The position numbers and the translations under genes are program-made. 64,000 bases of DNA, taken from positions 1 to 64,000 of IMG/VR virus record IMGVR_UViG_3300020446_001892; one strand, given 5' to 3'. Of the stretch, positions 1 through 64,000 are shown piece by piece. The notes beneath the pieces were generated by a model that was given only the letters and a program-made list of their open reading frames with translations, did no database searches and had not been told where the DNA came from. Position 1 is the first letter of the stretch. Each line of letters starts with the position of its first letter. This DNA comes from a virus.

Positions 1-1502
1 GCAGTAATATCGCCTGCTGGTGTTGTGTGATAAAATACGTGTCCATCATTCCAGTTATGAGCAACAACTCCTGATTGCCCTGTAAGAGTTTGAAACTTTT
101 CTTCTACACCTCTATCAAAATGCACGTCTTTTGTAAAGGTTGTTTCTGTGCCTGTGGTTGCGGCATCTGTAATACCATATCCACCAAGTGTGGTTGGTTT
201 TCCTGTAAGGTCAGCAAACGCAACGGTTGTTAAATAATCTGTACCTGCCACTGCCGCTGAAATGTTTCCTGAACCGTCTGATTTTACTAATCCTGTGATA
301 GCACCTACCACTGGATCTGTTTCTGTATAACTTGTTAAGAAACTTGTTCCTGTAATAGTAGCACCTGAAAAGTCTACAGTCGTTCCGCTTGGGAAGTCTA
401 CATTGTTAGAACCACTTCCTATTGTTACTAATGTTGTTTGTGTTGTACCAATGTTTACATTACCAGGTTGTAATGCTCCACTACCACCTGTGATGTTTGC
501 ATCACCACCTATGCTGTTTACTTCAGTAGCATCACCACCTGAGATTGCTAAATCGTTGCCATCTGCAACACCTGCTCCTACTGCCTCTGCTTCTAAACCA
601 GTACCAGTCAAAGAACCGCCTGTTGTAAGTGCATCTGTTATTCCATAACCTGCAAGTGTAGTCGGTTTTCCTGATAATGAACCAAATGCTCCATCAAATC
701 CTGTAATAGTAATATTGCCTTCTGCATTACTGGCTGTGGTAATGCCTGTGCCGCCAAGTATTAGGAAACTTTCACCTTCACTGATAGTTCTAATAGTAGA
801 GTCATCAGCACCTACACCAATGTTGGTAAATGCCGCTCCACCACCGCCTCCACTGATTGTGATATTGCCTGAACCTAGAAGACTTTCTCCATTTACGGTT
901 TTGATGTTTGTTCCACTTACCAATGCTGATTGTGCATCAGTAATACCGTATCCTGATATCGTAGTTGGTGTGCTTGTAATGTTTGAAAATGCTGTTGTCA
1001 CACCTGTCAACGCACTACCATCTATTGCTGGTAAAGCACCTGTAAGTGTTGTGGCGTTTAATGTGCCGTTTACACTATCAACCAATACAGTAGAATCTGC
1101 GGCTACAACGTCTATTGATTGCGTTGAACCACTTTGTATTACAACACTTGATGTAGCATTTGTAATTGCAGTGTCAACTTGTGTTTGTGTGTATGCATCT
1201 GTAATGCCATATCCTGAAAGTGTAGTTGGTGTGCTTGTCAAATTACTGTAAGCAAGGCTTGCACTAATTGATCCTGTAGCTGTAATATTACCTGTGATAT
1301 TTAAATTACCAATACCTGTAATATCATTACCACTAAGATCTAAATTACCACCAAGAGCGGGAGTTGTGTCCGATCCTAAAGTAGTTGTACTTCCTGTATA
1401 TACTTCATCAAAGTTGTCATTAATTTTGTCAAATGCTGAACGAAGGCTTTCACCGTCTCCTGCTAGTTCTGCTGATCCAATGTTAATTGTTTGCTTTGCC
1501 AT
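1..1502 (-). CDS. Tail-fibre-like repeat protein, C-terminus beyond the left edge
   Basis: The frame is open from the ATG at 1502 to the window edge, giving about 500 residues with no stop. The N-terminus (INIG, then GDGESLRSAFDKINDNFDEVY) matches the N-termini of two other fibre genes here (22291 and 35151), which suggests a shared virion-attachment domain. The rest is low-complexity, Gly/Thr/Asn-rich beta-repeat sequence with four copies of a PTTL-x-GYGITDA motif that is common in phage tail fibres. It probably forms a trimeric tail fibre or adhesin. The receptor-binding tip is not visible. Fibre class is confident; the exact role is not. Confidence 0.8.
   Translation of the reverse strand, partial: MAKQTINIGSAELAGDGESLRSAFDKINDNFDEVYTGSTTTLGSDTTPALGGNLDLSGNDITGIGNLNITGNITATGSISASLAYSNLTSTPTTLSGYGITDAYTQTQVDTAITNATSSVVIQSGSTQSIDVVAADSTVLVDSVNGTLNATTLTGALPAIDGSALTGVTTAFSNITSTPTTISGYGITDAQSALVSGTNIKTVNGESLLGSGNITISGGGGGAAFTNIGVGADDSTIRTISEGESFLILGGTGITTASNAEGNITITGFDGAFGSLSGKPTTLAGYGITDALTTGGSLTGTGLEAEAVGAGVADGNDLAISGGDATEVNSIGGDANITGGSGALQPGNVNIGTTQTTLVTIGSGSNNVDFPSGTTVDFSGATITGTSFLTSYTETDPVVGAITGLVKSDGSGNISAAVAGTDYLTTVAFADLTGKPTTLGGYGITDAATTGTETTFTKDVHFDRGVEEKFQTLTGQSGVVAHNWNDGHVFYHTTPAGDIT
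163..1222 (-). repeat. Four GYGITDA-type fibre repeats
   Basis: Within the partial fibre gene a block encoding P-T-T-[LI]-x-G-Y-G-I-T-D-A recurs near 164-190, 632-665, 935-965 and 1195-1225. A further copy is in the separate fibre gene near 25,840-25,870. The units are dispersed, not tandem. Confidence 0.7.
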
Positions 1503-1511
1503 TTTTCCACC

Positions 1512-1916
1512 TTAATGATTTAATTTTATACTAGTTACACTACCGTCAGTCCAATTAGAAATATATACTCTTACCCAAACAAAGTTACCTGTAAAATTAT
1601 ATGATTTACTAGAAGTTTCGTTTGCAGTGTATTCTAGTTTAGTAGAGGTGCTTACAACTAGTTTTCCAGTAGTATCAATAGTTTGTCCACTACCTAATGC
1701 TATTGGAAAATAATCATCCGCTGTAGGATTAATAGCAAGAGTACCTTGCAATTCTATGTTACCTAAAAATCCATTTAGGTCTATTTGAAGTGTGTGTAAT
1801 CCGTCACTACGTCCGTAGTATCCGTCACCTTTGAATTTTTCACCTGTATGGGTTTGTACAGAACTGTCCCCTACGTGTGTTTGATTTGATATAATTGTTT
1901 CACTATTGCTTGGCAT
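1512..1916 (-). CDS. Small virion-type protein of unknown function (134 aa)
   Basis: I do not recognise a family. The protein is polar, rich in Ser, Thr and Asn and lacks membrane segments, with alternating hydrophobic patterns (for example FVWVRVYISNW) that suggest a beta-sandwich. It lies between a tail-fibre gene and the unknown gene upstream, so a fibre accessory or tip protein is likely. An ATAAATA late box ends 5 nt before the ATG, leaving no room for a ribosome-binding site. Confidence 0.6.
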   Translation of the reverse strand: MPSNSETIISNQTHVGDSSVQTHTGEKFKGDGYYGRSDGLHTLQIDLNGFLGNIELQGTLAINPTADDYFPIALGSGQTIDTTGKLVVSTSTKLEYTANETSSKSYNFTGNFVWVRVYISNWTDGSVTSIKLNH

Positions 1917-1920
1917 AGTA

Positions 1921-2577
1921 TTATTTATCAGAATTAGCTGATGACACTATCTTGTCGATTCTTTGTATTTTTCCAATAAACAAGTTTAATAGTTGTAATA
2001 TTTTCTCATCTCTTACATAAAAGTATAAGCCTTTTGTGAAACCATTTGTCTTAATTGTATTTAAACATACAGATCCTGCCTTTGCTTTAGTAGGATTATT
2101 TATTATCCAAGTTGCTAAATTTGGATCTACATCCAAATCCATTGTAACTTTATACTTATATTGAACTTCTGAATCTGTTAAAATTACATTAGGTTGTAAA
2201 TTTAATTTATCTGCAGGTTCCCAAAATTCTGTACATATATTTGCAAATTTTTGTGACAAAAATTGTAGCCAGTCATAGTCATGCGAATATATTTGCATCC
2301 TATATCCTTGAACCCTTAATTTAAAATCTTTTTGTTTACAAAATTCTATGTAAAGATTTTTTGCATCAACAAAACTATTTTTTTCAATATGTATTTCTTT
2401 TGACCAAGTTTTTCTTACTAAAGACCCGCCCGCTTCATACTGGTGTTGTAAATTATCTAATTCTGCTTTTGCAAAGGATAAATTTTTATCTCTAAATAAA
2501 TGACACAAACTATTTGTAACAGAAATTTTGTAAGGATATTCGTCATAAAATAGTTTGAGAGTATCAAACTTTTGCAA
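1921..2577 (-). CDS. Conserved-looking unknown protein (218 aa)
   Basis: No family recognised. It is a soluble, mixed alpha/beta, Lys- and aromatic-rich protein without signal peptide or membrane segment. Its start overlaps the end of clpA by 14 bp, so it is translated from the same message. It may be a small assembly or structural protein, but nothing in the sequence shows function. Confidence 0.6.
   Translation of the reverse strand: MQKFDTLKLFYDEYPYKISVTNSLCHLFRDKNLSFAKAELDNLQHQYEAGGSLVRKTWSKEIHIEKNSFVDAKNLYIEFCKQKDFKLRVQGYRMQIYSHDYDWLQFLSQKFANICTEFWEPADKLNLQPNVILTDSEVQYKYKVTMDLDVDPNLATWIINNPTKAKAGSVCLNTIKTNGFTKGLYFYVRDEKILQLLNLFIGKIQRIDKIVSSANSDK
1922..1928 (-). promoter_or_regulatory. 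Late box ATAAATA, 5 nt before ATG of 1916 gene
   Basis: This matches the T4-type late -10 box. Initiation 5-7 nt downstream would fall at or beside the ATG, predicting a leaderless message. Confidence 0.45.
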
Positions 2578-4804
2578 TTACCTTTTTTCCTTTCGTCTCT
2601 AAAACGATTTCATTCTTGTCGATGTTTATATTCAAAACGCCGCCGTCTTTTAAGTCTCCAAATAAAAGTTCTCTAGCAAGTTTGCGTTTTATTTCTCGAT
2701 CAATTACACGTTGTAAAGGTCTTGCACCCATCTTAGGATCAAATCCTTTATCAACAAGATAATCTAATGTTTCATCACTAACTGTAATTTTTACATTTTT
2801 ATCTTTAACCATATCTTTTAATTCAACTAAGAACTTGCCTACAATTTTCATCATTGTTTCTTTACTTAGTTTTGCAAATGTAACAACTCCGTCAAGTCTA
2901 TTTCTAAATTCTGGCGCAAAGTATTTTTTCAATGCTCCGTCTTCATATTCTTTTTCGAAATCTTCCATAAAGCCAATGTTATTTTTCTCTGCTTCTGCAG
3001 CTCCAAGATTTGTTGTTAAAATTAATATGCAATTTCTAGCATCTGCTTCTTTACCGTTTGACCCAGTTATTTTACCATTGTCCATTATTTGTAGTAAAAC
3101 TTGAGATACATCTGGATGGGCTTTTTCTATTTCATCTAGTAATAAAACACAGTTAGGCGATTCTTGTAAACGTTCTATTAACAATCCACCTTTTTCTTCA
3201 TGTCCCACATATCCTGGAGGTGAGCCGAGGAGTTTACTTACACTATGACGCTCTTGATATTCACTCATATCGAAACGTACAAGTTTTACACCTAAGTTAC
3301 TTGCAAGTGCTTTTGCTGTTTCAGTTTTACCTGTGCCTGTTGGACCCATGAAAACAAATGCACCAATAGGTTTGTCACTTGCTTTTAGTCCTGCTTGGCT
3401 AACAAGTATTTTATCTACTACATCTTCAACTGCTTTATCCTGACCGTATACCTGTCCTTTAATATTATGTTCAAGATTAGCAAGGTTTTCTGTTTCTTTT
3501 TCCGCAACTTGTTCAGTTGGTAAATTTACTGCTTTTGCTAGTTCAAATTGTATATTTTCTGCTGTAACAATTTTCTTTTCTACTTTAGGAAGTAAATTAA
3601 ATCTTGAACATGCTTGATCAATTAAGTCAATTGCTTTATCAGGAAGTTTTTTATCTGCTTGATATTTAACACTCAATTTTATACTTTCATCAATTGCATC
3701 TTGTGTTATTTCAGTAGCATGATAGTCCTCATAATATTTTTTAATGCCATTCAATATATCATTTGTAACTTCAGGTGAAGGCTCGTCAACCGTTACACGT
3801 TGGAATCTACGCATCAATGCTCGATCTTTTTCAAAATATTTTCTATATTCCTCCCACGTAGTGGATGCAACAACTTTTAGATCACCTTTAGTCAATGCAG
3901 GCTTTAGCATATTTGCTAAGTCATTTGAACTTTGACCTCCTCCTGCGCCTGCTCCATTCATCATATGAGCTTCGTCTACAAACATTATTGTTTTACCTTG
4001 CTTTTTCAATCCAGCAAGAACTAATTTGAACCTTTCTTCAAAATCTCCTCTATATTTAGAACCAGCAAGCATCGCTCCTATATCTAAATTATATACCTTG
4101 TATTCTAACAAAAATTCAGGCACGTTACCTTGGACAATATTAAAAGCCATACCTTCTGCAATAGCAGTTTTACCTACACCAGGATCACCTACCAATAATA
4201 CATTGTTTTTGCTACGTCTACCCAAAGCAAGTGAAATACTATCAAGTTCTTCTTGTCTACCTATTACAGGATCTATTTTGTTATTTTTTACTTGTTCGTT
4301 TAAATCTGTAGTGAATGCACGTAATGCTCTTTGTGCCGCACCTGACATTTCTTCATCTTCAAATCCTGTTTCAAATTCTGCTTGTAAATATTCTGCAAAT
4401 TTTTCTTTTATTATTCCTGATTTTTCCATGAAATAATTTGCATGAGTCTTCTTTTCCGATAATATACTAAGTGCAACATCACTTAATTCGATATTAGGTC
4501 GACCAGCAAATAAAACCTGTGTAAATGCTCTATTGAGTACTCTTTCTACAGTTTGTGTCTTCTTAGGTTTATATTTTGTATCTTCAATTTTAATTTCGTT
4601 CATATTATTTTTCAAATGATGTTCTAAATTAGATTTTAAAAAATCAACATCAGCACCAAAACCTTTACATAAATTATAAAAGTTGTCACTACACATCATA
4701 GAAAATAAAAGATGTTCTAATGTTACAAACTCGTGTCCTAACTTTTTTGCATCTTTTATAGACTTGTCAAATACTAACTGCAAATCTTTGGATGGTTCAA
4801 CCAT
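2564..4804 (-). CDS. clpA: ClpA-type AAA+ unfoldase (746 aa)
   Basis: ATP-dependent unfoldase that feeds substrates to ClpP. It has a Clp N-domain at about residues 5-140, a first AAA+ module with Walker A GDPGVGKT near residue 207 and Walker B MFVDEAH, and a second with GPTGTGKT and LLLDEIEKAHPD, followed by a C-terminal D2 small domain. Its size fits ClpA (about 750 aa), and there is no ClpB-type middle coiled coil. An IGF tripeptide (NNIGFMED) lies where ClpA carries its ClpP-docking loop. A complete clpP is 43 kb away in the same window, so a phage-encoded ClpAP is plausible. It is followed by the 218-aa gene (14 bp overlap) and preceded by def (8 bp overlap). Confidence 0.95.
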   Translation of the reverse strand: MVEPSKDLQLVFDKSIKDAKKLGHEFVTLEHLLFSMMCSDNFYNLCKGFGADVDFLKSNLEHHLKNNMNEIKIEDTKYKPKKTQTVERVLNRAFTQVLFAGRPNIELSDVALSILSEKKTHANYFMEKSGIIKEKFAEYLQAEFETGFEDEEMSGAAQRALRAFTTDLNEQVKNNKIDPVIGRQEELDSISLALGRRSKNNVLLVGDPGVGKTAIAEGMAFNIVQGNVPEFLLEYKVYNLDIGAMLAGSKYRGDFEERFKLVLAGLKKQGKTIMFVDEAHMMNGAGAGGGQSSNDLANMLKPALTKGDLKVVASTTWEEYRKYFEKDRALMRRFQRVTVDEPSPEVTNDILNGIKKYYEDYHATEITQDAIDESIKLSVKYQADKKLPDKAIDLIDQACSRFNLLPKVEKKIVTAENIQFELAKAVNLPTEQVAEKETENLANLEHNIKGQVYGQDKAVEDVVDKILVSQAGLKASDKPIGAFVFMGPTGTGKTETAKALASNLGVKLVRFDMSEYQERHSVSKLLGSPPGYVGHEEKGGLLIERLQESPNCVLLLDEIEKAHPDVSQVLLQIMDNGKITGSNGKEADARNCILILTTNLGAAEAEKNNIGFMEDFEKEYEDGALKKYFAPEFRNRLDGVVTFAKLSKETMMKIVGKFLVELKDMVKDKNVKITVSDETLDYLVDKGFDPKMGARPLQRVIDREIKRKLARELLFGDLKDGGVLNINIDKNEIVLETKGKKVIAKV

Positions 4805-5309
4805 TGTTTTTAAACTCCTGCATTATTTTCTTTTGTTTTTTCTTTGCCATTTCTAGTTTCAATTTTGATACTCTATCAACAAATTCTATTCCATTTAAAT
4901 GGTCAAACTCGTGTAGAAAGCATCTTGCATCTATGCCTTTAAACTCTATTATACATTCTTTACCCTCAATGTCAAGAAACTGTGCAACCAATCTCTTCGA
5001 TCTTCTAATATTTAACACTAAACCAATATGACTTAAACACCCTTCTTTTCCTAGCTCTGTCTTATCGTCAAGTTCTAGTATTTTTGGATTAATTACTGCA
5101 AAAGGCTTTGTTATTTCCTTGTGTTCTAGAGGTCTTTGAACAAAAATTTGTGCATCTAATCCAACTTGATTAGCAGATAAACCTATTCCGTTTTTTGCTA
5201 ACATAAGTCTAGCCATTTGTCCAGAAACAAGTTTTGCATCTAAGTTGTCAAAATCAAAAGGCTGTACAACTTTTTGCAACCACGGGTCAGGACTGCTTAC
5301 CAATAACAT
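4797..5309 (-). CDS. def: Peptide deformylase
   Basis: Removes the N-formyl group from nascent proteins. All three family motifs are present: GIGLSANQ at residues 41-48, EGCLS with metal ligand Cys91, and HEFDH with metal ligands His133 and His137 and catalytic Glu134. The length of 170 aa is full size. It overlaps clpA by 8 bp and the DnaJ-like gene by 23 bp, so the three form one operon. Deformylases are known in marine phages, where they are proposed to sustain maturation of fast-turnover proteins. With infA, the TilS-like gene and the tRNAs it forms a translation-support set. Confidence 0.95.
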   Translation of the reverse strand: MLLVSSPDPWLQKVVQPFDFDNLDAKLVSGQMARLMLAKNGIGLSANQVGLDAQIFVQRPLEHKEITKPFAVINPKILELDDKTELGKEGCLSHIGLVLNIRRSKRLVAQFLDIEGKECIIEFKGIDARCFLHEFDHLNGIEFVDRVSKLKLEMAKKKQKKIMQEFKNNG

Positions 5310-6105
5310 TCTTTATATCCTTTAATTTACTAATTGTATAATCGTTTAATTTTGGCATATGTGCATCTATTTTAATGTGTACATTGCCAGGTCGCCTAGT
5401 GTTAACATTAGGTACTCCATGTCCTGAAATACTAAATGTGGTGCCTGGTTTTGTGCCTTGTGGTATGTTCAAACTAAATTTTCTATCAGCTGGTGTCTTT
5501 ATATCTATAGTAGTGCCTACTAGTAAGTCAAAAATATTCACAGTTTCTATAGCATATATATTATCTCCATCACGTTTCCATTTTGGATCTGGACGAACGT
5601 GTACTTTTAAAATTAAATTACCTCTAGGTAATTGTTTAATTGTATCATCACCTAAGCCTGCAAATCTTACACTTGCACCATGTGCTACACCTGGCGGAAT
5701 GGCCGCATCTAAAAATTCTCTCTTGCCACTAGGAAGATTAAATTGAATAGATACAGCAGTGCCTGTCATTACTTCTTTAAAATCTATATTATATCTTAAT
5801 TGAACATCTTGATTTCTTTGTTGCCTCTGAGGTTGATTAAACTTAAAACCAAACTGAGAAAACAGATCTTCAAAACCGCCCATTCCTTCAAACCCGTTAG
5901 GACCAAAACCTTGGGGAGTAGGATTATCATATTGCTGTTTTTTTGCAGGGTCTTTTAAAGTATCATATGCTTCATTAATACCGGCAAAAGTTGCATGATC
6001 ACCTCCCTTATCAGGATGATGTTTTATTGCAAGTTTTTTATAGGCTCTCTTTATTTCATCAGGGGAAGCATTACGAGAAACACCCAGACGTTCATAGTAG
6101 TCCAT
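5287..6105 (-). CDS. DnaJ/CbpA-like co-chaperone without zinc finger
   Basis: An N-terminal J domain (residues 1-65) carries the HPD motif (KHHPDKGG) needed to stimulate Hsp70 ATPase. A short Gly/Phe-rich linker (NGFEGMGGFEDLF) and two C-terminal beta-domains of the DnaJ_C type follow. The CxxCxGxG zinc-finger repeats of DnaJ are absent, so it is type II, like CbpA. It probably works with host DnaK. It is first in the dnaJ-like, def, clpA run; only the short stretch back to the holin-like gene separates it from the lysis genes. Confidence 0.9.
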   Translation of the reverse strand: MDYYERLGVSRNASPDEIKRAYKKLAIKHHPDKGGDHATFAGINEAYDTLKDPAKKQQYDNPTPQGFGPNGFEGMGGFEDLFSQFGFKFNQPQRQQRNQDVQLRYNIDFKEVMTGTAVSIQFNLPSGKREFLDAAIPPGVAHGASVRFAGLGDDTIKQLPRGNLILKVHVRPDPKWKRDGDNIYAIETVNIFDLLVGTTIDIKTPADRKFSLNIPQGTKPGTTFSISGHGVPNVNTRRPGNVHIKIDAHMPKLNDYTISKLKDIKNVIGKQS

Positions 6106-6122
6106 ACTATTACTTATTGAGT

Positions 6123-6503
6123 TTATTTCCTAGACTTGTCAGTTCCGGTATATAGGCCAAACCAGGCTGCGCCTGCGCCTACAACAATACTAATCAATCC
6201 TGATTGTTCCATTGTAGGGTCTGCTAGATTCATATACCATATAACACATTTGTATAATAATATGATATATACAGTTAAAAACAAACGTGGAAAAATTCTC
6301 CATGCATCTACAGCTCTTGCCATATGTATTATTTTAGCATACGGATTAGGACCAAGATCTTTTACACTTGTATCAACTTCTAAATCTAATTTTACTTTTT
6401 TTGTAGCACCACTGCTAGTTGCTGGCACAACTACTTCTGCATCTGCTTTAGGTTCTACAGATGGTTTTTCTTTTTCTAAATCTTCAAGTTTTTTTCTTGG
6501 CAT
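6123..6503 (-). CDS. Holin-like membrane protein (126 aa)
   Basis: A charged, Ala/Pro-rich N-terminal half (about 65 residues) is followed by two hydrophobic segments: FPRLFLTVYIILLYKCVIW, and one containing LISIVVGAGAAWFGLYTG. The arrangement, with a short polar linker and a charged tail, resembles holins of the GTA/3TM type. It lies just beyond the endolysin and spanin genes on the same strand, so a holin role is the simplest reading. The 98-aa neighbour, with which it overlaps by 20 bp, is a competing candidate. Assignment is by context and topology. Confidence 0.55.
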   Translation of the reverse strand: MPRKKLEDLEKEKPSVEPKADAEVVVPATSSGATKKVKLDLEVDTSVKDLGPNPYAKIIHMARAVDAWRIFPRLFLTVYIILLYKCVIWYMNLADPTMEQSGLISIVVGAGAAWFGLYTGTDKSRK

Positions 6504-6780
6504 TTTTACCCTCCAATTTTTCTAAACGCTTTTCTATTTCATCTATTTTTGAAGTAATACGTGGATATTTAGTACGCCAAGCATTGGGATCATCTTGTAA
6601 CCATGTCCATCCCCAACGTATTGCAAGATATTCAAGCATACTATCAAATTTACCTACTGCCCAAATTGCTATTTTAGTATCTTTGAACCAAAATAGAAAT
6701 GCGGCACCAAACAGTGAGCCTGCTAACGCTGTGTATATCCACAATCGGTCGCTTGCCATTCTTTCAATCATTTCCCACAT
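6484..6780 (-). CDS. Single-span membrane protein in the lysis cassette (98 aa)
   Basis: One hydrophobic segment (WIYTALAGSLFGAAFLFWF, residues 14-32) is followed by an aromatic amphipathic stretch and a charged C-terminal coiled coil (KIDEIEKRLEKLEGKN). No family recognised. Its place between the spanin and holin-like genes suggests a holin, antiholin or other lysis regulator. A late box with CTAAATAAATA lies about 25-30 nt upstream and a ribosome-binding site (GAGGGA) precedes the ATG. Confidence 0.55.
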   Translation of the reverse strand: MWEMIERMASDRLWIYTALAGSLFGAAFLFWFKDTKIAIWAVGKFDSMLEYLAIRWGWTWLQDDPNAWRTKYPRITSKIDEIEKRLEKLEGKNAKKKT

Positions 6781-6804
6781 ATTAATCCCTCGTTATAATA
6801 TATG

Positions 6805-6811
6805 TATTTAT
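6805..6811 (-). promoter_or_regulatory. Late promoter box for the 98-aa lysis gene
   Basis: The minus strand reads CTAAATAAATAC here, followed by about 24 nt including GAGGGA and then the ATG at 6780. This is a late box with room for a normal leader. Confidence 0.5.
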
Positions 6812-7206
6812 TTAGATTGACTAGCTTCTTCTTCCGGCTTTACTGCGTTTTCGTAATATACAATGATCTCAGTTTGCTGTTCTATGTATCGTCTTAGGTC
6901 TGCTATGTTGATTGCTAGGTTTTCGTAGTCTTTCATAGATAGTACAACATAGGCTAATTCACCATGTTCTTCTGTAAATTCTTTCACAAAGGATTCGTAA
7001 TTGTCTTTGGTTACAACGTATACTCTAGTATCTACTAGATCAATTGGTTTTGGTCGAGCTACTGTCGGTACTGTTGTCTTCTCTATCTGTGTTACTACTT
7101 TTATCTCCGGTTCGCGGAACGACGAGCAACCAGTTAGGAAGAGGAGTATCGCCATCACCGCCAGTAGCGGCTTCAAGCTCGCGCCATAATTTAGCTGTGG
7201 CACCAT
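6808..7206 (-). CDS. o-spanin (Rz1-like lipoprotein)
   Basis: A short hydrophobic signal ends in the lipobox LTGC (Cys27), predicting a lipoprotein, with a periplasmic chain after it. The first third lies inside the 3' end of the upstream Rz-like gene in another frame (167 bp overlap), the classical nested Rz/Rz1 layout. Spanins fuse inner and outer membranes in the last step of lysis of Gram-negative hosts. At 132 aa it is longer than lambda Rz1, and it lacks an obvious Pro-rich region. The function rests on lipobox, nesting and position next to the endolysin. Confidence 0.7.
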   Translation of the reverse strand: MVPQLNYGASLKPLLAVMAILLFLTGCSSFREPEIKVVTQIEKTTVPTVARPKPIDLVDTRVYVVTKDNYESFVKEFTEEHGELAYVVLSMKDYENLAINIADLRRYIEQQTEIIVYYENAVKPEEEASQSK

Positions 7207-7528
7207 TCATCCTTCCTTCTAAGTCTTTACTATCTCTGATAGCATCTTGTACAAGATCTAATTCACGTAATCTATTGCGTAAATTATCTCCGTATGCTTC
7301 TGCTTTTTGTAAGTCTTTTGTCAATTGGTCTGATAAGTTGTTTAGTCTAACGTTATCTTCCTTTAGTAAAGCAATACTTTTTTCGCTAGTTTCTACTGCG
7401 GTTTCTAATTTTGCATTATTAAGTCTTGCTATTTCGAGATTAGATTGTAATTGTTTTACGTAAAATAAGCCGCCGCCAGCCGCGGCTAGAACAATAAACA
7501 CCAAAGCAATTTTTAATCCACTAAACAT
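7040..7528 (-). CDS. i-spanin (Rz-like)
   Basis: An N-terminal transmembrane anchor (residues 5-24, IALVFIVLAAAGGGLFYVKQ) is followed by a long periplasmic coiled coil (residues 28-105). This is the architecture of the inner-membrane spanin. The gene follows the endolysin gene by 8 bp and encloses the start of the Rz1-like lipoprotein. CTAAATA ends 5 nt before the ATG, so the message may be leaderless. Confidence 0.75.
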   Translation of the reverse strand: MFSGLKIALVFIVLAAAGGGLFYVKQLQSNLEIARLNNAKLETAVETSEKSIALLKEDNVRLNNLSDQLTKDLQKAEAYGDNLRNRLRELDLVQDAIRDSKDLEGRMNGATAKLWRELEAATGGDGDTPLPNWLLVVPRTGDKSSNTDREDNSTDSSSTKTN

Positions 7529-7533
7529 AGTGT

Positions 7534-7540
7534 TATTTAG
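7534..7540 (-). promoter_or_regulatory. CTAAATA late box, 5 nt before the Rz ATG
   Basis: The box overlaps the last codons of the endolysin gene and ends 5 nt before the spanin start codon. Confidence 0.4.
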
Positions 7541-8385
7541 CCTAGCAACTTTCCCAATGTTTTAGGACCAACAATACCGTCAGCAGTAAGTCCGTTTGCA
7601 CTCTGCCATTCTTTTACAATTCTAGCAGTGCCTGGTCCGAAAATACCGTCAGCAGGGTTGATGTCTAGTTTCTCTTGTACTTCTGCTACGAGTGGACCAC
7701 GTGATCCTTGTCTAATTGTTTGATTGTAGTCTACTTCTGGTTCTTCAAAATCGCCACCTAGTACATCCATTGCATGTAGATAGTGTTTCTTACGATCATC
7801 TAAACCTATAGTTCCACCATTGATACGTTTTGTTGCTCCTACTATATCCATTGCATCACAATATTTGTTAAGTCCGTTTGTATCCCAGAACCAACATGCT
7901 GAATCTAATGCACCTTTTTTAGTACGTACATAGTCTACTGCTTCTTCTGCTGACATGTCCATTTCTTTTGCAAATTTTGTGTAGTTGTATCTACCGGTGA
8001 GTTGAAGAATGCCGCCACCACGGAATGTCCACCCGTCACCGGAATCTGTATCACCGTTGTCCATTCTGTTTGCATAAATGACATTAGCAATTTTTTCAGG
8101 TTGTCTATGATATTCATTAGCATCTCTACCTGCCCTTCTAAAATATTTAGGAAATATAGTGTTAAGTGCTTTGGCGCTGTAATTTAAGTTTTCACTTAGT
8201 ACTCTGAAGCCGCCGGACTCGTGTCCACACTGTGCGATAAACATTGCTACACGTTCTGCTGTATTTACTTCCCATAATGGAAGTATTTCAAGCATTGCAT
8301 TATACCAATCTCGCCAATCCTCTCTATGGATTAATTCTTCGGCCATCCAAGGCTCGAAATCAAATTTGAAATGTTCTTTTGCCAT
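7537..8385 (-). CDS. Endolysin: GH19 chitinase-like lysozyme with peptidoglycan-binding domain
   Basis: Cleaves cell-wall peptidoglycan at lysis. The N-terminal 200 residues are a GH19-type domain. The signature CGHESGGF carries catalytic Glu56, and SENLNYSA carries a second Glu at 65; further conserved blocks are GRGILQLTGR-like (GGGILQLTGRYNY) and INGG. Residues 215-282 form a PG_binding_1 domain (VQEKL, DGIFGPGT, DGIVGPKT). There is no signal peptide, so export would need a holin. It heads the lysis cassette, followed by the two spanins. Confidence 0.92.
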   Translation of the reverse strand: MAKEHFKFDFEPWMAEELIHREDWRDWYNAMLEILPLWEVNTAERVAMFIAQCGHESGGFRVLSENLNYSAKALNTIFPKYFRRAGRDANEYHRQPEKIANVIYANRMDNGDTDSGDGWTFRGGGILQLTGRYNYTKFAKEMDMSAEEAVDYVRTKKGALDSACWFWDTNGLNKYCDAMDIVGATKRINGGTIGLDDRKKHYLHAMDVLGGDFEEPEVDYNQTIRQGSRGPLVAEVQEKLDINPADGIFGPGTARIVKEWQSANGLTADGIVGPKTLGKLLG

Positions 8386-8530
8386 TTTTCATATCCTCAT
8401 TTTCGCACGATTTGCATCTGCAATGATCACAAATTTTAATTTGATAAGTAGCACCATTATAATCAGTTTCTAAACGATGATACGGAGTGCCGCAATGTGA
8501 TTCATGTCCGCAATTTTTGCAACTGTGCAT
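8360..8530 (-). CDS. Small Cys-rich zinc-ribbon-like protein (56 aa)
   Basis: The frame from ATG 8530 encodes 56 residues with CKNCGHESHCG near the N-terminus and CDHCRCKSC near the C-terminus, a paired-knuckle layout typical of small zinc-binding proteins. It overlaps the endolysin start by 26 bp. Function unknown. ATAAATA ends 5 nt before the ATG, so the message may be leaderless. Confidence 0.55.
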   Translation of the reverse strand: MHSCKNCGHESHCGTPYHRLETDYNGATYQIKICDHCRCKSCENEDMKNGKRTFQI

Positions 8531-8535
8531 ATTGA

Positions 8536-8542
8536 TATTTAT
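8536..8542 (-). promoter_or_regulatory. ATAAATA late box, 5 nt before ATG of zinc-ribbon gene
   Basis: It overlaps the stop codon of the preceding 238-aa gene and would drive the zinc-ribbon and endolysin genes. Confidence 0.4.
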
Positions 8543-9255
8543 GTGATACGTTCGACTACTAATGTTTGTCCTGAATTGTCAAGAGTAAATTTGTTACCAT
8601 ACTTTGTTATATTGTAATCTCCAATATACTTGCTAAGAAATATAATTTCGGCAAAGTCATTAGTGTTAAAAGATTCTTTTATACTATCAATAACTTTTTG
8701 TGTTGCACCAAAGTTGATATATTTAAATTGTAACGGGTCTGCATATGCTTTTTTAATTGTAATTATATTATCTTCCATTACAACGTCATCAACATAGCTT
8801 TTACTAAAGAAATTTTTGTAATTATTTAATTTGGATTCCTGTACTGTAAGTCCATAATTATCAGGGTCAGTAGGAACATGTTCGTTTAAACTATCTATCG
8901 ACAAATCATGTCCTTTAAAACTTTTGTAGTAACGAAAACGCCAATCTTTTATTGTAGTTAGATGGCTAACACCATCTATAATTTCCATGATGTTTTCATT
9001 AGCATCACTGTTTCTTTCTATTTCAACAAATACTTTATATGTACCATCATGTTGTTCGCCTGCTGTTACGTCAGAATCTAGTATAAAAGTATACCCGCCC
9101 TCTAAAAATTTGGATAAATCATCTGCAGGTTCTTTATTTGCAACACTGAAACTTAAGGTAATAATATTTTTATCTTCTCCCATTTTACTTGCAAATGAAT
9201 CAATTTCAAAAATATTATCAACAAGATTTTCTAAATCACCATTACGTAATCCCAT
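8539..9255 (-). CDS. Unknown virion-type protein (238 aa)
   Basis: No family recognised. It is an acidic, soluble protein (Asp/Asn/Lys-rich) without membrane segments. It starts one base before the end of the 184-aa gene, so the two are translationally coupled. A late box upstream of that gene suggests late expression and a structural or assembly role. Confidence 0.6.
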   Translation of the reverse strand: MGLRNGDLENLVDNIFEIDSFASKMGEDKNIITLSFSVANKEPADDLSKFLEGGYTFILDSDVTAGEQHDGTYKVFVEIERNSDANENIMEIIDGVSHLTTIKDWRFRYYKSFKGHDLSIDSLNEHVPTDPDNYGLTVQESKLNNYKNFFSKSYVDDVVMEDNIITIKKAYADPLQFKYINFGATQKVIDSIKESFNTNDFAEIIFLSKYIGDYNITKYGNKFTLDNSGQTLVVERIT

Positions 9256-9809
9256 TATAATGCTCCTGTAGCAGGTGCTTCAGCCGGTGCTGTAGCTGAT
9301 AAGCCAGCATCTGGAGCAGGTTGAGCGGCAGATGCATCTGCAGGTTGTGTTTCACCTGGCACACCGCTTGAATCTGGTGCAAGTGTTTCTAGTTCTTTTG
9401 TGCCGCCATATATATCAGCAATTAATCTTTTAGGCATTTTGATTGTAACTAACCAAATTGGGTGTTTATCTAGTTTTCCTTTTTTGCTACCTGGTCTTAT
9501 ATCATCTGGTTTTCTAATTTTTCTAGGTTTAATAACATGATCTTTTGAAAAATAAACTTTGCAGTCATAGTCTAGTAACCTCTTACCGCCCATAGGATTA
9601 GGCATGTTTTTTCTAGGCCACATAAAAGAACATTCAACCCAATGTCTAGATATTTTAGGACCTTCAGCTAGTTCACCTTCTTCCCAATTATCGAATACAT
9701 AGATATCTAATTCGTCTAGTACACGTTCGAAATCTTTTAACACACTGAACGCAGTATTGCTATCATAGATGCCTTCAATATTTTTTACAATGTTGTGTAT
9801 ATCTTGCAT
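9255..9809 (-). CDS. Unknown protein with Ala/Pro-rich tail (184 aa)
   Basis: A globular, basic N-terminal 130 residues is followed by a disordered tail of about 45 residues rich in Ala, Pro and Thr. No family recognised. It is the first gene of a late transcription unit divergent from phoH. Confidence 0.6.
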   Translation of the reverse strand: MQDIHNIVKNIEGIYDSNTAFSVLKDFERVLDELDIYVFDNWEEGELAEGPKISRHWVECSFMWPRKNMPNPMGGKRLLDYDCKVYFSKDHVIKPRKIRKPDDIRPGSKKGKLDKHPIWLVTIKMPKRLIADIYGGTKELETLAPDSSGVPGETQPADASAAQPAPDAGLSATAPAEAPATGAL

Positions 9810-9837
9810 GAAATAATCCTATATTTACTTATACACT

Positions 9838-9844
9838 TATTTAT
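9838..9844 (-). promoter_or_regulatory. Late box ATAAATA for the 9809 gene
   Basis: The minus strand reads GGATAAATAAG about 28 nt before the ATG at 9809, within the divergent phoH intergenic region. Confidence 0.5.
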
Positions 9845-9892
9845 CCGTATTTGCATAGGAAATAACTTTTCTTTAAATTTGTAGATCAATTA

Positions 9893-9900
9893 TATAAATA
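9893..9900 (+). promoter_or_regulatory. Consensus T4-type late promoter TATAAATA for phoH
   Basis: An exact TATAAATA lies 67 nt before the phoH ATG on the plus strand. No convincing TTGACA element is seen at the right distance, so phoH appears to be late or middle-late. Confidence 0.6.
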
Positions 9901-9967
9901 CAAATGTAGGGCTTATGCCCAGCAGGGCGTTGCTCTACTTACATTATCCATGTAAGGAGGACACTTA
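9901..9967 (+). promoter_or_regulatory. Structured phoH 5' leader
   Basis: The leader can form three small stems: GGGC/GCCC (9909-9912 with 9917-9920), AGCA/TGCT (9921-9924 with 9931-9934) and TTACAT/ATGTAA (9939-9944 with 9950-9955). The last abuts the strong ribosome-binding site AGGAGG (9955-9960). ATGTA at 9904 could compete for TTACAT, so alternative folds are possible. Regulation is inferred only. Confidence 0.35.
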
Positions 9968-10684
9968 ATGGGTGCAAAAAAGAAAGCGATTAAATCGCAT
10001 TCAACTTATAGTAACGTTGTAAACATCAACACATTTCAAAAAAAACAAACAGTCAAAATACTTCCGAGGAATAAAAATCAAGAACAATATGTTATAAAGC
10101 TACAAGACGAAACTAAAGACATAGTCTTTGGTATCGGCCCTGCAGGTACGGGAAAAACTCTGTTAGCGGTTCAAGTAGCAGTCAAATTATTCAAAGAAGG
10201 CAAAATTGACAAAATAATAGTAACTAGGCCTGCTGTTAGTGTAGACGAAGATTTAGGATTTTTGCCAGGTACATTAGAAGATAAAATGGCACCGTGGACA
10301 AGACCTATTTTTGACGTTTTACGTGAATATTTTAATGCTAGAGAAATTGAAGGAATGATTCAAGAAGGCATAATTGAAATAGCACCATTAGCATACATGC
10401 GGGGTAGAACATTCAAGCATAGCTTTATACTTGCAGATGAAATGCAAAACGCAACACCAAATCAAATGAAAATGCTATTAACACGTTTAGGCGAAGGAAG
10501 TATGATGGCAGTTACAGGCGATTTAGCTCAAGCAGATAGGCTTCAAGATAACGGTTTGATAAACTTTACTAAACTGTTACAACAAAGCAATTCACAGCAT
10601 TTGGACATAGTCCGGTTTTTACAAGGAGACATCGAAAGGCACAAGGCAGTCAAAGAAGTCCTTCAAGTGTATGGAGATGAATAA
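9968..10684 (+). CDS. phoH: PhoH-like P-loop ATPase
   Basis: PhoH-family ATPase of unsettled role, frequent in marine phages and linked in bacteria to phosphate stress and RNA metabolism. Walker A GPAGTGKT is at residues 57-64 and Walker B ILADEMQNATPNQ near 155, followed by TGDLAQ. The 238-residue length is typical of the phage short form, without an RNA-binding domain. AGGAGG sits 7 nt before the ATG. It is one of the few plus-strand genes here, divergent from the late unit starting at 9809 and convergent with the methyltransferase. Confidence 0.93.
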   Translation: MGAKKKAIKSHSTYSNVVNINTFQKKQTVKILPRNKNQEQYVIKLQDETKDIVFGIGPAGTGKTLLAVQVAVKLFKEGKIDKIIVTRPAVSVDEDLGFLPGTLEDKMAPWTRPIFDVLREYFNAREIEGMIQEGIIEIAPLAYMRGRTFKHSFILADEMQNATPNQMKMLLTRLGEGSMMAVTGDLAQADRLQDNGLINFTKLLQQSNSQHLDIVRFLQGDIERHKAVKEVLQVYGDE

Positions 10685-10689
10685 AATGG

Positions 10690-10709
10690 AGAGGGTGTAA
10701 AAACCCTCT
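10690..10709. terminator. Bidirectional hairpin between convergent genes
   Basis: AGAGGGT and ACCCTCT (7 bp, 6-nt loop) lie between the phoH stop (10684) and the methyltransferase stop (10710). The U-tracts are weak, so it may stabilise 3' ends more than terminate. Confidence 0.5.
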
Positions 10710-11837
10710 TCACTTTCTAAATACATATACGCCTTCAAACTTTTCTCGGCCAGCAAGTTTATTGTTGCCTACGCCTGGGCGAGTATTCAACATCATTTTT
10801 ATAGTACCTACATGTCTGAAACCTATTCTTTCAGATAGTGTGATCCAATCATCGACGACTTTGTATTCTTTTTTTCCGTAGGTTTTGTAATCCGCAATGT
10901 TTGTAGCGAATATTCCATCTTGGTTAAGACTGTTATAAATGTTTTCAATAGTAGGCTCAGCATATCCACTAAACCATTCGTCAAGGGTGCGATAACGTAC
11001 CATACATTGTGTGTCTTCATCTGAATATTTCTCCAAGTTAAAATAAGGTGGTGAACTAAATGCTAAATCAATATCGGTAGGTTGATATTCTTCGCTAACA
11101 TTTTGTATTATAGTTCCTTTAACACCAACAGCTTCTTCAATACAATCGTTAAAATAATTTAAGTATTTTACTGTTTCAGTATTAGGGTCTATTCCAATGT
11201 AATTATATTTCATATTACTAGATCCTATGCCCAATAATCTGCCTCCATAACCTGAACTATAATCGTATACATTCCCCCACATGACAGGACAAAGTTCTTC
11301 TACTATTGCTCTTGCATTTTGTGGTTTGAAATTTTGTATATTTTCTCCTGTAACTAGTTCTAAAGCCCTGCGTAATGCAGTTGGAAATACAAGATTATTA
11401 CCTTCACGCATTTCAAAACAAATTTTTATTGCACGTTTAAGTTTTGTATCGTTATAGAATCGATCTTTTAGACTGTTTGATCCTCTACCTTTAGGTTCAG
11501 CTGTCATCATGTTAGGAAACAAAAATCTACTCAACGGTTGTCCTTTGTTATTTCCTAAATTAATTTTGCTATCTTTTACAGAATTATAGCTAGTGCTTTT
11601 AAAGTCCTTTATTGCGGTTAAAATGCCATCTTTTGTAAAATATATAATAGGTACTAGATTTATTGTTCTATATATGTCAAAGACACTATCTATAGTGCCT
11701 ATAGGGTCTTTTTCATAAGATTCTTTTGTAAATTGTTCTAATTGTGAATATACTGGTTCATACCCCGTAAATTCATTTTTATGAATATTATGAGGTTTAA
11801 TTTGCCAAAATTTGTATATGTCGTCAAGTACTGCCAT
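10710..11837 (-). CDS. N4/N6-amino DNA methyltransferase (375 aa)
   Basis: The C-terminal half is a SAM-dependent methyltransferase. DYSSGYGGRLLG matches motif I, YIGIDPNTE is the acidic SAM-ribose segment, and AFSSPPYFNLEKY is the catalytic motif IV (SPPY type, amino-methyltransferase). The N-terminal 170 residues are unassigned and may give target recognition. No restriction enzyme is adjacent, so it is likely an orphan enzyme that protects or marks phage DNA. It overlaps thyX by 14 bp. Confidence 0.8.
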   Translation of the reverse strand: MAVLDDIYKFWQIKPHNIHKNEFTGYEPVYSQLEQFTKESYEKDPIGTIDSVFDIYRTINLVPIIYFTKDGILTAIKDFKSTSYNSVKDSKINLGNNKGQPLSRFLFPNMMTAEPKGRGSNSLKDRFYNDTKLKRAIKICFEMREGNNLVFPTALRRALELVTGENIQNFKPQNARAIVEELCPVMWGNVYDYSSGYGGRLLGIGSSNMKYNYIGIDPNTETVKYLNYFNDCIEEAVGVKGTIIQNVSEEYQPTDIDLAFSSPPYFNLEKYSDEDTQCMVRYRTLDEWFSGYAEPTIENIYNSLNQDGIFATNIADYKTYGKKEYKVVDDWITLSERIGFRHVGTIKMMLNTRPGVGNNKLAGREKFEGVYVFRK

Positions 11838-12504
11838 TAATTTTATCTGTCAAAGGAAATATTTTTGTAATTACTTTTGCACATGCATGAGCAATATCCA
11901 TATGCTCTTTTTGCGTACCATGCCCTCCTCTAAGATCAATATAATGTATCCAACTCCTTAATGTACCATTCATATATAATGTAGTTTTTGTAAGTCCTTC
12001 TGGCAACACTTTACGGGCTTGTTCTTTTGCAATACCTTTTTTAATAGCCCAATCATATTCTTTTTTAGCAAGATGTGCAATACGCATTTGAGCCCATTCC
12101 CATTCTTGTTGTAATTTTTTATCTTCTACACTAATGCTATTTTGCCTATTTTTCTCGTCTTGTAAACGTGCTTCACTATAGATAAACATATCTCCTTGAT
12201 CTTCAGGCTTTGCATAACGTTGGCTGAACTCCTGAAACGCAAAACTTCTATGTCTTACTATTTGATGAGCAATGTCTCTAGTGGTTGTTATTTCCATACA
12301 TGCATTTACCATTTCCAGAGGAGACCAGTGTGCATGCTTTATCAAATATTTTACAAGTTTTTCACTTGTTTCTGTATTCATTTGGTTTGATGGATTACTT
12401 ACCCTTGCACAATACGCAACTAAATCTAATAAGTCAGTATTGCTCATACCTTCACTTCTAAATTCTTCTGTAGGTGTAGTGTAACTTACGAGTCGAACGG
12501 CCAT
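11824..12504 (-). CDS. thyX: Flavin-dependent thymidylate synthase
   Basis: Converts dUMP to dTMP with FAD, NADPH and methylene-tetrahydrofolate. The ThyX signature RHRSFAFQEFSQRY is present, as is the C-terminal block ARKVLPEGLTKTTLYMNGTLRSW with substrate-binding Arg. The 226-aa length is standard. It lies in an overlapping chain with the methyltransferase downstream and the 61-aa gene upstream, in the nucleotide/DNA part of the window. Confidence 0.96.
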   Translation of the reverse strand: MAVRLVSYTTPTEEFRSEGMSNTDLLDLVAYCARVSNPSNQMNTETSEKLVKYLIKHAHWSPLEMVNACMEITTTRDIAHQIVRHRSFAFQEFSQRYAKPEDQGDMFIYSEARLQDEKNRQNSISVEDKKLQQEWEWAQMRIAHLAKKEYDWAIKKGIAKEQARKVLPEGLTKTTLYMNGTLRSWIHYIDLRGGHGTQKEHMDIAHACAKVITKIFPLTDKINGST

Positions 12505-12671
12505 TCTTTTTTCCTTCCTTTTAAAATTCTTATTCTATCCTGTATAAAATTTATAGCAGTATGTACATGTCCTGTATCAGTTGGTCTTATTAATGTTTTA
12601 TAATATTCAACTTCTTCTTCTAAAACATCTATTCTTACTAAGTCGTTAATTAATTTTCTTTTGTTTTCCAT
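12486..12671 (-). CDS. Small unknown protein (61 aa)
   Basis: A short charged alpha-helical protein with no recognised family. Its ATG overlaps the parvulin stop and its end overlaps thyX by 19 bp, so it is expressed in the same chain and translation is probably coupled. Confidence 0.55.
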   Translation of the reverse strand: MENKRKLINDLVRIDVLEEEVEYYKTLIRPTDTGHVHTAINFIQDRIRILKGRKKEWPFDS

Positions 12672-13033
12672 TAGCCTGTCCTATGTATAATATGCATTCC
12701 GTATGGACTTTCTATAGGTTCATCTAGCAAATCTCCTACTTCGTGGATTAAACATGCATTATATAATTCTGGAGTTACGCCATCATTCAAATCAAACCAA
12801 CCTAAGTCCCCGTCTCTGTACCAACTGTTTTCACAAGCACTATGTTCTTTTACTGCTTTTTCCCAACTGATCCGTCCATTTTTAAGTTCTTTTATAATTT
12901 CCTTTGCTTCGAATACTGCAAAATATATACCTCTTGAATGAGTGCTATTTATAGCTGTATCAAAACTAAGTAGTATGTGACTGCATCTCACCTTCTTCAT
13001 GTGGTTGAGATTGAATGTCTTTTCCAATGCCAT
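12671..13033 (-). CDS. Parvulin-type peptidyl-prolyl isomerase (120 aa)
   Basis: A single rotamase domain: RCSHILL at the start, GDLGWFDL in the middle and SPYGMHIIHRTG at the end match PpiC/parvulin strands. It has no signal peptide, so it acts in the cytoplasm, probably as a folding helper. AAGGA about 10 nt before the ATG at 13033 favours that start over the internal Met at 13000. It overlaps the oxygenase gene by 68 bp. Confidence 0.88.
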   Translation of the reverse strand: MALEKTFNLNHMKKVRCSHILLSFDTAINSTHSRGIYFAVFEAKEIIKELKNGRISWEKAVKEHSACENSWYRDGDLGWFDLNDGVTPELYNACLIHEVGDLLDEPIESPYGMHIIHRTG

Positions 13034-13655
13034 ATTGGTGATGTTCCTTTGATAAAATTATTGTATCTTGATACGTCCTACTATTGAACGCTAATTGATC
13101 TATCATTGTGTGATTTATATCTTTATAACTATGCACAGTAATGCCTATTGTAATTCTATCTTCATCAGTTTCTATCGGCGGAACCATATGAAATAGTTCG
13201 CAAGGAAACACATGAATATGTCCTTTTACATTTTCTTTTACAATAGCTTTTTCGTTAAAGGGCTTGTAAGTTATTCCTGGTTGAGTAGGGCCATCTATAA
13301 AAATATTTGCACTAAAACTTTTACCCATACTACCTTGATGATTATGCCACTTAATGCCTTGACCTTTTCTGTATATGTTTACCCAACTTTGGACAGCGAT
13401 CGGCCATTCTACATCTTTATTTGTTTGCCACATAAAATCTGCAAATCTATCTGCGAAATGAGGATGAGCCGCAAAAAAATTATATCTGAAATAATTATTA
13501 GTAGTTACAACATCTCCTAGAGCATGATTTTCTCTATGTTTATCGAAACCATTATCAATTAATTCTTTTTCTACTTCATAACAATATGGTTTGATACTAT
13601 CACATTCTTCTTCTGTAAAGAAAGGTAATTCTAAAACGTTATCTTTAAATGGCAT
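12966..13655 (-). CDS. 2-oxoglutarate/Fe(II) oxygenase-like protein (229 aa)
   Basis: A double-stranded beta-helix pattern is seen: VNIYRKGQGIKWHNHQGSMGKSF carries the first metal-binding His region, and HIHVFPCELFHMVPP with DRITIGITV carries the distal His and the 2-oxoglutarate-binding strand. This fits the phage 2OG-Fe(II) oxygenase family; substrates are unknown. It follows the ferredoxin gene directly. Which residue completes the facial triad is unclear because HNH replaces HxD. Confidence 0.75.
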   Translation of the reverse strand: MPFKDNVLELPFFTEEECDSIKPYCYEVEKELIDNGFDKHRENHALGDVVTTNNYFRYNFFAAHPHFADRFADFMWQTNKDVEWPIAVQSWVNIYRKGQGIKWHNHQGSMGKSFSANIFIDGPTQPGITYKPFNEKAIVKENVKGHIHVFPCELFHMVPPIETDEDRITIGITVHSYKDINHTMIDQLAFNSRTYQDTIILSKEHHQYGIGKDIQSQPHEEGEMQSHTT

Positions 13656-14009
13656 TTAATCTCCTTTGCCAGGCTTTTCACTAAAGTGTTCTTCATATTT
13701 ATTAGGTACTCCGTTCCAGTCCTTTGCGTCTGAAGGAACATCTTCAGGACGAGCTTCTGTTATGTTAGGCCAAATTTCAGAATATTTTCTATTAATTTCC
13801 TCCCACTTTACTGCTTCTTCAGGAGCAAACATGCTTTCAGATAAAATTGCATCTGCTGGACATTCTGGTTCACATACCCCACAATCTATACACTCATCAG
13901 GATTAATGACAAGCATATTTTCACCTTCATAAAAACAATCTACTGGACATACTTCGACACAATCCATGTGCTTGCACTTAATGCAATTTTCGTTTACAAG
14001 ATAAGTCAT
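13656..14009 (-). CDS. fdxA: Ferredoxin, FdxA-like (3Fe-4S/4Fe-4S type)
   Basis: The first 50 residues hold two Cys clusters: [14 protein letters not shown] and [12 protein letters not shown], the spacing of seven-iron ferredoxins of the FdxA family. The C-terminal extension ([18 protein letters not shown]) is also typical. The length is 117 aa. It may donate electrons to the adjacent 2OG oxygenase or to other reductive enzymes; this is inference. CTAAATA ends 4 nt before the ATG. Confidence 0.93.
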
Positions 14010-14013
14010 ACTG

Positions 14014-14020
14014 TATTTAG
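14014..14020 (-). promoter_or_regulatory. CTAAATA late box, 4 nt before fdxA ATG
   Basis: CTAAATACAGTATG is nearly identical to the start region of the 61865 gene. A leaderless message is predicted. Confidence 0.4.
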
Positions 14021-14931
14021 ATTCTAGCTAGCCTAATCAATGTAGCTGCCAGATTAATTTCTGGATCGACTACGAGTGTATGATCAACTAGGCCTTGTTT
14101 AATTGTTAATACTGCGGTGTCTTGTTTTTCTTCATCACCAAATAGTTCAATATTGTCATATAACCAACGATAAATTTCTTCCATCTCTTCTGGTCGTACT
14201 GCGCCACAAAGCAATTTACGTGCATCGTTTATTTTGCCTGCTTTGAACAGCTCGACCATCTCTAGCTTCCAATCAGCTTCACCTGTATCACCTTCATTAG
14301 GTCTTAGCAAGCTATTATCCTGTACATTCATTTGTACAGTATTGATACACTTACGCAAATCAGGATAGGTTGCTTTTACATATGTATCTAAAATATCTAA
14401 GTCTGGCTTTACACCTTCTGTGATAAGTATCTCTGCAACTCTTGCAGTAAATTCTGTTTGATCAATCTTTGCAATATGGAAACCTTGACATCTTGAATGT
14501 AGTGCAGGAATAATTCTATTAGGATAGTTACATGTTAAAATAAATCTTGCAGTAGTATGATACTCTTCCATTACGCCACGCAATGCGGCTTGTGCGTTTG
14601 GACTTAGATAATCTGCCTCATCAAGCAGTACAACTTTGAAATCACCAAATGGAATCATTTGTACAAAGTTTACAATCTTATCTCTTACGTCATCTACTGA
14701 ATTAGTTCTACTTGCGTTTATTTCTAAAACGTCTAAACTGTTGATTTCTAATTCGTTGAATAATAGTTTTGCTAAAGTCGTCTTTCCAATGCCAGCATTT
14801 CCAGAGAATAATAAGTGCGGAATTGTTTTGTCTTTTATCCATTGCTTCACCTGTGTTCTTTGCCCGTCATCACGGAAAACGTATCCGTCAACAGTCTTAG
14901 GTCTATATTTTTCTACCCATAATTCTTTCAT
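14017..14931 (-). CDS. Clamp-loader large subunit (gp44/RFC-small type AAA+)
   Basis: Loads the sliding clamp during phage replication. N-terminal [10 protein letters not shown] is the RFC hallmark. Walker A GNAGIGKT is at residues 44-51, Walker [11 protein letters not shown] near 105, sensor 1 LTCNYPNRI and the SRC arginine-finger motif (LHSRCQGF) follow. The 304-aa length fits T4 gp44. The clamp and gp62 partners are not in this window. It is 4 bp overlapped with the exonuclease gene. Confidence 0.92.
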
Positions 14932-15467
14932 TCATTTACTCCAAAATACTTATATGATTTTTGAACGCATTTTGCTTGATAATAGCAATCTGCTAATGCA
15001 TTATGTAGCTCTTCTTGTATTTCTTTTCTGGGATCTTGGTCCATCATAGAAAATAAAGTTCTACTATCTCTAATTTGCCAATAATTCCACGGCACAGGTT
15101 TTCCTATATTCTTATATAAGTCTTGCAAAATAACAAAATCAAATGTAGGACCTTGGCACCAAACGTAGTCCAAACCATTGCACCACTTGTTCAATTGTTT
15201 TGTAAGACTATCCATTGCCACACGATTTTCTTCACCGAACGCTTCTTCTTGTATATCTTTAGGCTGTCTACTCCACCATGCTAAAGTATTGTCATCAATT
15301 GAGCGATTAAGTTGTTCACTTTGTTCTTCAACATCACATTTTAAGTAGAGAGGGGTATGTGGTTCATCATCAGTAAATGGATTAAATTTAATTGCGCCTA
15401 ATGTCATAATGACACTGTCAGGTTCTACACCCAGTGTTTCTAAATCAATCATGCCGTGTGTTGCCAA
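14928..15467 (-). CDS. DexA-like 3'-5' exonuclease (RNase H fold)
   Basis: DEDD-family exonuclease. MIDLETLG gives the first Asp/Glu pair, TFDFVILQDLY the second Asp region and NALADCYYQAKCV the last Asp. The 179-aa length matches small phage exonucleases. The best start is TTG at 15467: AGGAG lies 7 nt upstream, whereas the first ATG (15452) has no ribosome-binding site. That AGGAG is inside one arm of a perfect 16-bp inverted repeat. Confidence 0.85.
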   Translation of the reverse strand: MATHGMIDLETLGVEPDSVIMTLGAIKFNPFTDDEPHTPLYLKCDVEEQSEQLNRSIDDNTLAWWSRQPKDIQEEAFGEENRVAMDSLTKQLNKWCNGLDYVWCQGPTFDFVILQDLYKNIGKPVPWNYWQIRDSRTLFSMMDQDPRKEIQEELHNALADCYYQAKCVQKSYKYFGVNE

Positions 15468-15473
15468 AAGAAA

Positions 15474-15522
15474 ACTCCTATCAATTTTTTATATATATTA
15501 TAGCTTAAAAATTGATAGGAGT
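15474..15522 (-). terminator. Perfect 16-bp inverted repeat: terminator and ribosome-site-sequestering hairpin
   Basis: Arms 15474-15489 and 15507-15522 are perfectly complementary with a 17-nt loop. On minus-strand read-through RNA the stem is followed by UUUCUUUU, like an intrinsic terminator for the Bax-inhibitor gene. The distal arm also contains the exonuclease ribosome-binding site. Confidence 0.6.
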
Positions 15523-15525
15523 CAA
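15497..15525 (-). promoter_or_regulatory. sigma70-type promoter TTGACT-17-TATAAT inside the inverted repeat
   Basis: The -35 (15520-15525) and -10 (15497-15502) are 17 bp apart. Initiation a few bases downstream would omit the 5' arm of the repeat, freeing the exonuclease ribosome-binding site. Confidence 0.7.
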
Positions 15526-15532
15526 GTATTTT

Positions 15533-16204
15533 TTATTCTCTGTTGCCCAAAAGCATCAGTAACATCTGAAATAAGTTAATAAAATTAAGATATAAACTTA
15601 TCGCAAATTGTATACCAAAGCGTGGATCTCCGCCGTGGTTTAAATAAATTTGCTTTGCATTTTGTGTGTCCCATGCTGTCAATCCAGTAAAGATAAAAAC
15701 ACCTAAGACACTAATTGTAAACATTAATGCTGAACTTGCAATAAAAATATTTACAATCATTGCAATAATTATTCCAATCAATCCCATAAAAAGAAATTGT
15801 CCGAATCCTTGTAAGTTCTTTTTAGTTGTATATCCATAAAGACTTGCACTCAAAAAAGTACATGCAGATATAAAAAATACTTGAGCAATACTTCCGCCAG
15901 TATATACAGCAAAAATAGGTGCTAATCCAACTCCCATTACAGTAACAAAACTGTAATAGAAAGTTCTGAGTGTTGAATAACTCCAATTTCTTCCTGCAAA
16001 GCTATACCAAAGGATCATACCCAACGGAGCAAATGCAAAAAGTAACATTGCTCCAGCCATTTGATATAATAATCCACTAGAATATACAAACCATGCAACA
16101 GCACCACTTAGGGCTAATCCAGCCGCAGTATGATTATACATGTTAATCATAAATTGGCGTAAACCTAAATCATATTGTTCACGTGCTTCTGTTAAAGTAC
16201 TCAT
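15533..16204 (-). CDS. Bax inhibitor-1/YccA family membrane protein (223 aa)
   Basis: Seven hydrophobic segments span residues 25-220. The conserved end of the family is visible (TGLTAWDTQNAKQIY, then LYLNFINLFQMLL). Bacterial BI-1 proteins such as YccA and YetJ act as pH-sensitive calcium leaks or inhibit FtsH. Here it may modulate host membrane proteolysis or ion balance; this is inference. Its start overlaps the MazG-like stop by one base. A hairpin follows it. Confidence 0.88.
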   Translation of the reverse strand: MSTLTEAREQYDLGLRQFMINMYNHTAAGLALSGAVAWFVYSSGLLYQMAGAMLLFAFAPLGMILWYSFAGRNWSYSTLRTFYYSFVTVMGVGLAPIFAVYTGGSIAQVFFISACTFLSASLYGYTTKKNLQGFGQFLFMGLIGIIIAMIVNIFIASSALMFTISVLGVFIFTGLTAWDTQNAKQIYLNHGGDPRFGIQFAISLYLNFINLFQMLLMLLGNRE

Positions 16205-16626
16205 TATAAATCTCCCTCTTTTCTATTTTCACTATAAAAAACATCAAATTCTCCATCTGGATATCTTGATTTTAATTTATTTACGTTTTCTGCAATCACT
16301 TCGTTAGGGTCCAAACCAAGAGAACGGCAACTAGTAATCCAATACCACATAATATCACCAAGTTCTCGTTTGCAATGAAATATAGTTTCATCGTCCATTG
16401 GTTTACCTTGGAAGATACACTTTTTAACAATTTCTGCAAATTCTCCTCCTTCGCTAGATAATCCTATAGCACCTGTCATTAAAGATGCCGCATTTACTTT
16501 CATTCCGCTTTCTGTAGTTTCTATATCAATCATGCGATTATACATCTGCATTGAGGATAGAGATTCACCACTTGTAACTTTTTTTACAAAGTCATTATAT
16601 GCATTTAAGTCTACTTGTTTTGTCAA
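16204..16626 (-). CDS. MazG-like nucleoside triphosphate pyrophosphohydrolase
   Basis: The all-alpha NTP-PPase motif ExxE...ExxD is visible as SSEGGEFAEIVKK and KRELGDIMWYW. The single-domain 140-aa length resembles phage MazG proteins, which hydrolyse (d)NTPs and have been proposed to alter (p)ppGpp or nucleotide pools. It lies between the GroES-like and BI-1-like genes in one chain. Confidence 0.82.
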   Translation of the reverse strand: MTKQVDLNAYNDFVKKVTSGESLSSMQMYNRMIDIETTESGMKVNAASLMTGAIGLSSEGGEFAEIVKKCIFQGKPMDDETIFHCKRELGDIMWYWITSCRSLGLDPNEVIAENVNKLKSRYPDGEFDVFYSENRKEGDL

Positions 16627-16635
16627 TTTTACCTC

Positions 16636-17043
16636 TTATACGTTTACAAATTTTGATGGATCAATCGTTGCATGTTCGCCATCGCTAAATTCAGCACCAA
16701 TACGTAATCCAGTTTCTGGTTGCTCATTGCTCCAAGCAAGTATACTTTCAGCTTCAACCATTCTTACTTCTAAATCTTCTTCTTCTTGTTCTAAAAGCAC
16801 ACTTCTAGTCCAACGTCCATGTTCTATAAGCACCCAGTGACCAATTTCATATGGATCATCATTTTTTGGACCTTTGTCATAAACTTTACCCCAGCGTGGA
16901 TAAATGCCTCTAGTTTGACCATCATCACTAGAGATAATTAATCCACCTGCTGTTCTCTGTTCACCAAAATCCATGTGTGTAACTAAAACACGATTACCTA
17001 TTGCAGTCAGACTGCCTTTGAACTTCTTATAATGTATACTCAT
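16636..17043 (-). CDS. GroES/gp31-like co-chaperonin
   Basis: The N-terminal half has the GroES beta-barrel pattern: AIGNRVLVTHMDFGEQRTAGGLII resembles P-x-x-DRVLV...TAGGI, and GKVYDKGP and IGHWVLIEHG match later strands. The mobile loop falls at about residues 27-37. The C-terminal 50 residues are divergent and acidic. T4-like phages use gp31 with host GroEL to fold the capsid protein, and that role is likely here. Confidence 0.8.
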   Translation of the reverse strand: MSIHYKKFKGSLTAIGNRVLVTHMDFGEQRTAGGLIISSDDGQTRGIYPRWGKVYDKGPKNDDPYEIGHWVLIEHGRWTRSVLLEQEEEDLEVRMVEAESILAWSNEQPETGLRIGAEFSDGEHATIDPSKFVNV

Positions 17044-17345
17044 TATGATCCTCTTTGAACAAAATTACCATCTTCATCTTCTACCCAATCTTCAGTTAAA
17101 TCTTTTTCTGCTTGATTTACAGGTGTTTCTTCTTTGACACCAGGGTTAGAAGCATAATATTCTTTCATTATATCTTCACGTTTGCGAATTATTTTACCAC
17201 CTGGACCTAATTCATCTCCACGTGCATTTACTCGAGCATTACCTACCGCAGGAGTAAGCTCATTTTTTTGACGTAGCAAATCCATGTCAACAATTTTGCC
17301 GTTGGCACTTCTATGTAGCTTTCGTCCTGTTTGTTTCATTGGCAT
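17043..17345 (-). CDS. Unknown small basic protein (100 aa)
   Basis: No family recognised. It is hydrophilic and probably disordered, with a basic N-terminus (MKQTGRKLHRSANGKIVDM) and an acidic C-terminus. GGAGG 7 nt before the ATG confirms the start. The stop overlaps the GroES-like ATG by one base. Confidence 0.6.
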   Translation of the reverse strand: MPMKQTGRKLHRSANGKIVDMDLLRQKNELTPAVGNARVNARGDELGPGGKIIRKREDIMKEYYASNPGVKEETPVNQAEKDLTEDWVEDEDGNFVQRGS

Positions 17346-17374
17346 AATTATACCTCCTAGTTATATATTGTTAC

Positions 17375-17899
17375 TTATCTTAAGAACTCTCTCCAATCCA
17401 GGTCATATTGGATTGAATTTACTCTGTGTACACCTATTAAATACAGCACATAACTTGCAACACTAGATCCTCTGCCTACACCCCATACGATGTTATTACT
17501 ACGCATGAAATCAACTAGATAGATCATGTAACGCAATAAGTTGTGCATGTCACGCTCTTTAAATGCATCTAATTCTTCCCATATACGATCTTGTATATTT
17601 TGTGGACAGGGTACTTCTGCTTTTCCAAGAACATATTCATATACATTAATATCTTTATACTGATCAGGCATAAACCATTCTGATTGGCAAACACCATCAA
17701 AAGTTTTTTGGTCTACATCTAATGGAATATATTTCTTTAATTTTGCAAGGCCTTGTTCTTCCATTGCTGTATTAAACTTATCTATATCATCAGACTGATC
17801 GCACAATACCACATGGCATTTATCAGCATGACCTGAATAAATCATATCTACAAGGTCTTTATTAGAAAATCTAGGTATACCGAGTTCGTCTGTCTTCAT
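17375..17899 (-). CDS. Stand-alone fragment resembling the DNA polymerase III alpha palm N-terminus
   Basis: The last 60 residues (YMIYLVDFMRSNNIVWGVGRGSSVASYVLYLIGV, ending DLDWREFLR) align with the DnaE segment in which VGPGRGSAAGSLVAY precedes ERFLNPER. The PHP domain and the catalytic PDxDxD aspartates are absent: the frame stops just before where they would start, and no continuation is seen downstream. It therefore cannot polymerise DNA alone. ATG 17899 is preferred; a TTGACA-17-TAATAT promoter lies just upstream. Confidence 0.7.
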   Translation of the reverse strand: MKTDELGIPRFSNKDLVDMIYSGHADKCHVVLCDQSDDIDKFNTAMEEQGLAKLKKYIPLDVDQKTFDGVCQSEWFMPDQYKDINVYEYVLGKAEVPCPQNIQDRIWEELDAFKERDMHNLLRYMIYLVDFMRSNNIVWGVGRGSSVASYVLYLIGVHRVNSIQYDLDWREFLR

Positions 17900-17911
17900 A
17901 AGCATTTAGTT

Positions 17912-17940
17912 ATATTAACTGATATTAATCAGATTGTCAA
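17912..17940 (-). promoter_or_regulatory. sigma70-type promoter TTGACA-17-TAATAT for the DnaE-like gene
   Basis: It overlaps the 3' end of the 80-aa gene. The 17-bp spacer is the same as in the other early promoters of the window. Confidence 0.6.
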
Positions 17941-18157
17941 GAGAATTATTATCATCTTGACTGTTATTTTGTTGTTTTATTAGAGCTTTTGCTCGTCTAG
18001 CTTTTGCTTCTTCTTTATACATATCTATCACTGTAGAAAGTTGCTGTTGAAGCTGTAGGTTTTTAGTTTGGAAATATTTTCTAGATAGTTCAGTAACTTT
18101 ATTTTCTACTTCTGCATCTGTTAGCTGATCCATACTATCAACTAAAGGATTAAACAT
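17915..18157 (-). CDS. Small coiled-coil protein (80 aa)
   Basis: A helical, charged protein (TDAEVENKVTELSRKYFQ) with an Asn-rich C-terminus and no recognised family. It shares one base with the tail protein upstream, so it is late and perhaps an assembly factor. Confidence 0.55.
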   Translation of the reverse strand: MFNPLVDSMDQLTDAEVENKVTELSRKYFQTKNLQLQQQLSTVIDMYKEEAKARRAKALIKQQNNSQDDNNSLDNLINIS

Positions 18158-18714
18158 TAATCGTATACGCCATGATATTTTGCAAATACTGTGACGCCGT
18201 CATTTATAGTCCAAAAGTCAACAATAATTGGATCAGTTTGACTAGAAACAGTAAAAGTCACAGGCCAATCACTATCTGTTTTAAAAGACCCTCCGCCTGC
18301 GGCCGCCCAAGTAATATTCCTTGGATTACCATCACTTGTAATTTGCATTCTCATGCGTCCTAATTTAGAACTAGTAGGAAAATCTGCAAGAGTCAATGTA
18401 ACATCAGCACCTACTTGTATTGTTTGGTAATGGCCAAATTCCCAACTTATATTTTGTGATGCAGAAACATTTCCGTTTGCGTAAACAGTTTCTGTGTTTG
18501 CAAGCATTTCAGCTTCTCTGATTATACTACCGTTGAAATCGTTACTTGCATTTATCTTTGCTGTATTAGTTTGTAAAGCTGTGATTTCATCACGAGCCGC
18601 TTCTAATGCTGTTTTTGTAACCGTAAAGTTCGTTCTAAAGCCTTGGCTATCGTTATCTTGTCCGGCTACAGGGTAAGCTGCATCAAAACCTGTTGTTGTA
18701 ATTGTACTGGCCAT
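18157..18714 (-). CDS. Tail-associated protein (185 aa)
   Basis: The N-terminus (VAGQDNDSQGFRTNFTVTKTALEAARDEITALQ) is the pattern seen at the start of many cyanophage/pelagiphage fibre-network proteins. The rest is beta-rich. It is the last large gene of the tail block and has its own late box and AGGAGA ribosome-binding site. A collar or fibre-accessory role is likely. Confidence 0.65.
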   Translation of the reverse strand: MASTITTTGFDAAYPVAGQDNDSQGFRTNFTVTKTALEAARDEITALQTNTAKINASNDFNGSIIREAEMLANTETVYANGNVSASQNISWEFGHYQTIQVGADVTLTLADFPTSSKLGRMRMQITSDGNPRNITWAAAGGGSFKTDSDWPVTFTVSSQTDPIIVDFWTINDGVTVFAKYHGVYD

Positions 18715-18733
18715 ATTTTATTCTCCTGCAATA

Positions 18734-18740
18734 TATTTAT
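18734..18740 (-). promoter_or_regulatory. Late box ATAAATA for the 18714 gene
   Basis: ATAAATATATTGCAGGAG precedes the ATG by about 20 nt; box, leader and ribosome-binding site are all present. Confidence 0.5.
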
Positions 18741-18745
18741 CTTTG

Positions 18746-21562
18746 TTAAACATTGTATTCATAATTTGCGAAAACTATATATTGTTCATCTGATACGCCT
18801 TCTGAACTATCTATAATTACTCTGTCGATATCTAAATCATATTCTGTAAAATCAATATTTTTTAGACGTAAGTTGCTTGCTATCAAAGTGCTTGTATCTT
18901 TCTTACAAAAACAAAGCGGAATAGCATTTATCATGCCTAATTCAGCAATTTGATTTGGTTGGCTACTTCTCATCCACAGTGGCATGAAGTTTTTTTCTGT
19001 TTCTCCTAGAGCACGTATATTGTCTTTTATATGAGTTAAATTGCTTATATATCTTGTTCTATCATTTGATCCATCAACAGTCATTGCAGATAGATCAACA
19101 GTTATAGTATTTTCAGGATCAGGTCTTAGTTTTCTACTTGGTATTATACCAGGCGTGAAAGGTATTTTTTTATTGGTACCATCTCTACATGTAATGAAAA
19201 GCTCATGGGCAACATTTTGCGGTATGTTTGTACTTGTAATATTTCTTTCTGGAATAAGTGTAGGGTTTCTAGAAGGTATTAATAAATCATCTCCAAATTT
19301 ATGTGTAACTGCTCCGTCCTCTCTTGTAGATATGTCAATTTTGTAATATTCTGCATCATAGTAATCATTTCCGCTTTCGTATTTTGTACTATTGACTAAA
19401 ACTTTTTCATTATTAAAAATTGTAATCTTCTTTTTTGTTTTATTTTTTGTTTTACTTTCTTGTAGATCGTTTACCTCAAGATAAACAACTTCATATACTA
19501 TGTCATTTGTACCTGGATTTTTTGCTACTGCTGTTTTTATTTTTCCAGTAGTATATTTCTTTCTTTTTGCATTTTGTGATAATGCCGCTACAAAAGATGA
19601 TACGTTCTTTGATTCAATTCCTGGGTATACAAGCATCTTCATTTTTGTTTGTAATCCAAAATTAGGATCATTAGGACGATACAAATATGACGGAGGAAAT
19701 ATTTCAGAATCATTTATTAAGTCACTGAATAATCTGCGTCTTTCTGGAGTTAGCATAGGAGCCATATGAATATTACTATATAATTTATTGTCTGGATCAG
19801 ATAACGTTATAGTAAATTCTCTATCAATAGCACTATATCCAAATTGATCCCTAGCTGTCACAGTAAACTTATATGTTCTATCAAACCTTGTTGCATTTTG
19901 ATCTAAGGTAAAAGTTTGTGAATCGAATACAGTTAATCCTGGTTTACCAATAGATCCAAAGCTATTAACTTTACCAATTATTTCTCCTTCTAATGACAAA
20001 GATAAGCCAAAAGGTAAATTTCCTGATTTTATTGTGTAAAGCATTGTAGCGTTAGGAACAGTTGTATTTGCTTTTAATGCTAACGTGCTTATATAATTTG
20101 CACTGAATTCTCCAAGATTTGCAGGAGTTGTCCAAGCAATGGTACTGTCTACTTCTCCTAGCATTTTTACAACAAATGTTTTTTCGCTTTCTGCTATTTC
20201 TTCTTCAACTAATGCAATAGTACCTAAATCTAAACTTGTCTGACTAGGAATAGTATCAATTAATGGAGACGTAAGATTCACAACATCAAAGTCGTTACTA
20301 ACATTTACTTGCACGTTAGACACAGTGTATGTTCTACCTAAGTAAGTAAATGTTCTTCCTGGCACTTTTCCAACATATGTAGGATCAAATTTATTCATTT
20401 TAATTTGTGTCAAGCCAGCATTAGTAGACTCATAGGCAAATTTTAAAAGTTGGACTCTATCTGTATCATAACCTATTCTTTTTGCTACAACAGTAAATTT
20501 ATATTCAGTTGTAACTGCATTTTGATATGGTACACGCCCAGCTACTTCACCTGTGGTTGTATCCAAAGATAATCCTGGAGGAAGCAAGCTAGGACTACCG
20601 TCGTCGTTAGTACCTTTAAGATAATAAGATACTACACCACTAAGTGTATTTGCATCTATAATATCTAATATTAATGTAACATAATTATTTGCTCTCCGAA
20701 AGCCAAAATCTCTTGGGGTAATCCAGATAGGAACTCTAATATGTGAAATATCAGCAGTAAAAGTATTTGTCCCTACTTGCATAATAGTGTTATCAGAGCG
20801 TAAGAAGTCGTCACCGACAACGTATATTCTAAATTTTCTATTTGCTACTGTATCGCCGTCACTGACAGAAACTATAAATTCATAGTACCTATTTAATTTT
20901 TTTGGTGATTGAGTAGGTGTGCTTAAATCATAAGTTGTTGTATCATAGTAAAAACTATCAAAACCATTATTATCAGGAATACTCCAGTCATAACCAGTTT
21001 TAAGATCTTCATCATATCCTACTTCATCATAATAACCACTAGCACTCCTTAGTTCTATGGCCCTTATAGGATCAACTATTCCAACTAACCTACCATCTGT
21101 AGTTAGTCTTATGCCTGGAGGTAATTCTCCGCCTAAACTACCTATAAAATATTCTAATTTTTGGCCAGCTTCGGTATCAGTGTCTATAACTTCTAGCTGA
21201 AAATCTATAGGAGCACTATCTAATATATAGTATACACCGTTGTTCCCTGCTGGTAATAAATCTTCAGGAGTTTGCCAAACAGGCAAATCTGCTCCTTGAA
21301 CTATTATATTAAATGTTCTATCACTTATTTCGTTATTAAACGTTGCCCTTAAAACAAATCTAAAATTAGTTTCTCTCGGGACTTCTCTTGGTGTGCCTTT
21401 AAGTTGTATACCATCAAGATAAATTCCACCAGGTAACTTTCCGCTTATCAAACTGACTGTAGCATTTGTTTCTGATAGCGGCAAGGTATAAGGAGCAATA
21501 GTTACTTGCTCGTCAAGTGTAAGAAGTGTTTTACCTGATATTTCTGTCCAATAATTTGCCAT
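18746..21562 (-). CDS. Large tail protein with Ig-like (He_PIG-type) domains (938 aa)
   Basis: The first 600 residues contain repeated putative-Ig units. The signature G-x-L-P-x-G-[IL]-x-L...G-x-[PV] recurs: GKLPGGIYLDGIQLKGTP, GGELPPGIRLTTDGRLVG, LLPPGLSLDTTTGEVAG and GNLPFGLSLSLEGEIIG. The C-terminal 300 residues are unrelated. It is probably a baseplate or tail-tip protein in which Ig-like domains bind carbohydrate or extend the fibre. It has a late box and an AGGGA ribosome-binding site. Confidence 0.78.
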   Translation of the reverse strand: MANYWTEISGKTLLTLDEQVTIAPYTLPLSETNATVSLISGKLPGGIYLDGIQLKGTPREVPRETNFRFVLRATFNNEISDRTFNIIVQGADLPVWQTPEDLLPAGNNGVYYILDSAPIDFQLEVIDTDTEAGQKLEYFIGSLGGELPPGIRLTTDGRLVGIVDPIRAIELRSASGYYDEVGYDEDLKTGYDWSIPDNNGFDSFYYDTTTYDLSTPTQSPKKLNRYYEFIVSVSDGDTVANRKFRIYVVGDDFLRSDNTIMQVGTNTFTADISHIRVPIWITPRDFGFRRANNYVTLILDIIDANTLSGVVSYYLKGTNDDGSPSLLPPGLSLDTTTGEVAGRVPYQNAVTTEYKFTVVAKRIGYDTDRVQLLKFAYESTNAGLTQIKMNKFDPTYVGKVPGRTFTYLGRTYTVSNVQVNVSNDFDVVNLTSPLIDTIPSQTSLDLGTIALVEEEIAESEKTFVVKMLGEVDSTIAWTTPANLGEFSANYISTLALKANTTVPNATMLYTIKSGNLPFGLSLSLEGEIIGKVNSFGSIGKPGLTVFDSQTFTLDQNATRFDRTYKFTVTARDQFGYSAIDREFTITLSDPDNKLYSNIHMAPMLTPERRRLFSDLINDSEIFPPSYLYRPNDPNFGLQTKMKMLVYPGIESKNVSSFVAALSQNAKRKKYTTGKIKTAVAKNPGTNDIVYEVVYLEVNDLQESKTKNKTKKKITIFNNEKVLVNSTKYESGNDYYDAEYYKIDISTREDGAVTHKFGDDLLIPSRNPTLIPERNITSTNIPQNVAHELFITCRDGTNKKIPFTPGIIPSRKLRPDPENTITVDLSAMTVDGSNDRTRYISNLTHIKDNIRALGETEKNFMPLWMRSSQPNQIAELGMINAIPLCFCKKDTSTLIASNLRLKNIDFTEYDLDIDRVIIDSSEGVSDEQYIVFANYEYNV

Positions 21563-21582
21563 ATACTAATCCCTATATAGCA

Positions 21583-21589
21583 TATTTAT
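21583..21589 (-). promoter_or_regulatory. Late box ATAAATA for the 938-aa tail gene
   Basis: CGATAAATATGC lies about 20 nt before the ATG at 21562. Confidence 0.5.
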
Positions 21590-21592
21590 CGT

Positions 21593-22291
21593 TTATACTA
21601 TAGAGCCAAAATCTGAAATTGTTGATGACGGAGTAATTATAGACCCATAATCAACTGTTGTATTTGCAACTACAAAATCTAGAGCAGAAGTGTAATTATT
21701 TGTAACGTCACCAAAATCAAAACCTCTTACATTCCTCATGCTATTGTACATTGCTGTAACATTAATACCGTCAACTGTACCTGTAAGAGCACCATTCAAC
21801 TCGGTAGCTGTAAGTGAATTGACATTGTTTATGTTATTGTTATTAGCATCTAAATTGCCACCTAAAGATGGATTTGTATCACTTTGCACTAATCCTGTTG
21901 CATCTATGTTTACTGTAATTGTGTTGCCTAGTGCTGTAGTGCTTACATTTGTGCCTCCTTGCACAATTAACGTCCTATTTGCACCTGTTACTGCACCTGT
22001 TCCGCTTGTTGCTTGTAAATTGATTGTTCCAGCATTGTTAATTGTTACTGTATTTTCATCGCTTGTAATTTCTATATTTGTACCAGCAACTAGACTTTTA
22101 AGTCCAATGACACCGTTTTCTTTGCTATAGAATATACCAGTACCAGACCCTAAATTAGTTGCAGTAGCTTGACCTTGCACTCTTAAGTCTAAATCGTCAA
22201 AATTATTGTTGACTTTTACAAAAGCCTGCCTTAGGTCATCTCCTGTACCATCATTTGCTAGTGTTCCTACATTAATTCTATCTATCGGCAT
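21593..22291 (-). CDS. Short tail-fibre protein (232 aa)
   Basis: The N-terminus (RINVGTLANDGTGDDLRQAFVKVNNNFDDL) is the shared attachment domain also found at the 1502 and 35151 starts. The remainder is a Gly/Asn/Thr beta-repeat. It lacks a distinct C-terminal tip domain, so it may be an adaptor fibre. Confidence 0.75.
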   Translation of the reverse strand: MPIDRINVGTLANDGTGDDLRQAFVKVNNNFDDLDLRVQGQATATNLGSGTGIFYSKENGVIGLKSLVAGTNIEITSDENTVTINNAGTINLQATSGTGAVTGANRTLIVQGGTNVSTTALGNTITVNIDATGLVQSDTNPSLGGNLDANNNNINNVNSLTATELNGALTGTVDGINVTAMYNSMRNVRGFDFGDVTNNYTSALDFVVANTTVDYGSIITPSSTISDFGSIV

Positions 22292-22306
22292 ACTTGTCTC
22301 CTACTA

Positions 22307-24334
22307 TTATTTATTCTTCTTAATCCTTATGTTAGGATTACGTATTTGTATACCCTTACTTAAAACACGTCGAATGCCTTTTCTTGTTCTACGATCTATA
22401 TTACCTTGATATAAAACTTTAGCATCTCCTCCTTCAAGGCTGTTATAGTCAAACCAATTAGAATCATTAGTGCTTGTAGATTCAGTCCCTATATAAAAGT
22501 CTGACCCGTCTTGTACATCTAAACTTTGTATCCATTTTTTAACCTGTTTATAAGTCCAATCTCTATTGTGTTCTAATACAGTGGATATAAATCCTGCCGC
22601 CACAGGACAAGCCGCACTAGTCCCTCCGAAACCTGTATCTTCAGGGACACCTACACCAGATCCAGTGTTTGCAGTAAATCCTGGATATGTAGAAGGATAT
22701 CGTCCTTCAGATGCGTAATAAGTGTTTGCGGCGAGAGTACCGTCGGCAGGTAGATAACAGTCTATACCTTCACCTCTATCACTATAACCTACTTTGGCTT
22801 CTTTTGAACTTTTATATTCATCGTCTAAAGCACCTATGTTGATTGTTTTGTAATCTATTGCTCCATTACTTTTTACATGTTTACCACCTTGTTGTGGAAA
22901 TCCTCTACGATTAGTTGTTCCGGTAACTTCTACACTAAATTCAAAAAATGTGCTTTCTTCTAATGTGTCTGAATTATTTTGGGCGATATAATTATCAAAA
23001 TCTGGGTGTCCGTAGTTTACTTGTTTTTGATTACTGTTGCCTGCGGCACATACAAATATTACACCTGAATCAATTAATTCATCTAGAGCAGTTGTTAAAG
23101 AATTTGTTTTCATTTCTGATTTCCAACGCCCGGCGTCTCCTTGTGAGCCCATGTGGCTTAACCAAGCAATACCTGATTCGTTCGTATAAGAAGTTGCAGA
23201 ACCACCTCTGTAGTGATAATAATATGTGCCGCCTGGCTGTTTATTAGCTCTATACCCCCAACTGTTTGAACTTAAGGTTGGATTTTTATTCCCGTAGTCT
23301 GGATTGATTGGCTTCATCTGATGAAAAAGTTTTTGTAAATCGAAACCTTGTTCAATACCTGATCCATAGGAACCATACAAATTCAGCACCCATTTATTTG
23401 CATTGTAAGCCCAACCTTGGGTCCTACCGAAAGTTAATGCACAACAACATGTTGAATGCCTTGTTACAGAAAAAGGTGGAGGGCTTGTGTTATCTCCATT
23501 ACAGTTACTTCTAGTGTAGCTTGAACCTAAAGAACTTACAGTTCCAAATGATTGAAATTTTGTACTCCTGTTAGATGAATTTGTCCACCATCCTCTTGCA
23601 AAACTTTCTACAGGGACAGTGGTCCCGTCGAATCTCGTTGTTAGCCTATTTGCAGAATCTGCGTTAAAATAATCTGGATCCAAGTAGTAAGGAGCATCTA
23701 AAACTAAGTCCAACAAGTCACATGTACCGTTTCCAGGTAATAAATTGCCTCCTACATAATCTGCAGGCGGAGGTGCACCTGTGCAGTTGTTTTGAAACTC
23801 TGGATGTCCTATCCATCCTGCACCGTCGTCTGCTACTATGACATCAACATCTTTACCTGAGCCATATTGCTGTATATTGACATCTCCTACATAATTATCT
23901 GCATAGCCATTTTCTACCCATGGATCTAATTTTTGCATACATCTCCATAATTGGTATCCTGTTCTATTGATGTCATCGTTATTTAAATTATTAGAATTTT
24001 CAAACTCTCTATGGACTTTTACAGTAGTTTGATACCTATCTATTAATTCTGGACGAGTTGCATATATCTCATCTGGTGGTGGAGCATAAGTTTCAGGATA
24101 TTTCATGTAATCTATATTGATAAATTTTACTCTGGGATCTGCCTTTAAGGCTGTTGCCTCTTCGTCAGTCAATAAATAAGATCCTCTAGTAGGACTATGT
24201 AATTTTTCATCTTCTACTGCAACTTGTCTACTAGGAACTGATTCATAGGTGTTGCCATCAGCTATTAATTCTGCATGTAATTCAGTCCATTGTTCTGTAG
24301 TGTGTGTTCCTAGCTGGTAGTACTTTTCACTCAT
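22307..24334 (-). CDS. Subtilisin-like (S8) protein in the tail-fibre block (675 aa)
   Basis: The residues expected for a subtilase are in order: Asp169/170 in VIVADDGAG, His293 in TRHSTCCCA, oxyanion Asn433 in VCAAGNSNQ and Ser573 in GGTSAACPVAAG. The N-terminal 75 residues (LTDEEATALKADPRVKFINID) resemble an I9-type propeptide. There is no signal peptide, and the gene sits between fibre genes, so it is probably a virion protein that cuts host surface protein or processes fibres. The context after the active His differs from the usual HGTHVAG. Confidence 0.82.
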   Translation of the reverse strand: MSEKYYQLGTHTTEQWTELHAELIADGNTYESVPSRQVAVEDEKLHSPTRGSYLLTDEEATALKADPRVKFINIDYMKYPETYAPPPDEIYATRPELIDRYQTTVKVHREFENSNNLNNDDINRTGYQLWRCMQKLDPWVENGYADNYVGDVNIQQYGSGKDVDVIVADDGAGWIGHPEFQNNCTGAPPPADYVGGNLLPGNGTCDLLDLVLDAPYYLDPDYFNADSANRLTTRFDGTTVPVESFARGWWTNSSNRSTKFQSFGTVSSLGSSYTRSNCNGDNTSPPPFSVTRHSTCCCALTFGRTQGWAYNANKWVLNLYGSYGSGIEQGFDLQKLFHQMKPINPDYGNKNPTLSSNSWGYRANKQPGGTYYYHYRGGSATSYTNESGIAWLSHMGSQGDAGRWKSEMKTNSLTTALDELIDSGVIFVCAAGNSNQKQVNYGHPDFDNYIAQNNSDTLEESTFFEFSVEVTGTTNRRGFPQQGGKHVKSNGAIDYKTINIGALDDEYKSSKEAKVGYSDRGEGIDCYLPADGTLAANTYYASEGRYPSTYPGFTANTGSGVGVPEDTGFGGTSAACPVAAGFISTVLEHNRDWTYKQVKKWIQSLDVQDGSDFYIGTESTSTNDSNWFDYNSLEGGDAKVLYQGNIDRRTRKGIRRVLSKGIQIRNPNIRIKKNK
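22308..22314 (-). promoter_or_regulatory. Late box ATAAATA for the 232-aa fibre gene
   Basis: GAATAAATAATAGTAGGAG precedes the ATG at 22291; the box overlaps the 3' end of the subtilase gene. Confidence 0.5.
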
Positions 24335-24342
24335 AGTAACTC

Positions 24343-26226
24343 CTATACAATATTAATTGTGCCGTTCATATTTGTGTGAGATGTACATTGGTAATACAGT
24401 GTTGCAGGAGCACTCATAGGCACCTTAAATGTAACCACACCAATTGTGCCGTTATTTGTTACACCATCGTTATATGGTGTGCCACTTGTACCAGTTGTTG
24501 ATTGTATTCTAAAAGGATGGGCTCCTGAGGTATTATTAAAAACATATGTTTCACCTCTACGTAAATATAATGTAGGATCATTTTCTGATGAAGGAAACCA
24601 AACATTCCCTGGGTCAGTAAACACATAATGATTGATGCCATCTGCACCTAAGTTAAATTGATACTGCACTGTTTTGCCATTTACATCTAAATTTCCACCT
24701 AATTGTGGAGTCGTATCTTCCACTACATTAGCTATGCCTGCACTACCAGATAAGTTTACCCAAGAACCATTTGCACGACCTTGGAATACATTAGTAGATG
24801 TGTTATATACTAAATCTGCATTTTCAGGACTAAGAGCATCTCGCTGTGAAGTTGTAACAGCAAGCATTTGAAATGGACCACTTGTTGCTTGTATCCTTGT
24901 TCCTGCATTTAATTCTATTTCATTATCTGAAAATATTTCTGGTGTTCCTGATCCAACTGTATTGAAAGATCCTGTAACATTTAAGTCGTTGTCTACTGTC
25001 AAATTATTTTGTACAATTAAGTCGCTTTCGAAAGTTACTGCTGGAGTAATTGTCATTGCACTACTATCAGATGTATCAATGTTTGATCCGCTTAATACTA
25101 CTGCACCGCCTGTCAAAGATGTTGTAGCATTTAAAGATAATATACCTGAAATATTATCAGCTAAACTTAATGATAAAGCAAAAGCGGCCGCTTCTACATT
25201 TATTTCATTTGTAGTGCCTAGAACTTGCATAGTTTCACTTGCAAGGTTTATACTTCCTGTACCTGTGTTTCCTGCTGTGTTAAGAGTGCCTGGCGAACCA
25301 TTAATAGTAATTTCACCTTCTGCATCACTTGAAGTAGTAATACCTGTGCCTCCACTTATTTTAAATGTCTCGCCTCTGTTTATAATTCTTGTTGTACTAT
25401 CGTCTGCCGCTACGGTAATGAATCCACCGCCGCCACCGCCTGACCCACTGCCAATAACTATGCCGTTCATTGTACTATTAGGCGGTAAATCTATTGGTAC
25501 AGCATTAGAACCAAATTTTATTTCACCATTAATATACAAATCTTTAAATTGGTTACTTAAACTTCCTAAATCATATAAAGTATCTGCATGCGGTTTGACA
25601 TTACTTCTAATTGTTCCATCTAAATTAACCGCGGCCAATATGCTATCTATCATAACAGTGCTATCGTCTGCAAATACACTACCTACTAAATCTCCTGAAT
25701 TGTTAACATCTACTGTAATTGATCCATCTGTAAGTTGCGTTAATGTAACAAATCCTGCATCATTTGTTAGAGTAGAAATATTATCTGCAGGCTGTAAAGC
25801 AGACTGTGCTAACGCTCCTTGTGCTTGTGTCGCCGCATCAGTAATACCATAACCGCCTAGTGTAGTAGGAAGACTAGTTATATCATTAAATGTTACTGAT
25901 GTCAAATATCCAGCATCATTTGTTAACACAGAAACATTTTGTCCTTGGCTAACATACTGTGAATCATTTGCAAAAGTTGATACTTGTGTTGGGGTACCAA
26001 TTAAATCACCATAGTCGCCCGTTGTTGCAACCGTTGCAAGATTAAGACCGTTAATAGCAACACCATTTGTAATATTCAAATCATTTGCTGTAATAGTGCC
26101 AGTTGCAGTAATATTAATTGCTCCTGTAATATTATTACCAGTTAGATTTAAACTATCACCATTTGGAAGTTCTTTAATTTTATTACTGTCTGTTGTGTCT
26201 ACAACTAAAGGATATCTATCAGCCAT
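24343..26226 (-). CDS. Tail fibre with C-terminal cupredoxin-like domain (627 aa)
   Basis: The first 500 residues are fibre repeats, including one GYGITDA motif. The last 100 form a small beta-barrel: YVFNNTSGAHPFRIQ, then FKVPMSAPATLYYQCTSHTNM. The His, Cys, His and Met are placed as the copper ligands of type 1 cupredoxins (C-x2-H-x2-M; plastocyanin has C-x2-H-x4-M). The domain could bind copper or be a structural tip derived from a cupredoxin. A late box and ribosome-binding site precede it. Confidence 0.78.
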   Translation of the reverse strand: MADRYPLVVDTTDSNKIKELPNGDSLNLTGNNITGAINITATGTITANDLNITNGVAINGLNLATVATTGDYGDLIGTPTQVSTFANDSQYVSQGQNVSVLTNDAGYLTSVTFNDITSLPTTLGGYGITDAATQAQGALAQSALQPADNISTLTNDAGFVTLTQLTDGSITVDVNNSGDLVGSVFADDSTVMIDSILAAVNLDGTIRSNVKPHADTLYDLGSLSNQFKDLYINGEIKFGSNAVPIDLPPNSTMNGIVIGSGSGGGGGGFITVAADDSTTRIINRGETFKISGGTGITTSSDAEGEITINGSPGTLNTAGNTGTGSINLASETMQVLGTTNEINVEAAAFALSLSLADNISGILSLNATTSLTGGAVVLSGSNIDTSDSSAMTITPAVTFESDLIVQNNLTVDNDLNVTGSFNTVGSGTPEIFSDNEIELNAGTRIQATSGPFQMLAVTTSQRDALSPENADLVYNTSTNVFQGRANGSWVNLSGSAGIANVVEDTTPQLGGNLDVNGKTVQYQFNLGADGINHYVFTDPGNVWFPSSENDPTLYLRRGETYVFNNTSGAHPFRIQSTTGTSGTPYNDGVTNNGTIGVVTFKVPMSAPATLYYQCTSHTNMNGTINIV

Positions 26227-26243
26227 TTTGGTCCTCGCTACTA

Positions 26244-26250
26244 TATTTAT
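26244..26250 (-). promoter_or_regulatory. Late box ATAAATA for the cupredoxin fibre
   Basis: AAATAAATATAGTAGCGAGGAC lies about 20 nt before the ATG at 26226. Confidence 0.5.
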
Positions 26251-26256
26251 TTTTCA

Positions 26257-29200
26257 TTAAACTCTGCCTACCACAGCGTTTACAACACCTTTGTCCGCAT
26301 CGTCTTTTGTATCTATTGCTTTTCCAATTACACTTCCAACTTTTGGATCGTTATCAGCTACTGCATATCCTGGTATTGCACTTGCAACAAGCATGTCGCC
26401 TTTTTGTATTTTGCCGATTACGTTTACAGGGACTTTACCTTGCAATGCAACCAATGTTTTAATACCTGGGCATTCTTGGTTCATTGTATATGCACTTTGA
26501 TCACTGACAACTCCTGCTACTTTTGTAGATTTGTGTTCTGTGCTTTCAGTAACTTCTTTTTCTCCGCCAAATATTAATACAGTGCCTACTTCATATTCTT
26601 TATCGCCTTCATAGTATTCCGCCAAGTCAGCATATGTAGCTTCGAATCTAGAATTTGCTGTTAGGCTCCATCTACCTGTGACACTACCTGTGGTTGTTGC
26701 GGCACCTGTTGTTAATGTAGTTGCTTGAATAGTCCCTACAGTCAAACTATGTGTGTTTGGATTGTATGTAAAATGGGCGTCATCAGTATCTATGTAAGGA
26801 CGTTGGAATGATGTTCCGTTAGCATCACTAAATAAAACTTGGTAGTTTACTGAATCATTTTTCTCATCAACATTGATATTATTTGCGTTTGTTGCATTAT
26901 CTGCGTTGTCAATAGTTCCTGTAATTTGTCCTGTAACAGTCATTGTATCGTTTACATAAACTGTTCCAGTACCATTAGCTTGAATATTAAGATTTGTATC
27001 AGTTGTCATACTTCTTATGTCATCTGATTCAATACCTGTTGTAGTTACTTTTGCTTCAACGTTACCTCCTGTAACAAAGGTTACAATATCTGCACCACCT
27101 TGTGAGAATCCTGTATTTTCTCCTATACCTATTCCAGTCCCTGTTCCATCTAATTCATCTGGAGCTTCTATGAAACTTGTATAAGTCCAACGTGTTCTTA
27201 CAGCAGATACTTCCGTTGTGCCACCACCTGCTCCGCCTACAGAACCAAACGGTGAGTTTCTATGCAATACACTTTCTGTATATGCAGATATATCTCCAAC
27301 TCTTATTACACCACCTGTGTTAATAGTAGGCTTACTTGATCCAACTGCATCAAGTATTTTTCCTTGTTCTGGTGTGCTAAAAGTAAGTGTATTTGAACTT
27401 TCACTTAACACAACGTTTGTAGAATTTGCACCTACAATAAATGCAGTTGCGTGTAAGTTTCCGCTATCATCACGTTTTGCAATACTAACATTTTCGTTAT
27501 CATATGCAACTTCACTTGTTGTATATACTCCTGTGCCTGTTGTTATAAGTGCTTTTCCAGGATCATTTACTGGATTGCCATATGGCTGTACCGCAGTAAA
27601 GTCTCCGTCTGCTATACCAAGACCTTTATCAACAACATTTGCATAGGTATCAATTTCTGGATCACCAACACCTGCTGTAGTTCTACCAATTATTTGATAT
27701 TGATCTAGTTCAGGTAAATCTGCTAAATCTACTTGATTTTCTTTAAGTGTAACCCAACCATCAGTAACAGTAAAGTCATCGTCATCAAAAGCCGCAACAC
27801 CTAATGATGCTTGTATTGTTTGTGCATCTCCTGTAGGAGCCGCCGCTATTGCTGAGGCAACATTCATATTCAGTTTGCTTTGTACAATAGCATCTGTAGT
27901 GAATTCTGTATTATCAATTGGAGCATGTACATCTGCATTGATTATGCTATCTGCTTCAATCTGTAAATCCCATTCTGTATTTGTTGCACCTCTTGTGACA
28001 GTTAAATTAATATCACTTGCTGTACTTTCTACAGCTCTTACATATTCATCGATAGGTGCTTCTAATATTGCACTTGAAACACTTGGACTTGTTTGTTGGA
28101 CAGATCCTAAATTTGTAAAATCAGTTGCGCCAGGAGTATATGTAAGAATAACAACATTAGCATTCTGTACTTTATCAAATCTTGCTTCCCTTGCTATTAA
28201 TGTACCTGTAGCTCCACCTGATCCTGTTATTTCTTTGTTTGCACTATTAGGGTCAAATAATGTACTTGATTCTGCCTCTACAACTATCTTTCTTACACCT
28301 GTAGGAACAACTAGTTGTTTTGTTAAATTAGCAGGTGATACAGAATGATCAGTCCAGTTTCTTAAATCTGTAATTTCATCATATGCTGATACAGCCTCGT
28401 CCATAAACTCTTTTGTCACAGCATCTTTTAAATCTGTAGGATCTTGAAGGTTAGCAATTTTATTAGAGCTCATGTCTAATGTAGCTTCCATTCCAGTTGA
28501 ACCATTAAGTGCTAAAAATCCTGGATCAAATCTATTTGAACCTGTTAATTGAGCTGTTCCATTATGACCTAATCTTCTGCTCACATAGTTTGCTATAGCT
28601 TTTTCTGTAGGAACTGCTGTATCACTATTATCTGTAAATAGTTCATCATTTGAAAATTCATCAATAGTCACACCTTCTTTAAATCCTAAAGAAGCAGCTC
28701 TACTAATTCCAACTTCACCTGCAAAAGTAATTGATCCTGTAGATTGGTCAACAACAAAATACTTACCTACTCTAAAGAATCCATCGTTATCAGAACTAAT
28801 AAAGAAGACTCTTCCTTTTCTTCTTTCCCATACTTGCGAGCTTGTAGCATTATCAGCATCAGTATAAGGACCTGCTTTTGCTTCTAATCCTCCGACTGCA
28901 CTACCTAATAAAACATTAGGATAGTTACTTGTGTTAAATCCACCTGTACCAATTTCAGTAAAGTCGTGTCCTGTTGCTCTAAGTAATGAAATTGCTATTG
29001 TTATTTCAGCTGTTGTACCATTTATTAATCCAGCATAAACATTTCTTTGAACATCATTTACATAACCAATATTGTTGGCTGTACTACCTGTTACGTCATT
29101 AGCAGTTAACGCTTGTACTTTTAGGAAGTATACACTTTCAGCATCGACCCATGTGCCGCTTGGACCTGTATATGCAGTAAATGTGCTTCCGTTTGTTTTT

Positions 29201-32200
29201 GATGTTAGTCCTGCATCTTCATACAATACAAAAGTGTTTAGCGTTACATCGCCAACAAATTTAGTTGTGCCATTTAATTGTGTAGTTCCTAATATATCTG
29301 AAAATGTAACTTGATCACCATTTGATAAGCCGTGGGTATTATCTGTAATTGTAATTTCAAAATCACCAGATCCTGCTATCTGAATATCTGTAATTGTTCC
29401 TGTTGTTACAGCACCGTATTCTATGGCTTGCAAAATTCTTGAATTGTATGAAAATATCATACCACCTGTGTATCCTGCATCACCAGGATTTTTAATTGTT
29501 TGATTTACTGTATCAGTAGCATCTTGCAATATACGTATTGCGTCACCTGCGTTTAACGCTTTGACAGAAAGATATTGGTCAGTGTTGTTTGCACCCATTT
29601 GACCTGTACCGCCTACCAATGATGCTTGTGTACTACGTCCTAAAGGATCTAGTTCAACTTCTACATAGTCAAAATCAGTATCAAATATTGCTTTAATTTG
29701 TGTGCTAGGAAGATTAGCTCCTTGATCATCAGTAATTGTAAATGAAGTACTTCTATATGTCTTTGTATCACTTTCATCAAAGTTTACTGCTGTACTTGGA
29801 CGCTCAGTAATATCTTGACTGTTCACACCATCAAATATTAATGTTTCAGAATGTCTATATTCAATTAAATCATCGTGTGCAATATTTTCTTGTATATCTG
29901 GAAAGAAGTCTGTGTTAGATCCTGCTTCTTGGATTGTTAATCTATAAATTTCGTTACTGAATGTTCCAGCAGTGCCTTGGAATATTGCACCTACCTTAAC
30001 TGTAAGATCGTTTGTAGGAGAAGCTCCTCCCATACTTGTACCTAACAAAGTAATTTCGTCAGCAATAGCATGTCCTTGACCGCTATTTCCTATAGTGATA
30101 CCACTTACAGTACCTGCTGATATACTAACTACAGCTTTAAAACCTGTGCCAGTTCCTGTAGTTGTATTTTGTGTAATTGTAAAGTTTCCGGTTGAGTTAG
30201 CTGGAGTGCCTGTGAAGCCTGCTCCACCTCCAAATGTGCTATCAAGCGAGTTTATACCTGTAACGACAGGAGCTCCATCTGCACCAATGTCACCATTATT
30301 GTTAGGATCTGATAAATTTTGTATATTTGTAATTTTATAATTTAATGGTCCAACTGTAGAATGCGGAACATAAACAATAGCATTTTTGAGTGGATTAACT
30401 TTATAATCATAAACTGTAATACTTGTATCACCTACAGCATTTGTAAATGATCCAAAAGTAAATGCCTTGATAGCTTGTGCTTGGTCTCTTGCCAATGTAA
30501 CCTGATCTGGAATTTCGTTAGGATCAGCTCCTTCAGCAACTAATCCAAAATTACCATAACCATTAGAACCGTTAAGTGATCTAATCTCTGAACCGTTTGC
30601 CGCATAATATGCCGCATGCGTATAATATGTAAACATACTAACCATTTCAGAGAATGCACCATTATTTGTAACTAGACCATATGCTAAATCATTAATTTGC
30701 GTAAAGTCATTACCTAATATAGATCTATTACCTGCTGTTTGTAAGAATAAATCTTGAATAATATCATCGTCACCGTGACCTGGATCGCCTGGCGAATCTC
30801 CACCAGCTTTATTATATCCGTTACTACTATTACTACCTGGATCTAAATATAAAACAGCTTTACCTGTTCCGCTATCATAATTTGATATAGCATTAACTTG
30901 ATAGCGTATTCCTTCAAAATAGAATGGAGCTGGTAATTGTGGCAGACGTAATTTAAGTCCTTGTGGTTGTCCTCCTACATCTAAACTTTCTACAGCAATA
31001 GTAAAAGAATTTAATGTAACTGCACCTCCACTTACACCAACTGATGTAGAACTTCCACTATTTGCAAGGATACGCATAGGAATATTACCTGTATATGCAT
31101 CAACATACATACCACCTCTAAATGCTTTTTTGTTTTCACTTTTGGAAAAACTAGATGCAGTTTGAATATACGGTGACTTTGTTAACACTTGTCCTTCTGG
31201 ATCAAGCACACACATAAAGCCGCCGTGTCCTTGCACAGTTACATTTCTTACAATAGTTGCATCGTCCAACAAGAAAACATCCATTTGATCATTACGTAAT
31301 GGCGGATTCCAAGTACTTGGATTTTCTAAAGGATATTGTACAATATCAATTAATTGTCCAACAAGTGTTACAACACTGGTTACTTCTACCCAAATATCTG
31401 GATCTAAAATTATATTTGATGTGCCAGGGTCTACAACTTCATTTGCAGATGTAGATGTATGTTTCCTAAGAGCCCTATAATATCTTGCACCGCCTCCAGT
31501 GCCTCTGACTACAAAATCTCCTTGTGCATAAAGATTACCAGCTGACCAAACCGGTTGTACATCACCAGCAGATATATCTGGATCAAAATTAGTACCAGCA
31601 TGTTTTGTAGGAGCAGTTCCAACAAGCAGTTGTCCTGCTAAGGTGCTTATGTGACCAATGGCCGCGGCTGTTTGTGATTCCTGTCCTGATACAGCACCTG
31701 AATAATATTCTCCTTGATTTTCTAAGGCAAATTCTTTACCACCATTTAGCAAATCTCTTACAAGTCCGTCAACAATAATTCCTGTATCACGTCTACATTT
31801 TTCTTCATTATAAGTGAAGGTGCCTTGAACACCTACATTGACAGTTATAGTGTTTGTACCTGTTGAATCAATATTGATAGCAGTATCATAAGCAGGGTCT
31901 CCTACTCTTGGATATGTATGATTAGTTGCATTATCATCTATATCACACGTAAATGTTAATGAATTTGTAGCAATTTTTATACTTGTTCCTGCAGAAAGTG
32001 TATGAGGACCAATGGTTAGTGTCATGTCTCCTGTAGCTGGATCATAAATTGCATTAGTTACATCATGATTTACGATAGGTGATGCGCCTACATTGATAGT
32101 AAAAGTATTTGTGTCTGATGCAGTTATAGCAAGAGTTTGTCCAGATGCAGGATCAGTTGACCTTGGATATGTTTTGGTTGCTGTATTACCATCCATTGCA

Positions 32201-35151
32201 CAAGTAAAGGATAATGCATTATCAGCAATAGTAATTGTATTTGCTGTTGTTAATCCATGTGTGGCAGAAGTTATAACCATGTTACCGTCAGCAGGAGTAT
32301 ATACAATATCAGTAATTGGATTAGGTAAATTACCAACATTACTTTGTACTGATCCTGATACAAATGTATGTGCATAAGCACCGCCAGATTGAACTGCGTT
32401 GCTTGCTGTACCACCTACATATGTGTGCGGACTTCCAGTTACAAAACTTGCGTTAACAAAATATATAACTTCATCTTGAATAAATTGTTTATTGCTTTTT
32501 ATTACTTTTGCGGCTTGTTTGTAAAATCCTAAATTACTTACATCAGATCCCACTTGTATTGGTTTAGTGTTATCAGACAAGTAATGATTACCAAAAAATC
32601 CTGTTTGTATACCTTCTTGATTAAAGAACGGCGTTCCTGTGGTATGTAGGGTTACACCATCAAATTCACTATCTCTATAAAAATATGTTCTTGCCCATTT
32701 ACTTTGTGAAACACGTTGTTTCGGACGTATTATTACTCGTCTAAATTCATCACCTTTGAGTGATGTATTATTAGGCAGTCTGATTGGATAGTCTTCTTCA
32801 TATTGTCCTGTTTCTACTCTTATTGTAACTTGCTTTTTCTTAACAAAGTTACCCATTTCAAGTTCTTCGCCTGGTGATTGTGTAGCATTGTCCTGTGTTG
32901 CATCAAACTCTTTAGGCTCTAATAATTGCATGAAGAAAGTTGTTTCATTAGTTGTTTGAGAAAATGTAATAATTCTACCTAATGCACCTGATCTCTTACC
33001 TCTGATAACTTTTCCTGGTAAAGCATCTGTGTTGTCTGGATTAGTTTGGTCAATAAATCCGCTAGAGTTGTTATCTACAGTTAAGAAGTATCTGCTTCCA
33101 AACACTATGTCTGCACCTGACTCAATACCGTTTTGAATAATATTATTGATTAATGCTACATTGTTTGTCACAGAACTTGCGGCATTAGGTTCTGCACCGC
33201 CACCAATACCATCGCTTACTTGTGTGCCTGAAGTATCTTGTTGGAATTTAGTTTGATAACGTAATCCAATTTTTCCTACAGAAGTATAATTGCTAAAAGT
33301 GCTGTTGTCAAATGCAGTAGTTAAAGAAGCATCTGCAAATAATTCTGCTGTTGTTGCATCAATTACTTTTACAAAAGCAAATTTATCATTTATTTCAGTC
33401 ATACCTCCAACACCGAAAAATTGTATAATATTTCCGTCGGATAATCCGTGATCTGTCTGTGTTATAATTCTTCCAGGATTTGCTCCATCAAATTTTGTTA
33501 AACCATTGTTATTTGCAAGCAAATCTTTTTCATTAAGTTTTTTATTTTGTAATATACTATCTGTTATTAAAGTGCCTAAGAAACTAAATGCATTTACAGT
33601 TTGCTTTAATTGTGTTGTAATTGTAATTCTTCCGCTAACGCTAGAATAATATCTCTCAGCGGCAATCCTTGTCATACTGTTAGCAGTATCACCTCTATTA
33701 GCGTCTATTCTTAAAGAATCAATTATTAATCCTAAGTCTCTTTCGCAAGTTGCTTTATTGTATGTAAAATTAGGAAATGTGTAGCTTATATACGCACTAA
33801 CTTCTGCTATAATATAATCTTTGTTTAATTTTAAAGTTGCATTAGTAATTGGTGAAGTTGGATTTTCAACTCCTTGCGTATCAGTAACACAGTCGGTTGT
33901 AGTACCACCAGTTGTATGTGCTAATGTTTGAAAATATGGTCCTGGCTCTTCCGGTGCTGTTTTTACTAATTCTTCTGCTCGTCTTGCCGCGGCATTTATG
34001 GATCTAAAAGCATATGTAAATGATGTGCCTTCTTTTCCATTAGGTACACCTTGCATAGTATCGTCGCCGCTAGTACTAACATGCAACACCTCAGGTGAAC
34101 TATATGCAGTGTTATCAACATAATATTTTGTTGCGGCTTGTAAGTCTTCTTCTCCGTTTGGAGTTCCGTCACCTGCTAAATCACCAGGATGATCTGAAAG
34201 GAATAATGTTCCTTCCATTGTGTCACCTTGCCTTCGAGTAATGCTCTTTCTAGGCATACCAACATCACTTAAGAAGTTGCCTGGAAGTGTCGCATCATAA
34301 CCAGCATCTGTAATTTTGTGTGTATCGTTAGCAGATATTGTTCCTGAAACATTAATTTTATTGGCCGCCGCCTCTGATGAAGATTCAGTTCTTGCTTCTT
34401 CTGCTGAATTAAATAATGATAGTTGATCTGTGGTAGCGAATCTAATATAATAGGTTTGGCCTGTAACTAGATTATTTGGATCTGTATCTTCCGCTGTGAA
34501 AATAAATGCTGTACCATTAGCACCACTATCATATCCGTGCCCTGCAATGAATAGGTTACCATCTACATAAGATGTTATAGTTTTAATAAATCCTGAGGTA
34601 TCAGCTGGTTCTGGTGCAATTCTAATAGGCAGGCCACTTGTGATATATCTTCTATCTGCGTACCCTCTTGTGATAACAAGATCATCAATCGTGTAACTTG
34701 TTGTTCTGCCAGGTTGGGAGTTTAAGGCAACTGCGGCAGATTCAGTAATTGCTACGCCGGCAATACCAAAATTTGCGGCGTTAAGATGTGATCCTAATGT
34801 TGGAGCAGTATTATCATCTACAATAGCACTAAATGTTGTTGATAGGATAATTTTACCAGGTACTGATGCTGTATCAACTGATACACTATCATTATTAATA
34901 GGATTTAAATCTGAATCACTACCAATTTCACTGTAAATAATGGCTGTACCAGATGCATTGGTTGTAATAATTTTTCCGCCTTCTATGGAATTTGGAGTAT
35001 CTCCTAGTGTAGTAAATCCAATTTGTCCACCTTGTCCAAATACTGCATATAATTCTTGGAAGTTTTCATTTACTTTACGAAAGGATTCACGTATACTATC
35101 GCCGGTGCCGTCATTACCCTCAACACCAATGTTTACATCTTGTTTTGCCAT
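26257..35151 (-). CDS. Giant tail-fibre/virion structural protein (2,964 aa)
   Basis: The N-terminus (VNIGVEGNDGTGDSIRESFRKVNENFQELY) is the shared fibre attachment domain. Two segments of the type C-x-RD-x-G-x-I[IV]D-x-L (YNKATCERDLGLIIDSL and YNEEKCRRDTGIIVDGL) match a motif I associate with large T4-like cyanophage structural proteins. An internal tandem duplication of about 80 residues lies at 31.84-32.31 kb. The C-terminal 130 residues (YADLAEYYEGDKEYEVGTVL, then VAGVVSDQSAYTMN) resemble a chaperone/autocleavage-type fibre tip. At almost 9 kb it is the largest gene here, probably the long tail fibre. Confidence 0.85.
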   Translation of the reverse strand: MAKQDVNIGVEGNDGTGDSIRESFRKVNENFQELYAVFGQGGQIGFTTLGDTPNSIEGGKIITTNASGTAIIYSEIGSDSDLNPINNDSVSVDTASVPGKIILSTTFSAIVDDNTAPTLGSHLNAANFGIAGVAITESAAVALNSQPGRTTSYTIDDLVITRGYADRRYITSGLPIRIAPEPADTSGFIKTITSYVDGNLFIAGHGYDSGANGTAFIFTAEDTDPNNLVTGQTYYIRFATTDQLSLFNSAEEARTESSSEAAANKINVSGTISANDTHKITDAGYDATLPGNFLSDVGMPRKSITRRQGDTMEGTLFLSDHPGDLAGDGTPNGEEDLQAATKYYVDNTAYSSPEVLHVSTSGDDTMQGVPNGKEGTSFTYAFRSINAAARRAEELVKTAPEEPGPYFQTLAHTTGGTTTDCVTDTQGVENPTSPITNATLKLNKDYIIAEVSAYISYTFPNFTYNKATCERDLGLIIDSLRIDANRGDTANSMTRIAAERYYSSVSGRITITTQLKQTVNAFSFLGTLITDSILQNKKLNEKDLLANNNGLTKFDGANPGRIITQTDHGLSDGNIIQFFGVGGMTEINDKFAFVKVIDATTAELFADASLTTAFDNSTFSNYTSVGKIGLRYQTKFQQDTSGTQVSDGIGGGAEPNAASSVTNNVALINNIIQNGIESGADIVFGSRYFLTVDNNSSGFIDQTNPDNTDALPGKVIRGKRSGALGRIITFSQTTNETTFFMQLLEPKEFDATQDNATQSPGEELEMGNFVKKKQVTIRVETGQYEEDYPIRLPNNTSLKGDEFRRVIIRPKQRVSQSKWARTYFYRDSEFDGVTLHTTGTPFFNQEGIQTGFFGNHYLSDNTKPIQVGSDVSNLGFYKQAAKVIKSNKQFIQDEVIYFVNASFVTGSPHTYVGGTASNAVQSGGAYAHTFVSGSVQSNVGNLPNPITDIVYTPADGNMVITSATHGLTTANTITIADNALSFTCAMDGNTATKTYPRSTDPASGQTLAITASDTNTFTINVGASPIVNHDVTNAIYDPATGDMTLTIGPHTLSAGTSIKIATNSLTFTCDIDDNATNHTYPRVGDPAYDTAINIDSTGTNTITVNVGVQGTFTYNEEKCRRDTGIIVDGLVRDLLNGGKEFALENQGEYYSGAVSGQESQTAAAIGHISTLAGQLLVGTAPTKHAGTNFDPDISAGDVQPVWSAGNLYAQGDFVVRGTGGGARYYRALRKHTSTSANEVVDPGTSNIILDPDIWVEVTSVVTLVGQLIDIVQYPLENPSTWNPPLRNDQMDVFLLDDATIVRNVTVQGHGGFMCVLDPEGQVLTKSPYIQTASSFSKSENKKAFRGGMYVDAYTGNIPMRILANSGSSTSVGVSGGAVTLNSFTIAVESLDVGGQPQGLKLRLPQLPAPFYFEGIRYQVNAISNYDSGTGKAVLYLDPGSNSSNGYNKAGGDSPGDPGHGDDDIIQDLFLQTAGNRSILGNDFTQINDLAYGLVTNNGAFSEMVSMFTYYTHAAYYAANGSEIRSLNGSNGYGNFGLVAEGADPNEIPDQVTLARDQAQAIKAFTFGSFTNAVGDTSITVYDYKVNPLKNAIVYVPHSTVGPLNYKITNIQNLSDPNNNGDIGADGAPVVTGINSLDSTFGGGAGFTGTPANSTGNFTITQNTTTGTGTGFKAVVSISAGTVSGITIGNSGQGHAIADEITLLGTSMGGASPTNDLTVKVGAIFQGTAGTFSNEIYRLTIQEAGSNTDFFPDIQENIAHDDLIEYRHSETLIFDGVNSQDITERPSTAVNFDESDTKTYRSTSFTITDDQGANLPSTQIKAIFDTDFDYVEVELDPLGRSTQASLVGGTGQMGANNTDQYLSVKALNAGDAIRILQDATDTVNQTIKNPGDAGYTGGMIFSYNSRILQAIEYGAVTTGTITDIQIAGSGDFEITITDNTHGLSNGDQVTFSDILGTTQLNGTTKFVGDVTLNTFVLYEDAGLTSKTNGSTFTAYTGPSGTWVDAESVYFLKVQALTANDVTGSTANNIGYVNDVQRNVYAGLINGTTAEITIAISLLRATGHDFTEIGTGGFNTSNYPNVLLGSAVGGLEAKAGPYTDADNATSSQVWERRKGRVFFISSDNDGFFRVGKYFVVDQSTGSITFAGEVGISRAASLGFKEGVTIDEFSNDELFTDNSDTAVPTEKAIANYVSRRLGHNGTAQLTGSNRFDPGFLALNGSTGMEATLDMSSNKIANLQDPTDLKDAVTKEFMDEAVSAYDEITDLRNWTDHSVSPANLTKQLVVPTGVRKIVVEAESSTLFDPNSANKEITGSGGATGTLIAREARFDKVQNANVVILTYTPGATDFTNLGSVQQTSPSVSSAILEAPIDEYVRAVESTASDINLTVTRGATNTEWDLQIEADSIINADVHAPIDNTEFTTDAIVQSKLNMNVASAIAAAPTGDAQTIQASLGVAAFDDDDFTVTDGWVTLKENQVDLADLPELDQYQIIGRTTAGVGDPEIDTYANVVDKGLGIADGDFTAVQPYGNPVNDPGKALITTGTGVYTTSEVAYDNENVSIAKRDDSGNLHATAFIVGANSTNVVLSESSNTLTFSTPEQGKILDAVGSSKPTINTGGVIRVGDISAYTESVLHRNSPFGSVGGAGGGTTEVSAVRTRWTYTSFIEAPDELDGTGTGIGIGENTGFSQGGADIVTFVTGGNVEAKVTTTGIESDDIRSMTTDTNLNIQANGTGTVYVNDTMTVTGQITGTIDNADNATNANNINVDEKNDSVNYQVLFSDANGTSFQRPYIDTDDAHFTYNPNTHSLTVGTIQATTLTTGAATTTGSVTGRWSLTANSRFEATYADLAEYYEGDKEYEVGTVLIFGGEKEVTESTEHKSTKVAGVVSDQSAYTMNQECPGIKTLVALQGKVPVNVIGKIQKGDMLVASAIPGYAVADNDPKVGSVIGKAIDTKDDADKGVVNAVVGRV
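31840..32310 (-). repeat. Tandem duplicated domain in the giant fibre
   Basis: Two adjacent units of about 75-80 residues share YDPA/TPADG[ND]M, THGL/PHTL, SF/LTFTC, and NTxTxNVG blocks. The upstream unit is at about 32,087-32,310 and the second at about 31,840-32,055. Boundaries are approximate. Confidence 0.6.
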
Positions 35152-35182
35152 TATATTTACTCCAGGTTAAACTGCTTAAACA

Positions 35183-35189
35183 TATTTAT
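35183..35189 (-). promoter_or_regulatory. Late box ATAAATA for the giant fibre
   Basis: CGATAAATATG lies about 32 nt before the ATG at 35151, with TGGAG as ribosome-binding site. It is divergent from the plus-strand box at 35212. Confidence 0.5.
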
Positions 35190-35211
35190 CGTTTGTTTTT
35201 ATAATCTTAAT

Positions 35212-35218
35212 GTAAATA
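35212..35218 (+). promoter_or_regulatory. GTAAATA box, 4 nt before ATG of 35223 gene
   Basis: GTAAATACTATATG has the same geometry as the minus-strand leaderless starts. Confidence 0.35.
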
Positions 35219-35222
35219 CTAT

Positions 35223-35510
35223 ATGTTCATTAAAGAATATAGTATTAAAACTAAACATACACGTAAAAGCAAGTTAGGTGCTGAACATACATATATGAGA
35301 AGCCAAACTATTGCTTTATTTAAGTGTGATAGTTGTGATGAGGAATTTAAACGGCTTAGAAGCAGTATGGATCCTAAGCGTCTAAGTAATAATTATTTTC
35401 ATGTTTGTAAAAATTGTAATGCAAAAGTTTTTGCACAGAAAAAAGGCATAGAAAAGAAGCAAATGTGGGATTTGCCTGCAAGTTCTGATATCCCTATTAG
35501 TAAACTTTAA
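35223..35510 (+). CDS. Zinc-ribbon protein (95 aa)
   Basis: CDSCDEEF and CKNC, 30 residues apart, form a treble-clef/zinc-ribbon pair. The linker has SSMDPKRLSNNYFHV. The N-terminus is basic (IKTKHTRKSKLG). I believe similar proteins are widespread in T4-like marine phages, but their role is unknown to me; nucleic-acid binding is plausible. It lies alone on the plus strand, and its stop overlaps the iscA stop. Confidence 0.7.
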   Translation: MFIKEYSIKTKHTRKSKLGAEHTYMRSQTIALFKCDSCDEEFKRLRSSMDPKRLSNNYFHVCKNCNAKVFAQKKGIEKKQMWDLPASSDIPISKL

Positions 35511-35791
35511 ACAGCAAATGATTCACCACAACCGCAACTGGCTGTAGCATTAGGATTTACTACTTTTAGATAAGATCCGCCTAGCTCTTCTACATAGTCA
35601 ACAGTGCAACCAAATACAAACATTTCTGCCATAGGATCTAACCATAGATTTCCTATTGTTGCTTCTTTGTCAGTTACACCCCATTCGTATTGAAAACCAG
35701 AACATCCTCCACCTTTGACTGTTAGAGATACATTAGGCTTACCTACTTTTGCAAGATAAGCCTTTGCATTATCAGTCAATTGAAGTTTCAT
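35507..35791 (-). CDS. iscA: A-type Fe-S carrier (IscA/ErpA/HesB family)
   Basis: Carries or inserts Fe-S clusters. The three ligand cysteines are in GGGCSGFQY and in SCGCGESF at the C-terminus. ATG 35791 is chosen because it forms an ATGA overlap with the upstream stop, giving 94 aa. A longer frame to 35812 exists but is less likely. It could supply clusters to the phage ferredoxin. Confidence 0.93.
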   Translation of the reverse strand: MKLQLTDNAKAYLAKVGKPNVSLTVKGGGCSGFQYEWGVTDKEATIGNLWLDPMAEMFVFGCTVDYVEELGGSYLKVVNPNATASCGCGESFAV

Positions 35792-35952
35792 TCGCTTTTC
35801 CAGATTGTCCATGCACCGTATGCAATAGCAATGCCTGCCGCAATTTTAGCTAACGGAGCAAGAAACAAAACCATTAAGCCTAGTATTACAAGCGCCGCAC
35901 CATCCCAAGATGTGCGTTCCTTCATTCTTGAATCTAACCACTTTTTAATCAT
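35788..35952 (-). CDS. Small membrane protein (54 aa)
   Basis: The frame encodes a basic N-terminus (MIKKWLDSRMKERTSWDG) and one long or two short hydrophobic helices (ALVILGLMVLFLAPLAKIAAGIAIAY). It overlaps iscA by ATGA and the 61-aa gene at its start, so it is embedded in the operon. Function unknown. Confidence 0.6.
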   Translation of the reverse strand: MIKKWLDSRMKERTSWDGAALVILGLMVLFLAPLAKIAAGIAIAYGAWTIWKSE

Positions 35953-36134
35953 GCGTACTTCTCCCCTTTTGATGTAAAGGAACCGGTAGTTTTCATTCCT
36001 TTTACTTGTTTTTTAACTAAATTAGATTGTTTTACATTTAGTTGTGTTCGACTATTACCACCTGATCCTATTTTATCTGGTCTAGGACTAGTAATTTTGT
36101 CAACTTTTAAGTCTTTTCCACTATCAATATACAT
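35949..36134 (-). CDS. Small basic unknown protein (61 aa)
   Basis: A hydrophilic, Lys/Ser/Gly-rich, probably disordered protein. It is tightly linked to its neighbours on both sides (1-4 bp overlaps). No family recognised. Confidence 0.5.
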   Translation of the reverse strand: MYIDSGKDLKVDKITSPRPDKIGSGGNSRTQLNVKQSNLVKKQVKGMKTTGSFTSKGEKYA

Positions 36135-36427
36135 TACTTACTCCTTACGAAAGTATTTAAACTTTCAAGTGTTTTACTTTGTCTGGAGACAGTTCTTTCA
36201 AGAACGCTTATAGCCGCTCGTTGTTTACGTATTTGATCCTCTAAACTTTGCACATACCTAAAACTAGGTACTTGTTGTTCTGCACCGTCCTCACTAACCA
36301 TAACAATATGATCAACTCCTTGCCCTTTTAATCCTCCTGTGACTCTATTTGGATTTTTACCAGAGGGGAGCGAAGGTTGGTCGGTTTGAATCGGCTTTCT
36401 GCCGTACATTTTGTTTAGATAACTCAT
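36134..36427 (-). CDS. Coiled-coil virion-type protein (97 aa)
   Basis: ATG 36427 has GGAG upstream and a late box at 36445-36451, so it is preferred to the longer frame at 36460. A disordered Pro/Gly-rich N-terminal part precedes a C-terminal coiled coil (YVQSLEDQIRKQRAAISVLERTV). Its first 71 bp lie inside the 3' end of uvsE in another frame. It is likely a late structural or scaffold protein. Confidence 0.55.
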   Translation of the reverse strand: MSYLNKMYGRKPIQTDQPSLPSGKNPNRVTGGLKGQGVDHIVMVSEDGAEQQVPSFRYVQSLEDQIRKQRAAISVLERTVSRQSKTLESLNTFVRSK

Positions 36428-37493
36428 TATTGTTCTCCGTATAGTATTTATGCAGTGCAACAGATGCTAGATTTTTTGCTTTGCTTTCTACCATAATATC
36501 TGCATGTGCCAAAAAACTAAGTGCCCAGTCATTTACAGCATTATTCCACATGTAATCTGAATGAGCTCTAAGTTTAGCTTTTTTGTATTCGCCTGATAAT
36601 AAAATATCCATATCAGGTTTGCTGTCAATAGGATGTTCTACAAGAATATCTTCGCGTGATACGCTGTAATGAATCACAGGACGTACACCACGCCACGAAT
36701 CTATTATGCGAGCAAATCTATCGTCGGAGGGAGATATATATTCTCCTGAATTGACCCAGTGATGGTGTATGTCAAGTACAAGTGCGACATCTTCGCATAG
36801 TTCGAGCGATGCTTCGATCCCCCATTTGTTCTCGTCATTTTCGATTGTAATTGTGTTTCTCGCCTCCGCAGATAATCTTGGGAGGACTGCTTTGATACCG
36901 GCTGGACCTTGCCTGCCGGATATGTGGACGTTACATTTAAAGTCCTGGAACGATTTGCCATAGCCCATCCATCTGATGCAATCAACATGATATTCAAACT
37001 CCTCTATAGATCTTTCAACAATGTCCGGGTTGTCGCTTGCAAGTACAGTAAATTGGCCTGGGTGCATCGATAATCTGACATCGAGGGCTCTTGCTGTTTC
37101 ACCGACTGGCTTGAAGTGTTTCTCGCAGTAGTCACGAACATCTTGCTTACGCCAATAATAAGACCAAGTAGGCTCGGTATAAACAGGAAGCACATCGCTA
37201 CCCAGTCTGACCATACGAAGTTCTGGAGGAAGGCTTCCCACATACTCAATTAACCTTTTGTATGACGCAATGTTGTGAACCATTATGTCCCACAAGCGTT
37301 CTTCAGCTACGTCACGTGTTTGTCTATTCAACCATGCGACAGTTGTGCTACGTGTATTTAGCGGACGTTGTATTTCTTCTAGTAATTTTTTCTTTTGTGT
37401 TTGATCAGGATGCAGATATTTGCAAGCAAACCCTATACGTTTTTGCTGGTTCTTCAAAAAGTCACCTGCTGATGTAAATATTAAATCATTCAT
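36357..37493 (-). CDS. uvsE: UV damage endonuclease (UvdE/UvsE, 378 aa)
   Basis: Nicks DNA 5' of UV photoproducts, an alternative excision-repair pathway. TIM-barrel metal-site motifs are visible: RIGFACKYL, SMHPGQFTVLAS, NVHISGRQG, ITIENDENKWG, LDIHHHWVNSG, IHYSVSRE and LRAHSDYMW. The length and order of blocks are complete. The last 70 bp overlap the next gene. Photoprotection makes sense for a surface-ocean phage. Confidence 0.92.
   Translation of the reverse strand: MNDLIFTSAGDFLKNQQKRIGFACKYLHPDQTQKKKLLEEIQRPLNTRSTTVAWLNRQTRDVAEERLWDIMVHNIASYKRLIEYVGSLPPELRMVRLGSDVLPVYTEPTWSYYWRKQDVRDYCEKHFKPVGETARALDVRLSMHPGQFTVLASDNPDIVERSIEEFEYHVDCIRWMGYGKSFQDFKCNVHISGRQGPAGIKAVLPRLSAEARNTITIENDENKWGIEASLELCEDVALVLDIHHHWVNSGEYISPSDDRFARIIDSWRGVRPVIHYSVSREDILVEHPIDSKPDMDILLSGEYKKAKLRAHSDYMWNNAVNDWALSFLAHADIMVESKAKNLASVALHKYYTENNNELSKQNVRQKADSNRPTFAPLW
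36445..36451 (-). promoter_or_regulatory. Late box ATAAATA inside the 3' end of uvsE
   Basis: CATAAATACTATACGGAG precedes ATG 36427. It separates late expression of the downstream genes, including iscA, from the upstream repair gene. Confidence 0.5.
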
Positions 37494-38193
37494 TAATTAT
37501 GCCTTTAATTTTCCAGGGTGTAAAGCATACACTTCCTAGACTTATGTGGTCTGCTCCTGCATTGATATATGCTTGAGCATCTTGTTTTGTACTTACACCG
37601 CCACCTGCAATTACTTGCACATGTGAATGCTTGTTTTTTATGTATTCAATTAGTTTCATAGTATATGGCATAATAATTTTGCCTGATAATCCACCCTTAT
37701 CGCTTGGTATTGTATTACTTGCATGTATTTGATTATAGCCTATTTCGACTAATTTGTCAACCATATTATTATCAGCTATAGGAGGTATTTTTACAATAGT
37801 AAATTCTCCACGCATATGTTCAGGAAACTTATCAAAACTAGGCCAATTCATAGTATCATTACATGCATCTAAATTAGGACAACTAATGTTAAGTTCTATA
37901 TTTCTTTCTGGACCTATGGCTAATAGTATTTTCTCCCAATCAGAAGGATCTAGAGCCGCTAAACTAAGCACCTGGCTGTAAGATGTTTTAAGCATGCCTG
38001 CGAATAGTCCAGGATTACGCAATCCCAATTGATTACGCCATCCCCATCCGGCTTCAGTCTTTACATAACGTAAAGTTTTTATTATCTGTTTAATACGGCC
38101 TGGTCTAGGGTTAACTGTAAATGTTCCTTTAACACTTATAGCATTTTTAAATTTTAAATAATTCCCAAATGGTGCACTTATAAAATATTTCAT
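37486..38193 (-). CDS. Dihydroorotate dehydrogenase-like flavoprotein (235 aa)
   Basis: The FMN-barrel motifs of PyrD are present: ELNISCPNL, IHASNTIPSDKGGLSGK and VIAGGGVSTKQDAQAYINAGADHISLGS. ATG 38193 forms an ATGA overlap with the upstream stop. At 235 aa it is about 70-100 residues shorter than bacterial PyrD, missing part of the N-terminal barrel or membrane extension. It could oxidise dihydroorotate for pyrimidine supply, but substrate is uncertain. Confidence 0.75.
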   Translation of the reverse strand: MKYFISAPFGNYLKFKNAISVKGTFTVNPRPGRIKQIIKTLRYVKTEAGWGWRNQLGLRNPGLFAGMLKTSYSQVLSLAALDPSDWEKILLAIGPERNIELNISCPNLDACNDTMNWPSFDKFPEHMRGEFTIVKIPPIADNNMVDKLVEIGYNQIHASNTIPSDKGGLSGKIIMPYTMKLIEYIKNKHSHVQVIAGGGVSTKQDAQAYINAGADHISLGSVCFTPWKIKGIINE

Positions 38194-39008
38194 TTCCAAT
38201 TCTCCAATACCCAAGGATCTTCACAATTAGCAGGATTTGGATCTCCGTGAAATACACATAAACAAGTTTCAGGTCTTGGTTCTACATGTTCTATTGTTGC
38301 AAGTTTCCTATTGCCTTTGACACCGCCAGGTGCAAACGATCTATCTGATCTAATTTCCCACTTCCAACTCATTATCCATTCATCTGGGAATAACCTTGCA
38401 TTTTTTCCGTTACGGACTGATTCATCATACAAATAGTCTTGATCACCAAAAAATTGTTTTTGAATAGCTAATGGATCTCGCGAGTATTTGTCCCACAAAA
38501 ATCCTAATTGTCCAGTTTGAAATCTAACTACACTACTATTGTATCGTTGCCATCCTGGTCTCATAACTCTTGTAAAATCTCTAACTGTACACCAGTATCC
38601 CGGTTGAAAAACAAATAACCTATCTAAATTACCTGCAACCACAACGTCGAGATCCATATATAAAATAGTGCCTTTAATAGGCAAATCCGCAGAATACATA
38701 TATGGTTTGCACCACCATCCTGCTAAATTACTTGGTAATGGAATAACTATAATATCTTCATGTAAGCCGTTGGAATCTTCAGTCATACATGCAAACTTGA
38801 AATCAATAGTTGTGTTACGTTTTACCATTCTAAATAAACGGTTTACATAGTCAGCAGAATACTTTGTTCCATGTTTCAAACATAAAACAAAATATTCACT
38901 TTCCGTTGTTGGAATAGCTAATCTTTTAGACTCTTTTTCTCTACGTCTTAATTCACGTATCCGATGCCATTCTTTTTTAGTGTAAATTTCTTTTTCAATC
39001 TTAGCCAT
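38190..39008 (-). CDS. GT8-like glycosyltransferase (272 aa)
   Basis: ILYMDLDVVVAGNLDRLF contains the DxD metal/nucleotide-sugar motif in the setting typical of GT-A retaining enzymes. A downstream FFGDQDYLYDE block and a C-terminal CLCVFHGDPNP segment resemble the acceptor and His regions. It may glycosylate a virion protein or host polymer. It lies between queD and the DHOD-like gene with 3-8 bp overlaps. Confidence 0.7.
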   Translation of the reverse strand: MAKIEKEIYTKKEWHRIRELRRREKESKRLAIPTTESEYFVLCLKHGTKYSADYVNRLFRMVKRNTTIDFKFACMTEDSNGLHEDIIVIPLPSNLAGWWCKPYMYSADLPIKGTILYMDLDVVVAGNLDRLFVFQPGYWCTVRDFTRVMRPGWQRYNSSVVRFQTGQLGFLWDKYSRDPLAIQKQFFGDQDYLYDESVRNGKNARLFPDEWIMSWKWEIRSDRSFAPGGVKGNRKLATIEHVEPRPETCLCVFHGDPNPANCEDPWVLENWK

Positions 39009-39480
39009 CTATGTGTGATATCTTTTGCCATGTAAAGGGTGTATAGATAGCACTATTGGCACCATGCTCTGCACATTCTGCTGACTCGCACCATACTCTG
39101 CCACCTGTGTCATTCTTAACAAGTTCATTAGCAAAGTTCCAAGCATGATAAGCAAAACGCTCTGCACCTACACCATCAAGTTGTACAATCTGTGCAAGTC
39201 CTTTTGTCTCAAGCAATAGTAATTCGTCTTTCATTGGATCATTTTTATCAATCACAGTTTTGTGATCAAAAGTATCTTCTAGCCATTGCTTCAAAGGTTT
39301 CAATCCACCAAAGTCCTGTACCCAGTTCCTATGATCTAAATCACTAGAACCAAACGTAAACTTAAATTGTAAACTGTATCCATGTAAAAATCTACAGTGT
39401 GAATGATCTGCGTGTGGTTGACGGAACACCGCTGAAAGTCCGATGTTGTGTCCGTATGTTTTTGTACTGTAATAAGCCAT
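39001..39480 (-). CDS. queD: QueD/6-pyruvoyl-tetrahydropterin synthase family protein
   Basis: Makes carboxy-tetrahydropterin in 7-deazaguanine synthesis, or a related pterin. DHSHCRFLHGYS gives catalytic Cys29 with zinc-type histidines 28 and 33, and an earlier His11 (YGHNIGL). The 159-aa length is somewhat longer than QueD (about 120). No queC, queE or folE is visible in the window, so the pathway must be completed elsewhere or by the host. A clear sigma70 promoter precedes it. Confidence 0.83.
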   Translation of the reverse strand: MAYYSTKTYGHNIGLSAVFRQPHADHSHCRFLHGYSLQFKFTFGSSDLDHRNWVQDFGGLKPLKQWLEDTFDHKTVIDKNDPMKDELLLLETKGLAQIVQLDGVGAERFAYHAWNFANELVKNDTGGRVWCESAECAEHGANSAIYTPFTWQKISHIDG

Positions 39481-39505
39481 ATTTCTGTGTCCTTGTGTTT
39501 AGTAT

Positions 39506-39534
39506 ATAATACTATATATTTTCTATATTGTCAA
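39506..39534 (-). promoter_or_regulatory. sigma70-type promoter TTGACA-17-TATTAT for queD
   Basis: -35 is at 39529-39534 and -10 at 39506-39511. It would drive queD, the glycosyltransferase, DHOD-like and uvsE genes as one early unit. Confidence 0.75.
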
Positions 39535-40084
39535 GCGAAACATTTTCAAATAACCAATTTTTTGGACATGTCCAATCTATTTTATTATATATTTTAAAGT
39601 TAGTATTAGGATAATGTTTAAAAACCATTTCTATTTGATGCACCCAATATCGTGGGTCAACTGCATTTTTTGTACCAGCATCATAACCTAACGTATCTTT
39701 ATAGATATTATTTACATTATTTGTGTTTGAATAAAGATCAAATCCAATCATCTTTATATCTTGTGACATTTGAGCACCTAATAACACTGCATAAGGACCG
39801 CTCCCCCATTGAAAAGGTTCGTCCCAACGTTCATTGCCTTCATATGGCAAATTAGGCACTGTAGCAACATTTTTAAATTGATTTACCCAATCATGACGTG
39901 TATAAATTTTTCCTTTAAATTGTGCAGACTGGGCTTGTTGCACCATGCGTCTATCTACGCATATAAGATGGTCAACATAAAAGTCTCTTTGAATAGCATT
40001 GCAACCTATTTTTATGCTGTCTATATTGTTTATATCTAAGCCGGATCTACTTTCACCGTTTCCAATTATCAGAGTCATTTTCAA
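39512..40084 (-). CDS. Rossmann-like protein, possibly DUF115/MptE-like (190 aa)
   Basis: The N-terminus LIIGNGESRSGLDI, followed by KIGCNAIQRDFYVDHLICVDRRMV, resembles the GNGPS and N-x-x-xxDYxxxxD motifs of DUF115/MAF-type sugar transferases. QWGSGPYAVLLGAQM is a second conserved block. It may be a glycosyl- or sialyltransferase-like enzyme and would pair with the neighbouring GT8-like gene. The match is weak. Confidence 0.5.
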   Translation of the reverse strand: MKMTLIIGNGESRSGLDINNIDSIKIGCNAIQRDFYVDHLICVDRRMVQQAQSAQFKGKIYTRHDWVNQFKNVATVPNLPYEGNERWDEPFQWGSGPYAVLLGAQMSQDIKMIGFDLYSNTNNVNNIYKDTLGYDAGTKNAVDPRYWVHQIEMVFKHYPNTNFKIYNKIDWTCPKNWLFENVSLDNIENI

Positions 40085-40361
40085 ACATCTTCTTTGTTTC
40101 TTTTATTTCTTTCAATACTTCTGCAAAGGTTAGTTCGTTTGCTTTTTGATAAGCAAAAATAATTTTTATTTTATCTACGCACCACCACCACCAAAATACA
40201 CTAACACTTAAAAAAACTAATATTATTGTACAAATGACATTACGCCTATAATCTTCGAAGCCTATTAAGTCTGTCGTCATAAGAATAAAAACAGCCAAAA
40301 ACGGTAATGTCCAGGCTGCATATTTCCAATATTTAACTTGCCTTTGTATTTTTTTCCACAT
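40053..40361 (-). CDS. Two-span membrane protein (102 aa)
   Basis: ATG 40361 is preferred because AGGAGG lies 7 nt upstream; the longer frame to 40409 starts upstream of that site. Two hydrophobic helices (TLPFLAVFILMTTDLIGF and VICTIILVFLSVSVFWWWW) are followed by a cytoplasmic helical tail. Function unknown. It overlaps the next gene by 32 bp. Confidence 0.6.
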   Translation of the reverse strand: MWKKIQRQVKYWKYAAWTLPFLAVFILMTTDLIGFEDYRRNVICTIILVFLSVSVFWWWWCVDKIKIIFAYQKANELTFAEVLKEIKETKKMFENDSDNWKR

Positions 40362-40416
40362 ATTATTGCCTCCTTGCCTTTTAGCAAGAGTATTTAATCT
40401 TTTTTTCATTGTTATT

Positions 40417-41526
40417 TTATGATGCTATTTGACCAAAAGGTTTCCAGTCTCCAGGTGAACCTTCTCTTATACATATCCATCCTACATAGCCTGTAGGTTT
40501 AGGATCGTTATTCCATACTATATCACCTAATCTAAAACTTCCTTCAACTGGTGATCCTTTACCAACTTGCATTTTTTTACCTTGGACTTTTAAAGGCCCT
40601 GCAATAGTTAGATCTGCGTCTTCACTAAAATTAGTAACATTAATACCCATTTTTCCTTGCACACTTACTTTATTATTAAGAGTAATTGCACCTGTATCTT
40701 CTATGTGTATTCTACATTTATTATCAGTAATAATTTTTAGTTCACTTGTCGTCCACGTTCCTAAACTAAAAGTGCCAACATCGTTATGATCTACAACAAA
40801 TTCATGTTCAAGAGACCCTACACTTAATGCACCATTTGGTGATTCATGACCTATTCCTAAACGCATTGTTTCATCGTCATAGAATACAAAATTATCTAAT
40901 GTTAGTTTACCATCTATGGACAAATTATGTAATGTGCCTACTGATGTTAAATTACTAGATGTAATATTTGCACCTAATGACTGTTCGCTAATAACAGGGG
41001 TGTTTCCTATTCTAAAATCTTTACCTCTAGGTAAATCTATGCTTTGACTACTAAAAAGTCTATCTTGTTGCATAGTAAGCTGTCTGGTGTTTCCTTCGCC
41101 AGACCAAATTAAGCCTTTGTTACTTACAGAATTATTTTCAGCTTTGAATTCTAAATTACTTGTAGTTTCGTTTCTTACGTCTGCTACAACTTCATCAACA
41201 TTTATCTTTTTTGCATTTATAACTCCGTCAACATTTAAATGTCCGTCGATATTAAGTTCATTTGGAATTTTTTTGATATGAGCAATGTCTACTGAAATAC
41301 CTTTATCTGTAACTTTTAATATATAGTCAGAAGCAGTATCTTTTATACCAGCACTACTAAACTGTGCAATTCTGCCGCCTTGTAATTTATTTCCAGATAT
41401 ACTTCTATCTAATACACTAGATAAATCAGGTGCTTGTGGATTTTGTTTAGCAATGGCTTCTACTGCTTGTGATACAGCTTCAAATCCATTACGCATTTCG
41501 TTTAATTTTTGATTCATATTGCTCAT
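40417..41526 (-). CDS. Tail-fibre-like protein with N-terminal coiled coil (369 aa)
   Basis: The start is taken at ATG 41526; the upstream TTG overlaps a late box. A helical N-terminus (NQKLNEMRNGFEAVSQAVEAIAK) precedes a beta-repeat shaft of the type found in trimeric fibres (LNIDGHLNVDGVINAKKINVDEVV). The C-terminus ends in WICIREGSPGDWKPFGQ, a common fibre-end motif. ATAAATA ends 5 nt before the ATG. Confidence 0.7.
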   Translation of the reverse strand: MSNMNQKLNEMRNGFEAVSQAVEAIAKQNPQAPDLSSVLDRSISGNKLQGGRIAQFSSAGIKDTASDYILKVTDKGISVDIAHIKKIPNELNIDGHLNVDGVINAKKINVDEVVADVRNETTSNLEFKAENNSVSNKGLIWSGEGNTRQLTMQQDRLFSSQSIDLPRGKDFRIGNTPVISEQSLGANITSSNLTSVGTLHNLSIDGKLTLDNFVFYDDETMRLGIGHESPNGALSVGSLEHEFVVDHNDVGTFSLGTWTTSELKIITDNKCRIHIEDTGAITLNNKVSVQGKMGINVTNFSEDADLTIAGPLKVQGKKMQVGKGSPVEGSFRLGDIVWNNDPKPTGYVGWICIREGSPGDWKPFGQIAS

Positions 41527-41531
41527 GTAAG

Positions 41532-41538
41532 TATTTAT
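41532..41538 (-). promoter_or_regulatory. ATAAATA late box, 5 nt before ATG 41526
   Basis: The box overlaps the stop codon of the 430-aa gene. A leaderless message is predicted. Confidence 0.4.
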
Positions 41539-42830
41539 CAAGAAACCTTGAGTATAACAGTTTCAGGGTTACATCTACCATTTAGTTTAGTATCGGTTGT
41601 TTTTATATCATCTAAAAATTTACGCAATTTTACTTTGCCTGAATCCTTAAACTCCTTAAGCTGTTCGACTGGTTTACGTAGAGTTTTCTGTATACTTAAT
41701 GATTCGTCATAACCTTGTATTGTTGTGCCTTTTACACTCAATCCAGTGCCATCACGTTGCATGCCTTTAGGGTCAATATTGCTTGCAATATATTTGCCCA
41801 ACTTACGTGTTTTTATGTTGAACACCCAAAGCTCATTTGCTCCTATTATCTGTGCAGGATCAATACTTGCTAATTTAAATTTTTCGTCAACTTTACAAAA
41901 TTTTAATTTTGCAACAAGTTTATCTGCACTATACACTTTTGGCTTTCGCGGTTTACGTGTAGCTTTTGCACTATCAATTACAAAATCAAGTGCCGCAATA
42001 AGTTCACCTATTGCAATACGATAATTTTTTATATCAGCTTTTTTAATATGCGAATAACCTTCTTTCAATTGTGCCCAAAGATCTTGATCTAATTCACTCA
42101 TTTTTTTAAGTTGACCTGCTGTAGGGAATCTTTCAAGCTGGTCAAAATCTACAAGAGCATCTACATAAAATGTTTTTAATTTACGTGCATGTGCTTGCGT
42201 TACATTCTTTTCCCTAAAGTGTGTTTTGAAATCAAACCCTTTAGGGTCGAACGACTTTGGGTCAACTAACCAACCTTCAAGCCAATCTTCTATTGCCTCG
42301 CTTTGTATATATGCTTGATCTCGGATACGTTCTTGTATACTAGGAATGTATACGTTTGCTTTCTGCTTTTCTTCTTCCTTTTTGGTTTTTATAGCCTTTG
42401 ATCCTGCGCCTATAGCCCGTTCGATGCGTTCTTTCAAAAATTTAGAAGCAGGAGCAACTTTTCCGGTAGTACCAGGTAATGTATCCCAGTATTCGTCTTC
42501 TTTAGGATTGTAATCAGGCATGCCATCTAGTAGTTGTTTTGCAGTGATTGCCGCTGTGATACTAAGTTCATATGATGGAGCGGCTTTAGCATACTTTATA
42601 TCTTCTTTTGTATATCCGTTAGATTCCATCCATTTAAAAGTATGAGGAAATAAATCAGCTGGTTTGTAGTTTTGATAGTAAAACTCTCTACTTGCACCTT
42701 TGAATCTATGAAACTTTTGGCCGTCCCATTCTTCCCAACCTTCCCATTTAGGTGCTGAAAGTTTATCACCTCTTCTAGTACGAGGTGCCGCACGGACCGT
42801 TCTCTTTTTAGTTCTTTTCGGCAATGGCAT
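41538..42830 (-). CDS. Large basic unknown protein (430 aa)
   Basis: No family recognised. The N-terminal 25 residues are strongly basic (KRTKKRTVRAAPRTRRG), suggesting nucleic-acid binding, and Lys-rich stretches recur. A strong sigma70 promoter and AAGGAG ribosome-binding site precede it, so it is expressed early. It could be a DNA-binding or host-takeover protein. Confidence 0.6.
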   Translation of the reverse strand: MPLPKRTKKRTVRAAPRTRRGDKLSAPKWEGWEEWDGQKFHRFKGASREFYYQNYKPADLFPHTFKWMESNGYTKEDIKYAKAAPSYELSITAAITAKQLLDGMPDYNPKEDEYWDTLPGTTGKVAPASKFLKERIERAIGAGSKAIKTKKEEEKQKANVYIPSIQERIRDQAYIQSEAIEDWLEGWLVDPKSFDPKGFDFKTHFREKNVTQAHARKLKTFYVDALVDFDQLERFPTAGQLKKMSELDQDLWAQLKEGYSHIKKADIKNYRIAIGELIAALDFVIDSAKATRKPRKPKVYSADKLVAKLKFCKVDEKFKLASIDPAQIIGANELWVFNIKTRKLGKYIASNIDPKGMQRDGTGLSVKGTTIQGYDESLSIQKTLRKPVEQLKEFKDSGKVKLRKFLDDIKTTDTKLNGRCNPETVILKVS

Positions 42831-42856
42831 GAAAAATCTCCTTAACTGTTTATAGC

Positions 42857-42885
42857 AGTATATAGCAAAGGTTGTATTATGTCAA
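42857..42885 (-). promoter_or_regulatory. sigma70-type promoter TTGACA-17-TATACT for the 430-aa gene
   Basis: -35 is at 42880-42885 and -10 at 42857-42862, with AAGGAG and the ATG at 42830 following. Confidence 0.75.
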
Positions 42886-42895
42886 GAGAAAATGA

Positions 42896-43873
42896 TTATC
42901 TAAAACGATTCCTTACCATATCTACAAAAATTTTAACATTAGTAGGCGGTGTTTCTTTTAGTATGCCATGGCCTAAACCACAGACCCAGCCAGTAGTATC
43001 ATTAATTGTATCAAGCCATTTATTAATTTCGTATCTTAAAATTGTTTCTGAATTTTGTAGTAACAAAGTTTCATCAAAGTTTCCCTGCACAAAACCTGAA
43101 GTCACTTTTTGTAATGTCTTGTTGAGATCGATAGTGCTATCTATTCCTATTCCAGTGAATCCTATATCAATTAATTTGTTTAAACTATTGTATGGCAGAT
43201 TTTTTGAATAATATACAGTGTGTTCAACTTGTGCTAATTCTTTTAGAATCTTCAAATATTCTTTATCGAATACTCCTTTAGGCATATTGTGTAATCCACT
43301 GTCAAAAATCATCACACAATCTGCACCAGCATCTGTCTGTTGTCTAATACTTGCTTTTAATAACGGAAGCAAATTATCATTAATAAATTTTATTTTAAAA
43401 TTATTAGTTACTTTACTTTTTCCACAGGCATAATTCATAAGTGTCCAAGGCCCGCCTACAAACCCAACAAGATTTTTCTTATATGGTAATTTTTCTCTTG
43501 TAGTTTTTATTGCCCTTGCCTGAAAATCTAAGTGTTTCATCTTACTTTGTCTATATTGATGATTTTTATAATTTTCCTCGGTAAGGTCAAATTCAAACTT
43601 TGGGCTAGGATTAAATTGTAAAGGTATTCCTAGAGCTTCTATATGGAATAATATATCGCTGAATAAAATTGCCACATCAAAATCATATTCATTTATAGGT
43701 AGCATAGCTACATCTGATGCAACTTGTGGCAGTTTACACATCTGCACAAAAGAAAATTTTTCTTTAAAAGCTCTATATGATGCTTGATATCTTCCTGCTT
43801 GTCTCATCATCCAAATTGGAGGACAAGATTGTTCTACCCTGTTACGGGCATTGTCGAATAATGTTTCGGTCAT
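42896..43873 (-). CDS. hemE: Uroporphyrinogen decarboxylase
   Basis: Decarboxylates uroporphyrinogen III to coproporphyrinogen III in haem synthesis. PPIWMMRQAGRY holds the substrate-binding arginines (24 and 28), AILFSDILFHIEALG the essential Asp, GGPWTLMNYACGK the Tyr region and GLGHGILKETPP the C-terminal His. At 325 aa it is slightly shorter than bacterial HemE (about 350) but all blocks are in order. TTAAATA ends 4 nt before ATG 43873. No other haem gene is in the window. Confidence 0.95.
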   Translation of the reverse strand: MTETLFDNARNRVEQSCPPIWMMRQAGRYQASYRAFKEKFSFVQMCKLPQVASDVAMLPINEYDFDVAILFSDILFHIEALGIPLQFNPSPKFEFDLTEENYKNHQYRQSKMKHLDFQARAIKTTREKLPYKKNLVGFVGGPWTLMNYACGKSKVTNNFKIKFINDNLLPLLKASIRQQTDAGADCVMIFDSGLHNMPKGVFDKEYLKILKELAQVEHTVYYSKNLPYNSLNKLIDIGFTGIGIDSTIDLNKTLQKVTSGFVQGNFDETLLLQNSETILRYEINKWLDTINDTTGWVCGLGHGILKETPPTNVKIFVDMVRNRFR

Positions 43874-43877
43874 CACT

Positions 43878-43884
43878 TATTTAA
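43878..43884 (-). promoter_or_regulatory. TTAAATA box, 4 nt before hemE ATG
   Basis: The geometry matches the leaderless late starts, with a weaker first base. Confidence 0.3.
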
Positions 43885-43914
43885 TGACAGGATAAAAATT
43901 ATTATATTGAGCTT

Positions 43915-44103
43915 TTATTTTTTGACACATTCTATATTGTCAATGTTGCTCTTTTTAAATTTGCCTTCAATATAGATATTAGGTGGGTTGCCATCTATAA
44001 ATTTTTGTTTTGCAATACTGCAACTAAAATAAGTACCCATTTTAATTTCCATGTCTATTTCTGGAACCCCAGAAATTGAAAGTACAAACACCAACCAATA
44101 CAT
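43915..44103 (-). CDS. Small possibly exported protein (62 aa)
   Basis: A short hydrophobic N-terminus (MYWLVFVLSISGVPEI) could be a signal or anchor, followed by a polar chain with two Cys. It overlaps the 66-aa gene by one base. No family recognised. Confidence 0.45.
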   Translation of the reverse strand: MYWLVFVLSISGVPEIDMEIKMGTYFSCSIAKQKFIDGNPPNIYIEGKFKKSNIDNIECVKK

Positions 44104-44303
44104 TAAAAATCTCCGTCCATACCATTGATTGTATAAGTTTTACCTTTATATCCCGCATCCATTTTTTCTTTATCGGACATTTCTTCTGCATCTTTACGTG
44201 TACGAGGGTTAAATTTTTTCTCCTGCTTCAAATCCTCTGAAGCATTTGAATCTTGGGAACCTGAGACTATACGTTTCAGAATCTTGCGACCTAGTCCTAG
44301 CAT
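44103..44303 (-). CDS. Small charged unknown protein (66 aa)
   Basis: A basic amphipathic N-terminal helix (MLGLGRKILKRIV) precedes a highly charged chain. Its first 95 bp lie inside the 3' end of the DNA ligase gene in another frame. Existence is supported mainly by tight packing with the 62-aa gene. Confidence 0.45.
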   Translation of the reverse strand: MLGLGRKILKRIVSGSQDSNASEDLKQEKKFNPRTRKDAEEMSDKEKMDAGYKGKTYTINGMDGDF

Positions 44304-45552
44304 CAGCTCTAATCTCTACTAAAGAACCAATGAGGTTATCACGGTTAGCCCAGAACTGATCACGCTGACTGTCAGTGAAACCACTTCCACAGTTAAGGTG
44401 ATAATTGTATCCATCGTCTTCTCCTTCTACTATTACGGCACCTAGTCTTCCTTCGTTACGTCCTGTGCCTTCTTCAACTGCAATCACATTAAGTGATACT
44501 TCAATAAATGGCTTTGCTTTAAGCCAACTATGTGTTCTTTTGCATTCGTATGGTGCGTTAGGATCTTTGATCATAACCCCTTCATAACCACCGTCTACAG
44601 CCGCTTTATTAAGCTCTACAAAGCGGTCTTGTCCTTGTTGGGTATCTAAGTCCACATCTTCCCAATCAAGTGTTTGTACGTGTTTTAAGACGTCTGTATT
44701 TTCATTTACCCAAGCCTTAACTGCTTGGCTTCTAAAAGACTGAGGTTTATCCCACAAACCTTTTTTGAATTCAGATAGTGGGCACATGTCAAACAAATGT
44801 AAAACTGCATCCTCTGATTGTTTACCATCTTTACGATGTACCTGTTTCATAAGGTCTTGAAAGTTTGCACTCATAACTTCACCATCTAACACTAGATCAT
44901 ATGGTGGTTGTTTGTCTTTAACTACTGTTTCTATTTCTGATATAATATGACCAAAGTTATGAAACTGTTTGCCGTTTCTACTAAACATTTCTACTTTACA
45001 TGCTTGCTGATGGCTTGTATCACCTCTAATAATCGTAATCACTCTTACACCATCTAGCTTAACTTCAACTTGCTTTTTTCCAACCATTTTCTTTTCATGA
45101 TTAGCACTATCATGTGCAAGAGGACAAGTAAAAATTGGAATACTATATTGAGGGAATTCTTTTGCAATCTTGTTTACAGTTTTTTCTGATACTCCACAAC
45201 GTAAATCCTTAATTAAGATACGTCTGTAGAAAGTATTCCATTGTTCTGTAGTAGCTACACCCATTGCAAGTTCTATTGCATCACGTGCCGCATGTCCTGT
45301 AAGTTCTCTGTTAATAAGTTGTTCTGCAAGTGTTTTAAAATTTGTCCACGATAATCCTTGACCAGTAAGTACATCATTTCTTTCTGGTACTTGTTTTACA
45401 CCGAAAGTTACAAGTGGATCAAGTGCCATTTTGACACCTTCAAAAAATTCATCTAGCCCTTGTTGCATTGCTACTTTTAGTATTGCTTCTTTAGCTAGTC
45501 TTGAATTATTCTCTTCTAATTGATCAATTATTTCTTGTGGTTGTGTTCTCAT
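44209..45552 (-). CDS. ATP-dependent DNA ligase (447 aa, T4 gp30-like)
   Basis: Seals nicks during replication and repair. The adenylated lysine is Lys165 in VEVKLDGVR (motif I, KxDG). Motif III (LDGEVM), motif IV (YEGVMIKD) and motif V (WLKAKPFIEVSL) follow. The helical N-terminal domain (1-130) and a C-terminal OB fold complete the enzyme. A sigma70 promoter and AGAGAGG precede it, so it is probably early. Confidence 0.95.
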   Translation of the reverse strand: MRTQPQEIIDQLEENNSRLAKEAILKVAMQQGLDEFFEGVKMALDPLVTFGVKQVPERNDVLTGQGLSWTNFKTLAEQLINRELTGHAARDAIELAMGVATTEQWNTFYRRILIKDLRCGVSEKTVNKIAKEFPQYSIPIFTCPLAHDSANHEKKMVGKKQVEVKLDGVRVITIIRGDTSHQQACKVEMFSRNGKQFHNFGHIISEIETVVKDKQPPYDLVLDGEVMSANFQDLMKQVHRKDGKQSEDAVLHLFDMCPLSEFKKGLWDKPQSFRSQAVKAWVNENTDVLKHVQTLDWEDVDLDTQQGQDRFVELNKAAVDGGYEGVMIKDPNAPYECKRTHSWLKAKPFIEVSLNVIAVEEGTGRNEGRLGAVIVEGEDDGYNYHLNCGSGFTDSQRDQFWANRDNLIGSLVEIRADARTRSQDSETYSLRFPRFKCFRGFEAGEKI

Positions 45553-45580
45553 TGGTGCCTCTCTAATTAATTATGTCTAT

Positions 45581-45609
45581 ATAATAGCACCAACAAATGC
45601 ATTTGTCAA
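45581..45609 (-). promoter_or_regulatory. sigma70-type promoter TTGACA-17-TATTAT for DNA ligase
   Basis: -35 is at 45604-45609 and -10 at 45581-45586, immediately after the tRNA-Cys gene. Confidence 0.75.
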
Positions 45610-45616
45610 CCTAAAT

Positions 45617-45690
45617 TGGACACCTAGGCCGGACTCGAACCGGCATACACGGAGTTGCAGTCCGTTGCATAACCATTCTGCCACTAGGTG
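45617..45690 (-). tRNA. tRNA-Cys(GCA), CCA encoded
   Basis: The cloverleaf is complete: acceptor CACCTAG/CTAGGTG, anticodon loop with GCA, T-arm GGTTCGAGTCC and an encoded 3' CCA (45617-45619). It lies 1 bp after tRNA-Trp, so the pair is co-transcribed. Confidence 0.95.
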
Positions 45691-45691
45691 T

Positions 45692-45766
45692 TGGCATAGG
45701 TGGAAGGAATCGAACCCTCTCTTTCAGGTTTGGAATCTGACGTGCAACCATTGACACTTCACCTAC
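45692..45766 (-). tRNA. tRNA-Trp(CCA), CCA tail encoded
   Basis: Acceptor GTAGGTG/CACCTAT pairs with one G-U, the anticodon loop TTCCAAA gives CCA, and the T-arm is GGGTTCGATTCC. One A-C mismatch closes the anticodon stem. The gene begins at the last U of the upstream terminator tract, so its expression requires read-through or processing of a leader transcript. Confidence 0.92.
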
Positions 45767-45802
45767 AAAAAAAGCCCCTAAACAATTTCTTGCTAGGGGC
45801 TT
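45767..45802 (-). terminator. Intrinsic terminator between leader peptide and tRNA-Trp
   Basis: AAGCCCCTA/TAGGGGCTT (9 bp, 13-nt loop) is followed by seven T residues on the minus strand. It is a strong rho-independent terminator lying between promoter and tRNA genes. Confidence 0.88.
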
Positions 45803-45828
45803 CTAAATAACTTTTTTAAAAAGTCACG

Positions 45829-45888
45829 TCAAGACATACCCCTGGGCGTAGGAGAACACCAAAATTGTAATGTATTAGTCTTGATCAT
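45829..45888 (-). CDS. Leader peptide with adjacent Trp-Cys codons (19 aa)
   Basis: The frame MIKTNTLQFWCSPTPRGMS starts 8 nt after an AAGGA ribosome-binding site. TGG-TGT (Trp, Cys) are codons 10-11 (45861-45856). TCAAGAC and GTCTTGA flank the frame and can pair. AGGGGT (45843-45838) near its end can pair with GCCCCT of the terminator's first arm (45800-45795). With tRNA-Trp and tRNA-Cys directly downstream, an attenuation role is proposed. It could instead be a short RNA of another kind. Confidence 0.55.
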   Translation of the reverse strand: MIKTNTLQFWCSPTPRGMS

Positions 45889-45916
45889 GTATCTATTCCT
45901 TCTTTATTATCTATTT

Positions 45917-45945
45917 ATAATAGCACCTTCAATTGACTTTGTCAA
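45917..45945 (-). promoter_or_regulatory. sigma70-type promoter TTGACA-17-TATTAT for leader/tRNA-Trp-Cys unit
   Basis: -35 is at 45940-45945 and -10 at 45917-45922. A consensus late box TATAAATA (45912-45919, minus strand) overlaps the -10, so both early and late polymerases may use it. Confidence 0.8.
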
Positions 45946-46102
45946 CATCTTTTTTATCAATATTTCCTTTATGTCCACAATGTGGACAAAAGAACGTAAA
46001 TCTTTCTATGCATAACTTGTCTTCCATAGTTGCATATGTAAACCAATTATTGCATTTATTGCAGGTCAAATGCCAAATTATTTCTTTGACTGCATTGAAC
46101 AT
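45929..46102 (-). CDS. Zinc-ribbon protein (57 aa)
   Basis: CNKCNNWF and CPHCGHKG form a two-knuckle zinc ribbon. ATG 46102 is chosen because the longer frame runs through the tRNA-Gly gene. TATAAATA ends 4 nt before it, predicting a leaderless message. Function unknown; nucleic-acid binding is plausible. Confidence 0.6.
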   Translation of the reverse strand: MFNAVKEIIWHLTCNKCNNWFTYATMEDKLCIERFTFFCPHCGHKGNIDKKDVDKVN

Positions 46103-46106
46103 AAAG

Positions 46107-46114
46107 TATTTATA
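46107..46114 (-). promoter_or_regulatory. Consensus late box TATAAATA, 4 nt before ATG 46102
   Basis: TATAAATACTTTATG lies between tRNA-Gly and the zinc-ribbon gene. Confidence 0.5.
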
Positions 46115-46117
46115 AAC

Positions 46118-46191
46118 TGGAGCGGTATACCGGATTCGAACCGGTGACAAGAGCTTGGAAGGCTCGCATGTTACCACTACACCAATACCGC
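46118..46191 (-). tRNA. tRNA-Gly(TCC), CCA encoded
   Basis: Acceptor GCGGTAT/ATACCGC, anticodon stem GAGC/GCTC with loop CTTCCAA (TCC), T-arm CGGTTCGAATCCG and an encoded CCA (46118-46120). Confidence 0.96.
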
Positions 46192-46200
46192 AGTTTATAT

Positions 46201-46560
46201 CTATTCGTGTTCGCCACCTGGATCATTAGGATCTAATTTTACTTTTTTTCCATTGATCCACATGTTCTGTCTTGTGCGGCTTTGTGTGTGATATCCGTCT
46301 TTTAAAAAGAAAGTAGGTTTTTTATTTGCAACTTCAAACGTACCTACGGTAACTGCAATAGCACCTAATAGCATGACGTGAGCTATAGCACTTACCCCAA
46401 ACACAAAAAAACTACCTACGTAAAAACTGAATACAATACACCACATCCAAGCTAGTACTTGTAAAACCATGTGTCTTGCATGTAGGTCTGGAATGTGTCG
46501 TAACGGATTTTTTTCTGCATTCATTACAGAATTCCAACTGTCATATACAAATTCTCTCAT
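46201..46560 (-). CDS. Two-span membrane protein (119 aa)
   Basis: ATG 46560 (MREFVYDSWNS) is preferred to 46572. Two hydrophobic helices (VLQVLAWMWCIVFSFYVGSFFVFG and AHVMLLGAIAVTVGTFEVA) are followed by a polar tail ending in PNDPGGEHE. It lies between tRNA-Thr and tRNA-Gly. Function unknown. Confidence 0.6.
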   Translation of the reverse strand: MREFVYDSWNSVMNAEKNPLRHIPDLHARHMVLQVLAWMWCIVFSFYVGSFFVFGVSAIAHVMLLGAIAVTVGTFEVANKKPTFFLKDGYHTQSRTRQNMWINGKKVKLDPNDPGGEHE

Positions 46561-46582
46561 TTTATTCTCCAAAAAGTTTCAA

Positions 46583-46658
46583 TGGTGCTGGCACACGGAC
46601 TCGAACCGCGGACCTACTGATTACAAATCAGTTGCTCTACCAACTGAGCTATGCCAGC
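46583..46658 (-). tRNA. tRNA-Thr(TGT), CCA encoded
   Basis: Acceptor GCTGGCA/TGCCAGC, D-arm GCTCAGTTGGTAGAGC, anticodon stem ACTGA/TCAGT with loop TTTGTAA (TGT) and an encoded CCA (46583-46585). Confidence 0.97.
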
Positions 46659-46678
46659 TTTCTATACTTATCCTAAGA

Positions 46679-47119
46679 TTATTTTTTAAATCTTAAAGTA
46701 TATTGCTTACCGTCACTATAAAAAGTGACTGTTGAATGACTATAAACTTCTTCAGATACTTCGTTATATCTTGTGAAATCTTGACACTTTCTTTCTTGTC
46801 TGTAGCCAATAATAGTTTGCTTATTTTTTTTCTTATCAGCGGCAATCATTCCACCAATAACTGCACCAGCGGCTGCTCCGTTGTCTTTTTTCGTAACACC
46901 TTTGCCAATTAGTCCGCCAATGATCATTCCGCCAAGCACATCTCCTGCACTTGCGCCACCCCCTGTATCGCCATAAATTGGAACATCTACCCAATTACAA
47001 ACTTGTTCACTATAAGGGATTCTTTTGATTACCTGTTTATAATGATCTTGTACAGTTTCCGCTATGGCAGGAGAACATCCTGCTAAACTTATTAAACATG
47101 CAACTAGAAATTTTTTCAC
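46679..47119 (-). CDS. Glycine-zipper outer-membrane lipoprotein-like protein (146 aa)
   Basis: The signal peptide ends in lipobox LAGC (Cys15). A glycine-zipper segment (GGGASAGDVLGGMIIGGLIG, then GAAAGAVIGGMIAA) resembles the 2TM glycine-zipper of SlyB/RcpA-type lipoproteins. It may alter the host outer membrane, for instance in exclusion or lysis timing. It is linked head to tail with the 96-aa gene upstream. Confidence 0.72.
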   Translation of the reverse strand: MKKFLVACLISLAGCSPAIAETVQDHYKQVIKRIPYSEQVCNWVDVPIYGDTGGGASAGDVLGGMIIGGLIGKGVTKKDNGAAAGAVIGGMIAADKKKNKQTIIGYRQERKCQDFTRYNEVSEEVYSHSTVTFYSDGKQYTLRFKK

Positions 47120-47410
47120 CTATTCCTCCTTTAAAATTTTAATTGCTTTGAGTCTATCATATCTAAAACTTCTAAATCCTTTAGACTCGATTGCCCATAC
47201 CGCAACTACATTATCATGCTTTTGTGTACTTTCTTTCTTAGGATCTGGAAAATACTTTGCCTGTAGTGTGCAAGGCATCACTCTTTCATCACCATCTAAT
47301 TTAGTAAAGGTGACTTCTACTACTTCATTATGAAGTAATTCAATTAGTTCATCTCGTGTTGGTAGCCCTTTTTCTTCTGCTACAAATTTTTCAATTGGTC
47401 CTGTTACCAT
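47120..47410 (-). CDS. DUF2693-like small protein (96 aa)
   Basis: The core VVEVTFTKLDGDERVMPCTL and the end KGFRSFRYDRLKAIKIL match a phage family I associate with DUF2693. ATG 47410 is preferred because GAGGAG lies about 8 nt upstream; the longer frame (47425) contains this site as codons. Function unknown. Confidence 0.6.
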   Translation of the reverse strand: MVTGPIEKFVAEEKGLPTRDELIELLHNEVVEVTFTKLDGDERVMPCTLQAKYFPDPKKESTQKHDNVVAVWAIESKGFRSFRYDRLKAIKILKEE

Positions 47411-47421
47411 AAACGCACTCC

Positions 47422-47583
47422 TCATAATTCTTCTAATATTCCTAAGCCTTCTGCGGCAATCAAAAAGAAGCCAGCTAAGACAATGTTACCCATTACAAGC
47501 ATTACGCCTGCAATAATCCTTACAGCACTTTTTACAAGACTTATATAAAAATGCTTTTTTGAAACGTCAACTGGTTCAGCCAT
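47422..47583 (-). CDS. Small membrane protein (53 aa)
   Basis: The frame encodes a short polar N-terminus and two hydrophobic stretches (AGVMLVMGNIVLAGFFLIAA). Its ATG overlaps the clpP stop (TAATG), showing translational coupling to clpP. It could anchor or regulate the protease, but that is speculation. Confidence 0.6.
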   Translation of the reverse strand: MAEPVDVSKKHFYISLVKSAVRIIAGVMLVMGNIVLAGFFLIAAEGLGILEEL

Positions 47584-48170
47584 TATCTTTTCTCCACAAC
47601 TTTATCAGCTAACCCATAATCCACTGCTTCTTGTGCAGACATAAATGTGTCACGATCCATATCTCGTTCAAGCTCTTCATATGTCTTGCCTGCCGTATTG
47701 TGTTTTACATAAAGCTCAGTCAGCATAGTTTTCATTTTTGTTATTTCTTTATATTGAATCTCAATATCGCTTTGTTTACCTCCTGCACCACCACTTGGTT
47801 GGTGAATCATTGTTCTACTGTACGGAAGTACTACACGTTTTCCTTTCGTTCCTGCTTGAGCTAAGAAACTACCCATCGAACATGCCTGTCCAAGCACAAT
47901 CGTTCTTACATCTGGTTTAATATATTGCATAGTATCATATATAGCCATTCCAGCAGTTATAATTCCACCAGGTGAATTAATATACAAATTTATATCCTTT
48001 TCAGGATTTTCGCTTTCAAGGAAAAGCATTTGTGCAACAATTAAGTTTGCAGTAACGTCTTCAACAGGACCGTTCAACATAACAATTCTATCCTTAAGCA
48101 AACGGCTATAGATGTCATAGCTACGTTCTCCTCTAGATTCTTGTTCAACAACCATAGGCACTAAAGGCAT
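47583..48170 (-). CDS. clpP: ClpP serine protease (195 aa)
   Basis: Proteolytic chamber subunit of Clp. Catalytic Ser98 (QACSMGSFL), His123 (MIHQPSGG) and Asp174 (DRDTF) are all present, and NSPGGI forms the oxyanion region. Full length without a long propeptide. It can pair with the phage ClpA encoded at 2.6-4.8 kb or with host Clp ATPases. It belongs to a chain of small genes from about 48.6 kb. Confidence 0.96.
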
Positions 48171-48361
48171 TATTTTACCTCCACTAATGGTTCAGAAGTA
48201 CTAGTATCATGCCAGTCGCCGTTTTCCATAAATCTGCGTGTTGTAGTTTCTTTAACAAACATTCCATCACGTTTTCTATATGTAATAAATTCTTGCTTAA
48301 CTACTCCTTTAGTATCAGCTTCAAAAGCACTTACTAAAGGTCCTTCTAATTTACTATTCAT
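48170..48361 (-). CDS. Small unknown protein (63 aa)
   Basis: A beta-rich, charged protein ([23 protein letters not shown]) with no family recognised. AAGGAAG precedes its ATG and its stop overlaps the clpP start by one base. Confidence 0.6.
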
Positions 48362-48585
48362 TTTCTTCCTTCCTTTAGAACAAAACTATCAGGTCCTGGC
48401 GTTGTGAATTCCATTCCAAACGCATCGCCTACATAAACTCTGCCATTATATTTCATGAATATTTTATTTGTAGCCATATAAACATTCATAGATTCTTTTA
48501 CTTTAAAATTGTCTACCTCTGCTTCAACAACTTTATCATTATTTGTGCATGTTACCATACATTTATTATCAAATACTTCTTTCAT
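48358..48585 (-). CDS. Small unknown protein (75 aa)
   Basis: A beta-rich small protein with two N-terminal Cys and no membrane segment. It is the first gene after the promoter at 48631-48659, so it heads the clpP early unit. Function unknown. Confidence 0.55.
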   Translation of the reverse strand: MKEVFDNKCMVTCTNNDKVVEAEVDNFKVKESMNVYMATNKIFMKYNGRVYVGDAFGMEFTTPGPDSFVLKEGRK

Positions 48586-48812
48586 TTTCTCCCTAACAGT
48601 TTTAAATTTAAAACAAAGTTCTCTACCATTAGTTTAACACATGTAGCTTTCAAAGTCAACACATTATCTTCCAATTCTGCCATATGCATAGCCATAAGAT
48701 TAAATGCCTCTTCTTCAGAAATATTCAGTTGACCCCAATCTATAGGATCAACTGAATCACATTCTTTTGCAAGTTCAGCAATTAGTCGCCAGTTTTTAGT
48801 GTACTGGACCAA
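48582..48812 (-). CDS. Small helical protein with probable TTG start (76 aa)
   Basis: The frame extends to 48884, but AGGAG lies 7 nt before TTG 48812, whereas the ATG codons further up have no site and overlap the upstream gene extensively. The protein is helical and acidic (KNWRLIAELAKECDSVDP, EEEAFNLMAMHMAELEDNV). Function unknown. Confidence 0.5.
   Translation of the reverse strand: MVQYTKNWRLIAELAKECDSVDPIDWGQLNISEEEAFNLMAMHMAELEDNVLTLKATCVKLMVENFVLNLKLLGRK
48631..48659 (-). promoter_or_regulatory. sigma70-type promoter TTGACT-17-TAAACT ahead of the clpP unit
   Basis: -35 is at 48654-48659 and -10 at 48631-48636, inside the preceding helical gene. Confidence 0.6.
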
Positions 48813-49038
48813 TTGGCTTCTCCTGCCCGTTTGCATACTGCCAATGAGTGACATCACCAGTAAGCCAATATCGCTTACATTCACTTAGAAAAATATGCAT
48901 GCCTTTCCAAGTCTTTCCGTCTTCATCCATATACAAACCTTCAAAAGTACCCTTCCAAACTCCACACGGTTCAAAATAGTACCATAGAGGACGCTCTGCA
49001 TCAGGCAAACCATCCTCTATATTATTCCATTCACTCAT
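48796..49038 (-). CDS. Small aromatic-rich unknown protein (80 aa)
   Basis: Many Trp/Tyr (WYYFEPCGVWKGTFEGLY, WLTGDVTHWQYA) suggest a DUF551-like compact fold, as in other phage proteins starting MSEWNNIEDGLP. GGAG precedes the ATG. Function unknown. Confidence 0.6.
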   Translation of the reverse strand: MSEWNNIEDGLPDAERPLWYYFEPCGVWKGTFEGLYMDEDGKTWKGMHIFLSECKRYWLTGDVTHWQYANGQEKPIGPVH

Positions 49039-49544
49039 ATAATCTCCTTTACATTAATTGGTGTATAGTTAATTTGTTCTACACTTACACACTTGTATGG
49101 TCCTTCTGGAGAAGGATTACTATGTATGTGTCCATGTACATTTGTTAAATTATCTTTCCACCTATGTGTTTCTTGTAAAGTTGTTATATGCAATGGCGTA
49201 TGACTAAGCACAAGTCCAGGTAATTCTTTCCATAAACTAATGCTTTTGAAGAACGGTGCAAGAAATTTAGGATTATCATGATTTCCTAAAATTAAATGTT
49301 TGGTACCATTTAATTTTACAAAATTTTCCTGCATCCACTCTACTTTGTTATGACCAAAAAGCACATCTCCTAAATGGTAAACAATATCGTTAGGTTTGAC
49401 AACACTATTCCAATTGTCTATCATTGTAGAATTCATCACTTCAACATTAGGAAATTGCCTACAAGGCTTACCTGAGTAATCGTTAAACCTTAATATTGCT
49501 TCGTGATTAAAATGCGTATCACTTATTACCCATGTGTCTTTCAT
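49035..49544 (-). CDS. Calcineurin-like metallophosphoesterase (169 aa)
   Basis: The metal-site motifs are SDTHFNH, YHLGDVLFG and LILGNHDNPKF, then LSHTPLHI and NVHGHIHS, in the order of small phosphoesterases (YfcE/phage lambda PP type). ATG 49544 has GAGG at a good distance. Substrate unknown; nucleotides or phosphoproteins are possible. It has its own early promoter. Confidence 0.88.
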   Translation of the reverse strand: MKDTWVISDTHFNHEAILRFNDYSGKPCRQFPNVEVMNSTMIDNWNSVVKPNDIVYHLGDVLFGHNKVEWMQENFVKLNGTKHLILGNHDNPKFLAPFFKSISLWKELPGLVLSHTPLHITTLQETHRWKDNLTNVHGHIHSNPSPEGPYKCVSVEQINYTPINVKEII

Positions 49545-49573
49545 GATGTGCCTCATACCTTAACTGTAAATAC

Positions 49574-49602
49574 AGTATAAGACAAAGTTACACTAAAGTC
49601 AA
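49574..49602 (-). promoter_or_regulatory. sigma70-type promoter TTGACT-17-TATACT for the phosphoesterase
   Basis: -35 is at 49597-49602 and -10 at 49574-49579. Confidence 0.75.
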
Positions 49603-49620
49603 CCGTTATTGGTAAATTAA

Positions 49621-49812
49621 TTAATGAATAGTTTCCTCTGCGGTCACATCAACCCCAAAATGTGTTTTACATAAACTTACAATAACCTCAGGAACCAAAT
49701 CTTCTTCTTTGCCTTCTGGTATAAAGAGTCCTTTAAGTTCTCCCTTATTAGAAATAATTAGACCCCAATCGTCGTCTTCTAGGCTTTCTTCAAATGTTAT
49801 CATCTCGCTCAT
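49621..49812 (-). CDS. Small acidic unknown protein (63 aa)
   Basis: ATG 49812 (MSEMITFEESLEDDDWG) follows GAGGAG by about 10 nt and is preferred to the frame start at 49854. The pattern DDDWGLIISNKGELKGLFIPEG is, as I recall, common in T4-like marine phages. Function unknown. Confidence 0.6.
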   Translation of the reverse strand: MSEMITFEESLEDDDWGLIISNKGELKGLFIPEGKEEDLVPEVIVSLCKTHFGVDVTAEETIH

Positions 49813-49837
49813 TGTAGACTTTCTCCTCTTGGATATA

Positions 49838-50437
49838 TTATTTTTCATCTTCACTTACTTTTTTACTTATCATTTTGTGGATGCCTGGATTGATTTCTAA
49901 TGCATGAGGCATAAAATGATGTCTAATATAATTTCTCCTAAACCCAGTGTCATCATTACTAGGATCAACAAGATAAGGAACATTATGCATATGAGCCCAA
50001 AGTTCAAAATCACGTTTTCTTGTTTTTCTAAAAGGCCTAACAATATGATTTCTACGATACGGAATAATCTTCCCCTCACCATGTAATGAACTAAACAACC
50101 AAGTTTCTACACAATCATCTAAATGATGACACGTAATGATAGGATAATCATTATGTCTTTCTAAAAAATTGTATCTTTTTTCTCTCCAATAATCCTCTCT
50201 ACTTCTGCCTGGAGGTATAGTGCCTTTTGTATAATCATGAAAAAACTCTAGGTCATTATCTCTACAATATTTTGTTACAAATGCATGAGCATCTTCAGCA
50301 TGTGCAGTACCATGATGAAAATGATACACAGTAATTTCATGATTTCTTTTCAAAAAATCTAATGCGGACATGCTATCAACTCCGCCACTTACAGCCACAC
50401 CGATCTTACGTGGCAATTTTCCTTGCAATTTGATCAT
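49838..50437 (-). CDS. TilS-like PP-loop ATPase, catalytic domain only (199 aa)
   Basis: The N-type ATP pyrophosphatase loop SGGVDS is at residues 17-22. TCHHLDDCVETWLF, IVRPF and DPSNDDTGFRRNYIRH are TilS blocks for tRNA-Ile(CAU) lysidine synthesis. The C-terminal tRNA-recognition domains of bacterial TilS (430 aa) are absent, but short TilS forms exist. It may modify tRNA-Ile or another substrate. It overlaps the 236-aa gene by one base. Confidence 0.82.
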   Translation of the reverse strand: MIKLQGKLPRKIGVAVSGGVDSMSALDFLKRNHEITVYHFHHGTAHAEDAHAFVTKYCRDNDLEFFHDYTKGTIPPGRSREDYWREKRYNFLERHNDYPIITCHHLDDCVETWLFSSLHGEGKIIPYRRNHIVRPFRKTRKRDFELWAHMHNVPYLVDPSNDDTGFRRNYIRHHFMPHALEINPGIHKMISKKVSEDEK

Positions 50438-51147
50438 TATACTTTATATAATTTTACGTAATTTAGACGTGTTTCATTTGCACTGAATAATTTATTTTGT
50501 GTTTGACTTTTAACTTTTGCTTTAACACGTTTCATTGTGCCTACTTCATGTTCAAATTTATTCATAAATGAAACTAGATTACCGTCCATGACAGCCACAT
50601 AGTTATATGACTCCCATTGTGAACTATATCTTTTATCTAGAATTTTAATAACACCTTCAACATCATCTTTTGCCTTACCGAGGTATTGACTGTCTCGATA
50701 TTCGACCCTAATTTCTTTTTTTAATCCTGTTTCATGTTTATCACGTATTACAAATTCAGGAAGAAATGCTACACGGCCTAGGTTGTTAAATGCCACAGTA
50801 TCAGTTGATACACTTTCAATCATGTCTCGTTTGAATTCATCTAGATCACCCAACCCAAGCATTACATATCTTTTCATCCATTTTTTAATTTCAGCGGCAT
50901 GTTCATAATCTTGTTCAATGGGCTTGAACATAACAAAATCTGGATCAACGTATTGATTTGCTTTATTAGCAAAATAAAATTTAACCATTTCTTTGTTACC
51001 ATGTTCTGTAGGCTTGTCTTCAGAAAAGCGTTGTGTATGCTTTTGATAACCACTTCTGATTCTATGTGCCGCACAAGCCACTGCAAGTGCATCTTGTGTT
51101 AAAACAGTTTTTAGTGGTACTGAATCTTTTGTAATAAATGTCATCAT
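50437..51147 (-). CDS. Unknown protein (236 aa)
   Basis: A soluble, basic, mixed-fold protein with no recognised family. RIRSGYQKHTQRFSE and the Lys-rich C-terminus suggest nucleic-acid contact. A sigma70 promoter precedes it and its stop overlaps the TilS-like start, so the two may be functionally linked. Confidence 0.6.
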   Translation of the reverse strand: MMTFITKDSVPLKTVLTQDALAVACAAHRIRSGYQKHTQRFSEDKPTEHGNKEMVKFYFANKANQYVDPDFVMFKPIEQDYEHAAEIKKWMKRYVMLGLGDLDEFKRDMIESVSTDTVAFNNLGRVAFLPEFVIRDKHETGLKKEIRVEYRDSQYLGKAKDDVEGVIKILDKRYSSQWESYNYVAVMDGNLVSFMNKFEHEVGTMKRVKAKVKSQTQNKLFSANETRLNYVKLYKV

Positions 51148-51179
51148 CGTGTTGCCTTTCTTTGCCTCATTGTTTACTT

Positions 51180-51208
51180 AATATAGCATCAACTATAATA
51201 AATGTCAA
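51180..51208 (-). promoter_or_regulatory. sigma70-type promoter TTGACA-17-TATATT for the 236-aa gene
   Basis: -35 is at 51203-51208 and -10 at 51180-51185. The expected transcript start carries TAAACAATGAGGCAAA, shared with the 53.2-kb promoter. Confidence 0.75.
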
Positions 51209-51650
51209 TCATTCCTTTATAGAAAGTATCCAATTCTTCTTTTGATCCCATATCGCTTTTAAATTGATTTGCTTTTCTGCACACTATTACATAATTGCTA
51301 ATAACATCTTTCCCACCTAGTGATCTTGCAACTTTATGATCAACAGTAGGTTGAAAAAATCCATCATAATTATCTATATTAGGGTTAGTGACTTTGTTGC
51401 GGCCGCGGCCATAATCTAACGGAGTGCCAAAAATAGGACATACGTCTGGTGCAATTTTAGCAAGTGAAAACGGATCACCTTCCCATTTTACAGTGTGTGC
51501 CCAGATTAATTTTAAAAATTGATCTTGTTTTGTAGATTTCTTAAACATTTCAAAAAATGTGCCGTATGTGCTTGCATCATCTTGTGGATGAAATCTACGT
51601 GAGGAGAGAGCTCGTAAGCCCTCTTCTCTAATTTTGACTAAGTCTGCCAT
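51189..51650 (-). CDS. HNH-like endonuclease (153 aa)
   Basis: CPIFGTPLDYG, then PTVDHKVARSLGGKDVISNYVIVCRKANQFKSDM, follows the HNH pattern (DH...GG....N......N..K). Only one Cys of the usual zinc pair is visible, so the metal-binding scaffold may be reduced. It could be a homing-type or DNA-processing nuclease. It lies 1 bp from the 484-aa gene in the same early unit. Confidence 0.7.
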   Translation of the reverse strand: MADLVKIREEGLRALSSRRFHPQDDASTYGTFFEMFKKSTKQDQFLKLIWAHTVKWEGDPFSLAKIAPDVCPIFGTPLDYGRGRNKVTNPNIDNYDGFFQPTVDHKVARSLGGKDVISNYVIVCRKANQFKSDMGSKEELDTFYKGMIDIYYS

Positions 51651-53105
51651 TTACATAAACTCCGCAAACTTATCTTCTTGATGTTTTTGTGCTTTATTAT
51701 TGAATGTGTTCACGTCAATAATACTTGTGTACTCAGCAACTTTGCCATTTGTATCTGTGTAAACATAAGGCATATCTATAGTAAAATCTAAGCCGCCTTT
51801 TTCGACAACAGGCAACAAGATATCATAACCTTTTTGTTTGCCCGGCTGTGCTTGAATGTGAGCTTCTCGATTATCTACAAGCGACTTGATTGCTGCCGCA
51901 ATCATTAGTCCTCGATTACCGCCTGAAGTAAAGCGATGATCCTTCCATTCCGTGTATTTGCCTGATTTTGTTTTTTCAGGATATTGAGCTCTAATGCCTT
52001 TTAAAACATCTGACCATACCTTACTGCTCGAACTCCAACGTTCGCTCATAACTTGGCCAATCTTAATAAGTAAGTCATCAGTTACAGACTTTTTAGGCAT
52101 TTGGGAAAACAATTCTGTCAAGCCCCATACAGGTGCATGATCGATTGCACTGAAGTGCCAAGCATTCCGTACACATTTTAAAGCCATTTCAAATGCAAAT
52201 CTATTAGAATAATTGTCTTTACAAAACTCTTTGAAATGTTTTTGCATATGAGCAGTGTGTTTTGTTTCACCTGCACCTGGTGTTGCACTTTCTGGTACAG
52301 GAGTAATATTTACATTGTCAAATACTCGCATAAGATTGTATGCAGGTTGATCTTCTAACTTTACATCAAGTCCTGCTTGAAGCATTGCTCTTGCACGATT
52401 GTTACGAACTTTTACAAAGTCGTAATCTGTAATTGGCACAACATCTGCATTACACGCCAAGAACTGATTAAAATCAATGTAAGGCATGTCCTTCATACTA
52501 AAACCTACAATAAGTGTTTTCACTCCGTGTAGTGCTAGTGCCATAGAACCTTGCATACCGTCATTTAAAAACACACGTTCTTCGTCTGATGCATAACGTC
52601 CTTTTGCACCAAAAACAAGACTGCTATCAAAGTTCATTGCAATTTCAAACATACGCCACAAGTAAATGACTCGTTGTGCTTTCATATTCATAGCGACAAG
52701 TGTTTGATCCACAGCCAAACCATTCATCACTGCTTCATCTAAATTATATGATTGAAGTTGCACACCGTATAGTACAGGCTTACCTGTTTCAGGATCAATG
52801 ATAGCATGGAGAGCATCTAGTGCCATTTTAAATGCAGTTACAAAGTCTACAGTGCCCATTGACTCTAAATTAAGGGCACCTTTGCTAACATTTAGATTCG
52901 GTACATTTGCACGTTTAATTAACGATAGCTTTCTTTGATAATCTTCAGGTTCAAGAAATTTAATAGGTGTCCGTTGTTCTTCCGGACCAAAGAAGATTGA
53001 AAGATCTTCTCCATAGGCGGATTTGATGCTGTCAGCATATCCAAAGTTAATTGATTGTTTCCAGTTGTCTACATAATTGAATAGACTTACATAAGGTTCA
53101 CGCAT
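51651..53105 (-). CDS. Large unknown protein, possibly ParB-like (484 aa)
   Basis: No family firmly recognised. FLNDGMQGSMALALHGVKTLIVG resembles the DGxHR-x-x-A-x-x-x-x-G segment of ParB/Srx-fold proteins, but the HR pair is missing. The C-terminal 200 residues are helical and basic. A strong early promoter and a leader of about 95 nt with AAAAGGAG precede it, so it is an early, possibly regulatory protein. Confidence 0.5.
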   Translation of the reverse strand: MREPYVSLFNYVDNWKQSINFGYADSIKSAYGEDLSIFFGPEEQRTPIKFLEPEDYQRKLSLIKRANVPNLNVSKGALNLESMGTVDFVTAFKMALDALHAIIDPETGKPVLYGVQLQSYNLDEAVMNGLAVDQTLVAMNMKAQRVIYLWRMFEIAMNFDSSLVFGAKGRYASDEERVFLNDGMQGSMALALHGVKTLIVGFSMKDMPYIDFNQFLACNADVVPITDYDFVKVRNNRARAMLQAGLDVKLEDQPAYNLMRVFDNVNITPVPESATPGAGETKHTAHMQKHFKEFCKDNYSNRFAFEMALKCVRNAWHFSAIDHAPVWGLTELFSQMPKKSVTDDLLIKIGQVMSERWSSSSKVWSDVLKGIRAQYPEKTKSGKYTEWKDHRFTSGGNRGLMIAAAIKSLVDNREAHIQAQPGKQKGYDILLPVVEKGGLDFTIDMPYVYTDTNGKVAEYTSIIDVNTFNNKAQKHQEDKFAEFM

Positions 53106-53201
53106 TGTTTTCTCCTTTTAGCGTTTCAAATTATAGGAACGTTTCTATGTTCCATATACAACAGGCTCATCGCAATTGAATTTTTGCCTCATTGTTTATT
53201 A

Positions 53202-53230
53202 ATAATAACATTATATTTTATTTTTGTCAA
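53202..53230 (-). promoter_or_regulatory. sigma70-type promoter TTGACA-17-TATTAT for the 484-aa gene
   Basis: -35 is at 53225-53230 and -10 at 53202-53207. It overlaps the stop of the FkbM gene. Confidence 0.75.
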
Positions 53231-54273
53231 CTAAAAAGTTGCCCGAAGGTATTATCCGCTTGTGCCATTGCACCATAATCAGTTGCTTCATGTACTTCTT
53301 TTGGCACAAATAAACGGTCCATATACTTCTTAATTTGTCTATGTTTCATTCCTATGTCTTGTCCGAAAAACATGCCTCTTTGATCTGCGTTTGCAGGACG
53401 TCTTACAGCACTTACGCATACATAATCATATTTTGCCATGTAATCATATAAGTCTTGTGGATCATACCCAAACAATTGGCATTGCTTAGGAACTATTTCA
53501 ACTTGTACACTAGGACGACATCGTTCAATTGTGTCTTTTGCACCTTGCATAACTAATAGTTCACTTCCTTCTACATCAATTTTAATTGCATTTACGTCTT
53601 GAAAATTGTAACTGTCAATAGTTCTTGCAGGGACAGGAACTAAATTTTGACTTTCGCGAAGTTTAAGTTTGTCACTGTTTAATACAACATGATTGTGTCC
53701 ACCGTGATCTGTATGATCCAAAATATCAATTGTGCCTTCATTTCGATTAGTTGCGGCAACTTCATGTACAGTAATATTAGCAACAACATCCATAGGTTGA
53801 TGTACACCTTTGTAAGTATACCAACCTGATGTTGCTAATTCGTCACGATATAGATCACCTTCTTGATCTGTGCCTTTCCAATACACGCCTTTCAGTTTTT
53901 GTTGCTTTGCTATTGCAATATTTGCCTTCAACATTTTAAGTGTAGTTGGCGTAGGCTCAAAAGATTCAACATTTTCTGCCCATTCACTATAGGCGATAGT
54001 GTTATTACCTACATTTGCACCAACATCTACAATGCGTTTTGCATTAGGATATATAGTCCGTATCAGCCTTGAATTATTTCCTTGATAGTATACATTGTTG
54101 CCACTGAAACGTGGACCTTGTAGATTATCGTGTGCAAGTAACCAATAACAACGGCCAAACTTGTTTACAACGAGCCTAAACATTGGATCATTGTATAATC
54201 CACTTGCTTCGGCAAAATTAAAATTTTCTTTGAATTGTTTTGCTGAGATTTCAGCTGTAATTTTTTGCGGCAT
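53227..54273 (-). CDS. FkbM-family methyltransferase (348 aa)
   Basis: SAM-binding motif VDVGANVGNNTIAYS is followed by VESFEPTPTTLKML. The C-terminal FkbM signature INDV-type block (VNAIKIDVEGSELLVMQGA, then RPSVQVEI) is clear. Such enzymes O-methylate sugars or related groups. In a phage it could modify glycans made by the GT8-like enzyme or DNA/virion glycosyl groups; substrate unknown. GGGAG precedes the ATG. Confidence 0.87.
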   Translation of the reverse strand: MPQKITAEISAKQFKENFNFAEASGLYNDPMFRLVVNKFGRCYWLLAHDNLQGPRFSGNNVYYQGNNSRLIRTIYPNAKRIVDVGANVGNNTIAYSEWAENVESFEPTPTTLKMLKANIAIAKQQKLKGVYWKGTDQEGDLYRDELATSGWYTYKGVHQPMDVVANITVHEVAATNRNEGTIDILDHTDHGGHNHVVLNSDKLKLRESQNLVPVPARTIDSYNFQDVNAIKIDVEGSELLVMQGAKDTIERCRPSVQVEIVPKQCQLFGYDPQDLYDYMAKYDYVCVSAVRRPANADQRGMFFGQDIGMKHRQIKKYMDRLFVPKEVHEATDYGAMAQADNTFGQLFS

Positions 54274-54307
54274 GTTAATTCTCCCTTAACCAATTTTCGC
54301 TTTTGTA

Positions 54308-54775
54308 TTACTTATCGTGTGTCCACTTAAGGTGTCCTAATTTATGATGCTCAGCCCATTGGATGAACAATCCACATTCTCTACCATGTGCTTCTATTTC
54401 CCAAGGTTGATCCCAGTAGCCTGGTTCTTTAGTAAGCCACTTGCCTTGCCATCTGTGTTTGTTGGTCCGCGAACTTTCATATAGTTCACCACGAGCAAAT
54501 TGTTTTGCATGCACCATTTCATGTGCAACAGTTTCTAGCATCCTACGAAGTTTTGCTTGATTGTTTATTTCAATATCAAACTCTCTAGGACGATGACTAT
54601 CTGCATAGTCTGTAGGAATACAATATCCCCAACTGTCGTCTTTCCCAAAAGGCTTGATACCTATATTAAATTCTAAATTCTGCATACGTGGCATCATTTT
54701 TGAAACACAAAATTCAACCATACTTTTGACGTATTTTTTTTGTGATCTACTTCCACCGCGAACTGAAATAAGCAT
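54308..54775 (-). CDS. SprT-like zinc metalloprotease domain protein (155 aa)
   Basis: ETVAHEMVHAKQFARGELYE carries the HExxH metal site, with downstream GKWLTKEPGYWDQPWEIEAHGRE giving the third ligand region of the SprT/WSS1 type. No signal peptide. It may act on DNA-protein adducts or virion proteins. A sigma70 promoter precedes it. Confidence 0.8.
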   Translation of the reverse strand: MLISVRGGSRSQKKYVKSMVEFCVSKMMPRMQNLEFNIGIKPFGKDDSWGYCIPTDYADSHRPREFDIEINNQAKLRRMLETVAHEMVHAKQFARGELYESSRTNKHRWQGKWLTKEPGYWDQPWEIEAHGRECGLFIQWAEHHKLGHLKWTHDK

Positions 54776-54803
54776 ACAATTACTCCTAAGTATTTACTCA
54801 TTT

Positions 54804-54832
54804 AGTATAACAAAAGTTGTACTGTATGTCAA
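54804..54832 (-). promoter_or_regulatory. sigma70-type promoter TTGACA-17-TATACT for the SprT-like gene
   Basis: -35 is at 54827-54832 and -10 at 54804-54809. It lies directly after infA; a GTAAATA box also falls in the leader. Confidence 0.75.
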
Positions 54833-54842
54833 GTAATTTGGC

Positions 54843-55058
54843 TTACAAACGGTAGGAAATACGCCCTTTTTGTAAATCGTAGGGTGTCATTTCTACCAAA
54901 ACCTTGTCTCCAGCTACTAATCTTATGCGATTTTGACGCATTTTGCCCCCTGTATAGCAGGTAATTGTATGTCCATTTTCTAGTTGTACTTTAAAAGTTT
55001 GACTTGGCAAAACATCAGTAATTTCGCCTTTTATTTCTATTATACCCTCTTTACTCAT
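54843..55058 (-). CDS. infA: Translation initiation factor IF-1
   Basis: The 71-aa protein is full length and aligns end to end with bacterial IF-1: [24 protein letters not shown], then [35 protein letters not shown]. The OB fold binds the ribosomal A site during initiation. The frame overlaps the AbrB-like gene by 8 bp. A phage copy could bias initiation toward phage mRNAs, including leaderless ones; that is inference. Confidence 0.95.
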
Positions 55059-55239
55059 TATCCTTCATTTCTTCAATGATAATGGTACCTTGATCGCCCC
55101 ATTTCACTTTAATTTTTGTTCCTTCAGTCCAACCCTGTTTTTTCATTATTGGTTCAGGTATTGTCATTATAACTTTTTTTTCGTCGCCCGGAACATCTTT
55201 AAATATTTCATCGGCTTTAAATTCTAACATATTAGTCAT
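55051..55239 (-). CDS. AbrB/MazE-like DNA-binding protein (62 aa)
   Basis: The swapped-hairpin pattern is visible ([26 protein letters not shown], then GTIIIEEM). Such small proteins are transcription regulators or antitoxins; no toxin is adjacent, so a regulator is more likely. The start is either 55239, only 2 nt from AGGAG, or 55230 with an 11-nt spacing. Confidence 0.75.
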
Positions 55240-55248
55240 TACTCCTTG

Positions 55249-55255
55249 CTAAATA
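55249..55255 (+). promoter_or_regulatory. CTAAATA box, 5 nt before ATG 55261
   Basis: CTAAATATTTATATG is the plus-strand equivalent of the leaderless late starts. Confidence 0.4.
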
Positions 55256-55260
55256 TTTAT

Positions 55261-55665
55261 ATGAAGGACGCTTATACCAATGCCTTTTACGGTATAATAC
55301 GCGAAACTCAAGATACACATGGTTATGAATTACCACAACATCTTGAGGCCTATATCGTTATGCTTCTTGCACAACATACAGACCGTCCTAACTTTGAACC
55401 TACAAAAAGTTTTGCAGAACAATACCTACAATTAAGTTCTAGAATGGATGCAAAAACATTAGGAGATACCTGTCTTTTTGTTACTGGTGTGTTTCCTAAT
55501 TATAGAAAGATGAAGAGATCATATTATCAAAATATCGGAATAGGTTCATATTCAAGTATGCATGGAGAACTGTTTGAACAACTTGCCAAACATTTTAATT
55601 TTTTAGGAGATTTTATTAGTTTAAGTGTTAGGACTATTAAATTTCCATATCGGCCGCTACAATAA
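55261..55665 (+). CDS. Unknown plus-strand protein (134 aa)
   Basis: ATG 55261 is preferred, just after the box. The protein is soluble and helical (PQHLEAYIVMLLAQHTDRP, FAEQYLQLSSRMDAK). No family recognised. Its 3' end overlaps the convergent oxygenase gene by 29 bp. Confidence 0.6.
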   Translation: MKDAYTNAFYGIIRETQDTHGYELPQHLEAYIVMLLAQHTDRPNFEPTKSFAEQYLQLSSRMDAKTLGDTCLFVTGVFPNYRKMKRSYYQNIGIGSYSSMHGELFEQLAKHFNFLGDFISLSVRTIKFPYRPLQ

Positions 55666-56179
55666 ATCTACTATTTTTTGATGATAATATTCCTGGTCTA
55701 TGCCAAGTTTTACCAGGAAATATAATCCAACTACCAATACGCATTTCTGCAAAATATTTTCCAGCACCTTCTACGCCACTAGGAGCAAATTCTGTGCCTG
55801 ATGTGCTTATATCTATACTATCGTCTGGTTGATTCAAATAAAACACACCACTGACAACTAAATTTTGATCCCTTACATGTTGATGCCAATAAATGTCCCT
55901 GTCTTCTTGTGTATCTAAGTTAGTCATGTATCCCCAACTTTTGATACTTTTAATTTGTGCTTCTTTACTCATGAAAGCAAAGCAAGACCAGATAAAGCTC
56001 ATTTTTAAATTGATCCAATGATCTGAATTCAATCCAAATATATTAATATTAGTTTGGTAAGGAGGACTGTTATGCCAGAACTTGCCTGCTTTTATTGTAT
56101 TTTCTATATCTCTCATCATACATTGACGTGAGTGTTCAGATATTAGATTATTCCAATCGTAGTATTCATGTATTTGCAT
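55637..56179 (-). CDS. 2OG-Fe(II) oxygenase-like protein (180 aa)
   Basis: DIYWHQHVRDQNLVVSGVFYLNQP carries the HxH/HxD-type metal region, and GSWIIFPGKTWHRPGIL with SRFIVAADMEI carries the distal His and the Arg for 2-oxoglutarate. It is a second oxygenase of this class in the window, not closely similar to the first. Substrate unknown. It starts at the stop of the peroxiredoxin gene. Confidence 0.72.
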   Translation of the reverse strand: MQIHEYYDWNNLISEHSRQCMMRDIENTIKAGKFWHNSPPYQTNINIFGLNSDHWINLKMSFIWSCFAFMSKEAQIKSIKSWGYMTNLDTQEDRDIYWHQHVRDQNLVVSGVFYLNQPDDSIDISTSGTEFAPSGVEGAGKYFAEMRIGSWIIFPGKTWHRPGILSSKNSRFIVAADMEI

Positions 56180-56712
56180 TATTCACCAGTTAAATAAGAC
56201 ATACAATTTTCTGGTGTCGTCTGCTCGTATGGATCGCTATCATCACCGTCATTGTTTATTCCTGGTTCCTGCCACCATTTTTCAACTACACCATCTTTCA
56301 GCACACACATATAGCGCCAGCTTCTCATGCCAAAACCTAAATGATTTTTACCTATTAACATGCCCATGTAACGAGTGAAGTTTCCTGATCCATCTGGAAT
56401 TACTTTTACATGTTGTAGTTTTTGATCCCTTGCCCAAGCATTCATTACAAATGCATCATTAACACTTATGCAGTATATTTCATCGATATCATGGTTTCTA
56501 ATATCATCATAATGTTTTTCAAAACCAGGTAGCTGGTATGTTGAACAAGTTGGAGTAAATGCTCCTGGTAAACTAAACAATACTACACGTTTACCGCCGA
56601 ACAATTCATCACTATTAACATCTTGCCAACGAAAAGGATTAGATCCTTCAATATTTTCATCTCTTACCCTTGTGCGAAATGTAACGCAGGGAGGCCGAAA
56701 ACCTTCAATCAT
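56179..56712 (-). CDS. Peroxiredoxin, Prx5/AhpC-TSA type (177 aa)
   Basis: Peroxidatic Cys56 lies in SLPGAFTPTCSTYQLPGFE, a Prx5-class active site, and the later NDAFVMNAWARDQ block is typical. It reduces peroxides in the cytoplasm, possibly protecting infected cells from oxidative stress. A sigma70 promoter and AAGGAG precede it. Confidence 0.92.
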   Translation of the reverse strand: MIEGFRPPCVTFRTRVRDENIEGSNPFRWQDVNSDELFGGKRVVLFSLPGAFTPTCSTYQLPGFEKHYDDIRNHDIDEIYCISVNDAFVMNAWARDQKLQHVKVIPDGSGNFTRYMGMLIGKNHLGFGMRSWRYMCVLKDGVVEKWWQEPGINNDGDDSDPYEQTTPENCMSYLTGE

Positions 56713-56739
56713 AAATTATCTCCTTATAGATATAGCTGT

Positions 56740-56768
56740 ATTGTAACAAATTACCTAGTAATTGTCAA
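56740..56768 (-). promoter_or_regulatory. sigma70-type promoter TTGACA-17-TACAAT for the peroxiredoxin
   Basis: -35 is at 56763-56768 and -10 at 56740-56745. Confidence 0.75.
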
Positions 56769-56824
56769 CCTCTAAATGATATATTGTATTTACTATTATA
56801 GCCAGTATTATTAGCATATTATGA

Positions 56825-56831
56825 CTAAATA
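56825..56831 (+). promoter_or_regulatory. CTAAATA late box for the plus-strand membrane-protein cassette
   Basis: The box lies 32 nt before ATG 56863, with GAGGG between. Confidence 0.45.
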
Positions 56832-56862
56832 CTATTAGCAGAGCGTGAGGGCGTTTTTGTAT

Positions 56863-57141
56863 ATGGAATTTTTATCATTTATAGGCGAGGTTGGGTTTCC
56901 GATTGCAGGTGCAATAGCGGCTGGTTTCTTTGTATTCACAACCTTAAAATTTATCCTTAGTAGTGTGACTGGGTCTGTCAACGGCCTAAAAAATATTGTA
57001 TCAGCACTAGATAATAGAGTGCAAACAATGAACAATGATTTAGTAAAAATTGATGCATTACTTAGTTATGTTCTTAATGTAAGGCCTAATATAGATAGGC
57101 TGGCTGCCAACGAAGGCAAAGAGGATGCAAGACGTGACTAG
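56863..57141 (+). CDS. Single-span membrane protein A (92 aa)
   Basis: An N-terminal helix (FIGEVGFPIAGAIAAGFFVFTTLKFIL) is followed by a coiled coil (NGLKNIVSALDNRVQTMNNDLVKIDALLSYVL). The layout is the same as in the next gene, with a GFPI motif in both, so they are probable paralogues. GTG 56845 is an alternative start. A holin-like or envelope-stabilising role is possible. Confidence 0.65.
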   Translation: MEFLSFIGEVGFPIAGAIAAGFFVFTTLKFILSSVTGSVNGLKNIVSALDNRVQTMNNDLVKIDALLSYVLNVRPNIDRLAANEGKEDARRD

Positions 57142-57466
57142 TGAATTAGCAACAGCGATCAAAGATTTTGGTTTTCCTATTGTAGCCGCGTGTGGTTTAG
57201 CATATTTTGTATATTACGTGTGGAAATGGGTAACTACAGAAATAAATCCTGTAGTAGGCGAAGCAAGTAAAACTTTGATAAAACTTGTTGATAAAGTTAG
57301 AATGCTTGATAACGACATGATAAGATTAAACACCAAATTATCTATGGTGTTAGAATATAGATCAAAACTTAATCCTAAGCGCCAAGACGAACTACAAAGA
57401 TTAGTAGATGAATATAAATCTGCTAATGAAAAGTTTGATAGTACAGGAGAGAAAAATGCAAAATAA
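57125..57466 (+). CDS. Single-span membrane protein B, paralogue of A (113 aa)
   Basis: IKDFGFPIVAACGLAYFVYYVWKW is the membrane helix, followed by TLIKLVDKVRMLDNDMIRLNTKLSMVLEY, which parallels the coiled coil of protein A. It overlaps A by 17 bp. Together they may form a hetero-oligomer in the inner membrane. Confidence 0.65.
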   Translation: MQDVTSELATAIKDFGFPIVAACGLAYFVYYVWKWVTTEINPVVGEASKTLIKLVDKVRMLDNDMIRLNTKLSMVLEYRSKLNPKRQDELQRLVDEYKSANEKFDSTGEKNAK

Positions 57467-57635
57467 AAACTTTGTTAAATCCTATGCTGGCATCATTAAG
57501 GATCCAAAAGGGCAAAAAATATTAGAAAGAAACTTTCATTTTTTTAAATTAAAATCTTCTCAGGAAAAAATGCGTGTAATCAAACGTAATTTTGGCGTCA
57601 ACGTCTACATTCCGGACAATGAAGATGCAAGGTGA
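57456..57635 (+). CDS. Small basic unknown protein (59 aa)
   Basis: ATG 57456 has AGGAG 6 nt upstream and is preferred to the frame start at 57408. The protein is Lys/Phe-rich (KNFVKSYAGIIKDPKG, NFHFFKLKSSQEKMRVIKR). No family recognised. Confidence 0.55.
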   Translation: MQNKNFVKSYAGIIKDPKGQKILERNFHFFKLKSSQEKMRVIKRNFGVNVYIPDNEDAR

Positions 57636-57750
57636 AGAAAGAAAGTGTAAAAAGTGTGGCCACAGTTGCCATTGTTACCAACCAACCTGTGAAGATTGTG
57701 TGAATGACGTCTGCACAGGATGTGACTGCGAGGAGAAATATCATGAGTAA
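57619..57750 (+). CDS. Cys-rich mini-protein (43 aa)
   Basis: KCKKCGHSCHCYQPTCEDCVNDVCTGCDC holds ten cysteines in about 30 residues, a pattern for two zinc or Fe-S sites. The frame overlaps the previous gene by 17 bp and the next by 8 bp. The start may be 57619 or 57625. Function unknown. Confidence 0.5.
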   Translation: MKMQGEERKCKKCGHSCHCYQPTCEDCVNDVCTGCDCEEKYHE

Positions 57751-57895
57751 ATGGGATGATTGGTATCATAATCAAAATGATGCGACCCAGGCATGGTTCG
57801 ACGAACAATCAAAAAAAGATAACAATCTTATCTTAATGAGTATAGGTGTTGGATTCTTTTTTGGTTTTATTGTCGGCGCATTAGTTTTGCTTTGA
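57743..57895 (+). CDS. Small C-terminally anchored membrane protein (50 aa)
   Basis: ATG 57743 follows GAGGAG. A polar N-terminus (MSKWDDWYHNQNDATQAWF) is followed by a hydrophobic C-terminal helix (LILMSIGVGFFFGFIVGALVLL). It ends the plus-strand cassette and overlaps the convergent gene by 29 bp. Confidence 0.6.
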   Translation: MSKWDDWYHNQNDATQAWFDEQSKKDNNLILMSIGVGFFFGFIVGALVLL

Positions 57896-58088
57896 TATTA
57901 TTAAGTTCAGATTCTCTACTAGATTGATTGATATCAAGTTTTGGTTCTTTGCGGCCATCTGCATATTTTCCTAAGCCCATAGCCATTTGTGCATCGGCTA
58001 TTCTTCTTTTAAGTATTCGCACCCTGTCTTCAAGATCCATTTCATATTGGTCTATTTCTGTATTAACTTTTTTGAATAATCCAAACAT
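57867..58088 (-). CDS. Small coiled-coil protein (73 aa)
   Basis: ATG 58088 overlaps the cyclase stop (TAATG), so it is coupled to it. The sequence is helical (TEIDQYEMDLEDRVRILKRRIADAQMAMG). It may be a cyclase partner, but no evidence beyond coupling is visible. Confidence 0.6.
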   Translation of the reverse strand: MFGLFKKVNTEIDQYEMDLEDRVRILKRRIADAQMAMGLGKYADGRKEPKLDINQSSRESELNNIKAKLMRRQ

Positions 58089-60142
58089 TATTTTGTTGTA
58101 GCGATAAAAACGCCATTCCAATCTTTAGGTAAATCTTGTGTCTTCATATATTCACACCTTTCAATCCACATGTCATAGTATCCTTGCATTTTTCCATCAA
58201 AGTGATTGTGTATTTTATTACATATCTCAATAGCTTTATCAAACTGTTGAGCCTTATATGCTACATGCATGTCCTGATGGTAACGTCTTGTAGTATTCCA
58301 AGCAGGTTTAGAATTATCCAAGACAGTCCATATTCCTATACCTACAGTTTTTCCTTTAACTGCTAGGTCATCTATTTTTAAGTAAAAGAAGTCGTCTTTG
58401 GTTTGTTGATAAGTTGCATCACCAACAAGTAGTACACAACCATACTCTTTACATTTACTTTCTATACGTGCGGCTGTGCTAACACTATCGCCTAGTACAT
58501 CGTATGAGTGTCGTTGCGTGGATCCCATCTCTCCAAGATATCCAAGTCCAGTATTGATACCAGCACCCATACCAACGGGAGGTCTTCCTTCAGAAGTGAT
58601 TTTATCATTAAATTTCTCCACTGCATGTAACATATTAAGTCCGCATTGAACTGCTGTTTTAGGATGTTCTGGATCATCTATAGGTGCATTGTGTACATGC
58701 ATACTTGCATCACCTATATACTTTATAACCATACCATCACTATCTAATATAGGTTGTGTGATTGCATCCATGTATCCATTCATTATTTTTGTAAGTCCTT
58801 TTACATCATCACCAAATGATTCACCAAGAGGTGTAAAACCTCTTAGATCAGAAAAGCAAATACTTACTTCTTTTTTCATACCATCTTTGATTAACGAAGG
58901 ATTTTCTTGTAGCATACGCACAACAGTTGGTGAAGCATATCCAGCAAATTGTTTTTTAATTTTTTGCTTTTCAAAAAACTCTAATACAAATCTATTAAAG
59001 ATAGCATGTAATCCTACAATTAATACTGTCAACACAGGCATAGTAGCGTCAAGAAGATATAGATAATTTATCCAAGCATAATATACACCATATACTAAAC
59101 CACCTGTAAATGCTACTATAGACAACCCCGAAAACCAGTAAGGAGTAAATCTTGCAATCAGCACAAGGGCTATGCCCACGACTGCCGTTGTCAATAACTC
59201 TACGAGTAAAGCCCAAAAAGGCCTTGTTATTTGGTCTCCGTCTATTACTGTCTGTAATGTTACGGCGGCTGGTATGTAATTATATTGTGGGCCGTTGGGA
59301 CTTGCAATCAAACCACCTATACCTTCTGCTGTGACTCCTATAATGACAGTTTTGCCTTGAAAATTACTAAACATATCTGGATTAGATGCACTTATTGTTT
59401 CAAATTTTTTATTCCATCGTAACCAAATTTGTCCGTTAGGGTCAGTTTTAATTATAGGGTAACCAGGAACACGCACAGCTTCAATTCCACCTTCATTAGC
59501 TTTTATTTGATAACTAGGGTTTCCTGTAGCTGTCCGTATTACTTCAACTGCTAAAGCAGGATACGTATCTTCCCCGATACGCATAAGGAGAGGCACTCTA
59601 CGCACTACGCCATCAATTTCGGGGTTAGTGTTCAGTACACCAACACCGTCAGCATTGTCTCCTAGCAGTTTTATTGGTCCTAACATACCTTGCCATTCAA
59701 AAAGATATGGCAATGGATTTCCAATTTTCGCAACACCTCTTGGGACCGCGTTACGATTCATACCAGTAATAGTACCTGTTTGTGCAATTACTATTCCGTT
59801 ATCTACAAGTGCTTGAGCCAAATCAATATCTCCACCAAGTCTATCTGGTTCTGACATAATGATTGGAAGTACTATAATACCTGCACCTGCTTCGCGAAGT
59901 TTCCAGATTATATCTGCAAGGACATCACGCTTCCAGGGCCATTGTCCATACTTTTCAATGGCGGCTTCGTCGATAGTAACAATGCCAACATCCTGGGAAA
60001 CTACTTGCTCGCTCGTGTTTTGTAATAGATCAAACTGCTTGAGCCTTGCTGTTTGAACAACAGTACTATCCCCGTAGTGAATAATTAACATCACTATAGC
60101 CGTAATAAAAGCTATTGTCCAATGTGTGATCCATTTCTTCAT
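58088..60142 (-). CDS. CHASE2-domain class III nucleotidyl cyclase (684 aa)
   Basis: Residues 1-25 form a membrane anchor. Residues 30-300 are a CHASE2 sensor facing the periplasm (VGIVTIDEAAIEKYGQWPWKRDVLADII). About three membrane helices follow (311-385), then a class III cyclase. Metal-binding Asp432 (FSDLRGFT) and Asp478 (YIGDASM) are present, as are Lys474 and Arg559. The transition-state Asn of GDxVNxAAR is Ser555. It probably makes cAMP or is a degenerate sensor. ATAAATA ends 4 nt before the ATG. Confidence 0.92.
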   Translation of the reverse strand: MKKWITHWTIAFITAIVMLIIHYGDSTVVQTARLKQFDLLQNTSEQVVSQDVGIVTIDEAAIEKYGQWPWKRDVLADIIWKLREAGAGIIVLPIIMSEPDRLGGDIDLAQALVDNGIVIAQTGTITGMNRNAVPRGVAKIGNPLPYLFEWQGMLGPIKLLGDNADGVGVLNTNPEIDGVVRRVPLLMRIGEDTYPALAVEVIRTATGNPSYQIKANEGGIEAVRVPGYPIIKTDPNGQIWLRWNKKFETISASNPDMFSNFQGKTVIIGVTAEGIGGLIASPNGPQYNYIPAAVTLQTVIDGDQITRPFWALLVELLTTAVVGIALVLIARFTPYWFSGLSIVAFTGGLVYGVYYAWINYLYLLDATMPVLTVLIVGLHAIFNRFVLEFFEKQKIKKQFAGYASPTVVRMLQENPSLIKDGMKKEVSICFSDLRGFTPLGESFGDDVKGLTKIMNGYMDAITQPILDSDGMVIKYIGDASMHVHNAPIDDPEHPKTAVQCGLNMLHAVEKFNDKITSEGRPPVGMGAGINTGLGYLGEMGSTQRHSYDVLGDSVSTAARIESKCKEYGCVLLVGDATYQQTKDDFFYLKIDDLAVKGKTVGIGIWTVLDNSKPAWNTTRRYHQDMHVAYKAQQFDKAIEICNKIHNHFDGKMQGYYDMWIERCEYMKTQDLPKDWNGVFIATTK

Positions 60143-60146
60143 ACAA

Positions 60147-60153
60147 TATTTAT
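60147..60153 (-). promoter_or_regulatory. ATAAATA late box, 4 nt before the cyclase ATG
   Basis: ATAAATATTGTATG overlaps the end of the 81-aa gene. A leaderless message is predicted. Confidence 0.4.
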
Positions 60154-60395
60154 TCTTTAATGATTTTGTCTATGTCAGCATCGGTCCACTTATTTTTTTT
60201 GTGATCTCTATCTTTGAATAATAATGCCGCTCTGTCTGCATACAATGTCTTAGGACAGCGATAATTCTTAAGTGTGCTTGCAAATTCTCTTGAGGAATCT
60301 TGGCATTGGTAAAAACAATACAAATCTTCACGTTTTATTCGCTGTGTTACTAATGTACATTGTAACATTCCTGCCATTGCTAATTCAATGATCAT
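60150..60395 (-). CDS. Small exported or anchored protein (81 aa)
   Basis: ATG 60395 has GGAG about 9 nt upstream and is preferred to 60410. A hydrophobic N-terminus (MIIELAMAGMLQCTLV) could be a signal, followed by a Cys-containing polar chain (DLYCFYQCQDSS, NYRCPKTLY). Disulfides in the periplasm are possible. Function unknown. Confidence 0.5.
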   Translation of the reverse strand: MIIELAMAGMLQCTLVTQRIKREDLYCFYQCQDSSREFASTLKNYRCPKTLYADRAALLFKDRDHKKNKWTDADIDKIIKE

Positions 60396-60615
60396 AAATG
60401 TAATCTCCATCTTTCACATATACTGGTTTACAGTATGCAGTTATCCTATGTTCGGCAGGCACTAAATCTTTATATCTATAATTACCGTACTGTTTGGGAA
60501 TACGTTTTGCATAATAATGACATACATCTATGCTCCGAAAATACATAGGATTTGGTTGTTGTTTTGCAGTTTCACCTGATCCTAAAATTACTATTAGTAA
60601 AAAAGCATGTATCAA
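60385..60615 (-). CDS. Small secreted protein (76 aa)
   Basis: A short signal-like N-terminus (MIHAFLLIVILGSGETA) precedes a Tyr/Arg-rich chain with two Cys. It is similar in style to the following 81-aa protein, and the two overlap by 11 bp. Function unknown. Confidence 0.5.
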   Translation of the reverse strand: MIHAFLLIVILGSGETAKQQPNPMYFRSIDVCHYYAKRIPKQYGNYRYKDLVPAEHRITAYCKPVYVKDGDYIYDH

Positions 60616-60911
60616 CGCACAAGCCTCCTATCGTTACGTCTTGAATTTGTTTTCTTTTTAGGCTCTTCTTCCTTTTCCCAGTCTAACTTAGGCTCTCTTG
60701 TTTTTTTTACTTCTGCTTTTAATTTATATTCTTCTCTAGTGTCAAGTTGCGTTTGAAACATTGCTCTTACTTCAGGAGCATTTTTTGTTGCTGATAAAAA
60801 GAATAGTATGCCTGACCATCCATTTCCTTTAAATATTAAATGGTCACCTTTATAAAGTTTGCCCGTACCGTAATCATAATCGTAGACAAAGTCCTTATAA
60901 ACATAACGCAC
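60612..60911 (-). CDS. Small charged unknown protein (99 aa)
   Basis: The N-terminal half is Tyr/Gly-rich (YDYDYGTGKLYKGDHLIFKG). The C-terminal half is strongly charged (KKTREPKLDWEKEEEPKKK). It overlaps neighbours by 1-4 bp. Confidence 0.5.
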   Translation of the reverse strand: MRYVYKDFVYDYDYGTGKLYKGDHLIFKGNGWSGILFFLSATKNAPEVRAMFQTQLDTREEYKLKAEVKKTREPKLDWEKEEEPKKKTNSRRNDRRLVR

Positions 60912-61393
60912 TAGAACAATCCTTTGGCCTTCCCTATAAAAATAAACATGCCGCCTACAAATACAACTAATACTAAAAGTAAAAATGCTATTGCAACACC
61001 ATCTAATAGTGCTTTTCTACGTTGCATTTGTTTATAAACTGTTTCCTCTCTTTGCTTACGAATTTTTCTTCTCATATCTTTGAGTTCTTCCATTGTGCCA
61101 TAACCAAATCTTAAATTTAGTAAAGCACCTAATTCTTTTTCTTGCTCCATTAATTTTTTTTCGTGTATTAAAAGTGCAAGAGCTTCTTCTTCTACAGAAC
61201 CTGCTGCAAAAAGTTTTTTAAATATAGGGGGTTTCTTTTGAGCTTGTTGAGCATGACGGAAGTCACTTGCGGCAGTATACCATTTTCCAAGCTGACTTGC
61301 TACTTGCTCAAATTCTTGACCAGCGTTAACAAATTTTTTTACTGTGCCAAATGCCGCGGTTGCCGCACTTATGGCAGTGATAGGATCTATCAT
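60911..61393 (-). CDS. C-terminally anchored helical protein (160 aa)
   Basis: A helical, Ala/Gln-rich N-terminus and a Lys/Arg-rich coiled coil (ELKDMRRKIRKQREETVYKQMQRRK) precede one membrane helix (VAIAFLLLVLVVFVGGMFIFI). The start MIDPITAISAATAAFGTVKKF recalls proteins seen in other T4-like marine phages. Function unknown. Confidence 0.6.
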   Translation of the reverse strand: MIDPITAISAATAAFGTVKKFVNAGQEFEQVASQLGKWYTAASDFRHAQQAQKKPPIFKKLFAAGSVEEEALALLIHEKKLMEQEKELGALLNLRFGYGTMEELKDMRRKIRKQREETVYKQMQRRKALLDGVAIAFLLLVLVVFVGGMFIFIGKAKGLF

Positions 61394-61442
61394 TGGGAAC
61401 CCTCCAATGGTATTTAACTACTAATATATCTCAATTAAGTGT

Positions 61443-61865
61443 TTAGTTAATATTGCACCAATACTGTTCTGCACCTGGCTGGAGAGACTCACAACCTCGT
61501 ATTAGTAATTCTAGCATTACAGGAAGATCCTGTGCTATGCCTGTAATTATTGCAAGTATAATAAACAAGAAAAATAATATGAAAGGGCTTAGTAACATCA
61601 ACCACCAATAGGTTCTAAATATTCCGTGTCCGTGTGCTTTACGATATTCACGTTTACGAGCAAACCAATGTACTATTGCTCTTGCTAAACGCTTGAGTCC
61701 GCCTACAAACCAGTCACCTATAAAATGTCTAATAATTCTAACTATTATAAGAACAGGACTTGCAATTACTTCCCAAATCAAAAGTAATGCATCTACTACA
61801 AGGTCAACAACATGATCGATTGTCCACCATTCTTTAAATCTTTGCCAGCGGCTTTTCTGTGCCAT
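61443..61865 (-). CDS. Multi-span membrane protein (140 aa)
   Basis: Hydrophobic segments at VVDLVVDALLLIWEVIASPVLIIVRII and WWLMLLSPFILFFLFIILAIITGIA flank a basic Trp-rich loop. The C-terminus holds two Cys. It follows the curlin gene. Function unknown; CTAAATA ends 4 nt before the ATG. Confidence 0.6.
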   Translation of the reverse strand: MAQKSRWQRFKEWWTIDHVVDLVVDALLLIWEVIASPVLIIVRIIRHFIGDWFVGGLKRLARAIVHWFARKREYRKAHGHGIFRTYWWLMLLSPFILFFLFIILAIITGIAQDLPVMLELLIRGCESLQPGAEQYWCNIN

Positions 61866-61869
61866 GCTG

Positions 61870-61876
61870 TATTTAG
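61870..61876 (-). promoter_or_regulatory. CTAAATA late box, 4 nt before ATG 61865
   Basis: CTAAATACAGCATG is almost identical to the fdxA start region; the box overlaps the curlin stop. Confidence 0.4.
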
Positions 61877-62904
61877 TTTTGTGTTATTGTTATACCACAA
61901 CCGTTTGCATTGGTACATGTACCGGTTAGGTTGTATGTTTTGTTTGAATTGGCTGTTTGATCTAGGTCTAGGTTGTAACCTCCGCCTGCATTTGTTAGGT
62001 CAATGTTTGTGGTGTGATTTCCATAACGTTGAAAAATATCCACTGTATGTCCATCGTCTAATACTACGTCTGCAAACTGTGTATCAGTATTGCCACGTTG
62101 AAGTAAAGTAACATCATTGTTATCGCCGTTAATTTCTACAAATCCTTCATGTTCGCCACTACCACGTTGTGTATGATGAACAGTATTGCTATCACCTGTT
62201 ATATAGTTTGCTATATGTAACCCACCTTTATTGTTATCATCTGTTTGATAACTTTCAAGAGTATTGTTGCTACCACTTACTATCCAGTATACGTCATTAT
62301 CGCCTGTTTCGTTAGCATCTACTGTTCCGTCTTCATGCTTGCCTTGCCAGGCCTTAACGGTATTATTGCTTCCATTCACTGTGACTGTGTTAATGTTGTT
62401 ACTTTGTTCATGTATTTGTATATCAATACTATTTGTACTACCATCTAATACTTCTGTATACACTGTGTTAGTGTCACCTTCGTCTATAGTGACTGTAATT
62501 GTATTATTTACATCACCGCCATTTCCTATTTCTGTATGAGTAACATTACTATCTCCGTCAATAGTTACAGACATATCATTATTGTTACCGTGATTATCCA
62601 TAGCACTAATATTAGAATTACCTTGCTGTGTCAAAGTCATTTGTTGATTACCGCCGTGTGTCCATAGCCCTGCACGATTGTTGTTACCTTGTTGTGTTAA
62701 TGTAAAGGTTTTGTTATTGCCACCTAGATAAGCATCACCACTTGTAGTGTTAAGACTACGAACTTTGTTATCTTGGCCGTCTTGAGTTATAGTGGCAGTG
62801 AAATGATCACCTACCTGGTTTATATAAAGATCGTTAGCCCAACTAATTGTTGGACTGTTGAATATTAATACTATTAGTGCCTTCTGAACCCAACCTGTAG
62901 TCAT
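61873..62904 (-). CDS. Curlin-repeat secreted protein (343 aa)
   Basis: ATG 62904 gives a good signal peptide (MTTGWVQKALIVLIFNSPTI, cut after SWA) and follows AAGGAG by 12 nt. About a dozen repeats of the curlin type follow, with cores such as ITQDGQDN, LTQQGNNN and LLQRGNTD separated by about 22 residues. Two Cys are near the C-terminus. It likely forms an amyloid-like beta-helix on the cell or virion surface. It overlaps the FecR gene by 62 bp. No CsgG-type secretion gene is in the window. Confidence 0.85.
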   Translation of the reverse strand: MTTGWVQKALIVLIFNSPTISWANDLYINQVGDHFTATITQDGQDNKVRSLNTTSGDAYLGGNNKTFTLTQQGNNNRAGLWTHGGNQQMTLTQQGNSNISAMDNHGNNNDMSVTIDGDSNVTHTEIGNGGDVNNTITVTIDEGDTNTVYTEVLDGSTNSIDIQIHEQSNNINTVTVNGSNNTVKAWQGKHEDGTVDANETGDNDVYWIVSGSNNTLESYQTDDNNKGGLHIANYITGDSNTVHHTQRGSGEHEGFVEINGDNNDVTLLQRGNTDTQFADVVLDDGHTVDIFQRYGNHTTNIDLTNAGGGYNLDLDQTANSNKTYNLTGTCTNANGCGITITQN

Positions 62905-63997
62905 AGATTTCAAAGTCTCCTTGTTTAACATCAATTGTATAATCATACTGTCTATTTAATCTCATACGGATAAAACCACCTTGTTCAAAATCTTCACGTT
63001 GCCATACCCAATATGGTTCTATTATGTCTAGTCTTATTTGAGTTTTAGGATCAAATCCAACTTGTGGTACGTTACTCAACAGCCTTTCGTTTTGTAAAGC
63101 CAACTCGTCTTTAAACAATGCGGCAAGAGCTTCATTTAATTTGTCTAACATATCATGAAGCATATCAGCTAACATAAAAGCAGTTTCATCTAGTGCTGTG
63201 ACCCATATACCTTCGATACTATCAGTTAGAGCATCACCTTCTAAAAAGTCAACTTCTAAAAAATCAATACCAAGGAAGTCTGCTAATTTTCTCTTCTTTA
63301 GTTGTTCTTCTTCGTTGTAATCTTCAATTGGTGAACGTTTACGAAGTATAAGTAAATTGTTTATCATATCTTCTGAAATCTTGAGGATAACTGGCGGCGT
63401 AGGTTTTCTCATGTTATGTGTAGTTTGCGTTGATTGGAATGCCTGATTCATCATCACTATACCAGCATCAGTTTCAACTGTTATTTCTCCTACAAAACAT
63501 GCACCTGCTACATCGCAACTTGGAAGTAATGTAATCATACTGCCACCAAATTCATCAACTACCATAATAAAGTCTGTTCCTCTTACTCCTATAGTAGCAC
63601 TAGGTGTTCTAATTTTTACATTTTGTTTGTATCTTTTTGCTATTTGTCCAGATGCATATCTTACAGTGCCAAGACTCGCTTTTAATGATAGTGTACCTAG
63701 ATCTCTACTAGGATCATACACAAATTCGTCTATTACTAATCTTGACTGTTCTGTAAGTTCTACTCTTGTTTGATCTATGAAATTAATTTTCATAGTGCCT
63801 TTTGCAGTTACAGCAGTGTCCATGCTTTCAACACCCACGCCTGCTTTACCCTCTATGATTACGGTAGATCCGCGTTCAATAACTCCAGAACCCTTAACTT
63901 GTCCGATCTCTCCAACATTTGGATATGCAGGAGTAACCAATAAAGCAAATAAAACTAGTAAGCCTAACATCAACCATGTAAATTTGTTAGGCGCCAT
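62843..63997 (-). CDS. FecR-domain exported protein (384 aa)
   Basis: A signal peptide (residues 1-25, ending TPAYP) is followed by a FecR-type beta domain (residues 30-190): VIERGSTVIIEGKAGVGVES, TMKINFIDQTRVELTEQSRLVIDEF and IRTPSATIGVRGTDF. The C-terminal part is acidic and helical, then beta. In bacteria such periplasmic FecR proteins are often found beside CHASE2 cyclases. It is not a TonB/sigma-regulator FecR, as no membrane helix follows the signal. The start is 3 bp from the window edge, so a longer N-terminus cannot be excluded. Confidence 0.85.
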   Translation of the reverse strand: MAPNKFTWLMLGLLVLFALLVTPAYPNVGEIGQVKGSGVIERGSTVIIEGKAGVGVESMDTAVTAKGTMKINFIDQTRVELTEQSRLVIDEFVYDPSRDLGTLSLKASLGTVRYASGQIAKRYKQNVKIRTPSATIGVRGTDFIMVVDEFGGSMITLLPSCDVAGACFVGEITVETDAGIVMMNQAFQSTQTTHNMRKPTPPVILKISEDMINNLLILRKRSPIEDYNEEEQLKKRKLADFLGIDFLEVDFLEGDALTDSIEGIWVTALDETAFMLADMLHDMLDKLNEALAALFKDELALQNERLLSNVPQVGFDPKTQIRLDIIEPYWVWQREDFEQGGFIRMRLNRQYDYTIDVKQGDFEIYDYRLGSEGTNSINIQQSNN

Positions 63998-64000
63998 ACT

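Follow-up and report, generated by a model that had tools for sequence, protein, structure and literature searches.

About 50 bases at the head of a phage DNA-replication operon seem to serve as a stop signal, a start signal, and a ribosome-binding site at once

What does a perfect inverted repeat do just upstream of the exonuclease and clamp-loader genes of an uncultured phage? The window that we analyzed is a stretch of 64,000 nucleotides (64 kb) from an 83.7-kb virus record, which may itself be incomplete. The genes near the repeat are all on the minus strand:

14017–14931, minus strand: gp44-like clamp loader (PHROG 168), the second gene of the downstream operon
14928–15467, minus strand: DexA/Rv2179c-like 3'-5' exonuclease with a TTG start (Pfam PF16473, PHROG 255), the first gene of that operon
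15533–16204, minus strand: Bax1-inhibitor-family gene (Pfam PF01027), upstream of the repeat and a possible source of read-through

The downstream operon continues from the clamp loader to a ferredoxin and, further on, ThyX. (The ferredoxin, a 4Fe-4S protein with a DUF3470 domain at 13656–14009, keeps its place after the clamp loader in relatives.) The stretch upstream of the repeat contains baseplate/tail-type genes, a polymerase fragment, a GroES-like head-morphogenesis protein, MazG, and the Bax1-inhibitor-family protein. (This last is a membrane protein with relatives in only 5 records of the phage collection.)

The original prediction was that a promoter is nested in a perfect 16-bp inverted repeat whose distal arm carries AGGAG, the ribosome-binding site of the TTG-started exonuclease. 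The parts of this element (15,466–15,525) are:

15520–15525, minus strand: -35 hexamer TTGACT, with its last 3 nt shared with arm 1
15507–15522, minus strand: arm 1, ACTCCTATCAATTTTT, the anti-Shine-Dalgarno side, mostly within the promoter spacer and covarying with arm 2
15506–15490, minus strand: hairpin loop of 17 nt
15497–15502, minus strand: -10 hexamer TATAAT, in the hairpin loop
about 15490, minus strand: predicted transcription start, the 7th nt past the -10, placed by standard sigma70 spacing
15474–15489, minus strand: arm 2, AAAAATTGATAGGAGT, which holds the Shine-Dalgarno sequence (from the repeat search, covariation, and RNA folding)
15475–15479, minus strand: Shine-Dalgarno AGGAG in arm 2, 7 nt 5' of the TTG at 15467
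15466–15474, minus strand: U-tract TTTTCTTTT, terminator-like, directly 3' of the stem and reaching into the TTG start codon

Read from 15525, the minus strand runs TTGACT, 17 nt, TATAAT, ATATATA, AAAAATTGATAGGAG, TTTTCTT, TTG, and the -35 is 7 nt from the stop codon of the Bax1-inhibitor-family gene. The repeat (15522–15507 and 15489–15474) is indeed perfect over 16 bp, and AGGAG lies in its distal arm as described. The nesting of the promoter holds in part: the repeat encloses TTGACT-17-TATAAT, with most of the spacer in arm 1 and the -10 in the loop, but the -35 shares only 3 nt with arm 1.

Arms this rich in A and T, in an AT-rich genome, might pair by chance. But this is the only perfect inverted repeat of at least 13 bp (with a loop of 3–40 nt) in the window, and 8 dinucleotide shuffles of the window gave no perfect repeat of at least 16 bp and only one of at least 12 bp. 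Together with the compensatory changes across 67 sequences that are described below, this refutes a chance repeat. Of the 59 promoter-like sites in 12 kb, this promoter and one other reach 11/12 matches; such sites are not enriched overall in these 12 kb (59 versus 55.7 in shuffles). T4-type late promoters (TATAAATA) are not enriched in the window either (5 versus 11.2 expected). A search of the element against the leaders and riboswitches in Rfam gave sub-threshold chance matches only, with none above the gathering score.

Our preferred explanation, to which we give a probability of roughly 0.7, is that this is a composite operon-boundary element that works at the RNA level: read-through is terminated or masked, and the element's own promoter drives the operon. 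An RNA polymerase that comes in from the genes upstream would copy both arms, and the RNA would fold into a hairpin of 15–16 bp, with the Shine-Dalgarno sequence in its descending arm and the U-tract immediately after. Such transcripts would tend to terminate just 5' of the start codon. In those that escape termination, the Shine-Dalgarno sequence would be buried and the first gene could not be translated. Initiation at the sigma70-type promoter, with its -10 in the loop, would instead give an RNA that begins at arm 2. With no hairpin there would be no termination and no masking, and AGGAG would be offered to ribosomes. If read-through is blocked and the operon's own start yields translatable RNA, then the exonuclease/clamp-loader operon would be insulated from transcription upstream and would depend on its own promoter alone.

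RNA folding is consistent with this scheme. The read-through strand of the window's element folds at -20.9 kcal/mol (z = -4.1). The predicted transcription start is the last base of the loop, so RNA that starts there lacks arm 1, and the predicted leader would be about 23 nt long up to the exonuclease start. This RNA folds at -3.1 kcal/mol (z = +0.9), which is no notable structure. The predicted probability that the Shine-Dalgarno sequence is unpaired is 0.00 in the read-through RNA and 0.19 in the promoter-started RNA.

We then collected relatives of the element from relatives of the exonuclease, relatives of the Bax1-inhibitor-family protein, and viral contigs that we scanned for the pattern. 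This gave 130 distinct units of promoter and Shine-Dalgarno sequence in viral contigs, 72 of them with strong arms. Many units in the same contigs are armless and so serve as an internal control. The carriers are related uncultured viral contigs of up to 275 kb. Nearly all of the strong-arm elements are at one junction, with few exceptions (such as L154, L223, L197/L246, and L211). The gene order there is pol, g17043, GroES-like, (mazG), (bax1), the element, exo or a 53-aa membrane protein, clamp loader, ferredoxin, ThyX. The gene before the element and the first gene behind it (exo, the 53-aa membrane protein, or others) vary among relatives, and the element stays. (The membrane protein of about 53 aa, with a GIGTTGATGIALMILHITGYLTGWAWPLLYVFLIISGIGQENRK core, is a conserved first gene after the element, as in L088, L156, and L166; it has no PHROG and no match in cultured phages.)

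The outer pattern, CTCCT and AGGAG around a promoter, extends inward by at least 5 pairs in 29 of 62 cases in viral contigs, as compared to 2 of 76 cases in bacterial genomes. A looser variant, TTGACANCTCCT, mostly lacks the arm extension in viral contigs. A caveat is that the search pattern behind many of these elements prescribes CTCCT, TATAAT, and AGGAG. In those elements, only the inner pairs are free of this bias. Similarly, the search required TTGA and TATAAT, so their invariance is partly due to selection of the sequences.

Among the 80 exonuclease loci (L003–L082), 22 have the promoter directly 5' of exo, and these lie 49–115 nt behind the upstream ORF. All 22 have a TTG or GTG start codon. 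Of the other 58 loci, 57 have an ATG start and one was reported by the search at a CAC codon; many of these 58 abut or overlap the upstream gene. (Genes other than exo that are headed by the element start with ATG.)

Judging by the clamp loader, the closest cultured phages are jumbo phages of the PA5oct/Paride group (54% identity). At the corresponding place these have neither the exonuclease nor the element: pol is followed by a hypothetical gene, a GroES-like gene, and, after a gap of 13 nt, the clamp loader. At the DNA level, a comparison of the locus and the element to cultured phages gave no useful similarity.

The original prediction had raised the question of whether related phages keep the repeat with compensatory changes. 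They do: in 67 distinct aligned operon-head elements, the covariation score is 0.415, versus 0.137 if the partners are shuffled and at most 0.112 if the arms are slid. Helix cells are paired 90.5% of the time (74.1% shuffled, 40.6–50.6% slid). Changes on both sides affect 142 helix cells, versus 50.9 if shuffled, and there are 35 further pair types versus 27.3, but these sequences are phylogenetically related, so the counts overstate independence. Column pair 12-44, for instance, is seen as CG, UA, GC, AU, and GU. In a small non-redundant set (less than 65% identical, and including armless members), there are 56 Watson-Crick cells versus 34.6 expected. As far as the alignment goes, then, the sequence of the arms varies strongly and their pairing is kept through compensatory changes.

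A perfect dyad that overlaps a promoter could also be a DNA operator, bound by a phage regulator of that promoter, and such a dyad would likewise conserve its symmetry. But only the pairing is kept, not the sequence of the arms, and the arm is anchored on the Shine-Dalgarno sequence. Mismatches in the helix also bear on this explanation. A hairpin in the sense-strand RNA tolerates G-U only, while for a protein-binding dyad or a cruciform, G-T and A-C mismatches are equivalent. Across all of the strong elements, we found 104 G-U and 13 A-C mismatches on the sense strand (49 versus 13 distinct contexts). In redundancy-reduced subsets the ratio is about 4–7:1, with p = 0.0005–0.18 once the columns that dominate the counts are excluded (two column sets); in the most stringent of these subsets the excess is not significant. 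An excess of G-U over A-C of about 4–8:1 suggests selection on the sense RNA. This bias supports a function at the RNA level and is not conclusive alone. We consider an operator very unlikely.

Would the hairpin terminate transcription, mask the Shine-Dalgarno sequence, or both? The original prediction offered the first two as alternatives for read-through RNA. Averaged over 72 elements, the predicted probability that the Shine-Dalgarno sequence is unpaired is 0.00 if the RNA is read through and 0.43 if it starts at the promoter. The latter value also favors the original view that RNA started internally, without the first arm, would be translatable. Directly past the Shine-Dalgarno sequence, a TTT run is present in 53 of 72 strong-arm elements and in just 4 of 56 armless promoters. 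Given this association and the shift in accessibility, signatures of both masking and termination are present. The arms are retained in the 19 of 72 elements that lack an immediate T-run, so termination is not universal.

These 19 elements, and the Shine-Dalgarno sequence within the stem of strong-arm elements, would also fit a translation lock only, as in e, soc, and I-TevI of T4, with no termination and an incidental U-tract. Such locks are experimentally established in T4 (PMC3014915, PMC2988022). The 17-nt loop of the window's element, which is long for an intrinsic terminator, points the same way and counts against termination; our terminator scan, which was limited to loops of up to 8 nt, did not report this hairpin. 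Against a lock only, the T-run is strongly tied to the arms and is usually exactly at the base of the stem. We think that a lock without termination is unlikely.

Another way to read the duplex is as a processing site for RNase III or a similar enzyme, between two parts of one long transcript. The 15–16 bp of the read-through RNA could be a substrate, as a matter of general knowledge. But processing does not account for a loop that holds the promoter or a stem that holds the Shine-Dalgarno sequence, and we give this explanation little credence.

In 9 of 17 armless operon-head promoters, the upstream stop codon overlaps the -35, versus 2 of 58 with strong arms. A ribosome terminating there would cover the position of arm 1. 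This counts in favor of the composite element but is only suggestive, since the armless loci belong in part to a single lineage.

We also considered other sites where a promoter and a hairpin overlap. A second candidate in the same record, L463 (about 12932–12873, minus strand; G000:C1, about 76.8 kb), has TTGACT-17-TATATT within a 12-pair stem. Each shuffled genome yields a site with as good a score about 0.4 times, and the candidate is missing from the sole relative that we found, so we rejected it as chance-level. (Its hairpin ends just 5' of the ATG start of a gene for 126 aa, phrog_27048, with an endolysin-like gene next downstream.) At other viral loci (such as L345, L349, L371, and L380), a perfect GC-rich hairpin fills the spacer, as TTGA-CACCTCC-TTCG-GGAGGTG-T-TATAAT; in many contigs it precedes a gene whose product starts with MSHxDPIIDKIIVARVGLLLRHPFFGNMATRLKI. 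In L328, from a genome contig, a long perfect palindrome (GTCATATTTGTATTATATAATATAATACAAATATGAC) lies over the -10 and the start of the gene resembles a GntR-type regulator; this palindrome looks like an autoregulatory operator.

Finally, we compared the element to known systems. T4-like phages such as RB49 and phi1 have PeSLs (promoter-early stem-loops), in which a sigma70 promoter is combined with a stem-loop terminator. These occur many times per genome, in hyperplastic regions, with genes exchanged beside them. The element resembles PeSLs in that a strong sigma70-like promoter overlaps a stem-loop. The first gene behind it differs between relatives, which may reflect a similar exchange. 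In the part of RB49 that we inspected, the -10 of several early promoters lies within the loop of a stem (L461 at 42355, 39130, 36985, and 3201, for example), and their Shine-Dalgarno sequences are outside the stem, downstream. The element could thus be a terminator and promoter only, a PeSL-type cassette whose Shine-Dalgarno sequence is in the stem through compactness, with masking of no role. The U-tract, the overlapping units of RB49, and the apparent exchange of the first gene would all fit. But the RB49 examples imply that compaction does not force the Shine-Dalgarno sequence inside, and elements without a U-tract keep their arms. We doubt this explanation about as much as we doubt the lock without termination, and we favor the composite element with both functions. 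PeSLs have many copies per genome, while the 83.7-kb record (possibly a fragment) has one significant copy, which marks one conserved junction. The element would work like a PeSL with the Shine-Dalgarno sequence pulled into the stem, but we do not file it as one because neither the copy number nor the position of the Shine-Dalgarno sequence matches. The papers that our literature search could reach contain no description of this element; PeSLs are the subject of Arbiol 2010 and Comeau 2014, both cited in PMC4503421.

The original prediction had also compared the site to a stage-specific trick of T4. On the long early RNA of T4, e, soc, 49, and I-TevI are masked; RNA that starts at late promoters within the 5' strand of the hairpin frees them (PMC3014915, PMC2988022). 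PMC2988022 describes the genes under this type of control as late. The parallel is real: in the leader hairpins of T4 e, soc, 49, I-TevI, and segB and of Aeh1 mobE, as in our predictions for this element, the Shine-Dalgarno sequence is hidden in read-through RNA and the RNA from an internal promoter is translatable (PMC3014915, PMC2988022). The likeness does not extend to the promoter or the class of gene. T4 uses late promoters (TATAAATA) and masks late genes on early RNA, whereas this element has a sigma70-type TTGACT-17-TATAAT in front of replication-type genes. It also has a U-tract, while the sections of PMC3014915 and PMC2988022 on these hairpins describe no built-in terminator. Because the promoter class differs, we do not file the element as a T4-type lock proper. 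With a sigma70-type promoter and a replication/nucleotide-type gene behind a block that includes structural genes, the stage switch, if there is one, would have the opposite polarity to T4's. A broader proposal, which is possible but which we hold tentatively, is that a lineage of large uncultured marine phages carries one conserved module of about 50 bp (terminator, promoter, and lockable ribosome-binding site) before the clamp-loader operon. The early operon would be locked on later read-through RNA, and the first gene would be exchanged behind a module that is kept.

An ordinary intrinsic terminator with a separate promoter behind it would likewise insulate neighboring operons, but here both share the same 50 bp or so and the ribosome-binding site is in the stem. 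Overall, T4-type phages offer close parallels, though this exact layout is not known from them. The element would be a compact and strongly covarying case of a single element that separates adjacent phage operons, blocking incoming transcripts and launching its own. It provides a handle on the transcription units of a large lineage of uncultured marine phages, and it links two T4-type devices, the PeSL and the masking of gene e.
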